Source: Bacillota bacterium
Lineage (GTDB): Bacteria > Bacillota > UBA994 > UBA5500
Direction of reading: 5' to 3'
NCBI GenBank assembly: GCA_012735505.1
Contig: JAAYHE010000017.1
Coordinates: forward strand, 1 to 64,000
DNA: 64,000 bases
This document shows, in pieces, positions 1-64,000 of this stretch (within the stretch, counting starts at the first letter, position 1; each line of letters begins with the position of its first letter). A program made the translations under genes and the position numbers. Below the pieces are notes generated by a model. That model searched no databases. It saw only the letters and a program-made list of their open reading frames with translations, and was not told where the DNA came from.

Positions 1-467
1 ATTCAACATAAATAAACTCCATAATAAGATTCAATCTAACCGGTGTGGAGAGCATTTGCATGTTTCTGAAGTAGCCTAACCATAAAAATGAGAATCCTCG
101 TATGGGGAATGACCTTCCCCCTATTTGTTGTACCGAAAAACACCCTTGTTATTAACAAAAATGCCGAATACCTGGCGCTTTTGGACTTACCAGAGCACAA
201 AAAAGGCGCGTCGCGCCACGTTTATAAAAAACGTTTTGCGACGCGCCCTTAATATTTGGGTGAGAATCTAAAGGGAGTCATGTAGGGAGGAGATTTGGTC
301 GAGAGAATTGTTGTATAAAAGTAAATATAAAAAAAGGAAATAGTGGAAATTGAACGAATATAAGATTAGAATATCCTAGTCTTGCGTAACCAAAAGCATC
401 AACATGAAATAGCGCGGAATTCACATATGTCTAGTAGGGGAGATGACCTCGGAGAGGGGGTGTAGTT
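1..467. other. Intergenic region upstream of the first ABC cassette
   Basis: No convincing open reading frame is visible. The stretch is AT-rich compared with the genes and holds one strong hairpin (205-247, listed separately). The last 20 bases hold a purine-rich ribosome binding site (GGAGAGGGGG, 451-460) for the first permease gene. No clear promoter hexamers could be chosen with confidence. Confidence 0.5.
205..247. terminator. Long hairpin, possible bidirectional terminator
   Basis: GGCGCGTCGC (205-214) is perfectly complementary to GCGACGCGCC (238-247). Inside it, ACGTTT (218-223) can pair with AAACGT (228-233). The left arm is preceded by an A-run, so a minus-strand transcript would end in a U-tract; on the plus strand the arm is followed by CTTAATATTT. 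It could end an upstream gene lying outside the window. Confidence 0.55.
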
Positions 468-1943
468 TTGTATATTAAACTAGGGTTTCATAACGCACTT
501 GTTAACGGCCGTCGGACACTGATGGCTTTTTTTGTCACAGTAGCTGCGGCCTTAATTTTAACTGTTTCCCTATCTACATCTTCGGGCTTTCTACACGGGC
601 AACACTTGCTCCTCAGATATTATCTGGGCGGTGATATCACTATCCTGCCGGGAAAACTGGTATTCACGCAAGCAGAATTGAACAATGAAAATCTCGCCCT
701 AAGCTGGACCGATTACCCCGAGCCGTGGCAGAACGAGGCCCCGGGCTTCCTAGCGCGCCTGCCCTATGACGGGTGGTTTACTACAGAAGATCATGCCGGG
801 GCTGTCGACCTCGCCCGGGTGTCCGAGGCTGTGCAAGGGCAAGCAGCAGTACAGGCCCTCTATCCGTATTATGGAATACCGGCTATGGTGGAGTTTCCTG
901 GCCGCGCAGCTGCTGCCGGCAAACTGATAACTCTACGAGGCCGGGACTTGGACATAGACGAGTATTGGCAAATCGAAAAATATACCCCTAGTAACTCCGA
1001 TGTGTTTTTTACCATCAGCACCGGGGCAATGGTATCTGTCCCAGATCCTACCCCAGACGCTATGCTGAACATGCTGCAGGCCTTCCGCGCGTTAGATGGG
1101 CAGCCAGTCTGCGTCATCAATACAGCAGCTTTGCCTCACGGAGTGGCTGTTCCAGACGTGGGAGGAGAATTAACTGTTTATGTACCCAAGTTCGACGGGC
1201 TAGAGCAGCAATACGACTTTGAGCAACTAACCCCCATCACTCTGCAAGTAGTAGGACATATGAGTGTTGCCGTTTCTACCTATGAGATGGGTAACGGCTT
1301 TTGGATGCCCTACTATTGGCTAAGTGATGCCGTGCATGTGCCGTTAGCTACATGGCAGCAGATCGCCGCGCTAGCAGGCATCAACCCCGAGCCCCAGCAG
1401 GTGAGCCAGCTCGGGCTAGTGTTGAATGCTACCATGCTAGCTACCGAGCTAGCGCACGAGCTACGCCAAGCCTTGCCCGAATATACGGTACTCACTGCAG
1501 AACAAATGATGACTCTGGTAACTCGAGCCGTTAGCCAAGCCGGCTTACCGATCGATATGGACACTGCTTTTCATTTGCTGGTCATCTTGATTACCGGCCT
1601 GATAGTGGCAACCAATGCGTTCTTGCTGATAATGCAACGCCGTAAGGAAATTGCCATCCTGAAAAGTATAGGAGCGAGCCATTGGAATATAGTGACCCTA
1701 ATTTTGTCTGAGCTAGTAGCTCTTTCGTTGGTTGCTAGTTGTGTCGGTTGGCTCTCTTACCGGCTACCTATGGCCCTATCTCTGATGTTCTTTGAAGTTC
1801 CTTGGCAGGAAATCTGGCGGCAGACTCTCACCGTGGGAGGCCAAGTGACCGGGGTGTTAGTCTTAGGCACTGTTGTCTTTGGCCTCATCCCTGCGGTGCA
1901 TGCTGCCCGCACCCCAGTGATGGAGGTGTTGCGTGATGCGTAA
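468..1943 (+). CDS. FtsX/MacB-type ABC transporter permease (cassette 1, permease A1)
   Basis: Integral membrane subunit of an ABC exporter of the FtsX/MacB/LolC superfamily. An N-terminal membrane segment (about residues 17-39, with MAFFVTVAAALILTVSLS) is followed by a large extracytoplasmic domain of about 325 residues. Three membrane segments follow at about 370-395, 415-440 and 455-480. The cytoplasmic QRRKEIAILKSIGAS motif, typical of FtsX permeases, lies between segments 2 and 3. The TTG start is chosen because of GGAGAGGGGG at 451-460 and because both paralogues in the window begin with the same MYIKLGFHNA. The transported substrate is unknown. It is the first of a tandem pair (next copy 2000-3474), and another homologue lies at 58387-59817. 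Confidence 0.85.
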   Translation: MYIKLGFHNALVNGRRTLMAFFVTVAAALILTVSLSTSSGFLHGQHLLLRYYLGGDITILPGKLVFTQAELNNENLALSWTDYPEPWQNEAPGFLARLPYDGWFTTEDHAGAVDLARVSEAVQGQAAVQALYPYYGIPAMVEFPGRAAAAGKLITLRGRDLDIDEYWQIEKYTPSNSDVFFTISTGAMVSVPDPTPDAMLNMLQAFRALDGQPVCVINTAALPHGVAVPDVGGELTVYVPKFDGLEQQYDFEQLTPITLQVVGHMSVAVSTYEMGNGFWMPYYWLSDAVHVPLATWQQIAALAGINPEPQQVSQLGLVLNATMLATELAHELRQALPEYTVLTAEQMMTLVTRAVSQAGLPIDMDTAFHLLVILITGLIVATNAFLLIMQRRKEIAILKSIGASHWNIVTLILSELVALSLVASCVGWLSYRLPMALSLMFFEVPWQEIWRQTLTVGGQVTGVLVLGTVVFGLIPAVHAARTPVMEVLRDA

Positions 1944-1999
1944 AACGACACTGGGCCCGCCCTGCCGCTGCCTCATCAAACTGGGAGAGGAGTGTAGCC

Positions 2000-3474
2000 T
2001 TGTATATCAAACTCGGGTTTCACAACGCCCTCATAAATCGCGGGCGGACACTAATGGCTTTTTTGTCACAGCAGCTGCGGCCCTAATCTTGACTGTTTCC
2101 CTATCGACCTCGTCGGGTTTTTTGTATGGGCAGCATCTGCTGCTCAGGTATTATCTAGGCGGTGATATCACTATCCTGCCTGGAAAACTGGTCTTTACAC
2201 AAGAAGAATTGAACAGAGAAAATCTCGCCCTAAGCTGGGCCGATTACCCTGAACCCTGGCAGAACGAGGCCCCGGGCTTCCTGTCACGCTTGCCCTATGA
2301 CGGGTGGTTGACTACAGCAGGCTATGCCGAGGCTGTCGACCTCGCCCGGGTGGCCGAGGCTGTGCAAGGGCAAGCGGCAGTAGAGTTTCTCTACCCTTAT
2401 TATGGAATACCGGGTATTGTGGAGTTTCCTGGGCGGGGAGGGGCTGCCGGTAGACTGATAACTTTGCGCGGCCGGGCGCTGGATATAGACGAGTATTGGC
2501 AGATCGAAAAATATGCGCCTAGTAGTTCTGAGGAACTGTTTACTATCATGACTGGGGCAGTGGTGTCTACGCAAGATTTCACCCCAAACGATATGTTGAA
2601 CATGCTGCAAGCCTTCCGCGCTTTAGATGGCCAGCCGGTATGTATTATTAATACAGCTGCTTTACCTCAGGGAGTGCCTGCCCCAGACGTGGGAGAGGAA
2701 TTGACTGTTTACGTACCCAAATTCGATAGGGTTGCGCAAGAATACGACTTTGCCCACTTAACTCCTGTAAGCCTACAAGTGGTAGGTCATATGAGCGTTG
2801 CTGTTTCCACCTACGAGTTCGGCGCTGAAGCGCGCCTGCCCTATTATTGGCTGAGTGATGCCGTTCATGTGCCTCTTGATACATGGCAACAGATTGCAGC
2901 CCAAGTTGGCATCGACCCAGAACCACAGCAGGTGGGTCAGCTGGGACTAGTATTGAATGACACCACTCTAGCTACCGAGCTAGAGCATACGCTGCGTCAA
3001 GTTTTGCCCGAATATACGGTGCTTACCGCGGCGGAGATGATGACCTTGGTAAACCGGGCCACCAGCCAAGCCGGCTTACCGCTGGACATGGATTCGGCCT
3101 TTCATTTGCTGATCATCTTGATTACCGGGCTGATAGTAGCAACCAATGCGTTCTTGCTGATAATGCAACGCCGCAAGGAAATTGCCATTTTGAAAAGTAT
3201 AGGAGCGAGCCATTGGAATATAGTAACCCTTATTCTAGCCGAACTTGTTGCCCTTTCGTTGGCTGCGAGTTGTGTCGGCTGGCTCTTTTATCGGCTACCT
3301 ATGGTTATCTCTCTGGCAATGTTTGCAGTCCCCTGGCCGGAAATCTGGCGGCAGACCCTCACTGTTGGAGGGCAAGTGACCGGGGTGTTAGTCTTAGGCG
3401 CTGTCATTTTTGGCCTCATCCCTGCAGTGCATGCTGCCCGCACGCCAGTAATGGAGGTGTTACGTGATGCGTGA
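2000..3474 (+). CDS. FtsX/MacB-type permease, tandem duplicate with a one-base frameshift (permease A2)
   Basis: Close tandem copy of the preceding permease, with the same membrane layout and the QRRKEIAILKSIGAS motif. The homologous start is TTG at 2000 behind GGGAGAGGAG. Translation from it gives MYIKLGFHNALINRGRTLMAF and then runs into a stop, because the T-tract at 2059-2064 has six T where copy A1 has seven (527-533). Everything after the tract stays open in the -1 frame to 3474. An unbroken frame can be read from 1933, but its first 40 or so residues have no counterpart in the paralogues, so that start is not convincing. It may be a fresh pseudogene, a sequencing error, or a frame corrected by slippage at the T TTT TTG heptamer. 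The stop overlaps the start of the ATPase gene. Confidence 0.7.
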
Positions 3475-4177
3475 AATCGTCAAGCCCGTGCTTTCGGCTC
3501 GTGGGCTCACCAAGTATTACCCTGGGGTTAGCGCTGTTTATGCCGTGCGCGATGCTAATGTTTTTATCTACCCGGGTGATTTTGTTGTGGTGCTAGGGCC
3601 GTCTGGTAGTGGTAAGAGTACCCTGCTGGCGCTGCTCGGTGGTCTGGAGCGACCCAGCGGGGGCAGGATCCAGTTAGGTGATGTTATATATCATCATCTA
3701 TATGAAGCCGAGCTGACCGAGCTACGCCAAATGAAAATCGGTTTCGTCTTTCAGTATTTTAACCTATTGAATAGTTTAACCGCGCTCAATAACGTCGCCT
3801 TGTCTTTGCGCCTGTTTCCCCTGACTGAAGATGAAATCCGAGAGCGATCTCTCGCTATGTTGGAGGAAGTGGGGCTGAAAGATAGAGCGCACCATTTACC
3901 CTCCCAGTTATCTGGTGGTGAACAACAACGGGTGGCTCTAGCGCGAGCCATTGTGCACCGGCCTGAAATCCTTTTAGCCGATGAACCGACAGGTAACCTA
4001 GATGGTAAGAATGCAGCCATGATTAAACAGCTTTTGGTGAAGATGAACACCGAGTTTAAACAAACTATCGTTGTTGTCTCCCACGACGCTTCCTTCCGCC
4101 AGTTGGCTAATCGCGTAGTCTACATGGAGGACGGAAAGATTGCCCGAATTGAGGTGAAAGATCGTGGTGCTAATTAG
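3467..4177 (+). CDS. LolD/MacB-type ABC transporter ATP-binding protein (cassette 1)
   Basis: Energises the adjacent FtsX-type permeases. The protein is about 236 residues, typical of LolD/FtsE-like ATPases. Visible motifs: Walker [10 protein letters not shown], the Q-loop region FQYFNLL, signature LSGGEQQR, Walker [13 protein letters not shown], and the H-loop VVSHD. ATG at 3467 is preferred over the in-frame GTG three bases upstream; it overlaps the stop of the permease as ATGCGTGA, which implies translational coupling. The same overlap is kept in the cassette at 58 kb. The 3' end overlaps the GTG start of the next permease by 14 bases. Confidence 0.9.
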
Positions 4178-5513
4178 GATCTTAGATATCATCTGGGACA
4201 TGTTTACTTGGAGGAATATATCCGACTTTGCTCAGCGTGCCGTCTTGATGTGGCCCATAACTAGAGATTTTCTGCGCCAAAAACGCGTCCAAGTAGCCTT
4301 AATGAGCTTGGCTGTTTGCTTAGGCTTCTCTGCCTATTTGGTGTTCCAAGCTGTCTTGGGCGATCAGACCCGCCAAGTAATGGCCAAAATAACTCCTCCG
4401 GAATTACCAGCTAGCATGGTAATCCGCCATCAAGACAAGATTAGGGCCCGGCAGATACAAGAGCTGGCCGATACCTTCATAGAGCTGGAAGCAGCTGCTC
4501 TCGATGTCAAGCCGCTGATCAAGGGAAGTGCCCAGCCGGTGCTGGGGGTGCCAGCCGACGACCCCTTCTGGGCCTCGCAAATAGAAGTGTTGGCAGGTGA
4601 CGCTAAGCTGAAGGCTGAGCAGATCCTAGTACCTGCACACCTGGCGGAAGAGTGGCAGGTGGGTATCGGTGACAAGCTGCATCTGACCTTAACAGGTAAG
4701 GCCCAGCCCTTCTATCAAACCAATATGACTGTTAGCGGCATCTTTAAGGAAAACGGTTCCTTCTTCGATCGGCCTATCATCTTAGATTCGGCCTCCATCC
4801 TAGCCGAATACAATTTGCAGGAACCCAATTTACTCTTTGTCTCCTTTCATAAATCGGATACAAAACGGGCTCTGCAAATTATCAAGAACACGCTCGAACC
4901 AGAACCCGGATTTTCGCCCTATCCCTGGCTTAGACCTTCAGTCGGCGCAGCCGATTGGGTTTTTAACACTATTCGACCCTATACCCTCTTGTGGCAGTCG
5001 GATAAATCGGGCTTTGTACAAGATACAGCTGCCAAGCTGGTCGCCAGCAATTATAGTAGTGGCCGAGGGGTCGTGGCCTTGGTGTTCCTGTTTTCAGCCA
5101 TTAGCATCCTCAATATTTTGCTCATCTCGCTCTTAACCCGCCGCCGTGATGTCGGTATTCTCAAGACTATAGGGTATGATGACTTCTGCATTTTCACTAG
5201 TTTCCTCATCGAAGCAGGCGTTGTCGTCGGTAGCGGTATTTTGGGGGGAGCAGTATTAACCAAGTTAGCGTTCCTTCTGTTGGACAAATACTTTAGTATC
5301 TCCCTCTGTGTCACCTGGTTGCAGATAATCAAAACCGGTTTGCTCTCTTTCGTCATCTACATGACTACGGCTGCGATTCCAGCCGATATGGCTCGTTACA
5401 CATCGGTGATGGAACTCTTACAAGAAAGGCCCTTACGGTCGAGCTGGGAGCAAGATCCCTTATATAAAAGACCCGAGATCCGGCGACAATTGCGGACTGT
5501 TCGCAACCGATAG
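4164..5513 (+). CDS. FtsX-type ABC transporter permease (cassette 1, permease B)
   Basis: Second permease type of the cassette, only distantly related to permeases A1/A2. One membrane segment lies near residues 45-65, then an extracytoplasmic domain of roughly 240 residues. Three membrane segments follow from about residue 300, with the FtsX-like cytoplasmic motif LLTRRRDVGILKTIGYDD. The C-terminus ends in a basic tail after the MELLQERPLR motif. The GTG start overlaps the ATPase gene (14 bases), so the pair is translationally coupled. Its close homologue is at 56336-57697. Together with permease A it may form a heteromeric channel; this is inferred from order, not shown. Confidence 0.85.
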   Translation: MVLIRILDIIWDMFTWRNISDFAQRAVLMWPITRDFLRQKRVQVALMSLAVCLGFSAYLVFQAVLGDQTRQVMAKITPPELPASMVIRHQDKIRARQIQELADTFIELEAAALDVKPLIKGSAQPVLGVPADDPFWASQIEVLAGDAKLKAEQILVPAHLAEEWQVGIGDKLHLTLTGKAQPFYQTNMTVSGIFKENGSFFDRPIILDSASILAEYNLQEPNLLFVSFHKSDTKRALQIIKNTLEPEPGFSPYPWLRPSVGAADWVFNTIRPYTLLWQSDKSGFVQDTAAKLVASNYSSGRGVVALVFLFSAISILNILLISLLTRRRDVGILKTIGYDDFCIFTSFLIEAGVVVGSGILGGAVLTKLAFLLLDKYFSISLCVTWLQIIKTGLLSFVIYMTTAAIPADMARYTSVMELLQERPLRSSWEQDPLYKRPEIRRQLRTVRNR

Positions 5514-5532
5514 GAAACAGGAGGGATAAAAA

Positions 5533-6222
5533 ATGCGTGAACCTTTGCTCGAACTTAGGGGTGTCTGCCGCCACTTTCAAGCAGGCGGCCTAGTGCAAGC
5601 TTTAAATGATGTAGACTTAAGCATATATGCAGGTGAATTCTTACTTATTCTTGGCCCTTCGGGTAGCGGTAAGAGCACCCTTCTCAGCGTCATTGGCGGG
5701 CTGGATAGGCCGACGGCAGGAGAAATCATGCTGGAAAAGCAAGCTATACATCGGTTGAGCGAAAACCAGCTTGCGCATTTGCGCCGCAGGAAAATGGGCT
5801 TTATGTTTCAGTTTTTCAACTTGCTCAGCACCCTGAGTGCCCTGGATAATGTGGCCCTGCCCTTGCGTATGAATGGTGTCAGCACCCATGAGGCCCGCGA
5901 ACGAGCTAAGCAGTTACTCGATCTAGTCGGTTTATCGGCACGTTTACAGCATGTTCCCGACGAGCTGTCGGGCGGTGAACAGCAGCGAGTCGCCCTTGCC
6001 CGGGCACTAGCCACCAGCCCTGCCCTGCTGCTGGCAGACGAACCTACTGGTAACCTGGATAGCGGTAACAGTAGTATGGTGATGGAATTGCTGGAACGAT
6101 TCAACCGTGAACAGGAGCAGACTATCGTGGTTGTGTCTCATGACCACGCCTTTAGATCTATCGCTCACCGGGTGGTGCATATGCGTGATGGCTATATTGC
6201 CGAGGTTGAAGACCTAAAGTAA
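5533..6222 (+). CDS. LolD/MacB-type ABC transporter ATP-binding protein (cassette 1, second ATPase)
   Basis: Second ATPase of the cassette, 229 residues. Motifs: Walker [10 protein letters not shown], signature LSGGEQQR, Walker [13 protein letters not shown] and H-loop VVSHDHAF. It starts 20 bases after permease B behind AGGAGGG. By eye it is roughly three quarters identical to the ATPase at 55616-56317. A cassette with two different ATPases and two permease types but no HlyD/MacA-type adaptor, periplasmic protein or two-component system nearby suggests a Gram-positive exporter or membrane-extraction system of unknown substrate. Confidence 0.9.
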   Translation: MREPLLELRGVCRHFQAGGLVQALNDVDLSIYAGEFLLILGPSGSGKSTLLSVIGGLDRPTAGEIMLEKQAIHRLSENQLAHLRRRKMGFMFQFFNLLSTLSALDNVALPLRMNGVSTHEARERAKQLLDLVGLSARLQHVPDELSGGEQQRVALARALATSPALLLADEPTGNLDSGNSSMVMELLERFNREQEQTIVVVSHDHAFRSIAHRVVHMRDGYIAEVEDLK

Positions 6223-6334
6223 ATAAGAAGGCAGTCCTTTGGTTAAATAAAATACTTAAATATGTTGGCTGTTGCTGCGCCGAGATTTTTCTATGCTAGA
6301 ATTAAAGAGACATAATGATAAGGAGGTTAGTGGT

Positions 6335-7528
6335 TTGCGGTATGATTTTGATCAGTTATTAGAACGGCGCAACACCAACTGCAGTAAACACGATAATAAC
6401 ACTGTTTTATTTGGAAGCGATGATGTTCTAAGTATGTGGGTGGCCGATATGGACTTCCCAGTGCCAGAGCCGGTGGTGGACGCCATCAAGAAACGGGCTG
6501 AACACCCGGTATATGGCTACACCTTCCCCCAAGCATCGCTCTACGAGGCGATTGTGAATCGAGTTGATAGGCTCTACGGGTGGAAGATTAAGCCAGAGTG
6601 GATTCTTTTTAATGCTGGTGTAGTCAACGGCCTCTACTCGGCTGTGGAAGCTTTTACCCACATCGGCGACGAACTTATCATCCAGCCCCCCGTCTATTAT
6701 CCTTTCTATTCGGCGATTAAGAATACCGGGCGCCAAGTAGTCTACAACCCACTGAAAGAGGTTAACGGGCGTTGGGAGATGGATTTCGAGGGCTTAGAGA
6801 AGCTATTTGAGGTGCGAACCAGTTTCCCGGCGCGTACGCCCCGTATCAAGGCGCTCATCTTATGTAGCCCCCATAACCCCGTAGGGCGGGTGTGGACTAA
6901 AGAAGAACTACAACGCTTGGCCGAAATTTGCCTCAAGCACGATTGCCTCATCTTTTCCGATGAAATCCATTGCGAGTTGCTGGCTCCAGGGGTAGAACAC
7001 ACAGCGACTGCTGGCTTGTCGCCGGAAGTGCAAGCAAATACGATCACCTTTATGTCGGCTAGCAAAACCTTTAACCTGGCCGGTCTAGCTACCTCGTACG
7101 TGATTATCCCTGATGCCAAGCTGCGGCGACGCTATATGGAAGCTCGTGCTGGAAGAAATAGCGGCAACGTATTCGGTTATGTTGCCACAGAAGCGGCTTT
7201 GACCCAATGTGACGACTACCTAGAACAACTGCGAGACTACTTATATGGCAACTTTAAGTTCTTTACCGAATTCATTAACACGCGCTTGCCCCAGCTACGG
7301 GTAGCCAAAAGCGAAGGCACTTACCTGGCTTGGGTAGATATGCGCGCTTTAGGTATGGATACTTTAGAACTACAGCGCTTCTTGCGAGAAAAGGCGCGTT
7401 TGGCTCTTGATGATGGCTATGCTTTTGGCCCTGGCGGTGAAGGCTTCCAGCGCTTTAACCTGGCTTGTCCTCGCTCCATCGTAAAAGAAGCCTTGGAGCG
7501 GCTAGAAAAAGCGATCAAGGAACTATAA
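6335..7528 (+). CDS. MalY/PatB-family PLP-dependent C-S lyase / aminotransferase
   Basis: Fold-type I pyridoxal phosphate enzyme of the MalY/PatB group, which cleaves cystathionine or cysteine (beta C-S lyase) and is annotated as aminotransferase class I/II. Seen: the PatB-like N-terminus MRYDFDQLLERRNTNC, the VWVADMDFPVPEPV region, an SPHNPVGRVW segment, the SDEIHCEL segment with the PLP-binding Asp, and the Schiff-base lysine in MSASKTFNLAG. TTG at 6335 is chosen because AAGGAGG (6320-6326) sits 8 bases upstream and the residues before it are not family-like. It lies alone between the ABC cassette and the repeat-rich spacer. Whether its role is methionine metabolism or cysteine desulfhydration cannot be told. 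Confidence 0.85.
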   Translation: MRYDFDQLLERRNTNCSKHDNNTVLFGSDDVLSMWVADMDFPVPEPVVDAIKKRAEHPVYGYTFPQASLYEAIVNRVDRLYGWKIKPEWILFNAGVVNGLYSAVEAFTHIGDELIIQPPVYYPFYSAIKNTGRQVVYNPLKEVNGRWEMDFEGLEKLFEVRTSFPARTPRIKALILCSPHNPVGRVWTKEELQRLAEICLKHDCLIFSDEIHCELLAPGVEHTATAGLSPEVQANTITFMSASKTFNLAGLATSYVIIPDAKLRRRYMEARAGRNSGNVFGYVATEAALTQCDDYLEQLRDYLYGNFKFFTEFINTRLPQLRVAKSEGTYLAWVDMRALGMDTLELQRFLREKARLALDDGYAFGPGGEGFQRFNLACPRSIVKEALERLEKAIKEL

Positions 7529-7711
7529 CTCGCTGAAAAAGCAGCTTCCCTTACCGGATGTTAGCGGAAATGCGCAAGCCCCAGTCCTGCTAGTGCGCGT
7601 ATAGCTCCTGCCTCTATATAGGCCTGGGGCAACTGCTTGGCCCTGGAGCAGGCTCCAACGGGCCTACGCAGTAACCCCCAGGCCTGCATGCGATCATAGA
7701 ACTGGCAAGCG

Positions 7712-7893
7712 GGCGTTGCGTGTCATCCGTTAAAGCGCATAGGGAGCCATAAATCAAAAGAGCGAAGGAGCCAAGGAAACAGGAGCGGCCAGCAGTAAAT
7801 TTGGGCTCCCTAGACTTCTGGTCGCTCCCCTTGGCGACGAAGCTCTTACCGACAGATGGTGGCTATCAGCGCGCGAGGATGACACGCAACGCC
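7712..7893 (-). repeat. MITE-like element, family I, copy A (17-bp perfect terminal inverted repeats)
   Basis: The element begins with GGCGTTGCGTGTCATCC (7712-7728) and ends with its exact reverse complement, GGATGACACGCAACGCC (7877-7893). Inside is a second palindrome, GGAGCGGCCAG pairing with CTGGTCGCTCC. On the opposite strand it is closely similar, over about 165 bases, to the element at 45439-45611, and its end matches partial copies at 55236 and 63791. It encodes no plausible protein. I saw no clear target-site duplication. Confidence 0.75.
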
Positions 7894-7923
7894 AGTGACT
7901 GTAGCGCGCGAACCCCCACATTA

Positions 7924-8030
7924 CCCCGGTCGGCCTGCGGCCTCCCGGGCGGGCGCTATTCAAAATACCCAGCCCCGGAGGCTGGGTATTTTTCATGGCA
8001 TCCCTACCGATATAGCGCAATGTTGTGGGC
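7924..8030 (+). repeat. Dispersed repeat, family II, copy 1, with terminator hairpin
   Basis: It starts with CCCCGGTCGGCCTGCGGCCT and CCCGGGCGG, followed by ATTCAAAAT, a hairpin and TTTTTCATGGCATCC. It ends in a block with CCGATATAGCGCAATG. The hairpin is ATACCCAGCC (7965-7974) paired with GGCTGGGTAT (7980-7989), followed by T's. Copies lie at 11391-11494 (same strand) and 55415-55514 (opposite strand). Confidence 0.75.
7965..7994 (+). terminator. Rho-independent terminator inside repeat family II
   Basis: A 10-bp stem (7965-7974 with 7980-7989), a 5-base loop and a following T-run. It stands upstream of the ORP-like operon promoter, so it would insulate that operon from read-through. Confidence 0.6.
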
Positions 8031-8188
8031 ATCCTGGGGTATCCAAGACGCGCCCGCAATGGACCGGCCAGGGTTTGCGCTCTGCCGCCTCTTGGCGCTA
8101 TTTGCCGCATTGGTAACGGGCGTGATTCAAAATGGAGAAAGACTTTTGAGTAGTCCCCCTGTATGTGGGCTTTTTTTTTGCCAAGTTA

Positions 8189-8240
8189 TTGACATATGCT
8201 CATAACCCGCCTATACTATAAGTGAGCATATGTTCATAAC
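8189..8240 (+). promoter_or_regulatory. Sigma-A promoter with two direct-repeat operators for the ORP-like operon
   Basis: TTGACA (8189-8194) and TATACT (8212-8217) are separated by exactly 17 bases, a near-consensus vegetative promoter. CATATGCTCATAAC (8193-8206) overlaps the -35 element. CATATGTTCATAAC (8227-8240) lies just after the expected start point. The two differ at one base in 14 and start 34 bases apart. Each holds a TATG-NN-CATA palindrome. The layout fits repression from two sites. The DUF134 protein at the operon's end is a candidate regulator (inference). Confidence 0.75.
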
Positions 8241-8276
8241 GGTATACCGCATTTTGCTAGGAAGGGAGGTGTGCTT

Positions 8277-8552
8277 ATGCCACGTTTTGATGGAACAGGT
8301 CCATGGGGTATGGGCCCCATGACAGGGCGCGGGCATGGTTTCTGCGACCCTAGGGCTGGCTTTGCTAGAAGGGAGCGTCGCCCAGGCTACGGCTGGGGGC
8401 GTGGCTTTGGCTTTGCTTGCGGGTTTCGGCCGTACAGCAAACGCTTTAGCAAAGCAGTTTTGCAAGAAAAGATTTCGTTCTTAGAAGAGCGCTTGCATGA
8501 ACTCAAGCAGCTGCAAGAGGAACTGAACGAAAAAGAGCAAGACGAAAATTAA
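8277..8552 (+). CDS. DUF5320-type small Gly/Arg-rich protein
   Basis: First gene of the ORP-like operon, 91 residues. The N-terminal half is rich in Gly, Arg, Phe and Met (MPRFDGTGPWGMGPMTGRG). The C-terminal third is a charged coiled coil (about residues 60-90, LQEKISFLEERLHELKQLQ) matching DUF5320-type proteins, which commonly sit beside COG1433 (NifX/NifB-like) genes. The ATG at 8277 has GGGAGG 8 bases upstream; an in-frame GTG at 8271 is too close to the ribosome binding site. Function unknown; a structural or metal-handling partner of the downstream Fe-S proteins is possible. Confidence 0.75.
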   Translation: MPRFDGTGPWGMGPMTGRGHGFCDPRAGFARRERRPGYGWGRGFGFACGFRPYSKRFSKAVLQEKISFLEERLHELKQLQEELNEKEQDEN

Positions 8553-8553
8553 A

Positions 8554-8580
8554 CAGGGTAGGCAGTTGTTGCCTACCCTG
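8554..8580 (+). other. Intra-operon RNA hairpin
   Basis: CAGGGTAGGCA (8554-8564) pairs perfectly with TGCCTACCCTG (8570-8580) around a 5-base loop. There is no T-run, so it is more likely an mRNA stabiliser or processing site than a terminator. It separates the DUF5320 gene from the rest of the operon and could set different transcript levels. Confidence 0.55.
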
Positions 8581-8602
8581 AACCAGAAAGGGGATGCGCT
8601 AG

Positions 8603-8938
8603 ATGCGTATTTGTATTACCAGCCAAGGAGACACGATCGAAGCAGCTGCTGATGGAAGTTTTGGGCGAGCCGCTTACTTTATTATCTGGGAAAATGATGA
8701 GGTAGAGATTCTACCCAATCCCGGTTTTAAATCCGATCATGGTGCGGGTGTTGTCGCTAGCCAAGCCGTTATTGCTGCTAATGCCGATGTGTTAATTACC
8801 GGGCATTTGGGCCCGAATGCGGCTAAGGCGCTAAAGCCGAGCGGTGTCAAGGTGTATCGTCTGGAAGTGCCTGCGCCTACTGTTAAAGTAGTTTACCAAG
8901 CATATCTGGCCGGGGAATTAGAACCCCTCATCTGTTAG
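8603..8938 (+). CDS. COG1433 (NifX/NifB, dinitrogenase Fe-Mo cofactor-binding-like) protein
   Basis: A 111-residue single-domain protein of the NifX/NifB C-terminal superfamily, members of which bind Fe-S or Fe-Mo clusters; the Desulfovibrio orange protein belongs here. The features seen are MRICITSQGDTIEAAADGSFGRA, the GAGVVASQAVIAANADVLITG region and the HLGPNAAKAL loop. It has a single Cys at the very end, as in small family members that hold a cluster loosely. ATG 8603 is preceded by AAAGGGGATG. It is followed after 4 bases by a MinD-type ATPase, implying co-translation. Confidence 0.8.
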   Translation: MRICITSQGDTIEAAADGSFGRAAYFIIWENDEVEILPNPGFKSDHGAGVVASQAVIAANADVLITGHLGPNAAKALKPSGVKVYRLEVPAPTVKVVYQAYLAGELEPLIC

Positions 8939-8942
8939 TCCG

Positions 8943-9776
8943 ATGAACATTGCAGTCTTAAGTGGTAAAGGGGGCACCGGCAAAACTACAGTCGCAGTTA
9001 ATTTAGCGCGGGTGCTTCATTGTCGTTATGTAGATTCTGACGTAGAGGCCCCTAATGGTTTCTTGTTTTTGCAGCCCGACATACAGGATAAAGCAGATGT
9101 CTCAGTGCAAATACCCCAGATCGATGAGCAGCGTTGCAATTATTGCCTCGCCTGTGTAAAGCATTGCCAGTTCAATGCTTTATTTGGAACTGATAGCAGT
9201 ATCGTTTTTTTTGAGAAACTCTGTCACAGTTGCGGTCTTTGCTCTTTGGTTTGTAAGCAGAATGCTATCAAGGAAGTACCCCGCCGTGTTGGCTACGTGG
9301 AATTTGGTAGCAGTGCCGGAGCAGAGTGCTGGCAGGGCGTACTCATACCCGGTGAGCCAGTAACTGGCCCTGTAATCGATGCACTCAAGGCTAGGCTGGA
9401 TGGAGACTTAAGTATAATCGATTGTCCTCCGGGTAGCTCATGTAGTGTGGTGGCAGCTGCAGACAAAACCGACTTAGCCTTGCTGGTTACCGAACCAACT
9501 CCATTTGGCGTACACGACTTGCATATGGCGGTTCAGGTTACCGAAAAATTAAATTTACCGCGAGCTATTATCATTAATCGTTCGGAAGGACAAGACGCCA
9601 TTATCCAAGATTACGCTAATGCAACTGGCATCCCTATTATAGGGCGGTTGCCTTTTAGTCTAGAAGCTGCGCAGATCGTGAGCCGGGGAGAGCTTCTAGT
9701 TGACAAGGAAGAATGGCGCCAGCGATTTCAGAACTTAGCTGAGGCAGTAAGGGAGTTGATTGCATGCACCTCTTGA
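8943..9776 (+). CDS. MinD/Mrp-family P-loop ATPase with inserted 2x[4Fe-4S] ferredoxin domain (copy 1)
   Basis: Deviant Walker A motif GKGGTGKTTVAVNLA at the N-terminus. Two ferredoxin cysteine clusters are inserted near residues 60-110 (CNYCLACVKHC and CHSCGLCSLVC, each CxxCxxCxxxC-like). The central Walker motif is IIDCPPGSSC. Members (COG1149) bind ATP and Fe-S clusters and are thought to act in cluster assembly or electron supply; the ORP operon of Desulfovibrio carries two such genes. The 3' end overlaps the next, homologous gene by 13 bases. Exact role unknown. Confidence 0.85.
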   Translation: MNIAVLSGKGGTGKTTVAVNLARVLHCRYVDSDVEAPNGFLFLQPDIQDKADVSVQIPQIDEQRCNYCLACVKHCQFNALFGTDSSIVFFEKLCHSCGLCSLVCKQNAIKEVPRRVGYVEFGSSAGAECWQGVLIPGEPVTGPVIDALKARLDGDLSIIDCPPGSSCSVVAAADKTDLALLVTEPTPFGVHDLHMAVQVTEKLNLPRAIIINRSEGQDAIIQDYANATGIPIIGRLPFSLEAAQIVSRGELLVDKEEWRQRFQNLAEAVRELIACTS

Positions 9777-10633
9777 TCGTAAGTGGTAAAGGAGGAACGG
9801 GCAAGACAACTTTGGCTGCTGCTTTGGCCCAGCTATCAGGTTCTGAAATGGTAATCGATTGCGACGTAGAAGCTTCTAACCTGCATTTATTATTGGCAGA
9901 AAATGACTTGCAGAGGCAGCAATTCTCAGGAGCTAAGATAGCCAAAGAACAGGCTAACGATTGTAGGCGCTGTGGCTTGTGTACCGATTATTGCCGTTTT
10001 GGAGCTATCCACGATGGCCAGGTTGATTCTAACCTGTGTGAGGGGTGTGGAGTTTGTGTATACGTTTGTCCTGAAAACCATCTCGTCTTGACAGATATGG
10101 TGACTGGGACCTGCGTTCTTAGCCAAACCTCAAACGGTTTAATGAGTCGAGCAGAGATGGAGCCTGGAGCTGAGGGTTCGGGTAAATTGGTCACTGAAAT
10201 AAGGCGTCAGGGCCGCTTGGCGGTTCCCAACGCCCAATTGACCCTTCTTGATGGCCCGCCTGGGTTAGGCTGTGCAGTAATAGCTTCCATGACGGGTTGC
10301 CAATTAGCGTTAGTAGTAGCAGAAGCTAGCTTGGCTGGTTTGAGTGATGCTAGGCGCATTTTAGCTCTACTAAAACAGATGGAAGTTGAGGCCTTATTGT
10401 GCATCAACCGCTATGACATTAACCTCGAGGCAAGCCTGGAAATTGAACAATTATGTGACCAACAGCAGATCCCTCTGGTAGGCAAAATACCTCACGACCC
10501 TATGGTACGAAGGGCGCAGCGGCACAATCAATCGGTGCTCGAGTATCCAACAAGTCCGGCCGCCCAAGCAATTTTTGCGCTGTGGAAAGAACTAAGATCG
10601 CGGATAGCGAAGCAAGGAGGAAGCATAGAATGA
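9764..10633 (+). CDS. MinD/Mrp-family P-loop ATPase with inserted 2x[4Fe-4S] ferredoxin domain (copy 2)
   Basis: Paralogue of the preceding gene, 289 residues. Walker A is SGKGGTGKTTLAAALA. The ferredoxin insert has CRRCGLCTDYC and CEGCGVCVYVC. The central ATPase motif is LLDGPPGLGC. The two ATPases are consistently paired in ORP-type operons and may heterodimerise (family knowledge plus inference). Its stop codon overlaps the start of the next gene as ATGA (10630-10633), a sign of translational coupling. Confidence 0.85.
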   Translation: MHLLIVSGKGGTGKTTLAAALAQLSGSEMVIDCDVEASNLHLLLAENDLQRQQFSGAKIAKEQANDCRRCGLCTDYCRFGAIHDGQVDSNLCEGCGVCVYVCPENHLVLTDMVTGTCVLSQTSNGLMSRAEMEPGAEGSGKLVTEIRRQGRLAVPNAQLTLLDGPPGLGCAVIASMTGCQLALVVAEASLAGLSDARRILALLKQMEVEALLCINRYDINLEASLEIEQLCDQQQIPLVGKIPHDPMVRRAQRHNQSVLEYPTSPAAQAIFALWKELRSRIAKQGGSIE

Positions 10634-10959
10634 AAATAGCCATACCTGCGCAGAACGAACAAGTGGCAGCTCATTTCGGCCATTGCCCCGAATTTATGTT
10701 AGCAAATGTGGTTGATGGTCGCTTAGGAGAACTCGTTAGCGTCCCGAACCCCGGGCATCGGCCTGGGTTTTTACCGCAGTGGCTAGGAGAGCAGGGAGTT
10801 ACAGTCGTGATTGCCGGTGGGATAGGAGCTAGCGCAATGCAGATTTTTCAACAGCAGGGTATAGAAGTTGTTGTTGGTGTACAAGGAAAAGTTACAACTG
10901 CCCTCGAACAATACCTAAAGGGTGAGCTCCGTCCCGATAATAATATTTGTCATCATTAG
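10630..10959 (+). CDS. COG1433 (NifX/NifB-like) protein, second copy
   Basis: 109 residues, beginning MKIAIPAQNEQVAAHFGHCPEFM, the classic start of COG1433 proteins with the conserved HFGHC. A GGIGASAMQIFQQQGIEVV segment and a short C-terminal VTTALEQYLKGEL follow. The ATG at 10630 overlaps the previous stop and follows AGGAGG; the upstream in-frame ATG at 10582 lies inside the ATPase gene. It is a candidate cluster carrier for the two Fe-S ATPases upstream. The HFGHC motif distinguishes it from the first COG1433 protein. Confidence 0.85.
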   Translation: MKIAIPAQNEQVAAHFGHCPEFMLANVVDGRLGELVSVPNPGHRPGFLPQWLGEQGVTVVIAGGIGASAMQIFQQQGIEVVVGVQGKVTTALEQYLKGELRPDNNICHH

Positions 10960-10985
10960 GTTATTTTTGTTTCCAGGAGGTTGTT

Positions 10986-11366
10986 ATGGCAGCGAGACCG
11001 CGTAAACATCGAGTCGTAGAAAGAGAACCCATTCATTCTGTTTTCAAACCAGCCGGAGTGCCTAATGCAGCCCTGGACGAGATAGTGTTAACGGTGGAGC
11101 AGTTCGAAGCCATTAGGTTGAAAGATCTGGAAGGCTTAGAGCAGGAGGCTTGCGCCGAACTGATGCATATCTCGCGCCCTACCTTCCAGCGTGTGTTAAC
11201 GCGCGCGCGGGAGAGTGTGGCTCGTGCATTGGTAGAAGGCAAAGCTTTGCGTATTGAAGGCGGTCATTACCGCCTGCGACAGCAACTAGCCCCGGGCTGC
11301 GGGCGCGGCCACCATCGCAGACGGCATAGGCAGGGTCGGTGGTCTCACAAGGGTGCAAGAGAATAA
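10986..11366 (+). CDS. DUF134 (COG1342) predicted DNA-binding protein
   Basis: 126 residues. The N-terminus MAARPRKHRVVEREP and the sigma-70 region 4-like helix-turn-helix (LKDLEGLEQEACAELMHISR followed by PTFQRVLTRARESVA) match DUF134. The C-terminus is His/Arg/Gly-rich (GRGHHRRRHRQGRW), possibly metal-binding. ATG 10986 has AGGAGG 5-6 bases upstream. DUF134 genes accompany COG1433 genes in many anaerobes. I infer that it is the operon's own regulator acting on the duplicated CATATG-TCATAAC sites at 8193-8240; this is not shown. Confidence 0.85.
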   Translation: MAARPRKHRVVEREPIHSVFKPAGVPNAALDEIVLTVEQFEAIRLKDLEGLEQEACAELMHISRPTFQRVLTRARESVARALVEGKALRIEGGHYRLRQQLAPGCGRGHHRRRHRQGRWSHKGARE

Positions 11367-11390
11367 GGGGCGAAAAAGTTTAGCGCGCAT

Positions 11391-11494
11391 CCCCGGTCGG
11401 CCTGCGGCCTCCCGGGCGGTTGCAATTCAAAATGTCCAGCCCTAAGTGAGCTGGACATTTTTCATGACGCCCTACAGATACTGCATACTGTGGG
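11391..11494 (+). repeat. Dispersed repeat, family II, copy 2, with terminator hairpin
   Basis: Same organisation as 7924-8030: CCCCGGTCGGCCTGCGGCCT, CCCGGGCGG, ATTCAAAAT, hairpin, TTTTTCATG, then CCTACAGATACTGCATACTG. The hairpin arms are AATGTCCAGC (11431-11440) and GCTGGACATT (11450-11459). They differ from copy 1 at paired positions, so pairing is kept. The element ends the ORP-like operon. Confidence 0.75.
11431..11462 (+). terminator. Terminator of the ORP-like operon (inside repeat family II)
   Basis: 10-bp stem (11431-11440 with 11450-11459) followed by a T-run, 65 bases after the DUF134 stop codon. Confidence 0.7.
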
Positions 11495-11502
11495 GGATTT
11501 AT

Positions 11503-11871
11503 CTAGCTTACTGTCAACTCGAATTCAGGTTGTTCGTAGAGGTGTTTCTTAACAAAACAGGCGTTAGCGGCTCTGGCCACCCGGTCGCGGTGCTCGGCGG
11601 GGAAATCTTCGGGCAGCACCAATTCCATTTTAATCTTAGTGGCCAGCTTCGTGCCTGGGTCGCGATCGACATCAACCAGCAATTTCATACCTTCGGTGCT
11701 TAACTTGCGGGAGCGGCAGTAACCAGCTGCTGTCAGTGCGGCACAAGTCCCCAAGGATACAATGAACAAATCAAAGGGGGAGGGGGCTACTCCGCCGCTT
11801 GTTTGCACTACAAAATCTTTAAAGTGGGCATCGGCCCGTCCGTCAACTAGACGAATTTCCATATCGGCCAT
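11503..11871 (-). CDS. OsmC-family protein
   Basis: 122-residue OsmC/Ohr-superfamily protein. Members detoxify organic hydroperoxides or bind small thiols through two cysteines. Seen here: SPFDLFIVSLGTCAALTAAGYC with the first conserved Cys, and ANACFVKKHL holding the second in a C-x-x-K context. It starts MADMEIRLVDG; a second ATG (MEIRLV) three codons in is possible. AGGAGG lies upstream of the first ATG on the minus strand. It is a single gene convergent with the ORP-like operon. Reductant and substrate cannot be inferred. Confidence 0.8.
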   Translation of the reverse strand: MADMEIRLVDGRADAHFKDFVVQTSGGVAPSPFDLFIVSLGTCAALTAAGYCRSRKLSTEGMKLLVDVDRDPGTKLATKIKMELVLPEDFPAEHRDRVARAANACFVKKHLYEQPEFELTVS

Positions 11872-12069
11872 GTCAAGAACCTCCTTCTTTGCACAAGCTA
11901 ATAGTTGCTCTGCGACTATTAGCCCGCAACGCTCAAGCGTCGCTATGTTTATGCTTCTACATATAGTGATGCTTTCCCTGCTAGCTTATGCCGACAGCCG
12001 AGTATTATGTGTCATTCGGAGCATACTGAAGAACAAGAGACAATTTACAATTTCTACCCTGCAGGTCGC

Positions 12070-12099
12070 TTGACAGCGGCAGCCTGCATCGGGTAAATT
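12070..12099 (+). promoter_or_regulatory. Promoter of the gltX T-box transcript
   Basis: TTGACA (12070-12075) and TAAATT (12094-12099) with an 18-base spacer. The predicted start near 12106 fits the 5' end of the T-box leader. Confidence 0.55.
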
Positions 12100-12105
12100 A
12101 AGGTT

Positions 12106-12351
12106 AATAGCAATGAAGGGGAGCTAGTACTAAACAAGCTGGTTACAGAGAGCTGGGAATGGTGGAAGCCCGGTACCGAGGCGGTTTAGGAAGAGGCCCC
12201 GGAGCTGCAGGTCGAAATGAGTAGTAGACCGAGCCGGCACCTCACCGTTAACGAGGGAGGCGATTCTTAGCCTCAATTTGAGTAGGCTGCCGTAGGCAGC
12301 CATAGGGTGGTACCGTGAGCAAAGCTCGCCCCTAAAGTGGGGCGGGCTTTT
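12106..12351 (+). promoter_or_regulatory. T-box riboswitch leader of gltX (Glu, specifier GAA)
   Basis: It holds the conserved T-box AGGGTGGTACCGTG (12304-12317), which pairs with the uncharged tRNA acceptor end. A terminator stem follows: GCTCGCCCC 12324-12332 with GGGGCGGGC 12339-12347, then T's. Upstream are the stem I apical features AGAGAGC and GGTGGAAGCCC. The specifier is read as GAA at 12190-12192, 8 bases before GGAGCTG. In the lysS leader the triplet at the same spacing is AAG, which supports this register. Uncharged tRNA-Glu should favour read-through into gltX. Confidence 0.88.
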
Positions 12352-12373
12352 ATACTTAGTAAGGAGGATGGTT

Positions 12374-13825
12374 ATGGAGTTAAGAAAACCGGTGCGCGTG
12401 CGCATGGCGCCTAGCCCCACGGGCGACGCTCATGTTGGCCATGCTCGCACTACGCTTTACAACTATCTGTTGGCTCGCCAACATGGGGGCACTTTTATCC
12501 TGCGTATCGATGATACTGACACCAAGCGTAATGTCGAAGAAGCAGAAACTGGCGTGTATCGGGGACTGCGCTGGCTGGGTTTAGATTGGGATGAAGGTCC
12601 GGATAAAGGCGGTCCCCACGCCCCGTATCGTCAGAGTGAACGTCTGCCTATCTACCACAAATACGTCAAGCAGCTATTAGAAAGTGGCAAGGCCTACGAG
12701 TGCTTCTGCACGCCCGAAGAATTGGAAGCTGAGCGTGAGGCTCAGCAAGAAGCAAAGGTAGATATCAAGTACAGCGGGAAATGCCGTCATCTGACCGAGG
12801 CAGAGAGGGAAGAATTGCGGGCGGCAGGTCGGGTGCCTACCGTGCGGCTGAAAGTGCCCGATAAGAAGATCGGCTTTCATGATTTGGTGAGGGGCTGGAT
12901 CGAAGCCGATGGCTCTCTCATTGGCGATTTCATTATCCTTAAGTCTAACGGCATCCCGGTTTACAATTTTGCGACCGTTATCGATGATCACCTGATGCAG
13001 ATTAACCAGGTGACGCGCGGAGCCGAGCATATTTCTAATACCTTCCCGCAAATTTTGATTTATCAAGCCTTGGGCTTTGAAATCCCCCAGTTTGCCCATT
13101 TTAGCCTGATGCTCAACGAAGATCGTAGCAAAATGAGTAAGCGTAAGGGAGCCACCTTTGTCGGCCAATACGCCGAAATGGGTTACTTACCCGAAGCTAT
13201 GATTAACTTCCTAGCTTTTCTAGGCTGGAGCCCGGGTGAAGAGGTCGTAGATGAGATAATGGACATGGATGATTTACTCGAGAAGTTCTCCTTGGAACAC
13301 TGTTCGGCTTCTAACGCTGTTTTTGACATCAAAAAGCTCGACTGGATCAATGCTAAGTGGATTCGTCGTCTAGAGCCAGCCGACCTGGCACAGCGTTTGG
13401 TTCCCTTCTTACAAAAGGCAGGTTTTATCGGCGACGATTATGATCTAGACCACTTAACGAAGGTTGCTAGCTTGATTCAAGAGCGACTACCTCGTTTAGA
13501 TGCGGTCAGAGATTTCCATTATCTTTTCTTAGAACCCGAGGTGCCAACGACAGAGATAAAGAAGGTGCTGAAGGATAAAGATGGGCAGGCAGGTCTGCAG
13601 GCCGTCATCGCCGCCACCGAATCCTTGCCCTGGCAAGAGGCCGAATTGGAAACGGCTATTCGGCAGACTCAGGCCGAACTCGGTTGGAGCACCAAGGAGC
13701 TATTTATGACGCTTCGCTTGGCTCTTTGCGGCGGCAAGGTTTCACCGCCCCTTTTCTCAACCATGGAGGTCATCGGTAAAGAGCGAGTTATCCGCCGTTT
13801 GCAGGCTGCTGCAGCCTTATTGTAG
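12374..13825 (+). CDS. gltX: Glutamyl-tRNA synthetase
   Basis: Class I synthetase that charges tRNA-Glu (and, in many Firmicutes, tRNA-Gln for later amidation). 483 residues, normal length. The HIGH-type motif is in MAPSPTGDAHVGHARTTLYN; the KMSKS-type motif is SKMSKRKG near residue 255. A typical GluRS Cys set is visible as CFCTPEELE and GKCRHLT. ATG 12374 is chosen because AAGGAGG (12361-12367) would abut the ATG at 12368. It is expressed from its own T-box leader and ends at a strong terminator shared with the convergent udk. Confidence 0.95.
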   Translation: MELRKPVRVRMAPSPTGDAHVGHARTTLYNYLLARQHGGTFILRIDDTDTKRNVEEAETGVYRGLRWLGLDWDEGPDKGGPHAPYRQSERLPIYHKYVKQLLESGKAYECFCTPEELEAEREAQQEAKVDIKYSGKCRHLTEAEREELRAAGRVPTVRLKVPDKKIGFHDLVRGWIEADGSLIGDFIILKSNGIPVYNFATVIDDHLMQINQVTRGAEHISNTFPQILIYQALGFEIPQFAHFSLMLNEDRSKMSKRKGATFVGQYAEMGYLPEAMINFLAFLGWSPGEEVVDEIMDMDDLLEKFSLEHCSASNAVFDIKKLDWINAKWIRRLEPADLAQRLVPFLQKAGFIGDDYDLDHLTKVASLIQERLPRLDAVRDFHYLFLEPEVPTTEIKKVLKDKDGQAGLQAVIAATESLPWQEAELETAIRQTQAELGWSTKELFMTLRLALCGGKVSPPLFSTMEVIGKERVIRRLQAAAALL

Positions 13826-13850
13826 CGAGACTTTAACTAGAATAATAAAA

Positions 13851-13884
13851 GGCTCCACAGACCTTCTTGGCTGTGGAGTTTTTT
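13851..13884. terminator. Bidirectional terminator between gltX and udk
   Basis: CTCCACAG and CTGTGGAG form a stem with a 10-base loop, T's on one side and A's on the other (AATAATAAAA before, TTTTTTATTA after). It serves the convergent genes on both strands. Confidence 0.8.
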
Positions 13885-13885
13885 A

Positions 13886-14512
13886 TTATAGAGCCGCAAC
13901 ACTGCGCAAGCGGGCTACAATCATGTCGATAGCGACCTGATTTTGCCCGCCTTCGGGCACGATAATATCTGCATAGCGCTTGCTCGGTTCCACAAATTGC
14001 TCGTGCATTGGCTTGACTGTAGTTAGATATTGTTCGATTACCGATTCTAGGGTGCGCTGCCGCTCGTGAATATCTCTAACCAGGCGGCGTAAAATGCGGG
14101 TATCCGAATCGGTGTCTACAAAAATACGCAAATCCATGCGTTCTCGCAGGGCGGCGTTTTCTAAGACTAGGATACCTTCCACCAAGATAATCCGGCGTGG
14201 TTTGACTAAGACTTCTAGTTCGCGCCGAATGTGTTGCGTGAAATCATATTCGGGCATATAAATGGGGCGCCCTGCCCGCAGCTCGTCTAGATGTTTGATT
14301 AGCAAATCTGTCTCGAAAGCAAGAGGATGATCGTAGTTAATTTTCACCCTCTCTTCGAAAGGCAGATGTTTTTGATCCCGATAATAATTGTCGTGCCGGA
14401 TGAGGACTATTTCACCTGGGAGTGCCTTGCTTAGGCGCTCTGACAGTGTTGACTTGCCCGAACCAGTTCCGCCTGCGATGCCTACGACATAGGGCAGTTT
14501 ATTAGTTTGCAT
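13886..14512 (-). CDS. udk: Uridine kinase
   Basis: Phosphorylates uridine and cytidine with ATP or GTP. 208 residues, normal length. The P-loop GIAGGTGSGKSTLSERL is at the N-terminus, then RHDNYYRDQKHLPFEERVKINYDHP (lid and substrate region), YMPEYDFTQHIR, and LVEGILVLEN (Walker B-like). It lies directly downstream of the nucleoside ABC transporter on the same strand (14 bases after the permease), so import and phosphorylation are probably co-expressed. Confidence 0.95.
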   Translation of the reverse strand: MQTNKLPYVVGIAGGTGSGKSTLSERLSKALPGEIVLIRHDNYYRDQKHLPFEERVKINYDHPLAFETDLLIKHLDELRAGRPIYMPEYDFTQHIRRELEVLVKPRRIILVEGILVLENAALRERMDLRIFVDTDSDTRILRRLVRDIHERQRTLESVIEQYLTTVKPMHEQFVEPSKRYADIIVPEGGQNQVAIDMIVARLRSVAAL

Positions 14513-14526
14513 ACTGATTCCTACCT

Positions 14527-15474
14527 TTAGCGTTGGTCTACATCATAGGGCTGGCCAGAAGCCGCAGGTCCCACAGAACGCCCCACGAAACCAGCTAGGG
14601 CTAGCATAGTAATCACGTAGGGGAAAGTCGCCATGAGGGACGATGGGATATATTGGCCAATACCTAATAGGTTAGAAGATACTTGTACTGCCTCGGAAAC
14701 ACCAAATAGGAGGCAAGCAGCCATAGTGCCCAGAGGTGTCCATTTACCAAAGATAACTGCGGCTAAGGCGATAAAACCACGTCCAGCAGCCATATTCTCC
14801 AAGAAAGCACTGCCTATGCCAATAGATAGAACGCTACCAGCGAAACCTGCAAGCACGCCGCTGAGAATAACACCAAGATAACGAATACGGTAGACGTTGA
14901 TACCGACAGTATCGGCAGCGTGGGGGTGTTCTCCTACTGCCCGAATGCGTAGTCCCAAGGGCGTGTGGAAAAGAACGAGATGGGTTACGAGCGCGAGAAT
15001 GAAGGCCAGATAAACACCAGGTGAATGTTGGCCTAGTATTTCTCCTAACCATGGCAAATCCCTAATGAAGGGGATGGACCAATCGCTTAGACCCGGTGCT
15101 TTTTCCAATAGCAGGTGCCCGCCCTGGTCAAAAATGCTTTTCATGAGAAAAGAGCTTAAGCCTGCCGCTAAGATATTGATAGCCGTACCACTAATGACCT
15201 GATTAGCTTTGAAACGGATGGAAAGCACACCATGTAGGGCCGCTAGCAATGCTCCTGCTATCATAGCAGCCAAAACACCAAGCCAGGGTTGGTGGGTAAC
15301 AATAGTGACGGCCACTGCCATAAAGGCCCCCATAGTGATCATGCCTTCTAAGGCGATATTGACTACACCCGCTCGCTCGGAGAAAATGCCTCCGAGACCA
15401 GCCAGTAATAGTACCGCTGCCGAGCGGACTGCAAAAAACAGCAGAGTAGTGATGGTCACATAATTTAGGTTCAT
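14527..15474 (-). CDS. Nucleoside ABC transporter permease (NupQ/BmpC-like)
   Basis: Second permease of a BmpA-type nucleoside importer, 315 residues and about eight hydrophobic segments. Seen: ERAGVVNIALEGMITMGAFMA near the N-terminus, a highly conserved motif of this branched-chain amino acid/sugar-like permease family, and the EAA-like GVNVYRIRYLGV-type segment (here VGINVYRIRYLGVILSG). Its start overlaps the stop of the upstream permease by 4 bases. With the paired permease it forms the membrane channel for purine or pyrimidine nucleosides; the udk neighbour favours nucleosides as substrate. Confidence 0.88.
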   Translation of the reverse strand: MNLNYVTITTLLFFAVRSAAVLLLAGLGGIFSERAGVVNIALEGMITMGAFMAVAVTIVTHQPWLGVLAAMIAGALLAALHGVLSIRFKANQVISGTAINILAAGLSSFLMKSIFDQGGHLLLEKAPGLSDWSIPFIRDLPWLGEILGQHSPGVYLAFILALVTHLVLFHTPLGLRIRAVGEHPHAADTVGINVYRIRYLGVILSGVLAGFAGSVLSIGIGSAFLENMAAGRGFIALAAVIFGKWTPLGTMAACLLFGVSEAVQVSSNLLGIGQYIPSSLMATFPYVITMLALAGFVGRSVGPAASGQPYDVDQR

Positions 15475-16622
15475 GCCGCTTTCCCCCTTTGAGGCAGATG
15501 CTTCATGATGAGTTTGATTATCTCGTCAGCTGCCACGAAAAAGATAATGCATGCTTGCATGATGCCGATTACCTGCCTGGGTACTCCGGTAGAGAGTTGA
15601 ATCATAGCCGAAGACCGGTACAAGACGCCATATAACAGGGCTGCGAGTACAACTCCTACAGGGTGGTTGCGGCCGATAAGGGCCACGGCAACGCCGTCTA
15701 AGCCTACGCCGGTAAAACCAAAGAGCTGGAAAACACGGCGTTTAACACCAAGAGTTTGTATGGCTCCCCCTAGGCCTGCTAACATGCCACTGATCACCAG
15801 GGCACTCAACAGGCGTCTGGGGACATTAATGCCGGCATATTTGGCCGCGTCCGGATTGTGACCAGTAGCGCGAATTTCATAGCCGAATTTGGTACGCCAC
15901 AGCAAATAGTAGGTGACGGCTACAGCGGCGGCAGCAATTAGAATTCCCCAGTTAGCGGTCGTGCCCATGAATCGTCCAATCAAGGCTTTCGGATCTACCT
16001 CGTAGGTTGCCTGATAGCCAGGCGCCTTGAGCCATGCAGACATGATCAGGGTATTAGTGAGGTAAAGGGCGATATAGTTCATCATGATAGTATTGATGAC
16101 TTCGTGAACGCCGCGTTTGGCCTTAAGCCACCCGGGAATTGCGCCCCAAAGACCTCCGGCTAGAGTGCCTGCTAGCAAACAAGCTGGCAATAGGAGAATT
16201 CGCGGGAGAAAATGCAGCTTGATGCCGACGATACCTGCCGCCAAGAGGCCCATCATATACTGCCCTTCGGCACCGATATTGAACATGCCAGTACGGAAGG
16301 CAAAGGCTACCGATAAGCCTGTAAATACTAAGGGGGTCGCCTGACCTATGACATCTAGGAAACTGCGCGGGCTGCCAAACACGCTTTCTAAAATAGCTAG
16401 GTACACAGCTAGCGGGTTTTTGCCGATCGAGAGAACGAATAGGCCCCCGACCAATAGCCCGAACGCAATAGCAGTTAGTGGCACCTTTAAATTAGTTTCC
16501 CAATTAGCCTGCCACACTTGTTTGATATAGGTTATAGTGCGCCGGGGCAAATGTTTGATAAAGGTTGAAATGCGCTGGGGCCAACCTGCCGGGTTTGAAC
16601 TTTGTTTAGCTGGCAACCCCAT
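15471..16622 (-). CDS. Nucleoside ABC transporter permease (NupP/BmpB-like)
   Basis: First permease of the importer, 383 residues. A soluble N-terminal stretch of about 45 residues precedes the first membrane segment. It contains the family motif RTGMFNIGAEGQYMMGLLAA and the coupling-loop region YAGINVPRRLLSALVISG. Its start overlaps the ATPase gene by 17 bases and its end overlaps the next permease by 4 bases, so the three genes are tightly coupled. It is related to the other permease, as is usual for heterodimeric nucleoside importers. Confidence 0.88.
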   Translation of the reverse strand: MGLPAKQSSNPAGWPQRISTFIKHLPRRTITYIKQVWQANWETNLKVPLTAIAFGLLVGGLFVLSIGKNPLAVYLAILESVFGSPRSFLDVIGQATPLVFTGLSVAFAFRTGMFNIGAEGQYMMGLLAAGIVGIKLHFLPRILLLPACLLAGTLAGGLWGAIPGWLKAKRGVHEVINTIMMNYIALYLTNTLIMSAWLKAPGYQATYEVDPKALIGRFMGTTANWGILIAAAAVAVTYYLLWRTKFGYEIRATGHNPDAAKYAGINVPRRLLSALVISGMLAGLGGAIQTLGVKRRVFQLFGFTGVGLDGVAVALIGRNHPVGVVLAALLYGVLYRSSAMIQLSTGVPRQVIGIMQACIIFFVAADEIIKLIMKHLPQRGKAA

Positions 16623-18159
16623 CTCCTCCCTTCCCAGTTCCTCCTACCATCAAGAGGCCGATGTTTTCTTCTGTGGCTTCGTCGCGGCTAAGTTCACCGG
16701 CTATCCGTCCTTCGTAGAATACTAAAATACGGTCAGCCAGCGCTAGGATTTCATCCAGCTCTAACGATACTAGTAAAACAGCTTTACCTGCGTTCCGCTG
16801 TTCGATGAGTTGCTTATGGATAAACTCTATAGCTCCCACATCTAGGCCGCGGGTAGGCTGAGCTGCAATCAATAAATCAGGCTGTTGTTCTATTTCTCGG
16901 GCTACCACTATCTTTTGTTGGTTGCCACCGGAGAGCGAGCGGGCTAGAGTTTGTACGCTTGGTGTGCGCACATCGTATTTTTCTACCAACTTTGTGGCAT
17001 AGTCAACCATCTCGTCTTGTTTGACGAAGATGCCAGACGCGACGGGTGGTTGGTAGTAGTTGCGCAAGATGGCGTTCTCGGCTACCGTGAAGTCGAGAAC
17101 CAAGCCATGTTTGTGCCTATCCTGGGGAATATGCGCCACTCCAGCTTCTACTACAGCCCGGGGGTTTTGGTTGGTAATAGTTTGTCCACGCAAACGAATT
17201 GTGCCGCTCGTAGCGGGGCGCATACCTGCCAGACAGTCGACCAGCTCGGTTTGGCCATTGCCTTCCACGCCGGCAATGGCTACAATTTCTCCTTCCCTGA
17301 CGTCAAAAGAAACATTACGTAGGGCGGGCAGTCCGCGGGCATCATTAGCCGATAAATTTTCCACCTGCAGAACGCTTTGCCCAGGTTGGCTGGGGTTGCT
17401 GTTTACCGTCAATTGCACGCTGCGTCCGACCATGAGGGAGGCAAGTTCCTGCATAGAGGCGCCGGCAGTTGGCATGGTGACGACCTTGCGCCCGCGGCGG
17501 ATAATGGTCACTTTATCGCATGAGCGAAGGACTTCCTTTAACTTATGGGAGATAAAGATTACCGACTTACCGGCATCTGTTAGCTGGCGCATGATCTGCA
17601 TCAATTCATCGGCTTCTTGAGGGGTGAGCACGGCTGTCGGTTCGTCTAGAATCAACAGATCTGCTCCTCGATAGAGCGCTTTTAATATTTCTACGCGCTG
17701 CTGCATTCCGACTGAAATATCGGCTATACGTGCTCGTGGGTCTACCTGTAAGTTATATTGTTTAGAAATAGCCTCTACTTGGGCTATTGCTTGCCGCCGG
17801 CTGAACCAAACTCCTCGCCGTGGTTCGCAGCCCAAGACAATATTTTCAGCCACAGTAAAAGGTTCCACCAGCATAAAATGTTGGTGAACCATGCCAATTC
17901 CATAATTGATGGCAGTGTTAGGACCATCGATCTGCACCGGTTTACCGTTAAGCAGGATTTCACCCGCGTCAGGCTGATAGAGGCCGTAGAGGATATTCAT
18001 CAAGGTAGACTTGCCAGCCCCGTTTTCGCCCAATAGAGCATGAATTTCGCCTCGATGGATAGTTAAATCAACATTATCATTGGCTACTACGCCAGGAAAA
18101 TACTTGCTTATTCCGCGCATTTCTACAAAGGGTAGAGGTTGGTCCATAGTGTGTGTCAC
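16606..18159 (-). CDS. Nucleoside ABC transporter ATP-binding protein (NupO/BmpD-like)
   Basis: Double-ATPase subunit, 517 residues. The first domain has Walker A LLGENGAGKSTLMN, signature SVGMQQRVEI and Walker B LLILDEPTAVLTP. The second has the degenerate Walker A GVEGNGQTELVDC, signature LSGGNQQKIVVARE and a modified Walker B ending QPTRGLDVG. This asymmetry is normal for the sugar/nucleoside family. It follows the BmpA gene after a 130-base gap containing a terminator-like hairpin. Confidence 0.92.
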   Translation of the reverse strand: MTHTMDQPLPFVEMRGISKYFPGVVANDNVDLTIHRGEIHALLGENGAGKSTLMNILYGLYQPDAGEILLNGKPVQIDGPNTAINYGIGMVHQHFMLVEPFTVAENIVLGCEPRRGVWFSRRQAIAQVEAISKQYNLQVDPRARIADISVGMQQRVEILKALYRGADLLILDEPTAVLTPQEADELMQIMRQLTDAGKSVIFISHKLKEVLRSCDKVTIIRRGRKVVTMPTAGASMQELASLMVGRSVQLTVNSNPSQPGQSVLQVENLSANDARGLPALRNVSFDVREGEIVAIAGVEGNGQTELVDCLAGMRPATSGTIRLRGQTITNQNPRAVVEAGVAHIPQDRHKHGLVLDFTVAENAILRNYYQPPVASGIFVKQDEMVDYATKLVEKYDVRTPSVQTLARSLSGGNQQKIVVAREIEQQPDLLIAAQPTRGLDVGAIEFIHKQLIEQRNAGKAVLLVSLELDEILALADRILVFYEGRIAGELSRDEATEENIGLLMVGGTGKGGDGVAS

Positions 18160-18254
18160 CCCGCTAAAACTTAAACTATTTAATCCCCTTTATTGTCTCA
18201 TGCATATTGTCTAGAAATCAAATTTAGTTTACTAGTTATGATTAAAAGCGCAAA

Positions 18255-18285
18255 GAAGGCCAGACAGGAGTCTGGCCTTCAAAAA
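18255..18285 (-). terminator. Hairpin between bmpA and the rest of the nucleoside operon
   Basis: GAAGGCCAGAC (18255-18265) pairs with GTCTGGCCTTC (18270-18280). On the minus strand it lies just after the bmpA stop and is followed by TTTGCGCTTTT. It is probably a partial terminator or 3' stabiliser giving more binding lipoprotein than membrane subunits, a common arrangement in ABC operons. Confidence 0.65.
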
Positions 18286-18292
18286 TTTGCTT

Positions 18293-19306
18293 TTACTTGA
18301 GGCCCTCTAAGAAGGCAGGAAGCTCGTCGTTGCTGGTCGGGATGACTAGCTCGCCACTCTTAATCTTGGCTGCATAGTCATCAACGATTGCTTTAACTTC
18401 ATCGCTGATCTTATCAGGGTCGTAGCCGTAGCCAACGCCGTCTTCGGCTAGACCTAGACTATAGACCTTAGCACCTTGGAAATCGCCATTGAGCCATTCG
18501 GTGGAAATAGTCTGGATAGCGTTGTCGATGCGCTTGAGCATACTAGTCAAGGTGTAAGGAGTTAGATCGCTTTGGTCAACGTCGACACCGATGAAGTGTA
18601 CTTGTGCCTCGTCGCAAGCTTCAGCAACGCCGATACCGGTGCCACCGGCTGCGTGGTAAACAACGTCAGCGCCATCTCTAATCATAGTAGTAGCAATTTG
18701 CTTGCCCTTAGGAATATCGCCCCAAGATTCGGCATACTGGATTTGTACTCTGGCGTCTGGGTTAGCTGCCTTAACACCGGCGTGGAAACCGACTTCGAAT
18801 TTCTCAATCACGCCGCCGCTCATGCCACCAACAAAACCGACATTGTTGGTTTCAGTAGTCAGACCAGCAATCAGGCCGACTAAGAAAGACCCTTCATGTT
18901 CTTTAAAGGTGACGTAAGCTACGTTGTCGAGGACCTCATCTTCCTCTGCTGGCGCCCAGTCGATAATACCGAAGGAAACCTTAGAGTTGCTCTTGGCAGT
19001 ATCCTGGAGCTGTTGTGCCATCATGTAGCCAACTGCCCAAGTTAGACCAGCACCCTTATCAACAGCAGCAGTGAGGTTTGGCTGATAGTCTTCTTCACTG
19101 CTAGATTCAATGTAATTGACCTCAACTTTGCCCTTGTTGGCATCACGAAAAGCTTCTAGACCTTCCCATGCCGACTGGTTGAACGATTTGTCGTCGACGC
19201 CGCCGGAGTCGGTAACCATGGTCACAGTCTGCGGCTTGGAGCAACCGACTAAGCTGCTGACTACTAAAACCAAGATTAACGACGTTAGCAGTAGTTTCTT
19301 ACGCAA
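18293..19306 (-). CDS. BmpA/Med-family nucleoside-binding lipoprotein
   Basis: Solute-binding protein of the nucleoside importer, 337 residues. It has a lipoprotein signal: MRKKLLLTSLILVLVVSS and lipobox LVGC with the acylated Cys near residue 22. The mature protein begins with a BmpA-type segment, VTMVTDSGGVDDKSFNQSAW, and has GFVGGMSGGVIEKFEVGFHAG and AAGGTGIGVAEAC, all typical of Bmp/PnrA proteins. TTG is the likely start, 8 bases after AAGGAGGG. It is the first gene of the operon bmpA-ATPase-permease-permease-udk. Confidence 0.9.
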   Translation of the reverse strand: MRKKLLLTSLILVLVVSSLVGCSKPQTVTMVTDSGGVDDKSFNQSAWEGLEAFRDANKGKVEVNYIESSSEEDYQPNLTAAVDKGAGLTWAVGYMMAQQLQDTAKSNSKVSFGIIDWAPAEEDEVLDNVAYVTFKEHEGSFLVGLIAGLTTETNNVGFVGGMSGGVIEKFEVGFHAGVKAANPDARVQIQYAESWGDIPKGKQIATTMIRDGADVVYHAAGGTGIGVAEACDEAQVHFIGVDVDQSDLTPYTLTSMLKRIDNAIQTISTEWLNGDFQGAKVYSLGLAEDGVGYGYDPDKISDEVKAIVDDYAAKIKSGELVIPTSNDELPAFLEGLK

Positions 19307-19558
19307 GTTGTTCCCTCCTTAATGTAGTTGCAAGAAATGTGCTTGTGGCTGGTTCAGCCTTCAAACATCATTATCATTCGTTACTTGGTACACGAACTCC
19401 TGCTCAAAAGGAAGTCTTCTTTGCTTTTTTGATGTTAAGGAAAATTAACTGTAGCTTTAGGTGGAATAATAATCCTAGACTATCCATAAATAGCAGGTAA
19501 ATGCGGCGTGAGTTTAGAATCTTTGGTGGAGAAGAACTAAGTAGGGAGGAGTTAAAGG

Positions 19559-20695
19559 GTGCTGACTTTAGAGCAGTTTCGTTTGAAATTTGCCCGATTG
19601 CAGGAAGTTGTTTATCTAGATACGGCCCAAAGGGGCCTAACCCCGCCAGAGCTTACTGAAGCTGGCTGCCAGGTCTTGCGCGACTGGGAGGCATTTGACA
19701 GCAGCAATAGTCGCTTGCGAACAGAACAGGCCAAAGAGCGCTTAGCCACCCTTCTGCGTGTAAGCAGTGAAGAATTAGCCCTCGTCGGTAATACCGCCCA
19801 AGGGCTAAACGCCGTTGCTTCTGCCATCCCTTGGCAGGCGGGCGACAATGTAGTCTTGGCTGATTGTGAGCATGCTAGCAATTTCTACCCCTGGGCTCAT
19901 TTGCGCGAGCGGGGGGTAGAGCTCAGATTGGTTCCTTGCCCTACAGGCATTTTACAGCCAGAAGACTACCGCCCTTATATCGATAATCGCACGCAAGCGG
20001 TGGCTGCTTCTCTAGTTACTTTCTACCCCGGGGCTTGGTTAGCGGTGCAGCAATTAGCCGACATAGCCCATGCAGCAGGAGCATTATTGGTGCTAGACGC
20101 TGTGCAAGCTGTCGGTATCTTACCAGTATATCCGCGGGAACTGGGCGCGGATGTTTTGGTGGCCGCTGCCTACAAGGGTCTGATGAGCGCCCATGGTGCC
20201 GGTTTTGTTTATGTTAAGGAATCGGTCTTGTCTAGGCTTGTGCCATCTCATCTATATATGTTTAACATTGAGGGAGAGCGGGGCATGGTGGGTAATGCCT
20301 TTACCAGCCCTGATTATACTCTGCTGCCTACAGCCGTTCGCCTCCAGATGCCCCAGCATGCTGTCGGCGTTGCCCAGATGAATCAGGGCTTAGAGCTTAT
20401 TTTGGAGCTAGGTATCGAGCAGATAGCTGAACATGTTTGCAGCTTAGCTAGTAAACTAGGGCAAGGTTTAGCTGACCTCGGCTATACGGTAGATACCCCC
20501 CTAACTCCAGAGTATCTGCGCCATATTATTTGTGTACGCGAGCCCGAGGCCAGTAAGCTAGTCGAGTTCCTAGCTGAGAACGGCGTTCAGGCTAGTGCTC
20601 GCCGCCACGGTGTGCGCATGGCCTTCCACGCCTATAATAATGAAGCAGATGTAGAGCGTGCCCTCGCGGTATTTAAGGCATATAAGGAACGATAA
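19559..20695 (+). CDS. Class V aminotransferase (cysteine desulfurase/epimerase-like)
   Basis: Fold-type I PLP enzyme of aminotransferase class V, 378 residues. Seen: YLDTAQRGLTPPELTEAG near the start, the NTAQGLNAVASAI cofactor loop, VLDAVQAVGILPV with the PLP-binding Asp, and the Schiff-base lysine in AAAYKGLMSAHGAGF. It lacks an obvious catalytic Cys loop, so it may be a racemase/epimerase or transaminase rather than a desulfurase. GTG 19559 follows GGGAGGAG by 7 bases. It is divergent from bmpA and is followed by a short GC hairpin. Confidence 0.75.
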   Translation: MLTLEQFRLKFARLQEVVYLDTAQRGLTPPELTEAGCQVLRDWEAFDSSNSRLRTEQAKERLATLLRVSSEELALVGNTAQGLNAVASAIPWQAGDNVVLADCEHASNFYPWAHLRERGVELRLVPCPTGILQPEDYRPYIDNRTQAVAASLVTFYPGAWLAVQQLADIAHAAGALLVLDAVQAVGILPVYPRELGADVLVAAAYKGLMSAHGAGFVYVKESVLSRLVPSHLYMFNIEGERGMVGNAFTSPDYTLLPTAVRLQMPQHAVGVAQMNQGLELILELGIEQIAEHVCSLASKLGQGLADLGYTVDTPLTPEYLRHIICVREPEASKLVEFLAENGVQASARRHGVRMAFHAYNNEADVERALAVFKAYKER

Positions 20696-20703
20696 ATAAT
20701 AGC

Positions 20704-20721
20704 GGGCGGCTTGTGCCGCCC
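20704..20721. terminator. Short GC hairpin between convergent genes
   Basis: GGGCGGC (20704-20710), a 4-base loop and GCCGCCC (20715-20721), between the class V aminotransferase gene and the nitroreductase gene. There is no strong T-run, so the call is weak. Confidence 0.4.
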
Positions 20722-20746
20722 CCATTCATTCAAGGTCTTCTTACTA

Positions 20747-21322
20747 TTACTCTAGCCAGACAACTTTTTCTTTCAATTCTGGGTCTTGGCGAGGCTTCTC
20801 TGGTACAAGTTCGTCTGGATAGCCGAGGGGGGTAAGGGCAACAATCTCTTCGTCGGCCGCCAGCTTGAGGGCTTCTCTGATGGCTGCCTCGTCTCCTAGG
20901 GGACCAGTCATCCAGCAGGTACCGAGGCCTTCCGCGTGGGCTGCCAGCAGTAGATTCTGAAAAGCTGCCGCTACGCTCTCTAGATGCATCTTGCTGCGGC
21001 GAGGATTTTCGTCCCGGGGCATAGTTGCTACAATTATATGGGGAGCACCACCGTAGGTTTTCGCCCATTCTAAGAACGCTTCCTGTTGTTCGGTGCGCTC
21101 GCCAGCAGGCGGATAGTTCTTTTCTGTCAGCCGACCGTAGCTGGCGGTGATCGGGTCTCGTTTGCCACCGCTCAGGACGTAGAACTTCCACTGTTGTAGA
21201 TTCATGCCCGACGGTGCCCAGTTGGCTGCTTCCAGCACTTTGAGAATCACATCTTTAGGAACTGGTTCGGGTTTATATTTTCGGATACTGCGACGCTCGC
21301 GAATTGCTTGGTACAAATCCAT
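20747..21322 (-). CDS. Nitroreductase-family flavoprotein
   Basis: 191-residue NADH oxidase/nitroreductase fold protein, FMN-dependent. Seen: RRSIRKYKPEPVP at residues 10-22 (phosphate-binding RRS-R), ANWAPSGMNLQQWKFYVL, and the C-terminal LGYPDELVPEKPRQ region with the usual GYP-x-E/D-x-P-x-P. ATG 21322 follows a GGGGGTG ribosome site. The natural substrate cannot be inferred; family members reduce quinones, flavins or nitro compounds. Convergent with the class V aminotransferase gene. Confidence 0.85.
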   Translation of the reverse strand: MDLYQAIRERRSIRKYKPEPVPKDVILKVLEAANWAPSGMNLQQWKFYVLSGGKRDPITASYGRLTEKNYPPAGERTEQQEAFLEWAKTYGGAPHIIVATMPRDENPRRSKMHLESVAAAFQNLLLAAHAEGLGTCWMTGPLGDEAAIREALKLAADEEIVALTPLGYPDELVPEKPRQDPELKEKVVWLE

Positions 21323-21448
21323 AGAAACACCCCCATGGAATTATTTGATTTATCTTATTATACCACTGTTGGTAGCATGGTTCCAGCCACACCTTTGACT
21401 TGGGGTTTGGAGCTAGATATACTGAAATGAAATCGGGAGGTGGGGTTA

Positions 21449-22852
21449 GTGCAAATTCAGTTATATAACACCTTAACCCGGGCTAAGGACACCTTTGAAC
21501 CACTGCAGCCGGGACAAGTAGGTATGTATACTTGTGGCCCGACTGTTTATGGTTATGCCTCTATCGGTAATATGCGCGCCTATATTTTTGCCGATACATT
21601 GCGCCGCATGCTGGAGTTTAACGGCCTGAAAGTCAAGATGGTAATGAATATTACCGATGTTGGGCATTTGGTCTCCGACGAGGATGAAGGCGAAGATAAG
21701 ATGTTGGTTACAGCCAGACGTGAGCAGAAATCGCCTTGGGAGATTGCAGCCTACTACGCCGATGTTTTCTTTAAAGACGGCGAGAAGCTCTGTATCAAGC
21801 GGCCGACTGTGGTCGCTTGGGCTACTAAGCACATTGCCGAAATGATCGCCATGGTGGAAGAATTATTAGAGCGAGGCTATGCCTATGAAACCAGCGACGG
21901 GATTTACTTTGATATAAGTAAGTATCCCGAATACGGCCGTCTGTCGGGTTTGAAACTAGAAGAACAGAAGGCTGGCGCTCGGGTGGAGGTAAATGTAGAA
22001 AAGCGTCATCCGGCTGATTTTGCCCTCTGGAAGAAGGCGCCTAAGGAACATATTATGCAGTGGCCTAGTCCTTGGGGCATGGGGTATCCAGGCTGGCATA
22101 TCGAATGTTCAGCCATGGGGAGAAAATATCTAGGCGACTTGTTTGATATTCATACTGGCGGGGCTGATCATATCCCTGTGCATCATGAAAACGAGATCGC
22201 GCAAACGGCGGCCTGCACGGGAGAGCCCCCGGCACGCTTTTGGCTGCATAATGAGTTCCTGCTCGTTGACGGGGGCAAGATGTCTAAGAGTCTAGGCAAC
22301 GTTTACACCATCAGTGACCTGGAGGAACGTGGGTTCGAGCCTCTCAGCTACCGCTATTTCTGCCATAACGCTCATTACCGGCGGCAGTTAAACTTTACTT
22401 GGTCGGCCTTAGAAGCAGCACAGAAGGGCTTGTTAAGCCTACGCCGCTCGGTGCAGCAGAGTGCAAAACAATCGGCTCCTGCCGCCGCAGCGGCTAAAGC
22501 CGCCGAGTATCGCCAGGCCTTCTTGGCAGCCATCAACGACGACCTCAACTTGCCCCGCGCTATAGCTATCGTATGGGAAGCTAGTAGAGACGAGCTCGGG
22601 AATGAATTTTTTGCCTTGGCACAGGAATGGGATCAGGTTCTTGGCCTCAACCTCGCTAGCGGCGCTATAGAAGAAGATCGCAGCTTAACTGAGGAAGAAC
22701 TGCCTGACGAAGTGTTGGCCTTAGTGAAAAAGCGTGCAGCTGCCCGAGCCGCTAAGAATTGGGCCGAGTCGGATGCCCTGCGGCAACAACTACAGGAGAT
22801 GGGCTACATGGTTCAGGATACGGCGCAGGGCACAGTAATTAAGCGAGTATAG
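21449..22852 (+). CDS. cysS: Cysteinyl-tRNA synthetase
   Basis: Class I synthetase for tRNA-Cys, 467 residues. Seen: YTCGPTVYGYASIGNMRAYI (first Zn ligand Cys plus the HIGH-equivalent), GWHIECSAMGRKYLG (second Zn Cys), the Zn-ligand HHENEIAQ, and KMSKSLGN (KMSKS). The HIGH box reads SIGN, with Ser in place of the usual first His. GTG 21449 is chosen from GGGAGG at 21435-21440, 8 bases upstream; an earlier GTG at 21440 lies inside that site. A strong terminator follows. No T-box is visible upstream, unlike gltX and lysS. Confidence 0.92.
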   Translation: MQIQLYNTLTRAKDTFEPLQPGQVGMYTCGPTVYGYASIGNMRAYIFADTLRRMLEFNGLKVKMVMNITDVGHLVSDEDEGEDKMLVTARREQKSPWEIAAYYADVFFKDGEKLCIKRPTVVAWATKHIAEMIAMVEELLERGYAYETSDGIYFDISKYPEYGRLSGLKLEEQKAGARVEVNVEKRHPADFALWKKAPKEHIMQWPSPWGMGYPGWHIECSAMGRKYLGDLFDIHTGGADHIPVHHENEIAQTAACTGEPPARFWLHNEFLLVDGGKMSKSLGNVYTISDLEERGFEPLSYRYFCHNAHYRRQLNFTWSALEAAQKGLLSLRRSVQQSAKQSAPAAAAAKAAEYRQAFLAAINDDLNLPRAIAIVWEASRDELGNEFFALAQEWDQVLGLNLASGAIEEDRSLTEEELPDEVLALVKKRAAARAAKNWAESDALRQQLQEMGYMVQDTAQGTVIKRV

Positions 22853-22866
22853 CTTACAAATGCAAA

Positions 22867-22898
22867 AGAGCGACGGTACCATGCCGTCGCTCTCTTAT
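22867..22898. terminator. Terminator between cysS and the deformylase-like gene
   Basis: AGAGCGACGG (22867-22876) and CCGTCGCTCT (22884-22893) form a 10-bp stem with a 7-base loop, A-rich before and T-rich after, so it can act for both convergent genes. Confidence 0.8.
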
Positions 22899-22906
22899 TT
22901 AGCTGC

Positions 22907-23407
22907 TTATTGTTTAAGATATTGGCCCTGCTCCATCACTTTTCCTGGCGGTATCCATTGGTCGATGGCTAGCACCCCGTCTAAGTGTTCTAGCTCGTGT
23001 TGTAGCAATTCGGACAGCTCACCTTCGGCCTGCAGGGTATGGGTTTCACCATTTATATCTGCGTAGCGAATCTTGACCGAGTAGTGCCGTTTCACGACAA
23101 AGGAGATGCCGAAGTAGCTGAAGCAGGAGTCCCACAGCTCAAACATCTCGCTGCTTTTTTCTAGAAATTCGGGGTTGATTAGCGTATAGGCCTTACCCTG
23201 ACACTCGAGATAAACTACCCGCTGGCTCACCCCAATCTGGGGGGCAGCTATTCCACGGCCTGTACCGTGTTGAGCCTGGAAGGCGTGTAAAGTATCTTTA
23301 AGGTCTGTTATCAAGTTGCGTAGCGCGTCAGTGTTAAACTCGGTAACTGGTTGGGCTGTTTGGCGTAGAATCTCGTCTCCCAACTGTCTAATTGCTCTTA
23401 CTGCCAT
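22907..23407 (-). CDS. Peptide deformylase-like protein with a variant motif 2
   Basis: 166-residue protein of the polypeptide deformylase family, which removes the formyl group from nascent protein N-termini using a metal bound by one Cys and two His. Motif 1 is GRGIAAPQIG (consensus GxGxAAPQ). Motif 3 is QHELEHLDG (consensus QHExDHLxG). Motif 2, normally EGCLS, reads DSCFS: the metal-ligand Cys is kept but E and G are changed. It may be a specialised or atypical deformylase. No methionyl-tRNA formyltransferase gene is nearby. ATG 23407 follows GGAGGTT. Confidence 0.8.
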   Translation of the reverse strand: MAVRAIRQLGDEILRQTAQPVTEFNTDALRNLITDLKDTLHAFQAQHGTGRGIAAPQIGVSQRVVYLECQGKAYTLINPEFLEKSSEMFELWDSCFSYFGISFVVKRHYSVKIRYADINGETHTLQAEGELSELLQHELEHLDGVLAIDQWIPPGKVMEQGQYLKQ

Positions 23408-23446
23408 GCTGCTATAACCTCCAGTTGAGATGCTTTTTTCTCTTAT

Positions 23447-25102
23447 TTAGCCTAGAGTTATTTCTCTTTTTGCTACTCCACCCCGCTGGCTGCGAGCAGT
23501 AATGGTAAGAGCGGTGCCAGCTTCGGCTGTTAACACCCAAGTTACCCGCGCTATAGGATGGATAGTTTGTCTCCCTCTGCGTCCTTGCCCATTCATGTAG
23601 CCACCTAGGAAACCGATTTCCTCTTCCGGCTTTCCAGCCAAGAGACGCATGTGGCCGCTAATGCTGACTTTGTCGGGACGAACTGCCCCCATCTCTTTTG
23701 CCTTGTTGGTGCCGTAGGTAGGTAAATAGCCTAAGTTGTCGCAGACTGCGGTAACCTTCCACGTGCTGTCGGCTAGTTTTTCTACCTCTACATCAGCTAT
23801 GTCAAGTTCCGGTAAGGCAGCTGCGCCGCGCAATATCCATTGGGCGTTCTTGTGACATTCGGATTCTAGCAGGTGGGGAGGAGGATTTTGCAGCACAAAT
23901 TTCGGGTTCCAGCCACCGATCTCTACTGCCCCTAGCTGGGGATGGTCAAAGGGGCGCCAGTCAATAAAGCCACGTCCGCCTAATTCGCGGTCGTTCCAAG
24001 CCAAGAGTTTGAGTTGGAGTTCTTCTCTCTTTTCGGGCGTGTCGGCTCGCATGTAGCTTTCCCGGTCGATGCCAGCTCGGCCTAAGCGATCCCAAAGTTC
24101 AGAAGTATAAGCGATTAGGCCGTGTTGTTCGTAGGCCCACTCGGTCAGGGTGGCTCGGTTATTTGATTTTACATCAGGATAACCGGTGACGTATGTCCCT
24201 TCGCGGGCAATTTCCCGGGTAGCCCTGAGATCGTCGTGATCCATTTTATCGTCGCCGTACTGGTACGGATTGCGGAAGAAGAAGCCACCGTAGGTATGGA
24301 AGGCGTTCAAGATGCTGATGTTTTTATGGGAGATGATAAAGTCCATAATTGCCTTGGCTTCTGGTTCGCTACCAGGGTAATCGCCGCCGCCAGGGACTTC
24401 CCGGTCCCAATTGTGGGGGAAGTTGCGGTTTAAGTCTAGTCCGTATGGGCTGCGATGGCTAGCGAAAGGCTCTCCCTCGTAATGCTTGATATAGCCTTCA
24501 GTATAGAGACGGTAGAAGGGGCCCTGCCGTTGTCCTGGGCGACGCGCTACTAGCAGGCGCGGATCACGCTGAGAAACGCACCATTCACCCTTGCGATCGT
24601 CGCGCACACGCATGGTCAGGATGAGGCCGTCACCATCTATATCTTCTGGATGAAGGCCGGGGAGATCCTGTGCTACTGGTAACGCTAGCGGATAGGGCCT
24701 GGTGCTGCTGCGCAGGGTGTAGGGAGTCGTTAAATACATTTCAGCTCCGTCGGGGTTGACCCGGGGCAGAATGTAAAAGGTGCGGGTGTCCAAAAGGTGG
24801 GTTACTTCATCATCGCTACCGTAGTTGGTAAGCAGGTAGTCAATGGCATAGAGGCAAACCATGCTGGCCGTTACCTCGCCGGCATGAATGTTGCCATCTA
24901 CGTAAATAGCGGGTTTCGATTCTGCCGGACCAGTCGCCTGATTTGTAAGCGTCATGACCCAGATGTCTCGCCCCTCATAGCTCTTACCAGCAGAGGATAA
25001 GTCGGCTAGGTTGGGGTAAGCGGCGGCAACCTCTTTCAGGTACACTTCTAATTCGTGATACTGGTAGTAGCGATCAAAAGAGATGTCAACTTTCCTTGCC
25101 AT
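23447..25102 (-). CDS. M14-family zinc carboxypeptidase
   Basis: Metallocarboxypeptidase A-like enzyme, 551 residues. Zn ligands and catalytic residues are visible: HAGE (HxxE, in DGNIHAGEVTASM), the third ligand His in LNAFHTYGGFFFRNP, a NRNFPHNW motif (substrate Arg/Asn), and YTSELWDRLG carrying the likely catalytic Glu. The C-terminal 130 residues look like an added beta-rich domain. No signal peptide is evident, so it may be cytoplasmic. The start is placed at MARKVDISF because AAAGGAGGG precedes it; the upstream ATG would put that site inside the gene. Confidence 0.85.
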   Translation of the reverse strand: MARKVDISFDRYYQYHELEVYLKEVAAAYPNLADLSSAGKSYEGRDIWVMTLTNQATGPAESKPAIYVDGNIHAGEVTASMVCLYAIDYLLTNYGSDDEVTHLLDTRTFYILPRVNPDGAEMYLTTPYTLRSSTRPYPLALPVAQDLPGLHPEDIDGDGLILTMRVRDDRKGEWCVSQRDPRLLVARRPGQRQGPFYRLYTEGYIKHYEGEPFASHRSPYGLDLNRNFPHNWDREVPGGGDYPGSEPEAKAIMDFIISHKNISILNAFHTYGGFFFRNPYQYGDDKMDHDDLRATREIAREGTYVTGYPDVKSNNRATLTEWAYEQHGLIAYTSELWDRLGRAGIDRESYMRADTPEKREELQLKLLAWNDRELGGRGFIDWRPFDHPQLGAVEIGGWNPKFVLQNPPPHLLESECHKNAQWILRGAAALPELDIADVEVEKLADSTWKVTAVCDNLGYLPTYGTNKAKEMGAVRPDKVSISGHMRLLAGKPEEEIGFLGGYMNGQGRRGRQTIHPIARVTWVLTAEAGTALTITARSQRGGVAKREITLG

Positions 25103-25383
25103 AAAGATCCCTCCTTTGTCCTTTTCCATACCACAATATTGCCTTCTTTATAGAAATTCAGCGTTTACTGCCTTAAACCTGCCTCGGCTAACCAATTTTT
25201 TGTCTAAAGGCAGGCAGATTGGGAAACATTGTTTCTTAGGGGCTAACTTGACCCAAAAAACTGGCAAACCTATAATGGGAGCAGTAAAGCTTGTCTGTAG
25301 GTGTTTGTTTTCATCGGCTATTAGGAAACAGAACTGATCAAATATCGCTTATCCAGGTGCATGTTAAGATGGAGGCGTAGAAT

Positions 25384-26460
25384 ATGCTACGATTGATAGG
25401 GCCGGAAGAAACCGGCCGTTTTGACGATTTGATTGCCAATTCGCCTGACCCCGATTTTGCTCAGACGGCCGCTTGGGCCAGTCTGAAAGTGTCATGGCAA
25501 CCTTTACATTATTTGTACGAACGAGATGGATGCCCCTTGGTGGCTGTTACGGTATGGTTGCGCAAGCCTCCACTCTTGCCGTATTACTTAGCTTATGCGC
25601 CGCGTGGCCCTGTTTTGCTGACCGATCAGGCAGAAGATGTTTTGCCCGAGTTCTTAACCGAGTTAGAGCAGGAGCTGCGCCGTCGACGCGCCTTTGCTTT
25701 CAAAATTGATCCGGCCTGGACCGATGAGCTCCGGGCTGCGCAACTGCAGGTACTAGGTTTTCGTCCTGTTAAAACTGATCATCCCTTTGGTGGCACTCAG
25801 CCCAAACTAACTTTTCGTTTAGACATATCGGCAGAGCCCGAAGCACTACTGGCCTCGATGTCAAAAAAAATACGCTATAATATTCGCTATCCGGAGAAAA
25901 AGGGCGTTACCTTTCGGCAGGGCACCAAAGAAGACATTCCTTATTTAATGGCTGTGCTCAAGGATACCAGTCGGCGCCGCAATTTCATCGAGCGAGGGCC
26001 AGAGTATTACGAGCGTTTGTTAGATGCCATGGGAGATAAAGCCTCGCTTATCATTGCTATGCAGGGAGAGCAGGTGCTGGCTGCCGGTATAACCATTGTT
26101 TGTGGGCGGCAGGCTTGGGCTGTTTATGGTGGCATGCTGCGGGAGTTTTCGCAACTGAGGGCCTATTACGGGTTAAACTGGCATCGGATGCTATGGGCCA
26201 AGAGCCAGGGTGCAACATCGTTTGACTTCTTTGGTGTGCCGGTGGACCATTCCGAGTCATCACCTTTATATGGTCTGTATCAATTTAAGAAGAGTTTCGG
26301 CGGTGATTTGGTCGAATTCGTCGGGGAATTTGAGCAACCTATTCGCCCTTGGCTTTATTGGTTCTGGCAACGCTTTTCTCCTGTCGCCCTGAGGGTGTGG
26401 AAGTGGTTGGCGGCTAGGTTGCGCCAGCACGAGAGAAAAGCTGAAGATGAAATTAAATAG
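25384..26460 (+). CDS. FemABX-type peptidoglycan bridge aminoacyltransferase
   Basis: Double-GNAT protein of the FemABX family, which uses aminoacyl-tRNA to add residues to the stem peptide of lipid II. 358 residues, near the family norm. Seen: FAQTAAWASLKVSWQP at the N-terminus, the YAPRGPVLL segment, KIRYNIRYPEKKGV (conserved K-R-N-R core), YGGMLREFSQLRAYYGLNW, and FFGVPVDHSE. ATG 25384 follows GGAGGCG. The stop is 20 bases before murE, so the two are one transcription unit; the coupling points to wall peptide synthesis. The amino acid it adds cannot be read from sequence. Confidence 0.85.
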   Translation: MLRLIGPEETGRFDDLIANSPDPDFAQTAAWASLKVSWQPLHYLYERDGCPLVAVTVWLRKPPLLPYYLAYAPRGPVLLTDQAEDVLPEFLTELEQELRRRRAFAFKIDPAWTDELRAAQLQVLGFRPVKTDHPFGGTQPKLTFRLDISAEPEALLASMSKKIRYNIRYPEKKGVTFRQGTKEDIPYLMAVLKDTSRRRNFIERGPEYYERLLDAMGDKASLIIAMQGEQVLAAGITIVCGRQAWAVYGGMLREFSQLRAYYGLNWHRMLWAKSQGATSFDFFGVPVDHSESSPLYGLYQFKKSFGGDLVEFVGEFEQPIRPWLYWFWQRFSPVALRVWKWLAARLRQHERKAEDEIK

Positions 26461-26480
26461 TCTGGGAGGGAGGGTGCCCG

Positions 26481-27902
26481 GTGAATTTTGGAGAACTGCT
26501 ACAAGGTATCAGCGCTAAGAGCCTGCCAGTGACCGGTATTGAACACGATTCGCGCCGCGTGCGGCCGGGCGTCGTTTTCGTATGTATCAGCGGCCGCAGG
26601 TTTGACGGCCATTCATTTGCTGAACAAGCTGTGGTAGCAGGCGCATCATTTGTTGTAGGCGAGCGCTATTTATCGTTACCAAATTATGTACAAGTAGAAA
26701 ACAGCCGACGAGCTTTAGCTGAATTAGCTTATGCCTACTATGGTGATCATAGTCAAAGGCTACAACCGATTGGCATCACCGGCACCAACGGTAAGTCTAC
26801 AACTTGCCACCTCATAGCCAGCTTGCTCAATCAAGGCGGTGTGCCGACAGCCACAATCGGCACCCTGGGCGTCTTTTTCCCTGAAGACCGCCGTATTGAA
26901 ACTACTGTTAATACTACACCTGATGCCGTTGAGCTGGCGCGTATTTTTAGCCGCCTGCAAGAGCAAGGTGCCCAGCGGGTGGCCTTAGAGGTGTCTTCGC
27001 AAGCTACTGATCAGGAGCGTGTATGGGGAATTAAGTTTGCAGGCATTATTTTTACCAATCTGACACAGGACCATTTAGACTATCATAAGACCTTTGAGGC
27101 CTATTTTGAGGCCAAGCGGCGTTTATTCCTGCTACCCCATCGCCAGACAGTAATCAATATCGACGACCCCTATGGCCAACGCTTGGCCGCAGAATTTCCT
27201 GGAGGTTATACCATCAGCTTGCGGCAACCCGCCCGCATTCAAGCACATAAAGTAGATGTTACCGAAGAGGGGATGAGTTTCGTTTTACTTATAGACGGGC
27301 GCACCGAGCCAGTTGCTATGCCATTGCACGGTATTTATAACTTATATAACCTGCTATCTGCCCTAGGCGGTATAGCGTGCTTGGACTTAGACCCGTTCGA
27401 TTTCTTAGAGGGAGTATCCAATTTAACTCTGCCGAAAGGCCGTTGGGAGGTAGTAGGCCAGTCGCCTACAGTAATAGTCGACTATGCCCACACTCCCGAC
27501 AGTATGGAGCAGGTGCTGAGCCATGCCCGTCGCATTGCCCGCGGTCGGGTGATCACCCTCTTTGGCTGTACGGGCAATCGCGACCGCGAAAAGCGGCCCT
27601 TGATGGGCGAAGTAGCTAGTCGGCATAGTGAGTTTGTGATTTTAAGCAATGATAATCCCGAGGGAGAAGATCCAGAAGCTATTGCTAAAGAAGCCCTAGT
27701 CGGTATTTCTAAACCCCATTTAGTCGAATTAGATCGAGAAAAAGCGATTGCGGCAGCCATCGAGATGGCAAATCCCGATGACGTGGTTTTGATTTTAGGC
27801 AAAGGGCATGAAGAGACTATCGATTTCGGCCAACACTCTTTACCCTTTTCCGACGTGGCTGTGGCTCGACGCTATTGGGAACAGAAGCGCAAAAGCCTTT
27901 AG
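26481..27902 (+). CDS. murE: UDP-N-acetylmuramyl-tripeptide synthetase (MurE family)
   Basis: Mur ligase adding the third amino acid to UDP-MurNAc-L-Ala-D-Glu. 473 residues. Seen: the N-terminal uridine-binding segment with DSRRVRPG, ATP loop GITGTNGKSTTCHLIA, EVSSQAT, NLTQDHLDYHKTFEAY with the carbamylated-Lys region downstream, and C-terminal VDYAHTPDSMEQVL and GCTGNRDREKRP. The specificity motif, DNPR in meso-DAP enzymes, reads DNPE (in LSNDNPEGEDPEAI), so the usual DAP-contacting Arg is missing. GTG 26481 follows a GGGAGGGAGGG site. It follows femX and ends at a strong terminator. Confidence 0.9.
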   Translation: MNFGELLQGISAKSLPVTGIEHDSRRVRPGVVFVCISGRRFDGHSFAEQAVVAGASFVVGERYLSLPNYVQVENSRRALAELAYAYYGDHSQRLQPIGITGTNGKSTTCHLIASLLNQGGVPTATIGTLGVFFPEDRRIETTVNTTPDAVELARIFSRLQEQGAQRVALEVSSQATDQERVWGIKFAGIIFTNLTQDHLDYHKTFEAYFEAKRRLFLLPHRQTVINIDDPYGQRLAAEFPGGYTISLRQPARIQAHKVDVTEEGMSFVLLIDGRTEPVAMPLHGIYNLYNLLSALGGIACLDLDPFDFLEGVSNLTLPKGRWEVVGQSPTVIVDYAHTPDSMEQVLSHARRIARGRVITLFGCTGNRDREKRPLMGEVASRHSEFVILSNDNPEGEDPEAIAKEALVGISKPHLVELDREKAIAAAIEMANPDDVVLILGKGHEETIDFGQHSLPFSDVAVARRYWEQKRKSL

Positions 27903-27935
27903 TGTCATAGGAAAAATAGATGGCTAAAACATATC

Positions 27936-27975
27936 AACCATGCCCTAGCCGGTTGGCAGGGCATGGTTTTTTTTG
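27936..27975 (+). terminator. Terminator of the femX-murE operon
   Basis: AACCATGCCCT (27936-27946) and AGGGCATGGTT (27958-27968), an 11-base loop, followed by a run of eight T's. Strong Rho-independent terminator. Confidence 0.88.
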
Positions 27976-28075
27976 TCGTTTTGAGCAGAAAAAGAACACC
28001 TTATAACGAAATATAGAACAAAGCTGTGTAATTGATAATAACATCTGTTACCAAGTTGAGAGGAGCATTGAATGT

Positions 28076-29833
28076 ATGAGGTTGTCCATTGTAGGCAAAT
28101 TGGGGGTTAGCTTTGCAATCCTCGTCCTATTGTCAGCAGCATCGGGCCTAGTCTCTTATTATTCCTTGCAACAAACCGCAACAATAGGCAAGGAAGTAAA
28201 TGAGGCCATGGAATTTCAGAAATTCCTGGTTGAAAAGGAGAATGATCACCTGCATTGGGTGTCCCAATTTAGTGACCTGTTCGTTCTAGGAATGGTACCA
28301 GAAAAGCTGACAGACCATACCGAATGTGGTCTGGGCCAATGGTACTATTCTACCGACTCGTTTTCTTCCATAAGAGCCACTATACCTGAGGATGATGTCG
28401 ATGCTGTGAGTGCAGTTACTGCTGCCTCCCAGGCTCGGAGAGATCGCAACCAAGAGGTATATGATTCTTTGGGTGTAGCCCACGTGCAGGTACACGAGTC
28501 AGGGCAACGGGCCCTAGACTTATATCAGCGTGGGCGCATCAAGGAAGCTATAAAGGTCTACACTGAAGAAACAACCCCAGCCATCGCCGAAGTGCAAGCT
28601 TTGTTGCACGAAATGGAAGAAATAGAAGCTGCTTATGTTCAAACTTTGCTGGCAGAGAGCACACAAGTACGCCAGCGGGCCGTTTCTGCCATAGTCGTTG
28701 CCAGCCTAGCTAGTGCAGCGGCTGCCGTACTGGCCGCCGTAGTCATGCATAGGCAAGTTGCAGTGCCTATCCGAAAAATGTCTTCAGTAGCGCAAGATAT
28801 TGCTGAGGGCGACCTGCGAACAACTGGAGTGCAACATCACAGCGGTGACGAGATTGGCTTGTTGGCAACTTCCTTGGCCCAAATGGTTCAGGGTTTGCGG
28901 GAAATGGTGAGCAGTATTCAAGAACAGGCCGACCATGTTGTGCAAGCGAGTGAAGTCTTGGCAGCATCAGCTGACGAGAGCGGCAAGGCTGCTGAACATA
29001 TTGCTATCTCCATTCAAACAGTGGCACAAGGCGGTAGCGAAGCAACTGATCGTATGGCAGAGCTATCCCAACTGGCCGATTCTTTGCAAGCAGCTGCTAA
29101 TGCAGTAGCTCATTCTGCCGATGTCACCCTCGCTGCCACTAGCCAGACAGCAGAGGCGGCGGAGCAGGGCGTAGATGCAGTCGATCATGCTTTAGAGCTC
29201 CTCGATCGGGTAGCACAGCAGGTAGGCAGTTTCACGCAAGTGATTAGAGCGCTGTCGGACCGTTGCCAGCAGGTAGGAGAAATTGTGGAACTGATCCAGG
29301 GTATAGCCAATCAGACTAATTTGCTGGCCCTCAATGCTAGCATAGAAGCTGCACGTGCTGGTGAACACGGAAAAGGCTTCGCCGTGGTTGCAGAGTCGGT
29401 GCGCAATTTGGCTGACGAATCAAAGAGCGCTGCTGGTAGCATTACCAACTTGATTGGCATGATGCAAATAGAAACTGCAGAAGCCAATACCAGTATGGCG
29501 GCCGAGGCTGAAAAGGTAGAGCAACAAGTCAAGGTGATTAAAGAATCAATGGCCGCTTTCAATACGATCGCCGCTAGTGCAACGAGCACCGAGCATGAAG
29601 CACAGGCCTTCTTACGCATTGGTGAGGAATTAGCTAAGTACAGCAATGAGCTACAGGCAGTCATGCGGGGCATGGCTAGCATCATGGAAGAAAATGCAGC
29701 AGGAGCCGAGGAGATCTCGGCTGCGACAGAAGAACAGACTGCAGGAGTGCAGGAGGTGGCCTCTGCCGCAGCGGAACTGCGCAACTTGGCAACGCGCTTG
29801 CAGGAGCTATCTAGCAACTTTAGGCTTACATAA
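28076..29833 (+). CDS. Methyl-accepting chemotaxis protein with CZB-like sensor region
   Basis: Transmembrane chemoreceptor, 585 residues. Membrane segment 1 is at about 8-29, an extracytoplasmic domain at about 30-200, segment 2 at about 205-225 (with Ala-rich [10 protein letters not shown]), HAMP at about 228-280, and the MCP signalling domain to the end. The conserved hairpin tip is [20 protein letters not shown] followed by [17 protein letters not shown]. The sensor region has NDHLHW, CGLGQWY and HVQVH, which resembles the chemoreceptor zinc-binding (CZB) pattern of H-x-x-W, C-x-G-x-W-x and H-x-x-x-H. No other chemotaxis genes lie in the window. A terminator follows. Confidence 0.88.
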
Positions 29834-29847
29834 CATTGATTGAATTG

Positions 29848-29874
29848 GAGCCCTAATCAGGGCTCTTTTTTTAT
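29848..29874 (+). terminator. Terminator of the chemoreceptor gene
   Basis: GAGCCCT and AGGGCTC stem with a 4-base loop, followed by seven T's. Confidence 0.88.
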
Positions 29875-29960
29875 TTTCGTGGAATATTTTACACCAAAAG
29901 GGAGAGCAGGGACTTACTGAGAGATGGCGAATAAAGACCTCTGAAGGAGGTGCATTTCGC

Positions 29961-31301
29961 ATTAAGTACATCAAGAACCTAAAGATGCGCATGTTGGTGT
30001 CAGGATTGGTATTTTTGCTGTTTTTGGGGATTTTTTCTCCGGTTGCACCGCAAATGGAGGCAGCTAACAGCAGAGGCCCCCTCTTGGCAGCTTGGCTGGC
30101 AAGTGAATTAGAAGGTGTTCCCCATAGATTTGGCGGGGCCGACCCCCAAAGCGGGATGGATAATTCGGGGTTAATTTACTATGTGTACCAGAAGATAGGA
30201 GCAGACATGCCACGAGCCTTGTCGGCTCAGGCTAGTTATGGTACTAAAGTCGATAAGCAAGATCTGGTGGCAGGCGACTTAGTTTTTTTTAACAACCCTA
30301 ATACTAGCCGCATAGTACATGTAGGCATATACTTGGGTGATGGTGATTTTGTTGCCTCGTCTAGCTCTACCAATGGCGTAGTACGCCGCAATCTAAACCA
30401 GAGTTATTATGTCAAGCATTACGTTGGCGCTCGCCGGGTGCCTGCAGCGGCATTTCGTCCTGCCTACGAAGCGCTCGGGCAAATAGCGCGCGCAACCGTT
30501 GGCCTGCCTTATCGTGCAGCTGGGGCATCGGCCCAAGGCGTGGATAACGTCGGCTTAATCAAGTATATATATGGCCAATACTTCGTGCCCTTGCCGGCAG
30601 ACTTAGACGCACTGGCTAAGATGGGCGTAAGCGTGTCGCGATCTCAGCTGCGTCCGGGTGACATGATTTTCTTCCGGGGAGCCAATTCGGCGACACCCTA
30701 CCGAGTGGGGATGTACATAGGTAATAACGAATTCGTGGTCATTGACCAAGACCTAGGCCGGGTCGTGCAGCGTAGCCTGACCACGTCGTTTTACCGGAAC
30801 CGCTATCTCTATGCGCGGCGCCCCTATGCTAACTTTACTCCGCCAGCCAGCTTTGCTGCCCCGGGTGGTGAGGCACAACCACAGCCACAACCAAAACCAG
30901 AGCCACAGCCAGAGCCTTCAGCTCCACCGATTGCCGAACAGCTGGTAGCAGCTGCCTTGAAGCATGTAGGCAAACCCTATCGCTTAGGGGCAAATGGTCC
31001 GAGTGTTTTCGATTGCTCTGGGCTAACCTCCTATGTGTTTAGGCAGTTTGGCTATATATTGCCGCGGGCTTCCTATTCGCAGGCTAAAGTGGGGCAGGCG
31101 GTTAGCTATAACCAGCTGCAGCCAGGTGATTTAGTTTTCTTCAAGAACACTTGGCGCAACGATGGGCGGGTAGATCATGTCGCCATCTATATGGGTGATG
31201 GCCGTATCGTACATGCAATTAGATCTGGTGTAACTACTAGCTCCTTGCGTGGCTACTGGTTAGACCATTATGCCGGCGCCCGGAGAATATTGGACCCTTA
31301 A
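29961..31301 (+). CDS. Secreted triple NlpC/P60-domain protein; two domains lack the catalytic Cys
   Basis: Cell-wall protein of about 446 residues. A signal peptide (KYIKNLKMRMLVSGLVFLLF region) is followed by three NlpC/P60 domains at about residues 45-160, 170-285 and 325-446. A Gln/Pro/Glu linker precedes the third domain. Only the third has the catalytic FDCSG and a following His (VDHVAIYMGDG). Domain 1 reads MDNSG and domain 2 reads VDNVG at that site. The intact domain should be a DL-endopeptidase; the other two may bind wall peptides. The start is uncertain: AAGGAGG at 29944-29950 points to ATT at 29961, while the first ATG (29985) has no ribosome site. Confidence 0.85.
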   Translation: MKYIKNLKMRMLVSGLVFLLFLGIFSPVAPQMEAANSRGPLLAAWLASELEGVPHRFGGADPQSGMDNSGLIYYVYQKIGADMPRALSAQASYGTKVDKQDLVAGDLVFFNNPNTSRIVHVGIYLGDGDFVASSSSTNGVVRRNLNQSYYVKHYVGARRVPAAAFRPAYEALGQIARATVGLPYRAAGASAQGVDNVGLIKYIYGQYFVPLPADLDALAKMGVSVSRSQLRPGDMIFFRGANSATPYRVGMYIGNNEFVVIDQDLGRVVQRSLTTSFYRNRYLYARRPYANFTPPASFAAPGGEAQPQPQPKPEPQPEPSAPPIAEQLVAAALKHVGKPYRLGANGPSVFDCSGLTSYVFRQFGYILPRASYSQAKVGQAVSYNQLQPGDLVFFKNTWRNDGRVDHVAIYMGDGRIVHAIRSGVTTSSLRGYWLDHYAGARRILDP

Positions 31302-31328
31302 TACATGACCTTTACGCTTGCTCTTAGC

Positions 31329-31363
31329 CAAGGTGCCCCCGTCAGGTCGACGGGGGCACCTTG
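31329..31363. terminator. Strong bidirectional terminator
   Basis: CAAGGTGCCCCCGTC (31329-31343) pairs perfectly with GACGGGGGCACCTTG (31349-31363) around a 5-base loop, between the NlpC gene and the convergent mrfB. Confidence 0.8.
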
Positions 31364-31364
31364 C

Positions 31365-32564
31365 TTATGTGGAGGCGCTAGTTTGAGCTTTATTCCTGAT
31401 TCTTCGCAAGCGGTGTTCTAGGTCGGCGGCTTTTGCCGACTTGGCCTGCCAGGCTATAGCTAGGGCGCGGCGGGTGACTCGTTCGGCCTCTGTCAAGTCT
31501 TTGGCGCGGTGCTCGTAGTATTTGGCCAATTCTTCATAGGTGTCCAGGTCATCATATGCCAGCTGGAGAATTTCCTGCCAGAGGGCGCAAGCCTGTTCAT
31601 AATTCCTTAGGCGTTTATAAACCAGGGCCGTGGTGCGCAGCAAGCGCAGGTACTGGCTGCGTCTGTGGCAGAGCTGGCGAGCGGCATCGAGGTATAACAG
31701 TCCTAGGCTAAAGTTGCTTTGCCCTAAAGCTAATTTGGCCAAAGCCTCGGCTTCCCAGGGGCAGTTACATTCTCCAGGTGGCAATCGCAGAGTTTGCTGA
31801 ATGTGGAAAAGCAGGGTGGCCATGGAGAGGATATCTAGCGTATTATGCTCGATAATATCTTGCAGCAGCTGCCCCTGGCCCGTATGTAAGAACTGAAAGT
31901 AGCGTCCCGGGATCTCAGACCCGGGGATATCGTTGAGGCGCCGCACCCCCAGAATATTGATCTCTAGACTACTCAAGCTGCAGCTTTTCAATTTGTGACG
32001 CCAGATTCTCCTGGCTAAATGCAGCAAATCTAACTGTTTCTTGCCTGCACATCCTTGCAGGCCCAGGCGGGCCATAGTGAAGCGTGTTTGTAATAGGGGT
32101 ATATCAAAAGTTTTTCCATTAAAGGAGATGATGGTGTCTTTCTCTTGCAGCTCTTGTTCCAGTAAGTAAAGTACTGCCAACTCTTCGTTATAGTCGCGCA
32201 TTAACAGCTGCTTCACCAAGAAATGGCTGCTGGTAAAACTCCCTAAGCCCACGAGGAAGGCGTAGGTGCCGGTGCCCCCGGCTAAGCCGGTCGTTTCTGT
32301 ATCTAGGAACAGGGCAGTCTTAACGTCTAGCGGTTGGGGCTGGCCCAAGGTCCCATAGCTGGTATGCAAGGCTTCCCCCAAGCGCCAGTGGCCGTGTCTT
32401 TCCTCTAGGGGAATAGCCTTGTCGATTACATAACAGGCTCCAACCGGAGTGGTGACTTCTCGCCCGTGGAGAAAGGAATCAAGCTCTGCTGCAGGTGTGG
32501 TCGCTGGGGCTGGGCCGCTACTGGCTGGGGGTATAAGTCGCCTTAATTTGTTGGCTAGACTCAA
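31365..32564 (-). CDS. mrfB: MrfB/YprB-like DEDDh exonuclease with TPR-like C-terminus
   Basis: Homologue of Bacillus subtilis YprB (MrfB), the nuclease partner of the helicase MrfA in mitomycin-lesion repair. About 399 residues. The exonuclease core begins FLDTETTGLAGGTGTYAF (first Asp and Glu of DEDD), continues IISFNGKTFDIPLLQTRF, and has an EHNTLDILSM segment with the later Asp. The C-terminal 130 residues are helical, TPR-like repeats. The TTG start at 32564 overlaps the 3' end of the mrfA gene by 47 bases. That overlap and the conserved pairing imply a joint repair role. Confidence 0.85.
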   Translation of the reverse strand: MSLANKLRRLIPPASSGPAPATTPAAELDSFLHGREVTTPVGACYVIDKAIPLEERHGHWRLGEALHTSYGTLGQPQPLDVKTALFLDTETTGLAGGTGTYAFLVGLGSFTSSHFLVKQLLMRDYNEELAVLYLLEQELQEKDTIISFNGKTFDIPLLQTRFTMARLGLQGCAGKKQLDLLHLARRIWRHKLKSCSLSSLEINILGVRRLNDIPGSEIPGRYFQFLHTGQGQLLQDIIEHNTLDILSMATLLFHIQQTLRLPPGECNCPWEAEALAKLALGQSNFSLGLLYLDAARQLCHRRSQYLRLLRTTALVYKRLRNYEQACALWQEILQLAYDDLDTYEELAKYYEHRAKDLTEAERVTRRALAIAWQAKSAKAADLEHRLRRIRNKAQTSAST

Positions 32565-34821
32565 CCTGCAAAACCCCCTTTAGCAACTGAGAGGCATGAG
32601 CTTTGCCTTCCAAACCCACTTCGTCCAGTGGGCCTACACAAGAAGGGCAGCCCGCGGGGCAGGGACAGCGCGCGATGATGCTCAATGCTCGCTGGAGAAG
32701 GCGCCCATGGGCCTCGAAAAGCTGCTCGCTAAAACCTACGCCTCCCGGATACTTTTCATAGATGTAGATGGTTGGAGCTCCAGTAAAGGGCGAGCGGATG
32801 TGGGCCGTCACCCCGAGGTCGCTGGGTTCGCACATTAATTCTAGGGAAGCGATGTTTGCTAGAAGATTAGCCAGCCCCAGCAGGGCACTCTGCAAGGCAT
32901 CTTGGGAAAGGCTGGCCCTATTGGCTTCTGGTAGGCTGAACCAATAGGCAGTGGTATGCATTTCCTGTTCCGGCACCGAGATTTGCCCCCAACCAATATT
33001 CTCATGGGTATAGAACTTGATCTTCTTATACATGTGGGTTTTGGCTACCACCATCACCTCCCCCCAGTTCTGCGTGCAGCAGGGTAATTCTGCCTGGGCG
33101 AACACGTCTAGCACTTTTAGATCCACATCTAAATTGGCGTCGGTATAGTAATCCACATTAACCTGGCTAGCGTAGGCTTTTTGTCGCTCCCAGTCCAAGC
33201 TGTCAATATGATATTGCTTGCTTTCGTGCAGGTAGATGGCCCCTTCATGGACCAGCATGGCGGCACTAAAGCGATCTACCTCGCCAATTACCCGGGTTTG
33301 CCCCCCGGTGGTGTCGATGATAGCAAAATTCTCGGTTGAGGCGCTGCGCAGGGAGATGTCAATTGCCGGGTAGTTTTCGCTCATCCAATACCAGCGGTTC
33401 CCTACTCGGCGCAGAATCATCTGCTCCGCTAGATAATCTAAAATCTCTGTCGGATCTAGGTCGCCAAACTGTTCTCCGACCACAAAAGGCAGTTCGAAGG
33501 CAGCGCATTTAAGATGGGAGACCAAGATATAGAGGTTGTTAGGATTAATGCGGGCAAACTCGGCGCCCCGACCCAAGAAGTATTCGGGATTTTGGATCAT
33601 AAATTGATTCAGGGGGCTAGAATTGGCCACCAGAACCGCCAAAGAGGGGGCGTTACTGCGGCCTGCCCGCCCGAATTGTTGCCAAGTGCTGGCTATGGTT
33701 CCCGGATAACCAGTTAAAACAGCGGCCTGCAGTGAGCCGATATCGATGCCCAGCTCTAAGGCGTTGGTACTAACAACTCCTAAGACCTTCCCGGCCCGCA
33801 GATCCTGCTCGATCTGTCTTCTTTGTTTGGGCAGGTAGCCGCCCCGGTAGGCGCGGATGGTTTCCGGTTGGCCGAGTTTATGGAAGGCCTTCCGCAGGTA
33901 GGTAACCAGCACTTCGGTGTCCAAACGGCTGCGAGCAAAGACGATGGTCGGAATCTGAGCCTTGATTAGCTCATGGGCCACTGCTTCTGCTTCGAGAAGG
34001 GCACTACGGCGGATACCTAAAGGTTGGTTGACTACGGGCGGGTTATAAAAGACTATTTCTTTGGGGCCACTGGGAGCGCCGTTTTGATCGATGACGGTTA
34101 CTGGCCGGCCTAACAGGCCTGCCCCATGCTCGCCGGGGTTAGCGATGGTGGCCGAGGTGCAGATGTATTGGGGGTTGGCACCGTAGAACTGGCAAATGCG
34201 CTGCAATCGGCGCAGCACGTTGGCCACATGGGAACCGAAAACACCCCGATAAATATGTAATTCGTCGATAACTACATACTTCAGGTTTTCAAACAATCGC
34301 ATCCACTTGGTGTGGTGGGGTAAGATACCCGAATGGAGCATGTCCGGGTTGGTGACAACAATGCTCCCGGCTGAGCGAATGGCCATGCGGGCGTCTCCCG
34401 GCGTATCGCCATCGTAAGTGTAGGTTTTTATTTTGCCGCCCAGTTGGTCACCCCAGGCCATCAGTTCCGCCACCTGATCTTGAGCTAAAGCTTTGGTGGG
34501 GAAGAGGTAGAGGGCCCGAGCGCTTTCATCTTGCAGCAAGGCCCTGATTACTGGCAAATTATAACAGAGAGTTTTGCCCGAGGCAGTGGGTGTAACCACC
34601 ACTATGTCTTCACCCTTTTCCACAGCGGTGAGGGCTGCAGCCTGATGGCTGTAGAGCTTGCTGATGCCCTGTTTTTGCAACAGCTCGCGAAGCTCAGCCG
34701 GTAGAAAATCGGGAATCGGCTCATAAACCCCTTGCTTAGCTGGTATTCGATGGACAAAGGTTATGTTATTCATGAAGCGAGGATTCGTCCTTAGCTTGGT
34801 TAATACATCCTCCAAACTCAC
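32518..34821 (-). CDS. mrfA: MrfA/YprA-like DEAD/DEAH-box helicase with DUF1998 domain
   Basis: 3'-5' DNA helicase homologous to B. subtilis YprA (MrfA). 767 residues. Seen: the Q-like SKLYSHQAAAL, Walker A VVTPTASGKTLCYNLP, FPTKALAQDQ, DELHIYRGVFGSHV (DExH), CTSATIANP, and in the second domain STNALELGIDIG and QQFGRAGRS. The C-terminal DUF1998 region ends in a four-Cys cluster (CPCPAGCPSC), as in MrfA. GTG at 34821 is preferred because GAAGGGTGG lies upstream and the earlier ATG at 34848 has no site. It is followed by mrfB, overlapping. Confidence 0.9.
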   Translation of the reverse strand: MSLEDVLTKLRTNPRFMNNITFVHRIPAKQGVYEPIPDFLPAELRELLQKQGISKLYSHQAAALTAVEKGEDIVVVTPTASGKTLCYNLPVIRALLQDESARALYLFPTKALAQDQVAELMAWGDQLGGKIKTYTYDGDTPGDARMAIRSAGSIVVTNPDMLHSGILPHHTKWMRLFENLKYVVIDELHIYRGVFGSHVANVLRRLQRICQFYGANPQYICTSATIANPGEHGAGLLGRPVTVIDQNGAPSGPKEIVFYNPPVVNQPLGIRRSALLEAEAVAHELIKAQIPTIVFARSRLDTEVLVTYLRKAFHKLGQPETIRAYRGGYLPKQRRQIEQDLRAGKVLGVVSTNALELGIDIGSLQAAVLTGYPGTIASTWQQFGRAGRSNAPSLAVLVANSSPLNQFMIQNPEYFLGRGAEFARINPNNLYILVSHLKCAAFELPFVVGEQFGDLDPTEILDYLAEQMILRRVGNRWYWMSENYPAIDISLRSASTENFAIIDTTGGQTRVIGEVDRFSAAMLVHEGAIYLHESKQYHIDSLDWERQKAYASQVNVDYYTDANLDVDLKVLDVFAQAELPCCTQNWGEVMVVAKTHMYKKIKFYTHENIGWGQISVPEQEMHTTAYWFSLPEANRASLSQDALQSALLGLANLLANIASLELMCEPSDLGVTAHIRSPFTGAPTIYIYEKYPGGVGFSEQLFEAHGRLLQRALSIIARCPCPAGCPSCVGPLDEVGLEGKAHASQLLKGVLQVESSQQIKATYTPSQ

Positions 34822-35164
34822 TCGCAGACACCACCCTTCTCTTGCCATTTTAGCCGAACGTAAGTTTGAGTGTCAATACGCCAAATGCCTTGTACTGCTT
34901 AGGTTTTGACCCTGGCCTAGATGGGTAAGCTGCTTTTATGTAAGGATGATAACTATTTGCGGCGAAGAAAAATACTACCAATAAGAGTCATTGTTGTCAG
35001 CGAGAGGGTGGGGAGAGAATGGCCCAGAACGGCCTTGGCCTTAGAAAGTTATAGCGAGGGATTGCTTGGCTGGATAATGGTAATCTGGTAGGCTACTAGT
35101 AAAAGCTGTTTGAAGAGCTGGCTGGCGGCAGCTAATGCTAATACCGGAGGAAGGAGGGGTGGCT
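34822..35164. other. Intergenic region between mrfA and the cardiolipin synthase gene
   Basis: About 340 bases between divergent genes. It must hold both promoters, but I could not choose hexamers with confidence. I see no RNA gene, repeat or conserved motif, apart from the AAGGAGG at 35151-35157 belonging to the downstream gene. Confidence 0.4.
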
Positions 35165-36598
35165 GTGTCTAATGTCGCCTTAACAGCGATTCTGATTGCA
35201 AATATGATATTTGCCGTCATAGTCGTGTTTATTGAGCGCAAGCGGCCGGTAGATGCTTTGGCTTGGTTGTTGCTCTTTTCTTTTTTACCTGTCCTTGGAT
35301 TTGTTATCTATCTTTTCTTCGGCCCACGGTTTTGGACCAAACGCAAGTTTCGGCTGAAAAAGGTAGACGACCAAAGGCTGCAGCAGCTCATAGATAGCCA
35401 GCACCAGGAGTTGGCTTGGATGCAAGCTCGGGCTCCCGACGAGGCGGCCGACTATCTAGCCCTCGCCCGCATGAACTTAGTGCAGGCGGCAGCTCCCATT
35501 GCTTTAGGCAACCAGATGACCTTCTTCACGCATGGCGACGAAAAGTTTGCCCAGTTGCTGGCCGACATCGAAAAAGCCGAGAAGTTTATCCATATTGAAT
35601 ACTTTATTTTTCGTGATGACGCCATAGGGCGGCGCCTGGTGGCCGCTCTGACGAATAGGGCCGCTGCCGGAGTGGAGGTGCGGTTAATCATCGACGACTG
35701 GGGTTGCAAGCTAACCTCAGATGCACTTTTCAATCCTTTGCGGCAAGCCGGTGGCAAGGTATATCGATTTCTACCAGTAACCCTTTCTTTTGCCTTCAAC
35801 GTTAACTACCGCAACCATCGCAAGATCGTGGTTATAGACGGCCACATCGGCTACGTAGGCGGTATGAATGTGGGCGATGAATATTTGGGCATGGACTCGC
35901 AGCGCAGCCCCTGGCGAGATACCCACTTGCGCATTGTCGGGCCAGCTGTTTCTTCTTTAGAGACCCGTTTCTTATTAGACTACGTTTTTGTATCTGGGGA
36001 AGATGTAGAACTAGGCGAGCGTTATTTACCCAGCGAGGTACCCTGGTCTGGCCAAAGCCCTATTCAGATCGTCTCCAGCGGCCCCGATTCTAAAGAGCAG
36101 CATGTGAAGCAGGGCTTTCTCAAAATGATCAACAGCGCCCATGAGACGATTTATATTCAAACCCCTTATTTAGTTCCCGATGATAGTCTGTTAGAGGCTT
36201 TGAAAATTGCTGCTTTCTCCGGTGTAGACGTTCGTATCATGATTCCAGGGAAGCCTGACAAGCGATTTGTTTATAACGTAACCAAATACTATGCCGGCGA
36301 ACTCTTGCAGGCAGGAATCCGCATTTTCCTCTACGATGGTTTTTTGCACAGTAAGACTATTTCAGTAGACGGCCGCTTTCTCTCGGTTGGCACTGCCAAT
36401 ATGGATGTTCGCAGTTTTATGCTCAACTTTGAGGTTAACGCCTTTATTTTCGATGCCGATGCGGCCTCAGAACATGATCACATTTTTCAGCGCGACCTTG
36501 CTAATTGCCGTGAGTTTACTTTGGAGGAATATAGAAAACGAGGGCTTTGGCGCAAGTTCATCGAAGGGGTTTGTCGCTTGTTTGCACCCCTTCTGTGA
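35165..36598 (+). CDS. cls: Cardiolipin synthase (PLD superfamily)
   Basis: Membrane enzyme that condenses two phosphatidylglycerols to cardiolipin. 477 residues. Two N-terminal membrane segments (about residues 5-28 and 35-58, with FVIYLFFGPRFW) precede two HKD catalytic motifs: NHRKIVVIDGHIGYVGGMN and LHSKTISVDGRFLSVGTAN. GTG 35165 is chosen because AAGGAGG (35151-35157) lies 7 bases upstream; earlier in-frame starts lie on or before that site. It is upstream of the polysaccharide deacetylase with a gap of about 100 bases. Confidence 0.9.
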   Translation: MSNVALTAILIANMIFAVIVVFIERKRPVDALAWLLLFSFLPVLGFVIYLFFGPRFWTKRKFRLKKVDDQRLQQLIDSQHQELAWMQARAPDEAADYLALARMNLVQAAAPIALGNQMTFFTHGDEKFAQLLADIEKAEKFIHIEYFIFRDDAIGRRLVAALTNRAAAGVEVRLIIDDWGCKLTSDALFNPLRQAGGKVYRFLPVTLSFAFNVNYRNHRKIVVIDGHIGYVGGMNVGDEYLGMDSQRSPWRDTHLRIVGPAVSSLETRFLLDYVFVSGEDVELGERYLPSEVPWSGQSPIQIVSSGPDSKEQHVKQGFLKMINSAHETIYIQTPYLVPDDSLLEALKIAAFSGVDVRIMIPGKPDKRFVYNVTKYYAGELLQAGIRIFLYDGFLHSKTISVDGRFLSVGTANMDVRSFMLNFEVNAFIFDADAASEHDHIFQRDLANCREFTLEEYRKRGLWRKFIEGVCRLFAPLL

Positions 36599-36696
36599 TA
36601 GCAGACGACCTTGCTTGACTATGCTACAGTTGCTAGAATCAGGTAGGAAGGCAACGGAGATTTTGTCCAAACTTGTCGGCAAGAAAGGTGAAGAGA

Positions 36697-37782
36697 TTGT
36701 CTAATAAGCTATTGCCTACTATAGGAACGACATTATTAGTGTTTGCATTCTTACTTGCTTCTGGCGCAGAGCTAGTCTGTGCGGTTGTTTCTATGAACAA
36801 CGGGCGTATGATAGGCCCTTCCATTCCTGCCTTGGTGTATCAACCCAGCTCTAAGCCGAGAGGGCCAGTAAGAATTTCACTTTCGGAACTCATGACTTAC
36901 CTAGCGCCCAAAGAAAAAGCTGAACCAGTAGATTTTCGATCTCTGCTAAGAATGGCTCCCAAGCAGGCGTTACCGGAACCTGAGCCGCCGGCAAAGGAAC
37001 AACCCCAACCCCAATCGCAACCAGAGAAGTTGCCTGAATCCCCTAAGGTTCCACCCAAGCAGCCTGAAGCACCAAAGCCGTATGTGACCGTCTTGATGTA
37101 TCATCATTTGGCGCCGCAGCCAGATCCCAAGTATTACGGTACAACAATAGATCCGGAAAAGTTTGCAGTCCAGATGGCCTATTTGCGAGAAAACGACTAC
37201 TATACTCCGTCGCTGGCCGAGTTGGTCGACTTTTTGCAAGGTAAGACTACCTTGCCGCCTAAGAGTGTGATGATTACTTTTGACGACGGTTACGAGTCCA
37301 ATTACATCTACGCATATCCGATCCTCAAGCAATATAATTTGCGAGCTGTCATCTTTCCCATTGGGGGAGGGATCAGACACAAAGGGATAGTTAGGCCGGG
37401 GATACCGAAGCTGAGCGATATACAGATGCAGGAAATGTACGCTAGTGGTTTAGTCGAGTTTGGCAGCCATACTTTTGCTATGCATGACTACCACCAAGGC
37501 CAACCTTTGTTAAGAATAGCAAGTACCAGCGAAATACTGGCTGATCTGCAACAAGTGGAAGAAGTTTTTGCAGCCATAGGCCTACCCCCGGCTATTGCAC
37601 TGGCTTATCCCTTTGGCCAGTACGGGCCGGAAGCCCAGCAAGCATGCGAGGAAATGGGCTACCAGCTGGCCTTTACTACCAGGTCAGGGCGTACATACAG
37701 CGATACCAACCCCCTGCAGATACCGCGCAAGACAGTTTCTGGCGGGCTTAGTGTGCAGCAATTTGCGGACCTTGTACGCTAA
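36697..37782 (+). CDS. Secreted polysaccharide deacetylase (NodB domain)
   Basis: About 361 residues. A signal sequence (SNKLLPTIGTTLLVFAFLLA) is followed by a region of about 120 residues ending in a Pro/Gln/Glu-rich linker (PEPEPPAKEQPQPQ), then a NodB homology domain. Catalytic features: MITFDDGYESNY (metal Asp) and EFGSHTFAMHDY (S/T-H-x3-H metal site), then LAYPFGQYG. It likely de-N-acetylates peptidoglycan or another wall glycan outside the membrane. The start is uncertain; TTG 36697 is preferred, with AAAGGTG 6 bases upstream. Confidence 0.82.
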   Translation: MSNKLLPTIGTTLLVFAFLLASGAELVCAVVSMNNGRMIGPSIPALVYQPSSKPRGPVRISLSELMTYLAPKEKAEPVDFRSLLRMAPKQALPEPEPPAKEQPQPQSQPEKLPESPKVPPKQPEAPKPYVTVLMYHHLAPQPDPKYYGTTIDPEKFAVQMAYLRENDYYTPSLAELVDFLQGKTTLPPKSVMITFDDGYESNYIYAYPILKQYNLRAVIFPIGGGIRHKGIVRPGIPKLSDIQMQEMYASGLVEFGSHTFAMHDYHQGQPLLRIASTSEILADLQQVEEVFAAIGLPPAIALAYPFGQYGPEAQQACEEMGYQLAFTTRSGRTYSDTNPLQIPRKTVSGGLSVQQFADLVR

Positions 37783-37895
37783 GCGCCTGCAAGCTATAAG
37801 GGACAGCGCATAATTCTTTTTGCTGCAGGAAAAATAAGATGGTAGCTAGTGCCCTCTGGACAATTTTGTTATAGGCAGTTTCCAGAGATTCGTTT

Positions 37896-37904
37896 TGTTA
37901 TAAT
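37896..37904 (+). promoter_or_regulatory. Extended -10 promoter upstream of the threonine dehydrogenase gene
   Basis: TGTTATAAT: a perfect TATAAT with the TG of an extended -10 element; no good -35 hexamer is visible. The untranslated leader would be about 70 bases and includes a small hairpin (GTTCC-TGGA-GGAAC). Confidence 0.5.
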
Positions 37905-37978
37905 AATGATGTGCTTGTTCCTGGAGGAACAATCGAGCATACATAGCAGTACACCAATCATGATGGGAGGACCATAGT

Positions 37979-38932
37979 ATGAAGAAAATCTTGATCACAG
38001 GCGCACTAGGACAGATCGGTACAGAGCTGACTCTGCACTTGCGTAACATCTATGGTGATGAAAATGTGGTAGCTAGCGACATTAAGCCCTCGGTACCCGA
38101 AGGCGAATTGGAGAACGGCCCCTATGAAGTTATCGACGTAGTAGAGGCCGACCAGATTGCTGCCGCGGTTAAGAAACACAAGATAGACCAGATTGTACAC
38201 TTGGCAGCTATCCTTTCGGCTGTAGGCGAAGCCAAGCCCAATCTGGCCTGGAATGTGAATATGGGTGGTTTGTTTAATGTGTTAGAGGTGGCGAGAGAGC
38301 TCGGTTGCGCTGTCTTTACCCCTAGCTCTATTGCAGCATTTGGCCCCTCCACGCCAAAAGATAAGACGCCACAAGATACCCTGCAGCGTCCCACTACCAT
38401 GTATGGCGTGACTAAGGTTGCGGGAGAAATTCTCTGCGACTACTACTATTTGAAGTATGGTGTCGACACCCGCGGTGTGCGTTTCCCAGGCCTCATATCC
38501 TATGTGGCTTTACCAGGTGGCGGCACGACCGACTACGCTGTAGATATCTTCTATGAAGCCCTGAAGCATAAACGCTATGCTTCTTTCATCGCTGAAGGTA
38601 CCTATATGGATATGATGTATATGCCTGATGCGTTAAACGCTATTTCTACCCTGATGGAGGCTAATCCTGATAAGCTCGTCCATCGCAACGCCTTCAACGT
38701 TACAGCCATGAGCTTTGCACCAGAGGACATTGCCGCCGAGATCAAGAAGCACATTCCCGAGTTTGAAATGACTTACGACGTTGACCCGGTGCGGCAAGCG
38801 ATTGCCGAATCTTGGCCTAACTCGCTGGATGATAGTGCGGCTAGGGAAGAATGGGGTTGGAATCCGCAATACGACTTAGCTAGCATGACTGCTGATATGC
38901 TGGAGAAGTTAAGAGTGAAATTAGGCCTCTAG
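37979..38932 (+). CDS. tdh: SDR-type L-threonine 3-dehydrogenase / NAD-dependent epimerase
   Basis: Extended short-chain dehydrogenase, 317 residues. Rossmann motif ITGALGQIGTELTLHL, IVHLAAILSAVGEAKP, and the catalytic YGVTK (YxxxK) with an upstream TPSSIAAFGPS. The RFPGLISYVALPGGGTTDYAVDIFYEAL segment (read in two halves) and YMDMMYMPDA match the epimerase-like threonine dehydrogenases, which oxidise threonine to 2-amino-3-ketobutyrate. A Kbl homologue at 47702-48949 would complete the pathway. ATG 37979 follows GGGAGG. A UDP-sugar epimerase role is the alternative but is less likely. Confidence 0.85.
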   Translation: MKKILITGALGQIGTELTLHLRNIYGDENVVASDIKPSVPEGELENGPYEVIDVVEADQIAAAVKKHKIDQIVHLAAILSAVGEAKPNLAWNVNMGGLFNVLEVARELGCAVFTPSSIAAFGPSTPKDKTPQDTLQRPTTMYGVTKVAGEILCDYYYLKYGVDTRGVRFPGLISYVALPGGGTTDYAVDIFYEALKHKRYASFIAEGTYMDMMYMPDALNAISTLMEANPDKLVHRNAFNVTAMSFAPEDIAAEIKKHIPEFEMTYDVDPVRQAIAESWPNSLDDSAAREEWGWNPQYDLASMTADMLEKLRVKLGL

Positions 38933-38941
38933 TTGAGGACT

Positions 38942-38984
38942 AAGCAAAACGGTTACTTGCTTGCGGCAAGTAACCGTTTTGCTT
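38942..38984. terminator. Strong bidirectional terminator
   Basis: A 19-bp perfect stem: AAGCAAAACGGTTACTTGC (38942-38960) and its complement (38966-38984) with a 5-base loop. The A and T runs inside the arms serve both directions. Confidence 0.82.
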
Positions 38985-39969
38985 ATATAGAGCCCATGAT
39001 GCGTATTCCTAGCTCTTGTTCTACTTGCGCGATGCGATTGATTACTGTTAGCCCATTGCCCCCGGCAAAGAGCAGGCCTACAGCCTGGCTCCTTTCGTCG
39101 ACTACCAGCGAGCCACTGTCACCTGGCGCACTAGGTAAGTCGCTGATGATTTGGTCGGTGAAGATGGCTGTACCTGCCGCTCCATAGTCTACCCGCACCA
39201 CTGCGTTCAGTAGCAGTACACTGCCCACTGTTACGCCGGTTGTGCGCCCGCTTTTGAGCACTATCATGTCGAGGGCAGCTTCTTGAGTGCCGGCTAGTGG
39301 GCCTATGCCCAGAATGGAAGGTATGATTCTGGCATTGCTCACTGGCAGAGCTACAGCTGCATCGACTACATTAGTTAAAGCTGGCGTAGTTGCCTCCTGG
39401 GAGGCAACTAGGCTTAATCGACCCAGGCTGGCAGCCTGCTGCTGACTACTTCCTGCAGGCAGAAATGTTAACGGGACGAAGCGGTAAAGGTGGGCAATGA
39501 GGTCTGCCGGCAGCTTGCCTCCATCCACCGGAGCCGGATGCAAGATGGGGTCGCCATAAAAGGCGCGGCCGTCGCGCCCGTTACTAGAGTTGGCCAAAAC
39601 ATGATTGTTGGACAGAATCAGAGCTTGGCCTGTATGAGCGTCTGCGACTACAGCGCCAAAGGTGCCAGCGGTAACGCGGTAATGGCCGATGCTCGAACCG
39701 GGGGCAGCAGGTTCTTGCTTAGTAGCCATTTGCAGAGCATAAAAGGTGCCGCTAGCGACTACGTCTGTTTTATAACCGGCAATGGTGCTGGGCACGATAT
39801 CCTGTGGTGCCAGGGCAGCAAGCGGCAGCTTTTCTTTTACTAAGACCGTTAGGCATGGTTGTTTGAGCTGGCGCCCTCGCCTTACCTTAAAACCGATGCC
39901 GACACCCTCCACGTTTGCTTTTTGCATCAGCTTGCTGGCGTTGCTAGCTAAGACAGCCTCTAATGTCAT
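38983..39969 (-). CDS. Chymotrypsin-fold (NAL1-like) putative serine protease
   Basis: 328 residues. After about 100 N-terminal residues the trypsin-like core shows LSNNHVLANSS (catalytic His), VVDAAVAL (candidate Asp) and APGDSGSLVVDE (catalytic Ser), then GLLFAGG. The motif order fits the NAL1/trypsin-like family found in Firmicutes and archaea. There is no signal peptide, so it probably acts in the cytosol or leaves by another route. An N-terminal segment with ANVEGVGIGFKVRRGR resembles the leader found in these proteins. Substrate unknown. Convergent with tdh. Confidence 0.75.
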   Translation of the reverse strand: MTLEAVLASNASKLMQKANVEGVGIGFKVRRGRQLKQPCLTVLVKEKLPLAALAPQDIVPSTIAGYKTDVVASGTFYALQMATKQEPAAPGSSIGHYRVTAGTFGAVVADAHTGQALILSNNHVLANSSNGRDGRAFYGDPILHPAPVDGGKLPADLIAHLYRFVPLTFLPAGSSQQQAASLGRLSLVASQEATTPALTNVVDAAVALPVSNARIIPSILGIGPLAGTQEAALDMIVLKSGRTTGVTVGSVLLLNAVVRVDYGAAGTAIFTDQIISDLPSAPGDSGSLVVDERSQAVGLLFAGGNGLTVINRIAQVEQELGIRIMGSI

Positions 39970-40134
39970 GCAGCACTCCCCCTTCCCTAAACCCTATGCG
40001 CAAGAGAGCTCTAATAGGCAGTAATATGCGAGAAGAAGTGGGGGCGTACGCACTACCCGAGGGCTTGTCTCCCTCTGAGCAGGAGTAAGGCAAGCTGTGG
40101 CGAAGCCATACCCTTAGAAGGAGGTATTTTGCTG

Positions 40135-41343
40135 ATGAGTATACATAAAGTAAAGTTCTGCGAGGGTGTACCGCATCGCCCTGCAGTTGAAATTCCAGCT
40201 TACTGCCGACCGGAGGCCGCTGCTGCTGCGCGCCGTTATCATCAAGATTTGCCCGGGTATGAGCCAACTCCCCTGCACTGCCTGCCCGGGCTGGCACAGG
40301 TGGCTAAGGTGGGCAGAGTTGTGGTTAAAGATGAGGCCTTGCGTTTTAATCTGAACGCCTTTAAGGTGCTAGGCGCGTCTTATGCCATCGCGCGCCTCTT
40401 AGCCCAACAACTCCAGTTGGATGGCGACCAGCTTAACTGGGAACAATTAGCCTCCTTGACAAAGGAGCGGCTAGGACAAATAACTTTAGTGACGGCTACC
40501 GACGGAAACCACGGTCGAGCGGTAGCTTGGGCAGCCGAACAGTTGGGGCAACGAGCCGTTGTCTATTTACCCCAAGGAGCAGCACCCAGCCGTATTGAAG
40601 CCATTGCTGGGCATGGTGCCGAAGTTATTGTCACCGACTCCAATTACGACGATGCCGTGCGGTTAGCGGCGGCGCAAGCGGCTGCTAATGGCTGGTTCCT
40701 AGTGCAAGATACGGCAGTGCCCGGCTACGAAGACATCCCGGCCTGGATTATGCAAGGCTACACTACTATAGCTGCTGAAAGCTGGGAGCAAATGCAGGTA
40801 CTAGGTTTGAGACCTACTCATATTTTCTTACAGGCCGGTGTGGGGTCGTTGGCGGCTTCCCAAGTGGGGTATTGGCAGGGCCAGCTGGCAGAGCATCCGC
40901 CCAAATTTGTGGTGATGGAGCCAGAGCAAGCTGCTTGTTTCTATTTATCGGCGAAGCAGAAGGACGGTCAGCCGCATGCCGTCGGAGGTAACTTAGAGAC
41001 TATCATGGCAGGTCTGAGTTGTGGCGAGCCTAATCCGTTGGCTTGGCCCTTGCTGCGCGATTACACGACTGCCTTTGCCAGCTGCCCCGACTATGTGGCG
41101 GCCTACGGCATGCGCATCTTCGGCAATCCTTGGGCTGGGGGAGAGCGGATTACTGCGGGAGAATCGGGTGCCGTCGGTGCTGGCTTGCTGGCTTTGCTGG
41201 CGCAGCCTACATATCAGGCTTGGCGACAGCGTCTAGGGTTGACGCAGGATTCGGTCGTGCTGCTCATCAACAGCGAAGGAGCTACCGACCCGGTAAACTA
41301 CCAGGCCATAGTATGGGATGGTAAATATCCTTTAACCGAATGA
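40135..41343 (+). CDS. Diaminopropionate ammonia-lyase-like PLP enzyme
   Basis: Fold-type II PLP enzyme of the threonine dehydratase/diaminopropionate ammonia-lyase group, 402 residues. The cofactor lysine is in RFNLNAFKVLGASYA, preceded by VVKDEA. The glycine-rich phosphate loop is QAGVGSLAASQVGYW. TATDGNHGRAVAW is the Asn-Gly-Asn-His segment. This spacing fits 2,3-diaminopropionate ammonia-lyase (YgeX/DpaL), which yields pyruvate and ammonia. ATG 40135 is preferred over TTG 40129, as AAGGAGGT ends at 40125. A single gene ending at a strong terminator. Confidence 0.85.
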   Translation: MSIHKVKFCEGVPHRPAVEIPAYCRPEAAAAARRYHQDLPGYEPTPLHCLPGLAQVAKVGRVVVKDEALRFNLNAFKVLGASYAIARLLAQQLQLDGDQLNWEQLASLTKERLGQITLVTATDGNHGRAVAWAAEQLGQRAVVYLPQGAAPSRIEAIAGHGAEVIVTDSNYDDAVRLAAAQAAANGWFLVQDTAVPGYEDIPAWIMQGYTTIAAESWEQMQVLGLRPTHIFLQAGVGSLAASQVGYWQGQLAEHPPKFVVMEPEQAACFYLSAKQKDGQPHAVGGNLETIMAGLSCGEPNPLAWPLLRDYTTAFASCPDYVAAYGMRIFGNPWAGGERITAGESGAVGAGLLALLAQPTYQAWRQRLGLTQDSVVLLINSEGATDPVNYQAIVWDGKYPLTE

Positions 41344-41352
41344 TAGCTAGCA

Positions 41353-41390
41353 AACTTAAGGGGGCTGCTCCTTGGCAGCCCCCTTAAGCT
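41353..41390. terminator. Bidirectional terminator between the ammonia-lyase and DUF4097 genes
   Basis: CTTAAGGGGGCTGC and GCAGCCCCCTTAAG form a long near-perfect stem around a short loop, between convergent genes. Confidence 0.8.
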
Positions 41391-41441
41391 TGCTTAGAGG
41401 ATTATTTCGTGCAATAGTCCGGCGGCAATAACCTTTGTTGT

Positions 41442-42263
41442 TTACAGCTTACGCAGAGAAATACTCCCGTTAGATGTTGTGACAATTAACTCCAATTCAC
41501 CGTTGCCCCGCTGGGCATCGACACGGGTCTTTTCTAATTTGCCACCGGCAATGGTCCATTGGCCAGGCCCCAAATTGATACTCCCATTGCTGGTGCGGGC
41601 GCTGACTTTAACGCCCAGATTTTCGGGTAGATCAATCTTGACAGAGCCATTGGAGGTGCGCAGGTTATAGGTGCCGCCAGTGGGACTGGCTGCGATGTTG
41701 ATACTGCCGTTACTGGTACGGGCCGTCAATTCGTTCGGCCCCTCAGTGGCTGAGACGGTGATACGCCCGTTACTGGTGGTTAAATCTAATTTGCCACTCA
41801 AGTCTTCTACAGTGATAGCCCCATTGCTCGTTTGCACCCGGGCTGCTAGGGAGCTGGGCAGCGTGATCTGGTAGCTGATTGCATGCTGTCCCCGCAGCGT
41901 AGCGTATACGGCTCTAATGAACAGGCGGTTACCCTCCTGGATAATCTCGGTATCCATCTCCATCAGCCTTTCTTGAGCAGCTGCTTTGTTCATGCCCCAA
42001 GCTTGGTAGTTGGCTTCGATCTTGATTTCCTCGGCAGTGTCGGTTCCTAGCAATACCACACTGCCGTTCTGGGTGGTAACGATTACCTCCATCAGGTCGG
42101 TGCTAGCGTGGGTAAGAGTCTCCTGGCGACTGGTCGCACCAACTCCCCTAATCAATTGGGGCAGAAAACTGAGTTTGTCCGACTGGATCAGTGCCTGGCA
42201 GGCTAGCGCCAACACCCAAATTATCGCAATGACAAGGCCGGCTTTGGCCCATCTCGACGACAT
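41442..42263 (-). CDS. DUF4097-family putative adhesin-like beta-helix protein
   Basis: 273 residues. A single N-terminal membrane anchor or signal (about residues 8-26, GLVIAIIWVLALACQALI) precedes a beta-solenoid. The solenoid is made of repeated TSNGSI or TSNGRI units spaced about 20-23 residues apart: TQNGSV, TSNGAI, TSNGRI, TSNGSINI, TSNGSVKI, TSNGSINL and TSNGSISL. That pattern is the DUF4097 signature. ATG 42263 follows AAAGGAGAG. Probably surface-exposed; function unknown. It lies between the ammonia-lyase and lysS, on lysS's strand. Confidence 0.8.
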   Translation of the reverse strand: MSSRWAKAGLVIAIIWVLALACQALIQSDKLSFLPQLIRGVGATSRQETLTHASTDLMEVIVTTQNGSVVLLGTDTAEEIKIEANYQAWGMNKAAAQERLMEMDTEIIQEGNRLFIRAVYATLRGQHAISYQITLPSSLAARVQTSNGAITVEDLSGKLDLTTSNGRITVSATEGPNELTARTSNGSINIAASPTGGTYNLRTSNGSVKIDLPENLGVKVSARTSNGSINLGPGQWTIAGGKLEKTRVDAQRGNGELELIVTTSNGSISLRKL

Positions 42264-42369
42264 ATTTTCACTCTCCTTTAATCGCTACCTGCCAATCGGC
42301 TATTCCCGTGCAAGGCAGAACTCTAGATTATCCTTGCTTCGCTATAGGGGTATTTTTTTCCTGCCGCTT

Positions 42370-43830
42370 TTATTCCTCTAGTGGGCGCATCAGCGGGAAA
42401 AGTACGCCGTCGCGGATATTGGGCAGGTCGAGCAAGACCTGCAGCAAGCGATCGATGCCCATACCCCAGCCAGAAATAGGCGGCATACCGTGCTCCATGG
42501 CCCGCAGATAATCATGGTCGAGGGGCATGGCTTCCTCGTCGCCCTGGCTGCGTAAGGCAGCTTGTTCTTCTAAACGCTGTCGCTGGTCGATAGGATCTAC
42601 TAGCTCAGAGTAGGCATTGATAATTTCGGCACCGTTTACCAACAACTGGAAGCGATCGGCTACAGTAGGATCTTCATCGTTGCGGCGCGCTAAGGGCGAA
42701 AGCTCGATGGGGTGAGCAGTCAAGAAAGTTGGGGCGATGATTTTCGGCCGACTGACTTTCTTATAGAGCACATCGATCAAATTACCCTTACCGAGCAGCT
42801 CGAGGTTTTCATGCTCTAGTTGAATGCCTTTAGCCCGGATAGCTGCCAGCAAGGATGAACCATCTGGATAATCGTTGATATCTAAACCTGCGTCTTGCAA
42901 AATTAGATCGCGGAAAGTGACGACAGGCCATTCTTGGGAAAAATCGATCAGGTGCTCACCAATCTGAATCTTATACGTTCCAAAAACATGCTCCAAGATA
43001 TAGAGAATCAGGTCTCGCATCAGGCGCATATTGTCTTTGTAATTCCAATAAGCGCTGTAACCTTCTATCATGGTGAAGTCTTGCAGGTGAACGGGGCTTA
43101 TCCCTTCGTTGCGAAAGTTGCGGGCCACTTCATAAACATGGGTAAAACCGCCTACCACGAGTTGCTTGAGATAGGTTTCTGGCGCGATGCGTAGATAGAC
43201 GTCAATGTCGAGGGCGTTATGGTGCGTCTTAAAGGGGCGTGCTAAAGCTCCCGAAGGTTGATTGGTCAGTATAGGCGTTTCTACTTCAATAAAGCCCCGC
43301 TCATCTAGGAAGTTGCGAATGGCTTTGAGCAGGCGAGAGCGTAATAGGGCGATGCGACGGCTGTCGGCATTGGATATCAAGTCTAAATAGCGTTGGCGAT
43401 AACGTAGCTCGATGTCGGTTAAGCCGTGCCACTTTTCGGGTAGCTCGCGTAATGCTTTGCCTAAGAACACATATTCTTCCACCATGACCGTCGTTTCCCC
43501 GGTCTTAGTGGTGAAAATGGTCCCTTTAACGCCGAGGAAATCACCGATGTCGATAATCTTGTGGAAGTTATTATAAGCATCGCCTAAGACATCCCGCTTG
43601 AGGGCAATTTGCACGCGCCCCTGGATATCTTGCAGATGGGCAAAGGTCAGCTTGCCTAGTTTGCGTATGGCGATGATACGGCCGGCTACACGGACGTCGG
43701 CTGTATCATCGGGTAACTGGCTGGCTGCAGCCAACGTGTGGGTGACAGCAAAGCGCTCGGGCCATGCCTGGATACCCATTTCCTTTAAGGTTGTTAATTT
43801 CTGCAAACGATATTCGGGTAAATGAGACAT
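42370..43830 (-). CDS. lysS: Lysyl-tRNA synthetase (class II)
   Basis: Charges tRNA-Lys, 486 residues. The N-terminal OB fold includes VRVAGRIIAIRKLGKLTFAHL. Class II motif 2 is in VYEVARNFRNEGIS followed by FTMIEGYSAYWNY, and motif 3 is GWGMGIDRLLQVLL. The motif-2 region reads VHLQDFTMIE where most LysRS have a H-x-P-E-F version, so it is a slightly divergent branch. ATG 43830 is preferred over an ATG two codons upstream, which would abut TAGGAGGA. A Lys-type T-box leader precedes it. Confidence 0.92.
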   Translation of the reverse strand: MSHLPEYRLQKLTTLKEMGIQAWPERFAVTHTLAAASQLPDDTADVRVAGRIIAIRKLGKLTFAHLQDIQGRVQIALKRDVLGDAYNNFHKIIDIGDFLGVKGTIFTTKTGETTVMVEEYVFLGKALRELPEKWHGLTDIELRYRQRYLDLISNADSRRIALLRSRLLKAIRNFLDERGFIEVETPILTNQPSGALARPFKTHHNALDIDVYLRIAPETYLKQLVVGGFTHVYEVARNFRNEGISPVHLQDFTMIEGYSAYWNYKDNMRLMRDLILYILEHVFGTYKIQIGEHLIDFSQEWPVVTFRDLILQDAGLDINDYPDGSSLLAAIRAKGIQLEHENLELLGKGNLIDVLYKKVSRPKIIAPTFLTAHPIELSPLARRNDEDPTVADRFQLLVNGAEIINAYSELVDPIDQRQRLEEQAALRSQGDEEAMPLDHDYLRAMEHGMPPISGWGMGIDRLLQVLLDLPNIRDGVLFPLMRPLEE

Positions 43831-43850
43831 ATACATTCCTCCTAAAATAA

Positions 43851-44110
43851 ATAAAGCTTTTCCTCCCTGAAGGGACGAAAAGCTGTTTCGCGGTACCACC
43901 CTGCTTGGCTGTAAAGATTACAACCCGCTTTACATCCTGATAACGGTAGGATTACCGGTGGGCTCGGTCCAGGTCAGAACGACCTGTTTTTCTCACCCCA
44001 GCTCCACGGCTTTCTTCCAAGAGCCTTCATACCGCGCTTCCACCAGCACGCGGTTCTCTGGGAATCCGGTCATCTTGTACTTCTCCGCTTCATAGCTTGT
44101 CTGCCAAGAT
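43851..44110 (-). promoter_or_regulatory. T-box riboswitch leader of lysS (Lys, specifier AAG)
   Basis: The reverse strand carries the T-box AGGGTGGTACCGCG (43889-43902). The terminator stem follows: AGCTTTTC-TCCCT with AGGGACGAAAAGCT, 43855-43884, then T-rich sequence. Upstream are the stem I features CAGAGAACCGCG and GGTGGAAGCGCGG. The specifier is AAG (complement of 44014-44016), 8 bases before GGAGCTG, exactly where the gltX leader has GAA. Uncharged tRNA-Lys should favour read-through into lysS. The leader starts about 50 bases after the upstream gene's stop. Confidence 0.88.
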
Positions 44111-44160
44111 AATACTGGAATCGATCCGCCACTGTCAAGTGAAGTAGTCGCGTTAGCTTG

Positions 44161-45309
44161 TCACGAGCGGCAAATGCGCCTAATTCCTTCACAGGCAGCT
44201 TCAATAGCATCTGCTGTAGTAAAATATCCGGGGCTAAGGCGATAGCTGCCGTCAGGAAAAGTGCCTGCAGCCCGATGGGAAAGAGGCGAGCAATGTAGGC
44301 CTGGTCGGCCAGCCACCTTCCACTCGTCATTCATTTTTTGCCCAAATTCTGCTGACCTTAGTCCCTCTACGTTAAAACTGACTAGCCCGGCTCGCTGGCT
44401 GGCGTCCTTAGGGCCGTAGAGGGTGACCCGTTCTTCCTCTTGTAATACCTCGAGTAGCTGCTGGATATCAAGCCTTTGCTTGGCGGCAATGGTGTTAAGC
44501 CCGGTTTCGTTAATGAACTTGATAGCGGCGTTTAATCCGGCAATGCCTGCAGCGTTTAAGGTGCCACTTTCCAGACGATAAGGGAGCTCTTCTGGGTGTA
44601 GACGGGCATCTGATTTGGTGCCAGTGCCTCCGTCTCGCCAGGGGCGGATACCTACATCGCGCAGGGTAATTACAGCTCCTGTACCGTAGGGAGCCAAGAG
44701 GCCCTTGTGGCCTGGCACGACCAGAATATCGATGCCCATGGCTTGCATGTCGATAGGATAATGTCCCGCTGTTTGAGCGGCGTCGAGGGCAAAGAGAGCT
44801 CCGTGCCGATGGGCTACCCGGGCTAGGGCGGGGACATCCTGGATGGCACCCAAGACATTAGAAGCATGGGTTAAGATAACCAGCTTAGTTTCTGGTCGCA
44901 GTACAGCGGCCAGGTCGTCGGCGGAGATAAGACCGGCGGCATCAGCTTGTACATAAGTGATATCTACGCCTTGGCGTTCGAGGCGGCGCAGAGGACGGCT
45001 CACCGAGTTGTGCTCCACGTTACTGGTGATGGCATGATCTCCTGGGTCAAGCAACCCCTTGATCACCAGATTAAGACCATCGGTACAGTTAAAGGTGAAA
45101 GCGACTTGCCTAGGGTCGGGCGCTCCAAAAAAATCGGCTAATAATTGCCTAGTTTCCTCAATCATGCTGTCAGCCTGCTTAGCTAAACAATGGCCAGAGC
45201 GGCCAGGATTAGCGCCTACTTCTCGCATGAACTTATCTACTGCCTGATAAACAGCTTCGGGTTTAGGCCACGATGTGGCGGCGTTATCGAAGTAATGCAT
45301 CTGTTGCAT
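44161..45309 (-). CDS. Cysteine desulfurase-family class V aminotransferase
   Basis: 382 residues, PLP-dependent. Start YFDNAATSWPKPEAVYQA, cofactor-binding segment FNCTDGLNLVIKGLL, LDAAQTAGHYPIDM, Schiff-base lysine in VVPGHKGLLAPYGTG, and a Cys loop RPGLHCSPLSHRAAGT. This matches the SufS/CsdA-like subfamily often found alone in Clostridia; the Cys would carry persulfide sulfur. It could supply sulfur for Fe-S or thio-compounds, but no scaffold gene is adjacent. ATG 45309 follows GAGGTGAG. The lysS T-box follows on the same strand. Confidence 0.85.
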   Translation of the reverse strand: MQQMHYFDNAATSWPKPEAVYQAVDKFMREVGANPGRSGHCLAKQADSMIEETRQLLADFFGAPDPRQVAFTFNCTDGLNLVIKGLLDPGDHAITSNVEHNSVSRPLRRLERQGVDITYVQADAAGLISADDLAAVLRPETKLVILTHASNVLGAIQDVPALARVAHRHGALFALDAAQTAGHYPIDMQAMGIDILVVPGHKGLLAPYGTGAVITLRDVGIRPWRDGGTGTKSDARLHPEELPYRLESGTLNAAGIAGLNAAIKFINETGLNTIAAKQRLDIQQLLEVLQEEERVTLYGPKDASQRAGLVSFNVEGLRSAEFGQKMNDEWKVAGRPGLHCSPLSHRAAGTFPDGSYRLSPGYFTTADAIEAACEGIRRICRS

Positions 45310-45782
45310 ACTAGTCTCACCTCCTCGCGGCAGCTGCAGCCAACAAACTAGGGGCCGAGTTCAACCCTGCTGGCTAGTTTTCCCCAGCCTTGGCGCAGGC
45401 ATACGAGGCGTGTTCGTGCCCCTTATCTGCCTGCCGCTGGCGCTGGGTCATCCTCGCGCGCTGGTAGCCACCGACTGTCGGTAGGAGCTCCGTCGGGGAG
45501 CGGCCAGAAGTCTGGGCGCCGTAACTTACTGCTGGCCGCTCCTGTATCCTTGGCTCCTCCGCTCTTTTCATTTATGGCTCCCCAAGCGCTTTACGGATGA
45601 CGCGCACCGCCGCTAGTGCTGGAGGGCTCGCCCCTACAGATATAGCGCCATCTTGGCGAAACGTGTAGGGGCATTTTGAAACACTCCCGCCACAGCCCGA
45701 AACATGAGTGCAGGCAAGGGCAGCACGCACGCTAGCATACCCAGGATAGGATTGGGACAAGAGCCTCTTTCTCTAACCCAAC
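45310..45782. other. Intergenic region with MITE-like element copy B
   Basis: About 470 bases upstream of the desulfurase-like gene, with no believable gene. Most of it is the family I repeat (45439-45611). A short block CCTACAGATATAGCG at about 45632-45647 resembles the end of repeat family II. Confidence 0.6.
45439..45611 (+). repeat. MITE-like element, family I, copy B
   Basis: Closely similar to the reverse complement of 7712-7893 across its length. The ends are imperfect inverted repeats: GGCGCTGGGTCATCC at 45439-45453 and GGATGACGCGCACCGCC at 45595-45611. The internal palindrome is GGAGCGGCCAG (45497-45507) with CTGGCCGCTCC (45532-45542). It lies just upstream of the desulfurase-like gene. 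No coding capacity. Confidence 0.75.
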
Positions 45783-46625
45783 TTACTCCAAGAGGAGGGC
45801 TGCGCCGACGGTGCCGGGGCCGGTATGGACGCCGATGACAGGCCCAACTGGCACAAAGAAGCTAGGGGCAAGATCAAAGGCCTGCTGCAGTTTTTGTGCC
45901 AAGAATTCTGCGGCCTTGGCAGCCGCCCCATGCGCAACCACCAAGCGTTTGACCGTCTTGCCCGCGGCTAGAGTTTGAAACTCGCGTACCATTTCCTTCA
46001 AGGCTTGTTCTTGGCGGCGCACTTTAGCAACCGGTATGTAAATGCCATCTACTACCCGCACGATGGGTTTGATGTTAAGCATAGCCCCCATGACGGCATG
46101 CACTTTGCCGATGCGGCCGCCCTTATGGAGATACTCGAGGGTATCAAGCGTAAACATTACCTCGGTGCTTTTCTTCACTTGCTCCAGGCGGGCTACTATC
46201 TCGCTTGCAGCTAGCCCTTGCTGCACCATTTCCACTGCTTCGGCTACTATGAGGGCAATGCCGAGGCTGATAGACTGGGAATCGACGATATAGATATTGC
46301 CGTCGACCATTCCTTTGGCAGTTTGGGCTGAGGTCAAGGTGCCTGATAAGCCCGAAGAAATGTGAATACTGATGATGCTGTCGTGATCCTGCAGTAATCG
46401 CTCATATGTATCTTTGAACTCAGCTGGGGATGGCTGGGAAGTTGTTGGTAGTATTTGGCTGCTCGCCAGTTTAGGATAAAATTGCTCACTAGTTATGTCG
46501 ACGCCGTCACGGTATTGTTCTGAGCCAAAATTGACCATGAGTGGAACAACGGTAACTCCCCAGGCGTTAGCCACGTCGGCTGGGATATCAGCTGTACTGT
46601 CGGTAACGATTGCTATGCGTTTCAC
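45783..46625 (-). CDS. DegV-family fatty-acid-binding protein
   Basis: 280 residues. DegV/FakB proteins bind a fatty acid for phosphorylation by FakA in Firmicutes. Seen: the N-terminus KRIAIVTDSTADIPADVA, VVPLMVNFGSEQYRDGVDI, TSQPSPAEFKDTYERLL, HISSGLSGTLTSAQTA, and C-terminal VGPVIGVHTGPGTVG. GTG 46625 is chosen because AGGAGG lies about 8 bases upstream; the upstream ATG at 46655 precedes that site. No fakA homologue is present in the window. Confidence 0.88.
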   Translation of the reverse strand: MKRIAIVTDSTADIPADVANAWGVTVVPLMVNFGSEQYRDGVDITSEQFYPKLASSQILPTTSQPSPAEFKDTYERLLQDHDSIISIHISSGLSGTLTSAQTAKGMVDGNIYIVDSQSISLGIALIVAEAVEMVQQGLAASEIVARLEQVKKSTEVMFTLDTLEYLHKGGRIGKVHAVMGAMLNIKPIVRVVDGIYIPVAKVRRQEQALKEMVREFQTLAAGKTVKRLVVAHGAAAKAAEFLAQKLQQAFDLAPSFFVPVGPVIGVHTGPGTVGAALLLE

Positions 46626-46974
46626 CTTTCTTTGCCTCCTATATTGTCTAGGCATGCAACTATTTTATTTACTAGTTGCCTATAGTTTGCTCAATACGAC
46701 AAGATGGCAACCTTGCCGGCAAGATCTCGCGGGGAAGACCAGGGGGCTGCGGCTAGAAATGCATAGCTTCTGGTCGGGTCTGAGGTCTTGTCCTTTGTAT
46801 AGCTGTAGCCTAGCGTTGAGTCTAATATCCTTAGACTATATCGGTAGTCAAAAGTGTCGGTTGTGATTCATTTATCTTTGTCTTAAAGATTAATTGCAGG
46901 TTAATGCTTAAATTGGTATAGTGAGGGCAGTGTTGTTGCTTTATTAAACTTGTGTTGTTCTGGAGGCAAATTAA
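46626..46974. other. Intergenic region between degV and the GDT1-like gene
   Basis: About 350 bases between divergent genes, AT-rich in its right half, with both promoters presumably inside. I see no repeat, RNA gene or other conserved motif. Confidence 0.4.
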
Positions 46975-47640
46975 ATGGAGGCTTTTTTGGGGGCTTTCGG
47001 GCTGATATTTCTCATGGAGATGGGCGATAAATCCCAACTGGTTATTATGGCACTAGCTGCGCGCTACCATTGGCGTCAAGTTGCCCTCGGGCTAGTCTTG
47101 GCGGCAGCTGCCACTCACGGTTTGGCGGTGCTGGTTGGGGGAGTGTTGGGTACCCTTATTCCCCTGATATACGTGAAAACCTTAGCTGCACTGGCTTTCT
47201 TAGGGTTTGCTTTGTGGACGCTATGGTCAAACCAAGATGACGAGGCTGAGGACAAGCCTAATGGGGGGCTTAGTCGTTGGCCTGCTTTAGCCATTGCTGC
47301 TGCCTTTTTTGTCTGCGAGTTTGGCGATAAAACCCAGCTAGCAACAGTCGCTGCGGTGGCCAGAACCGGGCAACCGTTTCAGACTTGGCTGGGGGCGGTG
47401 TTGGGCATGCTCTTAGCCGATGTGCTAGGCATTGGCCTAGGACGATTATTGCGCCGCATACCCCAGTGGATAATCACATGGGTCAGCAGTTCGGTTTTTG
47501 CTGTCTGCGGCTGGTCGACCTTAGTAGAGGCTTGGGAATGGCCATTTTCCTGGTTAGTAGTTGGTTTAGCCTTTTTGCTCCTCGTATGTTTTGTCGTTAC
47601 GCGCCGTCATAGACAATCAGAATCAATAGCTAGCTCGTAA
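46975..47640 (+). CDS. TMEM165/GDT1-family (UPF0016) putative Mn2+/Ca2+ exporter
   Basis: 221 residues with six predicted membrane segments. It has two copies of the family motif E-x-G-D-K/R-[ST]: LMEMGDKSQLVIMALAAR at the N-terminus and CEFGDKTQLATVAAVA in the middle. Members move Mn2+ or Ca2+ in exchange for H+. ATG 46975 follows GGAGG. It ends at a strong terminator and is convergent with the kbl gene. Confidence 0.85.
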   Translation: MEAFLGAFGLIFLMEMGDKSQLVIMALAARYHWRQVALGLVLAAAATHGLAVLVGGVLGTLIPLIYVKTLAALAFLGFALWTLWSNQDDEAEDKPNGGLSRWPALAIAAAFFVCEFGDKTQLATVAAVARTGQPFQTWLGAVLGMLLADVLGIGLGRLLRRIPQWIITWVSSSVFAVCGWSTLVEAWEWPFSWLVVGLAFLLLVCFVVTRRHRQSESIASS

Positions 47641-47648
47641 GCAAAAAC

Positions 47649-47677
47649 CCCCCTGGGAATTTCCCAGGGGGATTTTA
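47649..47677. terminator. Terminator between the GDT1-like gene and kbl
   Basis: CCCCCTGGGAA and TTCCCAGGGGG with a minimal loop; A-run before (GCAAAAA) and TTTT after, so it works on both strands. Confidence 0.82.
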
Positions 47678-47701
47678 GTTGGGGGAGGGGAGAGGCGGGG
47701 G

Positions 47702-48949
47702 TTAGATGACCCCAAACTCCTTCCCAACGTGCTCTAAAATATTTAGGGCCTTATCTAGATGTTCGCGGGTGTGTGCCGACATCAGGCTGATGCGTAGGCG
47801 AGATAAACGCTTGGGCACAGCCGGATATTGAACCGGGTTAACATATAGCCCTAACTCATGGCAGCGGCGACACATCTCGCGCACTTTCAGGTCGTCGCCA
47901 ATGATGATTGGGAAAATTGCTGTCTCCGAGTTACCCAGGTCAAAGCCGAGCTGGGTTAGATTGTCGCGGAAGTAATGGATATTATCCCACAGCTGCTGCC
48001 TTAACTCTGGCTCTGTTTCAATCACGTCGAGGGCGGCGATCAAAGAACCAGTTGCCTGGGGCGTGGGAGCAGTAGAAAACATGTAGGAACGAGAGAAAAA
48101 GTGCAAGAGCTGAATTAGCTCACGGTTGGCGGCAATAAAGCCTCCCACCGCGCCCAATCCTTTACTAAAAGTGCCTGCCACGATATCTACTTTTCCCTCG
48201 ATACCAAAATGCTCGGGCGTGCCGCGCCCGTTAGCCCCGATGACGCCGGTGGCATGAGCTTCGTCTACCATAACGTAAGCGCCATAGCTATGAGCCATTT
48301 CCACTATCTCATCCAGTTTGGCAATATCGCCGTCCATGGAATATACACCATCAACCACCACTAGTTTGGTGCGATATTTGTCCTTGGCTTTCTCTAGGGC
48401 CCGCTCTAACGACTTCATATCGTTATGCCGGAAAAATCGGGTATTAGTGTTCTTGCAGCCGTCGATAATGCTCGCATGTACGAGTAAATCCAGAATAGCT
48501 ATGTCTTTATCGGTTAACATGGCCAATAAGGTACCGCAGTTGGAGCCGAAGCCGCTGGTGTAGAGGATGGCATCTTCGCAGCCTTTGAACTTGGCTATCT
48601 TTTGTTCCAGCTCGACATGCAAATCCAATGTGCCACCCAAAAGGGGCACGCTGCCAGCGCCTGATCCGTATTTTTCTAAGGCTGCCCGGCCAGCTGCGAT
48701 AGTGCGCGGATGTTTGGTCAGATTTAGATAGTCATTAGAGGCCATGTAGATCATCTCGTTGACTTGTCCGGTTAACGGGTCTACCACTTGCATGGTTGGC
48801 CCAGACCCGTCTAATGAGATGCGCCGATAGTGGGCATGGCCACGTTGACGGCTGTCTTCGGCGTAGGCCGCGAACAGCCGTGCCCTGCCCATAATGTCTT
48901 GGTCAGGTATATCGATGAAATCGGCCAAGGAGTACTTGGTGGAATCCAT
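47702..48949 (-). CDS. kbl: 2-amino-3-ketobutyrate CoA ligase / alpha-oxoamine synthase
   Basis: 415-residue PLP-dependent alpha-oxoamine synthase. Seen: YMASNDYLNLTKHPRTIAAG, GSGAGSVPLLGGTLDLHVELE, VMVDEAHATGVIGANGRG and the Schiff-base lysine in VAGTFSKGLGAVGGFIAA. Family members include glycine C-acetyltransferase (Kbl) and 8-amino-7-oxononanoate synthase (BioF). The threonine dehydrogenase at 37979 and the absence of other biotin genes favour Kbl. ATG 48949 follows AAGGGGAGTG; an upstream in-frame ATG at 48970 precedes that site. Confidence 0.85.
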   Translation of the reverse strand: MDSTKYSLADFIDIPDQDIMGRARLFAAYAEDSRQRGHAHYRRISLDGSGPTMQVVDPLTGQVNEMIYMASNDYLNLTKHPRTIAAGRAALEKYGSGAGSVPLLGGTLDLHVELEQKIAKFKGCEDAILYTSGFGSNCGTLLAMLTDKDIAILDLLVHASIIDGCKNTNTRFFRHNDMKSLERALEKAKDKYRTKLVVVDGVYSMDGDIAKLDEIVEMAHSYGAYVMVDEAHATGVIGANGRGTPEHFGIEGKVDIVAGTFSKGLGAVGGFIAANRELIQLLHFFSRSYMFSTAPTPQATGSLIAALDVIETEPELRQQLWDNIHYFRDNLTQLGFDLGNSETAIFPIIIGDDLKVREMCRRCHELGLYVNPVQYPAVPKRLSRLRISLMSAHTREHLDKALNILEHVGKEFGVI

Positions 48950-49179
48950 GAGATCACTCCCCTTGCACAATATTGTTGCTGCCAGCTACTGTTATTGTAA
49001 ACGCTCGTGCGATGGTGTGCAAGTATTTGTGCAACAAAATGAAGAGGGGTGTGCATGCGTCGGCGCAGTCATGCTCACGTGCGTGTGCTTTATGCCTGTA
49101 TGGGCTTCGGCCTAGGCAACTATTCCCCGGGCGGGTGTGGTTTACAAATGCAGCCCTGGGGCTAAGGCAGGCAGTTTTT

Positions 49180-49767
49180 GTGTTGGGCATGGCATCAAGC
49201 GCTGCTAGTGTGCTCATACTAGATATGATACTTGCGCTGCAATTACACAAGGGAAAGGTAGTGGATGCCTTGTCAGCTACTAAGAGCCTCGTCTGGATTA
49301 TTTTTTTTCTGCTCGCATCTATCGCTATGTTGGTTTTTGTGCCGAGGCGCGATATCATGCGTTTGTTGCCCTTTGGCATTGTAGGTGGTTTTGCTGTTGC
49401 CATGCTGATTCAGGTTTTAGCAGTTTGGTATCTGCGGCTATGGCGTTTCAACTTTACTGAAATCGCCTCGATCAGAGGGATTCCCATATTCTTAGCCATG
49501 TCGTGGTTACCCCTGATGGTTATTTTTGCCTATTGGCTGCTAAGCCTGCGGAGCGGCACCGCCCGCTTTTTCTATATTGCCGCCTACGCCTTAGCAACAG
49601 TTGCTATCGAGTGGGGCTTAATTATCTTTGGCTATCAGGTCCATCGAAATTGGAACATCTTATATGCGGCCCTATTGGCTCTAGTGTTGCACTATCTGTT
49701 GGGTTGGTACTTACTAGCTACGCGTCCGCCGGTAGATGAGCGCAAGGTAATCCGTATCGATTCCTAG
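49180..49767 (+). CDS. Integral membrane protein of unknown function
   Basis: About 195 residues with five or six predicted membrane segments (for example VWIIFFLLASIAMLVFV, LLPFGIVGGFAVAMLIQVLA, ATVAIEWGLIIFGYQ and AALLALVLHYLLGWYLLAT). It resembles small sporulation-associated membrane proteins of the CBO0543 type in size and layout, but I cannot confirm this. The start is uncertain: GTG 49180 follows AAGGCAGG by 8 bases; ATG 49189 is the alternative. The 5' part of the longer open frame (48973-49179) has an unnatural Cys-rich composition and is rejected. Confidence 0.5.
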   Translation: MLGMASSAASVLILDMILALQLHKGKVVDALSATKSLVWIIFFLLASIAMLVFVPRRDIMRLLPFGIVGGFAVAMLIQVLAVWYLRLWRFNFTEIASIRGIPIFLAMSWLPLMVIFAYWLLSLRSGTARFFYIAAYALATVAIEWGLIIFGYQVHRNWNILYAALLALVLHYLLGWYLLATRPPVDERKVIRIDS

Positions 49768-49783
49768 CTTAGGGAGATGAAAA

Positions 49784-49810
49784 AGGCCGCGGCAACTGCC
49801 GTGGCCTAAA
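49784..49810. terminator. Terminator between the membrane protein and amidohydrolase genes
   Basis: AGGCCGCGGCA and TGCCGTGGCCT stem with a short loop, A's on both sides, between convergent genes. Confidence 0.7.
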
Positions 49811-49832
49811 AATGTCGTTGGGCGATGGCTGT

Positions 49833-51026
49833 TTAGCGCTTAACTACTACGGCGCCACCCTTAATCACATAGCTAATATTATTTTGATCTTGTAGCAAGC
49901 GGACATCATCGAAAACATTACCTTGGACGATCGTCACGTCGGCTAGTTTGCCGGCGGCCAGGCTGCCCATCTCGGGGCGATCGCAAACTTTCGCTGCTGT
50001 ACTCGTTGCAGCCGTTAGGGCCTGCAAGGGGGTCATGCCTGCTTCTACCATCAGCTCAAATTCTAATGCATTGCGGCCTGGAGTGTTGAGTGGTGTGCCG
50101 CAGTCGGTACCAAAGGCAATAGTGACTCCAGCTTGGAGTGCCTTTTTGAAGCTTTGCTTATGAGCCTCGAACACTTGGTTAGCCTTATCCACAGCGTAGG
50201 CAGGAATACCAGCTTCTATGCCACCTTTCACTATATGGTAAGGGGCGACTAGAGTTGGCACCAGGGCCACATCGTGTTCTAGCATCAGCTGGATTGCCTC
50301 ATCGTCTAAGAAAATGCCATGCTCGATGGAGTCTATCCCGGCTAAAATGGCGTTCTTAATACCGGTAGTGCCTTGGGCGTGGGAAGCAGTTTTGCGTCCA
50401 GCCTTGTGGGCTTCTTCCACAGCTGCCTGCATTTCTTCTACTGTTAATTGGGCAGAGCCGGGTTCGACGCCTGGAGTCATCACGCCGCCGGTAGCCATAA
50501 TCTTAATGATTTCTGCTCCAGCGCGAAGTTGTTCTCTGGTTCCTTTGCGAGCCTCGTCTACACCATCTACTTGGCGCCCGCCCATCCAACCGTGCCCACC
50601 GGTCATGGTGATGCACATGCCCGATGTGATCACCCGGGGGCCTAGAATATAACCTTGGTCGATGGCCTGCTTGACCGAAAGATCGATTTGATTGCGGCTG
50701 CCCATATTACGAACGGTGGTAAAGCCCGAGTTTAAAATAATGCGGGCGTTCTTTGCGGCCCGCAAGGCTAAAAGGGCGTCAGGGTCGTGCCGTTCTTGGG
50801 AGCTATCGGCAGCGCCGCTACTCGTAATATGTACATGGCAGTCGATGAGTCCAGGCAACACAGTGCAACCGCTAGCGTCTATAACCCGGGCATCGGTTTC
50901 GGTCGGCAAGGCTGTTGCCGGGATAACCCTTTCAAATTTTTCGCCTTCGATCACCAACGCCAGACCTTCCCGGGGAGAATGGACGCCATCAAAGTAAAGG
51001 CCACCCTTGATAATAAGTCTGCTCAT
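49833..51026 (-). CDS. Amidohydrolase (Xaa-Pro dipeptidase/imidazolonepropionase-like)
   Basis: 397 residues, metal-dependent TIM-barrel hydrolase. HxH metal motif in LPGLIDCHVHITSSG, a likely carboxylated-Lys region IIKIMATGGVMTPG, TASHAQGTTGIKNAI and DSIEHGIFLDDE (metal His residues), and catalytic Asp in TIAFGTDCGTP. Close relatives are annotated as Xaa-Pro dipeptidases or imidazolonepropionase-like. There is no signal peptide. It lies 24 bases downstream of the phosphatase gene on the same strand, so the two may be co-transcribed. Substrate unknown. Confidence 0.85.
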   Translation of the reverse strand: MSRLIIKGGLYFDGVHSPREGLALVIEGEKFERVIPATALPTETDARVIDASGCTVLPGLIDCHVHITSSGAADSSQERHDPDALLALRAAKNARIILNSGFTTVRNMGSRNQIDLSVKQAIDQGYILGPRVITSGMCITMTGGHGWMGGRQVDGVDEARKGTREQLRAGAEIIKIMATGGVMTPGVEPGSAQLTVEEMQAAVEEAHKAGRKTASHAQGTTGIKNAILAGIDSIEHGIFLDDEAIQLMLEHDVALVPTLVAPYHIVKGGIEAGIPAYAVDKANQVFEAHKQSFKKALQAGVTIAFGTDCGTPLNTPGRNALEFELMVEAGMTPLQALTAATSTAAKVCDRPEMGSLAAGKLADVTIVQGNVFDDVRLLQDQNNISYVIKGGAVVVKR

Positions 51027-51050
51027 AGCGCGTTTCCTCCTTTGCTAAGC

Positions 51051-51677
51051 TTAGTTGATGTAATTTAAATGACTAGTGCAGTTGATAGACAATACCCGCC
51101 ACCGCTTCTGGTTACGGCTGTACTCTAGGGTAGAAATGCCTGTGTTATGTACTGACATCCTGATGCCGAAGGCGGCCGGGTCTACAGCGAGTGCATAGGC
51201 TAGCAGAGCCCGCATGGTAGCCCCGTGGGTGACAATGCACAAGGTTTTTCCGGCCTGAGGCTCTATCGTGTCCCGAAACCAGGTGGTTGCTCTATCATAA
51301 AGCTGGGCAAACGATTCTCCTCCAGGTCGTTGAGTATTGTACGGATCAGCTTCAAGCTGCTTCCAAATTTCTGGGTGAGCGGCCTGGGAAGCTGCGTAAG
51401 TCAAGCCCGACCACTCTCCGACATCTAATTCCTGTAATGCAGTGTGGGTATAGAGGGGACACCCCTGGGCGGTGGCAATGGCTTGCCCCGTGGCGTAAGC
51501 CCGCTGTAGCTGGCTGCTATAGACTGCATCTAGGGAATATTTTTGTTCTATATAGCGAGCGACCGCCCTAGCCTGTTTCCGTCCCAGGTCGTTGAGAGGC
51601 ACATCTAAGAGTCCTTGCATGATCCCATCTTTATTATGCTGGGTTTGTCCATGGCGAACTAACAATACCCGCGCCAC
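51051..51677 (-). CDS. Histidine phosphatase superfamily (phosphoglycerate mutase-like)
   Basis: 208 residues. Catalytic RHG motif in LLVRHGQTQHNKDGIMQG, GLRKQARA-like segment (LGRKQARAVARYIEQK), VYSSQLQRAYATGQAIA, the proton-donor Glu in ELDVGEWSGLTY, and the second His in CIVTHGATMRALLAY. Similar proteins include phosphoglycerate mutases, alpha-ribazole phosphatases and broad-specificity phosphatases; none of these can be preferred. First gene of a probable two-gene operon with the amidohydrolase. Confidence 0.85.
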   Translation of the reverse strand: MARVLLVRHGQTQHNKDGIMQGLLDVPLNDLGRKQARAVARYIEQKYSLDAVYSSQLQRAYATGQAIATAQGCPLYTHTALQELDVGEWSGLTYAASQAAHPEIWKQLEADPYNTQRPGGESFAQLYDRATTWFRDTIEPQAGKTLCIVTHGATMRALLAYALAVDPAAFGIRMSVHNTGISTLEYSRNQKRWRVLSINCTSHLNYIN

Positions 51678-51760
51678 TTAGTATCCCTCCTCCTACTGCG
51701 TGCTGCACGTCATTTTGGTTAGTATGCTATATTCTCGGAATTAAGTCAAACATAAAAATA

Positions 51761-51790
51761 AGGTTGCCTAGTAGCTAGGCAACCTGAGCC
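51761..51790 (-). terminator. Terminator of the CorC-type operon
   Basis: AGGTTGCCTAG (51761-51771) and CTAGGCAACCT (51775-51785). On the minus strand the stem follows the stop of the second CorC-type gene and is followed by TTATTTTTATG. Confidence 0.8.
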
Positions 51791-51794
51791 TCCT

Positions 51795-53075
51795 TTATAG
51801 CGCAATCTGCTTCTCTTTGACAGGTGTACGCTCTATTTTGAGTTTAGTGATACGGCGTCCGCTAGTAGCGGTGACGGTTAGCTTGAGTCCGTAATCTGGC
51901 AAGTCTAGGGTTTCTCCAGTTTCAGGAATATAGTCTAGTAGCCAATAGACGAGGCCGCCGATCGTGTCTACTTCTTCATCTGGAAGTTCGATTTCTACCA
52001 AGTCGCTGATTTCGTCAATGGGTACCACCCCATCTACCAGCCATGTATTAGCGTCTAGTTGTTGTATTTCGGCCTGTTCATTGACGTCGAATTCATCTTG
52101 GATTTCGCCGACGATTTCTTCTAGCAAGTCTTCAATGGTAACCAAGCCGGCCGTGCCGCCATACTCGTCTACTACGATAGCCATATGGATACGTAGCGAT
52201 TTCAGTTCCCGCAGTAAGTCATTGATCCGTTTTGTTTCCGGCACAAAATATGCGTCGCGCATGAGGTCGGCAATGCTTACAGCTAAAGGACCCTGCCAAT
52301 ATTCGAGGATATCCTTTACATAGAGGATGCCTATAATGTTGTCGATAGTATCTTCATAGACAGGGATGCGCGAGAGCCCTGACTCGATTACTTCCTGCCA
52401 CATAGTTTGTTCTGGAGTATCGACATCTATAGCTACTATATCTACCCGAGGGGTCATTATTTCCCGCACCAGGGTGTGATTAGATTCTAATACTCTTACG
52501 ATCATTTCCCGCTCCGATTCTTCTACCGAGCCTTCTTCTTCGCCTATATCTACTAGGGTTATGAGCGAAGCCTCATCCATGGAAGGTTCATCACTCTCGA
52601 TAGGCAATCGCCGGCTGAGCAAGCGGGGAATCTGCAGCAAAGGCATAGCCAGTGGCACCAGTGCCTTGTAGGCCCAATAGATGGGCCGTGCTGCTTTGGA
52701 GGCATACTGAGCCGTATAGGTGGTAGCTAGCCTCTTGGGAAGTATCTCTCCAAATATAAGTATTAAGATAATCATCCCCCAGCTAGCGATAGCTGAGCCC
52801 GACACCCTGCCGATTTGTACGTCCCGCAAGAGCAGGTTGGCCACAACGGTAGAAAGTACTACAGCCAGGTTGGTTCCTACTAGCAGCGAGGAAAGAAGTG
52901 GCTGCTTAGATTCCATCATTTCTTCGAGCAGGTGGGCACCTTTAACCTGCTTGTTGACGAGCTGCTTTACGGTTAGGTTATCGAGTCTGATCATGGCAGT
53001 TTCCGAGGCCGCAAAAAAAGCTACTAGGGCAAAGCTAAACGCCCACAACATCAGTGTGAATACTAAGCCTAGCAT
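51795..53075 (-). CDS. CNNM/CorC-family (hemolysin-like) divalent cation transporter, full length
   Basis: 426 residues. A DUF21/CNNM membrane domain (about 1-190, with FAASETAMIRLDNLTVKQL and LVGTNLAVVLSTVVANLLL) is followed by two CBS domains (about 205-325: IMTPRVDIVAID, HMAIVVDEYGGTAGLVTIEDLLEEIVGEI). A CorC_HlyC C-terminal domain (about 340-420, VDGVVPIDEISDLVEIELP) closes the protein. Such proteins export Mg2+ or Co2+ or regulate it. It starts at ATG 53075, overlapping the upstream paralogue's stop by 7 bases. Confidence 0.9.
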   Translation of the reverse strand: MLGLVFTLMLWAFSFALVAFFAASETAMIRLDNLTVKQLVNKQVKGAHLLEEMMESKQPLLSSLLVGTNLAVVLSTVVANLLLRDVQIGRVSGSAIASWGMIILILIFGEILPKRLATTYTAQYASKAARPIYWAYKALVPLAMPLLQIPRLLSRRLPIESDEPSMDEASLITLVDIGEEEGSVEESEREMIVRVLESNHTLVREIMTPRVDIVAIDVDTPEQTMWQEVIESGLSRIPVYEDTIDNIIGILYVKDILEYWQGPLAVSIADLMRDAYFVPETKRINDLLRELKSLRIHMAIVVDEYGGTAGLVTIEDLLEEIVGEIQDEFDVNEQAEIQQLDANTWLVDGVVPIDEISDLVEIELPDEEVDTIGGLVYWLLDYIPETGETLDLPDYGLKLTVTATSGRRITKLKIERTPVKEKQIAL

Positions 53076-54121
53076 GACGCTACCCCCTCCTGATAAAGGG
53101 AGTTGGGCGCCAGCTCGGAGTCGTGTTCATCGGCGATTTCGCCGACGATTTCCTCCAGCAGGTCTTCCATGGTTACTAAACCGACGGTCTTGCCTTGGCT
53201 ATTTGTAACGATGGCGAGGTGCATACGCTTAGTTTGCATCTCTTGCAGCAGCTGATTTAGCTTGTGTGTCGGGCGACAGGGTAGAACGGGCCGAAGTAAA
53301 TCTTTGATCGGCCTCATATCGCCACTCCGCAGCTGCGGTAGAAGATCTTTTGCATAGATCAGACCGATGACATCATCGATGTCTTGCTCATATACGGGTA
53401 CACGTGAATACCCGTGGTCAAGTAGAACTCTGAGTGCCTCCTGTATGGAATAAGTAACTGGGATGGCTGTAATCCTCTCTCGCGGCACCATGATACGACC
53501 GATAGTTGTATCGTCGCTAGCGAAGATACCATGAATCATCTCACGGCTTTCCTGACGCAAAGCCCCCTCTTCTTCACTGATGCTGAGGGCAGTGAGTATG
53601 GTATCTTCGGTTACGCTAGGGGTAGGTGTGCTGTTCTTGGCACCTCCCCAGGCGGTAATGAAGTTGAAAACACTTACTATAGGCCGTAGCAAGCAGTGAA
53701 AGAGTAAAGCAGGTTGGCTTAACAGCAAGGCAAAAGATTCGGGGGCCGACGCAGCGATTGCTTTCGGGGTAACTTCACCAAAAATTAGGAGCAAAATTGT
53801 TGTAATAACGGTAGCTAAAGCACCAGCGATTTGAGCTCCAAATGTACTGCCTAGCCAGTCGAGGAACGCTGTGGTAACTAGGCTGGTTAAGAAAATGTTG
53901 ACAATCGTGTTCCCCACCAGCAGGGTAGACAGGAGCCGCTGACCGTCATCGATCAAGCGCTGCACTAAGTCGGCCTTTTTCACCCCTTTCTCCTGTAATT
54001 GGCGCAAACGCACCTGACTACTAGAGAAAAATGCTGTTTCGGAGCCCGAGAAAAGTGCCGACAAGCTGAGCAAAATAACGGTCAACCATAATCGATAGTT
54101 ACTACCTCCAGGGTCGTCCAA
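53069..54121 (-). CDS. CNNM/CorC-family protein lacking the CorC_HlyC C-terminal domain
   Basis: 350 residues, paralogue of the next gene. The DUF21 membrane domain (SALFSGSETAFFSSSQVRLRQL) is followed by two CBS domains (IMVPRERITAIP, HLAIVTNSQGKTVGLVTMEDLLEEIVGEI). The protein then ends after about 20 residues, without the CorC_HlyC domain seen in the partner. TTG 54121 follows AGGAGGGAG. Overlap with the full-length gene suggests co-translation and possibly heterodimers. No gap or frameshift signature is visible, so the short form is probably real. Confidence 0.88.
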   Translation of the reverse strand: MDDPGGSNYRLWLTVILLSLSALFSGSETAFFSSSQVRLRQLQEKGVKKADLVQRLIDDGQRLLSTLLVGNTIVNIFLTSLVTTAFLDWLGSTFGAQIAGALATVITTILLLIFGEVTPKAIAASAPESFALLLSQPALLFHCLLRPIVSVFNFITAWGGAKNSTPTPSVTEDTILTALSISEEEGALRQESREMIHGIFASDDTTIGRIMVPRERITAIPVTYSIQEALRVLLDHGYSRVPVYEQDIDDVIGLIYAKDLLPQLRSGDMRPIKDLLRPVLPCRPTHKLNQLLQEMQTKRMHLAIVTNSQGKTVGLVTMEDLLEEIVGEIADEHDSELAPNSLYQEGVASC

Positions 54122-54473
54122 GAGAAATCTCCCTCCTAATTTTACATTTAATTAATGGATCGTTATTTATGTTCGAAACTGGCGGGCAAATTCCTGCTTG
54201 TTTCTACCTTATTTCACACCCCCAACTCCTGAAAGCAGAAAAATGCCGATTTGCCAAGATATTAAATAAGATTATCGCATGATTGGTACCTTAATGACAA
54301 GTCGTGGTATAGAGCTTTATTGACGGAACTAAGCCGTCTAGGACGCGTGCGGTCTTTCTAAGATTCTGTTATGCCGCGTGAGTGCGTATTATGCCCTCTT
54401 ACGCCTGTCTTGACCCTGTACCTATTTTTCTTGGATAATAGCAACATAGCCTATCAATGCGGAGGTGCTATTA
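54122..54473. other. Intergenic region between the CorC-type operon and the YhfC-like gene
   Basis: About 350 bases between divergent genes. No repeat or RNA gene is recognised. The right end contains GGAGGTG (54461-54467), the ribosome site of the next gene. Confidence 0.4.
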
Positions 54474-55178
54474 TTGACGTCGCAAGGAACGCTGCATGTT
54501 GTTTTATACTCCTTTGTTTTTCTTGCTTTTGGCCTCCTTTGGCTCCATGTCTTCTTTCGCCATGCTTTTCCCGGGTCTAAATTTACCTATTTGTCGACCG
54601 TTGGCCTCGGGGCTTTGGCCCTTATGGTAACTTTGCCGCTACAATCGCGCTTGTTGTCGTTGGTGGGCAGCTGGTTGGCAGAACATGGTGTTTCAATTTG
54701 GCTTTCAGGCGCCTTATTAGCTTTATTTACTGGCTTGCTGCAAGAGGCCTTAAAAATCGGCGTTATCTGGCTAGGCCGTGTGACTAGTGGCAGCCGGATA
54801 AGCTGGCGGGCGGCAGGTCTTGCGGCAGGCTTAGGCTTTGGCGTATGGGAAGCCTGGCGCCTAGTGGCCCTTCCTCTAGGGGCGTATAGTATCTGGTCTC
54901 CCGTCGCCGTGCTCGAGCGCTGTTTCGCAATTGGTCTGCATATTAGCCTGGCTCTCATTACTGCCTATGGTCTCGGCCGTAGGCAGCCGGGGCGCTTCTT
55001 CTTGCTAGCCGCCCTGTGGCATGGTGCTGTCAATTTCATGGCCTTGCTCTACCAAGGCTGGGTGCTTTCCTTCTGGCCGACAGAAATTGCAATCATGGTG
55101 CTGTCTGTAGCAGCCTTGTTTACTGCCAGTTGGCTAGATAAAAAGGCAATAAATACGAGAAAGGAAGCCTGGTACTAG
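54474..55178 (+). CDS. Polytopic membrane protein, YhfC/PrsW-like
   Basis: 234 residues with about seven hydrophobic segments. Conserved-looking polar residues sit inside or at the ends of these segments: LLQEALKIGV, GLGFGVWEAWRL, VLERCFAIGLHISLALI and LWHGAVNFMALL. That E...E...H...H pattern recalls the YhfC and PrsW families of putative intramembrane proteases, so this is a tentative call. TTG 54474 is chosen because GGAGG (54461-54465) lies 8 bases upstream. Convergent with the second ABC cassette across a repeat-rich spacer. Confidence 0.55.
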   Translation: MTSQGTLHVVLYSFVFLAFGLLWLHVFFRHAFPGSKFTYLSTVGLGALALMVTLPLQSRLLSLVGSWLAEHGVSIWLSGALLALFTGLLQEALKIGVIWLGRVTSGSRISWRAAGLAAGLGFGVWEAWRLVALPLGAYSIWSPVAVLERCFAIGLHISLALITAYGLGRRQPGRFFLLAALWHGAVNFMALLYQGWVLSFWPTEIAIMVLSVAALFTASWLDKKAINTRKEAWY

Positions 55179-55230
55179 GCGATTTTGCTGAAGACATAGC
55201 GGTCGGTCGCGGTCATGTTTGCGTGCTTTG

Positions 55231-55304
55231 CCGCTGGCGTTGCGGTCATCCCCGCGCGCAGGTAGCCAGCGACTGTGGGTAAGGGCTTCGTCGTCAAGGG
55301 GAGC
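55231..55304 (+). repeat. MITE-like element, family I, partial copy C
   Basis: It carries one end, GGCGTTGCGGTCATCC (55236-55251), followed by the CGCGCGCAGGTAGCC and CGACTGTGGGTAAG blocks as in copies A and B. Similarity stops after AAGGGGAGC. The other terminal repeat is missing. Confidence 0.65.
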
Positions 55305-55343
55305 ATCAACCGACTGATTGTTGGTACATTGTGGGCGCACTTT

Positions 55344-55372
55344 GGAGGAAATTGCCTAAGGCAATTTCCTCC
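55344..55372. repeat. Perfect 13-bp inverted repeat (hairpin)
   Basis: GGAGGAAATTGCC (55344-55356) and GGCAATTTCCTCC (55360-55372) with a 3-base loop, no T-run after. Its sequence is unlike repeat families I and II. Confidence 0.6.
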
Positions 55373-55414
55373 GCAGGGCGCCCCTACCATATCCCATGCA
55401 CTTGGCAGACTATC

Positions 55415-55514
55415 CAACAAAATGCTATATCGGTAGGCGACTTTAAAAATGAACAGCCTCTCGGGCTAGGTATCTTGAAAGACGCCCGCCCGGGAGGCCG
55501 TAGGCCGGCCGGGG
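55415..55514 (-). repeat. Dispersed repeat, family II, copy 3
   Basis: The reverse strand reads CCCCCGGCCGGCCTACGGCC, CCCGGGCGGGCG, a decayed hairpin (AGCC-cgaga-GGCT core), ATTTTTAAAG and CCTACCGATATAGC. It matches 7924-8030 throughout. The hairpin arms are partly mismatched in this copy. Confidence 0.7.
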
Positions 55515-55615
55515 GATAGTTGCCCCAGGCCGGTGCTCTTTATGCATGGCCGCGACCTTTACTGCCCCAAGAAGGTGCTTTCAGTGGTCTCCATTAGCCA
55601 AGCTTCCTTTTTTAT

Positions 55616-56317
55616 TCAGTTGTCTTTAGACCTGAGGTGCTCAATGTCGGCTATATATCCATCGCGCATGTGCAACACGCGGTGGGCGATAGATTTAAAG
55701 GCGTGATCGTGCGAGACGGTGATGATGGTTTGCTTATATTCGCGATTAAAGCGTTGGAGCAATTCCATGATCATGGTGCCGTTTTTACTGTCTAGGTTGC
55801 CTGTAGGTTCATCGGCCAGAAGTAGGGTGGGACTGTTTATCAGGGCGCGGGCAATAGCCACGCGTTGTTGTTCACCACCCGAAAGTTCTGCTGGGTAATG
55901 GTCCAAACGGTCGCCTAAGCCTACTTGCTGTAGCATAGCTTTCGCTTTTGCTCTCGCTTCGGCAGTTGATACACCATTCATACGCAAGGGTAAAGCTACG
56001 TTATCTAGGGCAGACAGTGTACTTAAGAGGTTGAAAAACTGAAATACGAAACCAACTTTCTTGCGCCGCAAATGGGCTAGCTTGTTTTCTCCCAAGCTAT
56101 GTATAGGTTGGTTCTCTAAGGCAATTTCTCCGGCTGTCGGGCGATCGAGACCGCCGATAACGCTAAGAAGTGTGCTTTTACCACTACCAGAAGGCCCCAG
56201 AATCAACAGGAACTCGCCTGCTTCTACCGTCAGGTCAATGTCATTAAGGGCCTGCACTATATGACCGGTTTGGAAGTGGCGGCTTACGCCTCGCAATTGT
56301 AACAAGGATGCACTCAT
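55616..56317 (-). CDS. LolD/MacB-type ABC transporter ATP-binding protein (cassette 2, second ATPase)
   Basis: 233 residues, the counterpart of the ATPase at 5533-6222. Walker [10 protein letters not shown], signature LSGGEQQR, Walker [14 protein letters not shown]-loop TVSHDHAF. It starts 18 bases after permease B behind GGAGGG, as in cassette 1, and has the same four-gene order on the opposite strand. The last gene of the cassette; it ends near the repeat-rich spacer. Confidence 0.9.
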
Positions 56318-56335
56318 TTTGTTCCCTCCTCTGCA

Positions 56336-57697
56336 CTAGCGAGAACGGGCAGTTCGCAGTGGACGTCGAGTTGTCGGCCGCCTGTAGAGCGGGTCTTCTT
56401 CCCAACTGGAGCGCAGTGGCCGCTCTTGTAGGAGTTCCATTACCGAGGTGTAGCGGGCCATATCTGCCGGCACGGCGGCAGTAAACATGTAAATGCAGAA
56501 AGAAAGAAGCCCCGTTTTTATTATGTGACCCCAGGTAATACCCAAGGCAAAGCCAAAATATTTGCCCAGCCAACTAAACACTATGGGGGTGACCACTGCC
56601 CCTGCAATAATTCCTCCACCGACAACTATCCCTGCTTCTAAGAGGAAACTGGTGAAGATAGAGAAATCGTCGTAGCCAATCGTTTTCAGGATCCCTACAT
56701 CACGACGTCGTGTCAGCAATGAGATCAAGAGGATATTAAAAATGCAAAGGGCCGAGAACATGAAGACCATAACTATAATGCCCTTGCCACTGCTATAGTT
56801 GTTGGCTACTAGGTTGCGAGCGGCGTCTTGGACGAAGTCATTATTGCCCGCACTCCAAAGCAGAGTATAGGGCTCTATACTCTTGAATACCCAATCGCCA
56901 GTGTTCTCGTTAGGACGCAGCCAGGAGTATTGGCGCGGCCCCTGATCCTCCCGCTCTGGCCTGAGGATGCCGCGGATGGCATTAAGGGCTCGCCCGGCAT
57001 CAGACCGATGGTAAGCGACGAAGAGCACATTTGGTTCTGTTAGGCTCTTTCCTCTACAGATGGTGGCCGTGTTAAGCACCAGTGGGCGATCAAACAGTAA
57101 AGCATCAGATTCAAAAATACCGCCAACTGTCATGTCAACTTGGTAGACAGGCTGGGTGGTTCCGGTATGGGTTAGCTGTATAGGATCGCCGACTGCTAGC
57201 TGCCAGTTTTCTGCCAGTTGCTTGGGTAACAGAATCTGGTCAGCAGAAATGTCAGCTGTGCCGTCGAGCAAATGGATCTGGGAGCGCCAGAAGTCATTAT
57301 CGGCAGCAAAACCCAGTATTGGCTGTTCTTGTCCTCTGATTAAGGGGCTAATGTCGATAGCGGGAGCCTGTATGTGGGCATAAAAAATGTCGTCGATTTG
57401 CTTTAGCTGCCCCCGGGTGATTTTTTCTCTATGACAGATAATCAGGCTGCTAGGGAAGTGTGGTTGTTCTACTCTGGCTAATACTTGGCTAGTGTTTTGC
57501 CCGAATATGGCCTGGAAAACTAAATAGGCGGAAAACCCTAAGGCAACAGCTAAACTCATCAGAACAACCTGTAATCGTTTGCGTTGCACAAAGCGTCGCG
57601 TGATCGGCCACATTAGGCGGGCGCGCTGGGCAAAATCTCTGATATTATGCCAGCTAAACATATCCCAGATAATGTCTAGGATTCTAATCAGCACCAC
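56336..57697 (-). CDS. FtsX-type ABC transporter permease (cassette 2, permease B)
   Basis: 453 residues, homologue of 4164-5513. It shares the N-terminal [13 protein letters not shown], the membrane segment near residue 50, the LLTRRRDVGILKTIGYDD motif and the C-terminal MELLQERPLRSSWE. The extracytoplasmic domain (about residues 70-290) is the most diverged part, suggesting a different ligand or partner. The GTG start overlaps the upstream ATPase gene by 14 bases, as in cassette 1. Confidence 0.85.
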   Translation of the reverse strand: MVLIRILDIIWDMFSWHNIRDFAQRARLMWPITRRFVQRKRLQVVLMSLAVALGFSAYLVFQAIFGQNTSQVLARVEQPHFPSSLIICHREKITRGQLKQIDDIFYAHIQAPAIDISPLIRGQEQPILGFAADNDFWRSQIHLLDGTADISADQILLPKQLAENWQLAVGDPIQLTHTGTTQPVYQVDMTVGGIFESDALLFDRPLVLNTATICRGKSLTEPNVLFVAYHRSDAGRALNAIRGILRPEREDQGPRQYSWLRPNENTGDWVFKSIEPYTLLWSAGNNDFVQDAARNLVANNYSSGKGIIVMVFMFSALCIFNILLISLLTRRRDVGILKTIGYDDFSIFTSFLLEAGIVVGGGIIAGAVVTPIVFSWLGKYFGFALGITWGHIIKTGLLSFCIYMFTAAVPADMARYTSVMELLQERPLRSSWEEDPLYRRPTTRRPLRTARSR

Positions 57698-58394
57698 GGG
57701 CCTTCACCTCGATTCTGTCGATCTCGCCGTCGCTCATGTAGACTACACGATTAGCGAGCTTGCGGAAGGATGCGTCGTGAGACACAATAATCAACGTCTG
57801 CTGTTTCTCAGTATTCAATCTGACTAGTAGTTCCTTGATCAAAGCGGCATTCTTGCTATCTAGGTTACCTGTCGGTTCATCTGCTAGAACGAGTTCTGGT
57901 TCATGCACCAGCGCGCGGGCCAGAGCCACTCTTTGTTGCTCGCCGCCTGAAAGCTGGGCTGGCAGGTGGTGGGCCCTCTCTTTTAGCCCCACCTGTTCCA
58001 ACATGCTAAGAGCTCGCTCTTCTATCTCCCTTTCTGTTAGCGGCAACAGGCGTAAGGGGAGGGCGACATTTTCAGCTGCAGAAAGGCTGTTCAATAAGTT
58101 AAAATACTGGAAAACAAAACCCAGCTTTTGTTGGCGTAGTTCGGTTAGTTCGCCTTCCTCCAAATGGTGGTAAACAACATCGCCTAGTTGGATAGACCCC
58201 AAACTAGGTCTTTCTAACCCGCCTAGCATGGTTAAAAGCGTGCTTTTGCCACTGCCAGAAGGGCCCAAGATGACGACAAAGTCGCCAGGATAAACACGTA
58301 GGTCTACTTTACGTACAGCATGCACGGTGGTCTTGCCGTGATAATACTTGGAGAGACCACGGGTGATAAGGAGAGGGGCTGTACTCTTACGCAT
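57684..58394 (-). CDS. LolD/MacB-type ABC transporter ATP-binding protein (cassette 2)
   Basis: 236 residues, homologue of 3467-4177. Walker [17 protein letters not shown], signature LSGGEQQR, Walker [14 protein letters not shown]-loop IVSHDASF. The ATG overlaps the stop of the upstream permease as in the other cassette. The first residues MRKSTAPLL resemble the short leftover reading frame after permease A1 (1936 onward, MRKTTLG). Confidence 0.9.
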   Translation of the reverse strand: MRKSTAPLLITRGLSKYYHGKTTVHAVRKVDLRVYPGDFVVILGPSGSGKSTLLTMLGGLERPSLGSIQLGDVVYHHLEEGELTELRQQKLGFVFQYFNLLNSLSAAENVALPLRLLPLTEREIEERALSMLEQVGLKERAHHLPAQLSGGEQQRVALARALVHEPELVLADEPTGNLDSKNAALIKELLVRLNTEKQQTLIIVSHDASFRKLANRVVYMSDGEIDRIEVKARGAD

Positions 58395-59817
58395 CGCGCA
58401 GCACCTCCATTACCGGTGTACGGGCGGCTTGGAAGGCGGGAATGAGGCCAAAGATGATATTGGCTAGCCCTAATACGCCTATCACTTCTCCACCGATGGT
58501 AAAGGTTTGCCGCCAAATGTCTGACCACGGAGTGCCAAACCTCGCTAAGGCGGGGTTAATTATCAGTAACCGATATAAGGCAACGCCACCGAGGCTAGCT
58601 ATCAGCGAAAGGGCAACCAGCTCTGACAGAATCAGGGTGACTATGTTCCAATAGCTCGCTCCTAAGCTTTTCATTATGGCAATCTCTTTCCGGCGTTGCA
58701 TCACTAACAAGAAAGCGTTGGTTGCTACGATTAAGCTTGTAATTAAGATCGTCAGTAGATGAAAAGCAAAGTCTACGTCTATCGGTAAGCCTGCTTGCGG
58801 AGCAGCCTTGGTCAACAAGTTGACCATTTCAGCGGCAGTTAGGACCGTGTACTCGGGCAATTCATGCCGCAGTTCATGGGCTAGCCTAGTAGCAGACATA
58901 GTATCCGACAGCACTAAGCCTAGTTGGCCCACCTTTGAGGGTGCCGGATCCACTCCAGCCAAGGCGGCGATGTTTTTCCAGGTATTTAAAGGCATATGTA
59001 TAGCATCGCTAACCCAGTAATATGGCCGATGCTCCCGCTCGGCTACTTGGTAAGTAGCAACGGGAACCGTTATATGGGCTAATACATATAGCTGGACTGG
59101 CTGTAGTTGGGTAAAGTCATATTCTTGTTTTTCACGATCAAAAGTAGGTACTAGAACAGTAAATACCTCTCCGGCAGTGGGAGCAACAACACCTAGCGGT
59201 AAAGCGGCTGTATTAATGACGCATACAGGTTGCCCGTCAAACTCTGCGAAAGCAGCCAGCATTTCCTCTAACTGGGGACCAACATTTGTATCGTTTGCTA
59301 AGTATTTGGCAATCTCCCATTTGCTATCTAGTTTGATATCACGCCCACGCAGGGGCACAACACGACCGGCAGCTCCATTATCGTTAGGAAAAGTGGCAAT
59401 GGCGGGAATCATGTAGTAGGGATAGAGGGCATTGACCTCAGCTCGCCCTTGCACTACTTGTGCCACGCGGTGGACGTCTATCACTTGGGTCTGATCGGGC
59501 GCGGTCAATATACCGTCGTAGGGTAAGCGTGTTAAGAAGCCAGGAGCCTCGTTTTGCCACGCTGCTGCGTAATGGGACCACTGCCATCGGCTGCCCTCTT
59601 GGGTCAGTTCATCGGGAGTGAATACCAGCTTCCCTGGGAAAATCGCTATGTCTGCTCCTAGATAATAGCGGAGCAGCAGATGTTGGCCATGCAAAAAGCC
59701 AGAAGATGTGGACAGCGATACAGTCAGGATCAGCGCAGCAGCCGCTGTCACACAGAATGCCATAACGGTACGGTTTAAGTTAGCCTTAGCGTTATGAAAT
59801 CCTAGCTTGATGTACAA
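58387..59817 (-). CDS. FtsX/MacB-type ABC transporter permease (cassette 2, permease A)
   Basis: 476 residues, homologue of the permeases at 468 and 2000, and a single copy here. Starts YIKLGFHNAKANLNRTVMAF, with the first membrane segment CVTAAAALILTVSLS, a large extracytoplasmic domain, and QRRKEIAIMKSLGAS before the last two membrane segments. The TTG at 59817 is homologous to the TTG starts of the other copies and sits 8 bases after GGAAGGGGG; the upstream ATG at 59823 is too close to it. At the position of the T-tract the sequence is GCATTCTGTGTC, so this copy has no slippery run. Confidence 0.85.
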   Translation of the reverse strand: MYIKLGFHNAKANLNRTVMAFCVTAAAALILTVSLSTSSGFLHGQHLLLRYYLGADIAIFPGKLVFTPDELTQEGSRWQWSHYAAAWQNEAPGFLTRLPYDGILTAPDQTQVIDVHRVAQVVQGRAEVNALYPYYMIPAIATFPNDNGAAGRVVPLRGRDIKLDSKWEIAKYLANDTNVGPQLEEMLAAFAEFDGQPVCVINTAALPLGVVAPTAGEVFTVLVPTFDREKQEYDFTQLQPVQLYVLAHITVPVATYQVAEREHRPYYWVSDAIHMPLNTWKNIAALAGVDPAPSKVGQLGLVLSDTMSATRLAHELRHELPEYTVLTAAEMVNLLTKAAPQAGLPIDVDFAFHLLTILITSLIVATNAFLLVMQRRKEIAIMKSLGASYWNIVTLILSELVALSLIASLGGVALYRLLIINPALARFGTPWSDIWRQTFTIGGEVIGVLGLANIIFGLIPAFQAARTPVMEVLRDA

Positions 59818-60105
59818 ATGCATTCCCCCTTCCTAGGTACAAAATGTCTAAGCGCAAATATCGTATTCTATTGTAGCAAACTTACGAAAGCTTGGATAGC
59901 TGGTTATTGTATACCACTTAGAACGGATAAAATATTAAATCTATTGAATTAGAAGTATCATATCATATTTTTGCGCCTAATTGCTGAGGGTTCGGTTAGA
60001 ATAGCTGGTCGGCAAGCGCAGGATTTTGCGCCTTGCAGCCAGAATTGCTATGATTAAGTGATAGGCTTGGTGAGTATCTTCAGAATCCGGAGGAGGTAGC
60101 AAAGA

Positions 60106-60441
60106 ATGAACGTATACGATCAGGCTCATGCCCTGGCTCGTAGCTTGCGGCAGCACCCTGATGTAGTGGCCATGCGGCTGGCCCGGCAGAAGGTAAATGC
60201 TGATCCCCAAGCAAAAAGCATGCTAGATAATTTCTTAGAAAAAAGCATGCAACTGCAGTTGCAAGAATTAGGCGGCAACCCTCCTAGCGAAGAGGAAAAG
60301 GAGCAGCTGGCCAAGTTGTCGGAGATCGTTTTCTTACATTCTGATATTCGCAATTTGCAAGAGCTAAGTATGCGTGTGGAAAGGCTGTTACAGGATATTT
60401 ACGGTATTATTGCTAGGGCCGTGCAAACAGAAGAAGAATAG
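60106..60441 (+). CDS. ylbF: YlbF/YmcA-family regulator
   Basis: 111 residues, entirely helical. The Com_YlbF family includes B. subtilis YlbF and YmcA, which with YaaT form an Fe-S-binding complex that acts with RNase Y on mRNA and affects competence, biofilm and sporulation. Seen: VYDQAHALARSLRQHPDVVAMR and QLQLQELGGNPPSEEEKEQLA. ATG 60106 follows GGAGGAGGT. First gene of the cluster ylbF-ychF-nadE-yebC. The Cys ligands known from some family members are not present in this protein. Confidence 0.8.
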   Translation: MNVYDQAHALARSLRQHPDVVAMRLARQKVNADPQAKSMLDNFLEKSMQLQLQELGGNPPSEEEKEQLAKLSEIVFLHSDIRNLQELSMRVERLLQDIYGIIARAVQTEEE

Positions 60442-60472
60442 TTGACGACATAGAAAGGCGGTAAGTCTAGTA

Positions 60473-61564
60473 ATGCTTGCTTGTGGTATCGTGGGGCTCC
60501 CTACAGTAGGGAAAACAACTCTATTCAACCTGCTGACAGGAGCCCAAGTGCAGAAATCCCAATACTTCTCTGGGCGCGTCGACGCCAACGTCGGGATTGC
60601 GCGGGTGCCCGACAATCGGATAGATTTTCTATCAAGCTTATATCAGCCCAAGAAAACAACCTACGCCCAGATAGAAGTTATCGACTTACCAGGGCTCGTG
60701 CGGGGAGCTAGCGAAGGGCAAGGGGTTGGGAACGCTTTTCTTGATGGTGTGCGTAAGGTCGACGCCTTAGTGCAAGTGGTGCGGGCATTTCGCAACGACG
60801 ATGTCTTGCATGTAGAAGAAAGTATCGACCCGGTGCGCGATATGGAGACTATCAATTTCGAACTCCTAATGGCAGATCTCGACTTTGTTGATAAGCGCAT
60901 TTCCCGTATTCGGGCAGGTAAGAAAATTACACCCGAGCAAAAGCAGGAATTAGCTGTATTAGAGAAATGCATGGCGCATTTAGAGCAAGAACAGCCTTTT
61001 TCCACCCTTGCTTTGACGGAAGAAGAGCGGGCGGCTTTGCAGAACTACACCTTCCTTACCAATAAGCCCATGCTAGTGGTAGTTAACCTGGACGAAGAAC
61101 AATTCATGGCCCGTGACTATCCTGGGCGGCAAGAGCTATTAGCCTCAGCTAGCGCTAAGGGGCTGTCAGTGATTGAACTCTGCGTTGAGATTGAAGAAGA
61201 AATTAGCCTGTTGGAACCGGCAGATCGCGACATGTTTTTTGCCGAGCTAGGCATCAGCGAGCCGGCCATTAACCGCGTGATGCGGGTCGCTTATGAGACC
61301 CTAGGATTGATTTCCTTCTTTACAGTTGGTTCCGATGAAGTGAAAGCGTGGACCATCCGTAAGGGAACAACCGCCAAGAAAGCAGCTGGAGAAATCCATT
61401 CCGACTTAGAGCGAGGCTTCATTCGCGCTGAGGTAATCAAGTATGATGATTTAGAGACGCTAGGGAGTGAAGCTCAGGTGAAGGCTGCCGGCAAGGCTAG
61501 CCTTGAGGGTAAAGATTATGTGGTGCAAGACGGGGATATCTTGCATATCCGCTTTAACGTTTAG
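60473..61564 (+). CDS. ychF: Redox-regulated ATPase YchF (Obg family)
   Basis: 363 residues, the normal YchF length. G1 GIVGLPTVGKTTLFNLLTGA, G3 DLPGLVRGASEGQGVGN, and G4-like NLDE (VVNLDEEQ) giving ATP preference. The C-terminal TGS/YchF domain holds FFTVGSDEVKAWTIRKG and GYVVQDGD-like KDYVVQDGDILHIRF. The G1 loop reads T in place of the usual N and S (PTVGKTT versus PNVGKST), a variant also found in Firmicutes. It binds ribosomes and responds to oxidative conditions in other bacteria. 14 bases before nadE. Confidence 0.92.
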   Translation: MLACGIVGLPTVGKTTLFNLLTGAQVQKSQYFSGRVDANVGIARVPDNRIDFLSSLYQPKKTTYAQIEVIDLPGLVRGASEGQGVGNAFLDGVRKVDALVQVVRAFRNDDVLHVEESIDPVRDMETINFELLMADLDFVDKRISRIRAGKKITPEQKQELAVLEKCMAHLEQEQPFSTLALTEEERAALQNYTFLTNKPMLVVVNLDEEQFMARDYPGRQELLASASAKGLSVIELCVEIEEEISLLEPADRDMFFAELGISEPAINRVMRVAYETLGLISFFTVGSDEVKAWTIRKGTTAKKAAGEIHSDLERGFIRAEVIKYDDLETLGSEAQVKAAGKASLEGKDYVVQDGDILHIRFNV

Positions 61565-61578
61565 TAGGAAGGGGCAAG

Positions 61579-62310
61579 ATGATGGAAAGCGCTCGGGTAG
61601 TTGACCAATTGGTAGTTTGGTTGAGGGATTATGTGCAGAGCGCCAACTGCCGTGGCGTTGTCTTTGGGCTGAGCGGCGGCATAGACTCGGCTGTTGTAGC
61701 TGGACTAGCTGTGCGGGCTTTCGGCGATAACGCCCTAGGTGTAATCATGCCATGCTATAGCGATCCGGAAGATGCCGAGCATGCTCAGCTTTGCGCACAG
61801 GCGCTGGGCTTGTCGGTAGTAACTGTAGACTTGGACGAAACCTTCGACACCCTGTGTGAAGCTTTGCCGGTAGCAGACGGCGCACCTCGCTTGGCGGTGG
61901 CTAATCTTAAACCGCGCTTACGCATGACGGTGCTCAACTATTACGCTGCCGCCCGTAACGCCTTGGTCTTAGGCGGCACTAACCGGAGCGAGTGGATTAT
62001 TGGTTATTTTACGAAACATGGTGATACCGGCGTCGATTTGATGCCTATTGCTGGTTTAGTAAAGCAGCAAGTGCGAGAGCTAGCGCTCTATTTGGGCGTA
62101 CCCCAGGTAATTATCGATAAAGCCCCGTCAGCTGGTCTTTGGGCTGGCCAAACTGACGAGCAAGAAATGGGAATCTCTTATGAGCAGCTCGACAGGTATA
62201 TTTTGCAGGGAGAGGCGGAACCTCATGTGCGGCAACTTGTAGATCGTCTCCATAGACAAAGCGAGCATAAGCGTCGCCTGCCGCCGATGCCACCCCTGCA
62301 ACTTGAATAA
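61579..62310 (+). CDS. nadE: NH3-dependent NAD+ synthetase
   Basis: 243 residues, N-type ATP pyrophosphatase that amidates NaAD to NAD+ with ammonia. PP-loop FGLSGGIDSAVVAGLA, TNRSEWIIGYFTKHGD (substrate-binding), and PSAGLWAGQTDEQEMGISY. It lacks the N-terminal glutaminase domain, so the ammonia-using form is expected. Two adjacent ATGs (61579, 61582) follow AAGGGG. It is in a compact run with ychF and yebC. Confidence 0.92.
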   Translation: MMESARVVDQLVVWLRDYVQSANCRGVVFGLSGGIDSAVVAGLAVRAFGDNALGVIMPCYSDPEDAEHAQLCAQALGLSVVTVDLDETFDTLCEALPVADGAPRLAVANLKPRLRMTVLNYYAAARNALVLGGTNRSEWIIGYFTKHGDTGVDLMPIAGLVKQQVRELALYLGVPQVIIDKAPSAGLWAGQTDEQEMGISYEQLDRYILQGEAEPHVRQLVDRLHRQSEHKRRLPPMPPLQLE

Positions 62311-62343
62311 GAATATGTACTTTAGATGGGAGAGTGAAAAAGA

Positions 62344-63081
62344 GTGGCTGGCCATTCTAAGTGGAGCAATATAAAACATCGAAAAAGCAAAGTTGACGCG
62401 CAAAAGGGCAAAATCTTTGCGAAAGTATCGCGGGAAATTATGGTTGCTGTCAAGCAAGGCGGGGCTGACCCGGTTAGCAACTTTGCCTTGCGGCTGGCGC
62501 TAGACAAAGCCCGCTCTTTCAATATCCCCAATGAGAATATTAACCGGGCTATCCAGCGAGGCCTAGGCACTACCGACGCCGACAATTTCGAAGAGTTCAC
62601 CTATGAGGGGTATGGCCCTGGCGGGGTAGCGATTATGCTAGATCTGCTGAGCGATAATCGCAACCGCACAGCCGCCGATGTCCGGCATATCTTCAGTAAG
62701 CATGGAGGCAATTTGGGTGAAAGCGGCTCTGTGGCTTACCTATTCGATAAGAAGGGTCTAATTATAGTTGACCGTGCCGAAGAAAGCCGCGATGAGGATG
62801 CTATGTTGCTACTGGCTCTAGAGGCAGGTGCCGAAGATCTGCAAGTAGAGGAAGATAGCTTTGAAATTATCACCGCTCCCACCGACTTAGAGGCGGTGCG
62901 TAGCTTCTTGCAGGAGCAAAATGTAAACATTGCTTCGGCCGAGCTGACCATGCTGCCACAAACGACAGTGGCGGTGGAGGGCGAAGTAGCAGAAAATGTG
63001 CTGAAGCTGTTAGAGGCTCTAGAAGAACACGACGACGTTAAGAACGTCTATACCAATGCCGATTTGCCCGATGAAGAATAG
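62344..63081 (+). CDS. yebC: YebC/PmpR-family transcription/translation factor
   Basis: 245 residues. N-terminus AGHSKWSNIKHRKSKVDAQ (the family signature), IFAKVSREIMVAVKQGG, ENINRAIQRG and YEGYGPGGVAIMLD, with an acidic C-terminal domain. YebC-family proteins bind DNA as regulators, and some relieve ribosome stalling at polyproline. GTG 62344 follows GGGAGAG by 8 bases. Its usual neighbour ruvC starts at the end of the window, with a bofC-like gene between. Confidence 0.93.
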   Translation: MAGHSKWSNIKHRKSKVDAQKGKIFAKVSREIMVAVKQGGADPVSNFALRLALDKARSFNIPNENINRAIQRGLGTTDADNFEEFTYEGYGPGGVAIMLDLLSDNRNRTAADVRHIFSKHGGNLGESGSVAYLFDKKGLIIVDRAEESRDEDAMLLLALEAGAEDLQVEEDSFEIITAPTDLEAVRSFLQEQNVNIASAELTMLPQTTVAVEGEVAENVLKLLEALEEHDDVKNVYTNADLPDEE

Positions 63082-63086
63082 ACGCT

Positions 63087-63113
63087 AGGCCGCCCTTGCC
63101 GGGCGGCCTTTTG
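63087..63113 (+). terminator. Terminator after yebC
   Basis: AGGCCGCCC (63087-63095) and GGGCGGCCT (63101-63109) with a 5-base loop, followed by TTTT. Confidence 0.82.
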
Positions 63114-63178
63114 GTATGCAATTACCATCTTGTGGTTATACTAGCTCACTAGAATACCACTTTGAGGTGATTGTTACC

Positions 63179-63745
63179 ATGAAGCGTCGTTGGCAGGGCA
63201 TGGCTTTAGTTGTAGCCACACTAATCCTGGTTGCAGGTGTTTACCATTTAACGAGTACAGGCTGGTTCGCCCCTTGGCTGCCCACCGATAGGAGCGGGGT
63301 ACGCCTGCCTAGCCAGCAGCACTATTGGTCCGATTTGTTCGGGCCTGATGTGCTAGTCACTTACCGGCTCGAGTATGATTGTGGGCATGACCTGTTCGTC
63401 GCCGAGCGCGACCTTAATGCCGAATTGCTCTCCGTATCTATGCCCGAATTAGAGCGTACGGTGCAGGCAATGCATGTGGAGGATCGGCTCGACGATACTG
63501 TCTTATTGCGCGGTCGCTTGGCCATCCTGTGCCCCGAATGTCAATCCCACTTTATTATCGGCGAACAAGCCGGTTGTGTGGCCGTCTGGCGGGGGCAATC
63601 TAGGGAAACTGCCGTTTTTCTACAGCTGTATCCTGAGATGTCGGTCGCACGCCTACCCGAATCGGTGCAGCAGCAATTACGCGCTGGTATCGTAGTTAGC
63701 TCGGAAGCGGAACTGGCCTATGTCCTCGAAGGCCTAGACCGCTAA
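63179..63745 (+). CDS. BofC-like secreted/membrane-anchored protein
   Basis: About 188 residues. N-terminal membrane anchor (MALVVATLILVAGVYHL). The C-terminal third (GEQAGCVAVWRG, ARLPESVQQQLRAGIVVSSE, AELAYVLEGLD) fits the BofC C-terminal domain of B. subtilis, where BofC restrains the SpoIVB protease that controls sigma-K activation. A Cys pair in LAILCPECQSHF looks metal- or disulfide-forming. ATG 63179 follows GAGGTG; an upstream in-frame ATG (63116) reads into the terminator. Its presence suggests sporulation, but the identity is moderate. Confidence 0.6.
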   Translation: MKRRWQGMALVVATLILVAGVYHLTSTGWFAPWLPTDRSGVRLPSQQHYWSDLFGPDVLVTYRLEYDCGHDLFVAERDLNAELLSVSMPELERTVQAMHVEDRLDDTVLLRGRLAILCPECQSHFIIGEQAGCVAVWRGQSRETAVFLQLYPEMSVARLPESVQQQLRAGIVVSSEAELAYVLEGLDR

Positions 63746-63784
63746 AGGCACAGTGGGCCGCGGCCGAGCCCTGCATGCCTTCTT

Positions 63785-63831
63785 GCTGCTGGCATTGCGG
63801 TCATCCTCGCGCGCTGGTAGCAAGATGTCCA
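63785..63831 (+). repeat. MITE-like element, family I, partial copy D
   Basis: One end, GGCATTGCGGTCATCC (63791-63806), followed by TCGCGCGCTGGTAGC as in copy B. Similarity then stops and a terminator hairpin begins directly. Confidence 0.6.
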
Positions 63832-63833
63832 CC

Positions 63834-63864
63834 AGGGGGTTGCCCATCACGGGCAACCCCCTTC
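63834..63864. terminator. Terminator-like hairpin next to repeat copy D
   Basis: AGGGGGTTGCCC (63834-63845) and GGGCAACCCCCT (63851-63862) with a 5-base loop. T's follow only weakly. It probably ends the bofC-like transcript. Confidence 0.6.
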
Positions 63865-63958
63865 TCAATTCCCATTTTTGAACCCCGAGCTGCCAGTCCA
63901 AGCAGGTGTTTGCCTCTCGCTTGTCGAAGGGGTTGAGGAAGTAAGGGAGGAGATTGGG

Positions 63959-64000
63959 TTGTTGATTATGGGTGTTGACCCTGGAATAGCCATCACCGGA
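63959..64000 (+). CDS. ruvC: RuvC Holliday junction endonuclease, 5' end only
   Basis: Only the first 14 codons are in the window: MGVDPGIAITG, where the Asp matches the first catalytic residue of RuvC (GIDPG-x-x-x-TG). TTG at 63959 or 63962 follows GGGAGGAG (63945-63952); the ATG at 63968 is less well placed. The order yebC...ruvC is common in bacteria and supports the call. The rest of the gene lies beyond the window. Confidence 0.75.
   Translation, partial: MLIMGVDPGIAITG

Follow-up and report, generated by a model that had tools for sequence, protein, structure and literature searches.

What kind of element carries a stem whose two arms differ together from copy to copy, and what keeps these arms paired? 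The question is raised by three copies of a repeat, family II, in the window (the whole stretch of 64,000 nucleotides analysed here; contig C59 of an assembly of 1.92 Mb in 87 contigs, 98.9% complete). From copies 1 and 2 the initial annotation had deduced a terminator stem with compensatory changes. The three copies and the stem arms of copies 1 and 2 are as it described them, with coordinates and blastn homology in agreement: within the window, copy 1 matches copies 2 and 3 with E-values of about 1e-18 to 1e-19. As proposed, copies were collected genome-wide; DNA, profile and covariance-model searches retrieved ~52 distinct loci genome-wide, counted as non-overlapping matches. Given these E-values and the number of loci, homology of the copies is beyond chance. 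The reading that we favour, at a probability of roughly 0.6, takes family II for a non-autonomous REP-like element with a GTAG tag, once mobilised and bearing a terminator-like apex on its first hairpin.

Read on the GTAG strand, each copy consists of GTAG, a 19-pair hairpin of about 53 nt (hp1) and a second hairpin (hp2; Table 1). On this strand the consensus runs GTAGGGGCGTCATGAAAAATGAACAGCC...GGCTGGGCATTTTGAATCACGCCCG and then CCCGGGAGGCCGTAGGCCGACCGGGG, in many cases extended by AACAGTTGCCCCAGGCC. In hp1 the segments GGGCGT, AT, AAAATG and CAGCC each pair with a partner strand, and hp2 folds as CCCGG GA GGCC GTA GGCC GA CCGGG. The composition of hp1 is that of the usual short REP stem (GGGGCG...CGCCC) topped by an additional hairpin. 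Folding is strong both as RNA (consensus z = -3.6, copy 1 z = -5.1) and as DNA (z = -4.1). At two loci (C76 205 and C20 5923) the family II flank and hp2 are kept with a different hp1, which resembles an exchange of hairpin modules.

Table 1. Positions of family II copies and of other features; positions are those of the window unless a contig is named, and for the copies the strand is the one that bears GTAG.
Feature	Position	Strand	Remarks
Copy 1 of GTAG element	7924-8007	-	GTAG 8007-8004; hp1 8003-7951, central site paired; hp2 7949-7925
Copy 1 stem arms	7965-7973 / 7981-7989		ATACCCAGC / GCTGGGTAT
Copy 1 terminator-like hairpin, non-GTAG strand	7961-7994	+	CCCAGCC...GGCTGGG then TATTTTT; predicted function
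Copy 2 of GTAG element	11391-11475	-	GTAG 11475-11472 (one G shorter); hp1 to about 11418, outer stem degenerate, central site paired; hp2 11416-11392
Copy 2 stem arms	11432-11440 / 11450-11458		ATGTCCAGC / GCTGGACAT
Copy 3 of GTAG element	55433-55514	+	GTAG 55433-55436; hp1 to 55487, common central mismatch; hp2 55489-55513
Copy 3 stem arms, inverted	55449-55457 / 55465-55473		ATGAACAGC / GCTAGGTAT
Inverted partner of copy 3	55333-55387	-	Hairpin of the second GTAG type (GTAGGGGCGCCCTGCGGAGGAAATTGCC...); arranged tail to tail with copy 3, whose GTAG is 45 nt away
Second GTAG hairpin type, sites	55333-55387; C11 16839, 22780, 28078; C76 12739		
Solo hairpins with copy 1 stem	C33 5915-5939; C76 5524-5549; C77 11906-11930		
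Mosaic repeat family	7731-7883; 45437-45593; 55228-55276; 63783-63824		
T-box leader	12104-12336	+	
T-box leader	43868-44102	-	

Covariation was assessed at 28 pairs in 38 copies, using an alignment made free of structure. Standard pairs occupy 93.2% of the cells at these pairs. Changes on both sides occur at 10 of the 28 pairs and in 50 cells, against shuffled means of 5.1 and 18.0, and none of 500 shuffles reached values as high; the covariation score is 0.167, compared with 0.084 in shuffled data and 0.02-0.04 for slid structures. This excess supports structural constraint well, and does so across the whole family, beyond the two copies of the earlier suggestion. Variation is greatest at pairs 12-52 (A-U, U-A, C-G), 25-39 (A-U, C-G) and 10-54 (U-A, C-G), which change state about seven, eight and six times, respectively, on trees that omit the columns concerned and that, built from 100 columns, are weak. 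These repeated changes indicate that the pair states do not derive from a single change passed on by descent. Pairs 10-54 and 12-52 belong to the lower stem, beyond the stem that the initial annotation read as a terminator, and covariation in hp2 is small (one of nine pairs). Family II is a real repeat family with structural constraint, a small hairpin element, probably once mobile, whose copies are dispersed between genes.

The constraint extends to positions that do not pair canonically. A central AA/GG-type mismatch, mostly A.G/A.G or A.A/A.G, is kept in 32 of the 38 copies, and the site is fully paired in six, including copies 1 and 2. Below it, hp1 has a tandem G.A/A.G (of the 38 copies, 35 keep G14.A50 and 36 keep A15.G49), and hp2 contains another, kept in 27 and 26 copies. 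Covariation in the lower stem together with conserved non-canonical G.A pairs suits a REP-type recognition hairpin. The initial annotation had called the stem of copy 3 partly decayed, which is mistaken: both in the left arm, ATGAACAGC, and in the mismatch, copy 3 shows the majority state of the family, and copies 1 and 2 are the minority.

Several traits link family II to the GTAG REP superfamily and its REPINs (PMC3733652, PMC3116915). GTAG or a close variant directly precedes the imperfect palindrome, dozens of copies are extragenic, and 12 of 40 copies, against an expectation of about 2, have a tail-to-tail CTAC partner on the upstream side of GTAG at 43-49 nt, a spacing similar to that of known dimers. 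Complementary stem variants, dimers and a location between tandem or convergent genes have likewise been described for GTAG REPs, and complex longer loops for some of their families (PMC3733652). A second GTAG hairpin type (GTAGGGGCGCCCCGCGGGGAAATTGCC...GGCAATTT...GGCGCGCCC) is common in the genome and forms hybrid tail-to-tail dimers with family II. Where records match, the relatives of the same family are MAGs of uncultured Bacillota; two same-family relatives (G001 and G003) contain simple GTAGGGGCG hairpins of the form GTAGGGGCGAGGC...GCCTCGCCC, some of them tail to tail, and at three G003 loci a short GTAG hairpin is combined with an hp2-like hairpin. The GTAG hairpins of the relatives lack the terminator-like apex, and family II itself gave no DNA match in 30 relatives and no exact 21-mer match in the GTDB genomes, a set from which its own genome was possibly left out. 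In the E. coli REP, GTAG is also followed by a stem that is broken by a conserved AA-type 2x2 mismatch, and in both systems most copies retain mismatches that could easily be paired. Correction of the AA-GC mismatch conserved in the E. coli REP is reported to affect TnpAREP activity severely, and the unpaired state to matter (PMC8266576). Family II differs from this system in its sequence, its longer stem, its two or three mismatch sites and the lack of a known cognate enzyme. A REP/REPIN element thus fits the GTAG tag, the mismatches kept from copy to copy, the dimers, the extragenic position and the simpler GTAG hairpins in the same family.

Under the favoured reading, the family II hairpin would have been mobilised as single-stranded DNA by a Y1 (REP-associated) transposase, which would since have been lost from the genome or be missing from the assembly. 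A profile search and a search with a relative's protein as query, the latter run without a positive control, revealed no Y1/RAYT transposase in the 87 contigs. Two relatives, G002 and G003, encode Y1 transposases of 255-283 aa that are extended at the C-terminus, and GTAGGGGC hairpins flank none of the relatives' Y1 genes examined, these included. A Y1 gene flanked by its repeat, as in a REPtron, was therefore seen neither in the own genome nor among these genes. Two further points speak against the REP reading: no insertion was seen against an empty site, and hp1 exceeds the 20-40 nt typical of GTAG REP palindromes. In contrast to standard elements, its stem has a terminator-like apex and is followed by a second hairpin. 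Because hp1 is too long, family II is classed here as a REP-like variant rather than a standard member; and since no transposase was found, the relatives' Y1 genes lack REP flanks and the length of hp1 is unusual, we infer, and do not assert, Y1 mobilisation.

The gene context brings in the second face of the element. Context was tested on 395 kb of stretches selected for their copies, and genes were called by a simple home-made program that overlooked some of them, such as the DUF134 gene at 10947-11366. All 41 placed copies are extragenic, 28 between tandem, 12 between convergent and one between divergent genes; the excess of convergent over divergent placement (p = 1e-6 in comparison with long, copy-free intergenic regions) bears out the expected position at gene ends. 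The hp2 side is closer to gene 3' ends (p = 0.009), and orientation relative to tandem genes is unbiased (15 vs 13). In the window, copy 2 lies 25 nt past a DUF134 gene (+) and 28-30 nt past an OsmC gene (-), and copy 3 between the convergent genes for a YhfC-like protein (+) and an ABC transporter (-). The location at 3' ends alone does not show termination, because it is also expected if insertions into promoters are lost. On the non-GTAG strand, the GC stem runs into UUCAUUUUU close to the 3' ends of genes. This makes a terminator role of the hairpin plausible, and the top hairpin of hp1 could end transcription there. The mean U-tract tail score is 2.37 on this strand vs 0.44 on the GTAG strand, and a terminator consensus scan lists copies 1 and 3. 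With the copy masked, none of the 14 convergent gene ends that lie close to a copy had another terminator vs about 8 of 14 controls, these 14 ends being partly the same regions counted twice; at tandem gene ends there was no difference (6/18 near a copy vs about 35/101 controls). Bidirectional intrinsic terminators similarly have a GC stem between an A-tract and a U-tract at gene ends, but the family II stem belongs to a dispersed unit of two hairpins with a GTAG tag, and most copies have a good U-tract on one strand only. Three solo hairpins share the copy 1 stem (ATACCCAGC/GCTGGGTAT) but stand outside any intact family II unit, and they are absent from 20 relatives. Two lie close to a called gene end, at 3 and 9 nt, and the third directly follows a likely stop. 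The three fit a stand-alone action of the hairpin as terminator. Either the solo form or the REP form may be the earlier.

These observations could also be accommodated if family II were nothing but an intrinsic terminator, dispersed by recombination or gene conversion, with an incidental likeness to GTAG elements. The U-tract on one strand, the copies at gene 3' ends, the convergent ends devoid of other terminators and the solo hairpins all agree with this. Yet the covariation at 10-54 and 12-52 and the conserved G.A pairs lie outside the terminator hairpin, a terminator has no use for GTAG, tail-to-tail dimers or hp2, and the relatives carry GTAG hairpins that lack its apex, which renders the explanation rather improbable. 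The moved terminator of the initial annotation accordingly survives as a plausible terminator on a dispersed element, but not as the whole story. Its other proposal, a small structured or regulatory RNA, would account for the conserved, strongly folding structure and its covariation, but is the least probable of the readings weighed here. Family II sites gave no match to any described Rfam family, the genes adjoining them in the window (aminotransferase, FeMo-Co-domain, DUF134, OsmC, YhfC and ABC transporter) are unrelated to one another, copies beside tandem genes point in either direction and no associated promoter has been shown; no sign of a separate small RNA emerged.

A different alternative concerns the pairing itself, which might be maintained by mutation instead of selection if template switching or gene conversion in a quasi-palindrome copied one arm from the other. 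Indeed, the left arm is the exact complement of the own right arm in each of copies 1 and 2. The right arm of copy 2, GGACAT, co-occurs with the mismatched left arm in eight other copies, the nearest mismatched counterpart of the copy 1 right arm is found in copy 3, and hp2 has become a perfect palindrome in a few copies (C76_21351 and C73_19000). Such a process should, however, erase mismatches, and the tandem G.A persists in 35-36 and the central mismatch in 32 of the 38 copies. One copy (C69 10334) has even exchanged A.G/A.G for G.A/G.A at the central site, where both sides changed and the purine-purine mispairs stayed. As a general explanation it is thus unlikely, even more so than a terminator alone, although template switching may be the origin of the paired state in copies 1 and 2 themselves. 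Since the common form is mismatched and each arm complements its own partner, one arm change per copy is enough to produce the double differences between them. The arms do differ at two pairs with pairing kept, as had been noted, but a compensatory series is not supported, and the inference drawn from these two copies was partly misleading because the usual stem of the family is mismatched. Whether selection for pairing or template switching changed the arms, the data favour neither. More generally, apparent compensatory changes between two copies can stem from a mismatched common form.

Returning to the REP-like element, copies 1 and 2 would, by analogy only, make poor transposase substrates, and we infer that they are better-paired copies that have lost mobility. 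The paired copies are not closer to gene ends than the others (p = 0.26) and not more often convergent (p = 1.0). The element may have spread terminators across the genome. A bolder scenario, which we regard as tentative and rather doubtful, is that an intrinsic terminator was captured by the hairpin apex of a REP-type element and travelled with it to dozens of gene ends; one hairpin would then be a transposase substrate, mismatched, on one strand and a terminator on the other, and the paired copies, 1 and 2 among them, would have lost mobility and become domesticated as terminators. Published precedents for terminator-carrying repeats may exist, the literature covered here consisting mostly of titles and abstracts. 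Family II is best read as a variant of the already described GTAG REP elements, and its unusual trait is the two-hairpin build with a terminator-like apex; it adds an elaborate family of this REP-like kind for an uncultured Bacillota lineage. Most of its copies keep, and a few pair, a mismatch of the sort that REP processing in E. coli requires, and this natural set of variants makes a possible trade-off between mobility and the strength of the terminator testable.

Other features of the window include a mosaic repeat family (TGACGCGC..., GGTAGC..CGACTG..GGTAGGAGC) that often adjoins family II copies, and two T-box leaders, the one on the plus strand preceding a gene for a class I glutamyl/glutaminyl-type tRNA synthetase. 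At 528-3136, two neighbouring open frames share 300-nt stretches of 80-87% identity at a spacing of 1531 nt, a tandem gene duplication.
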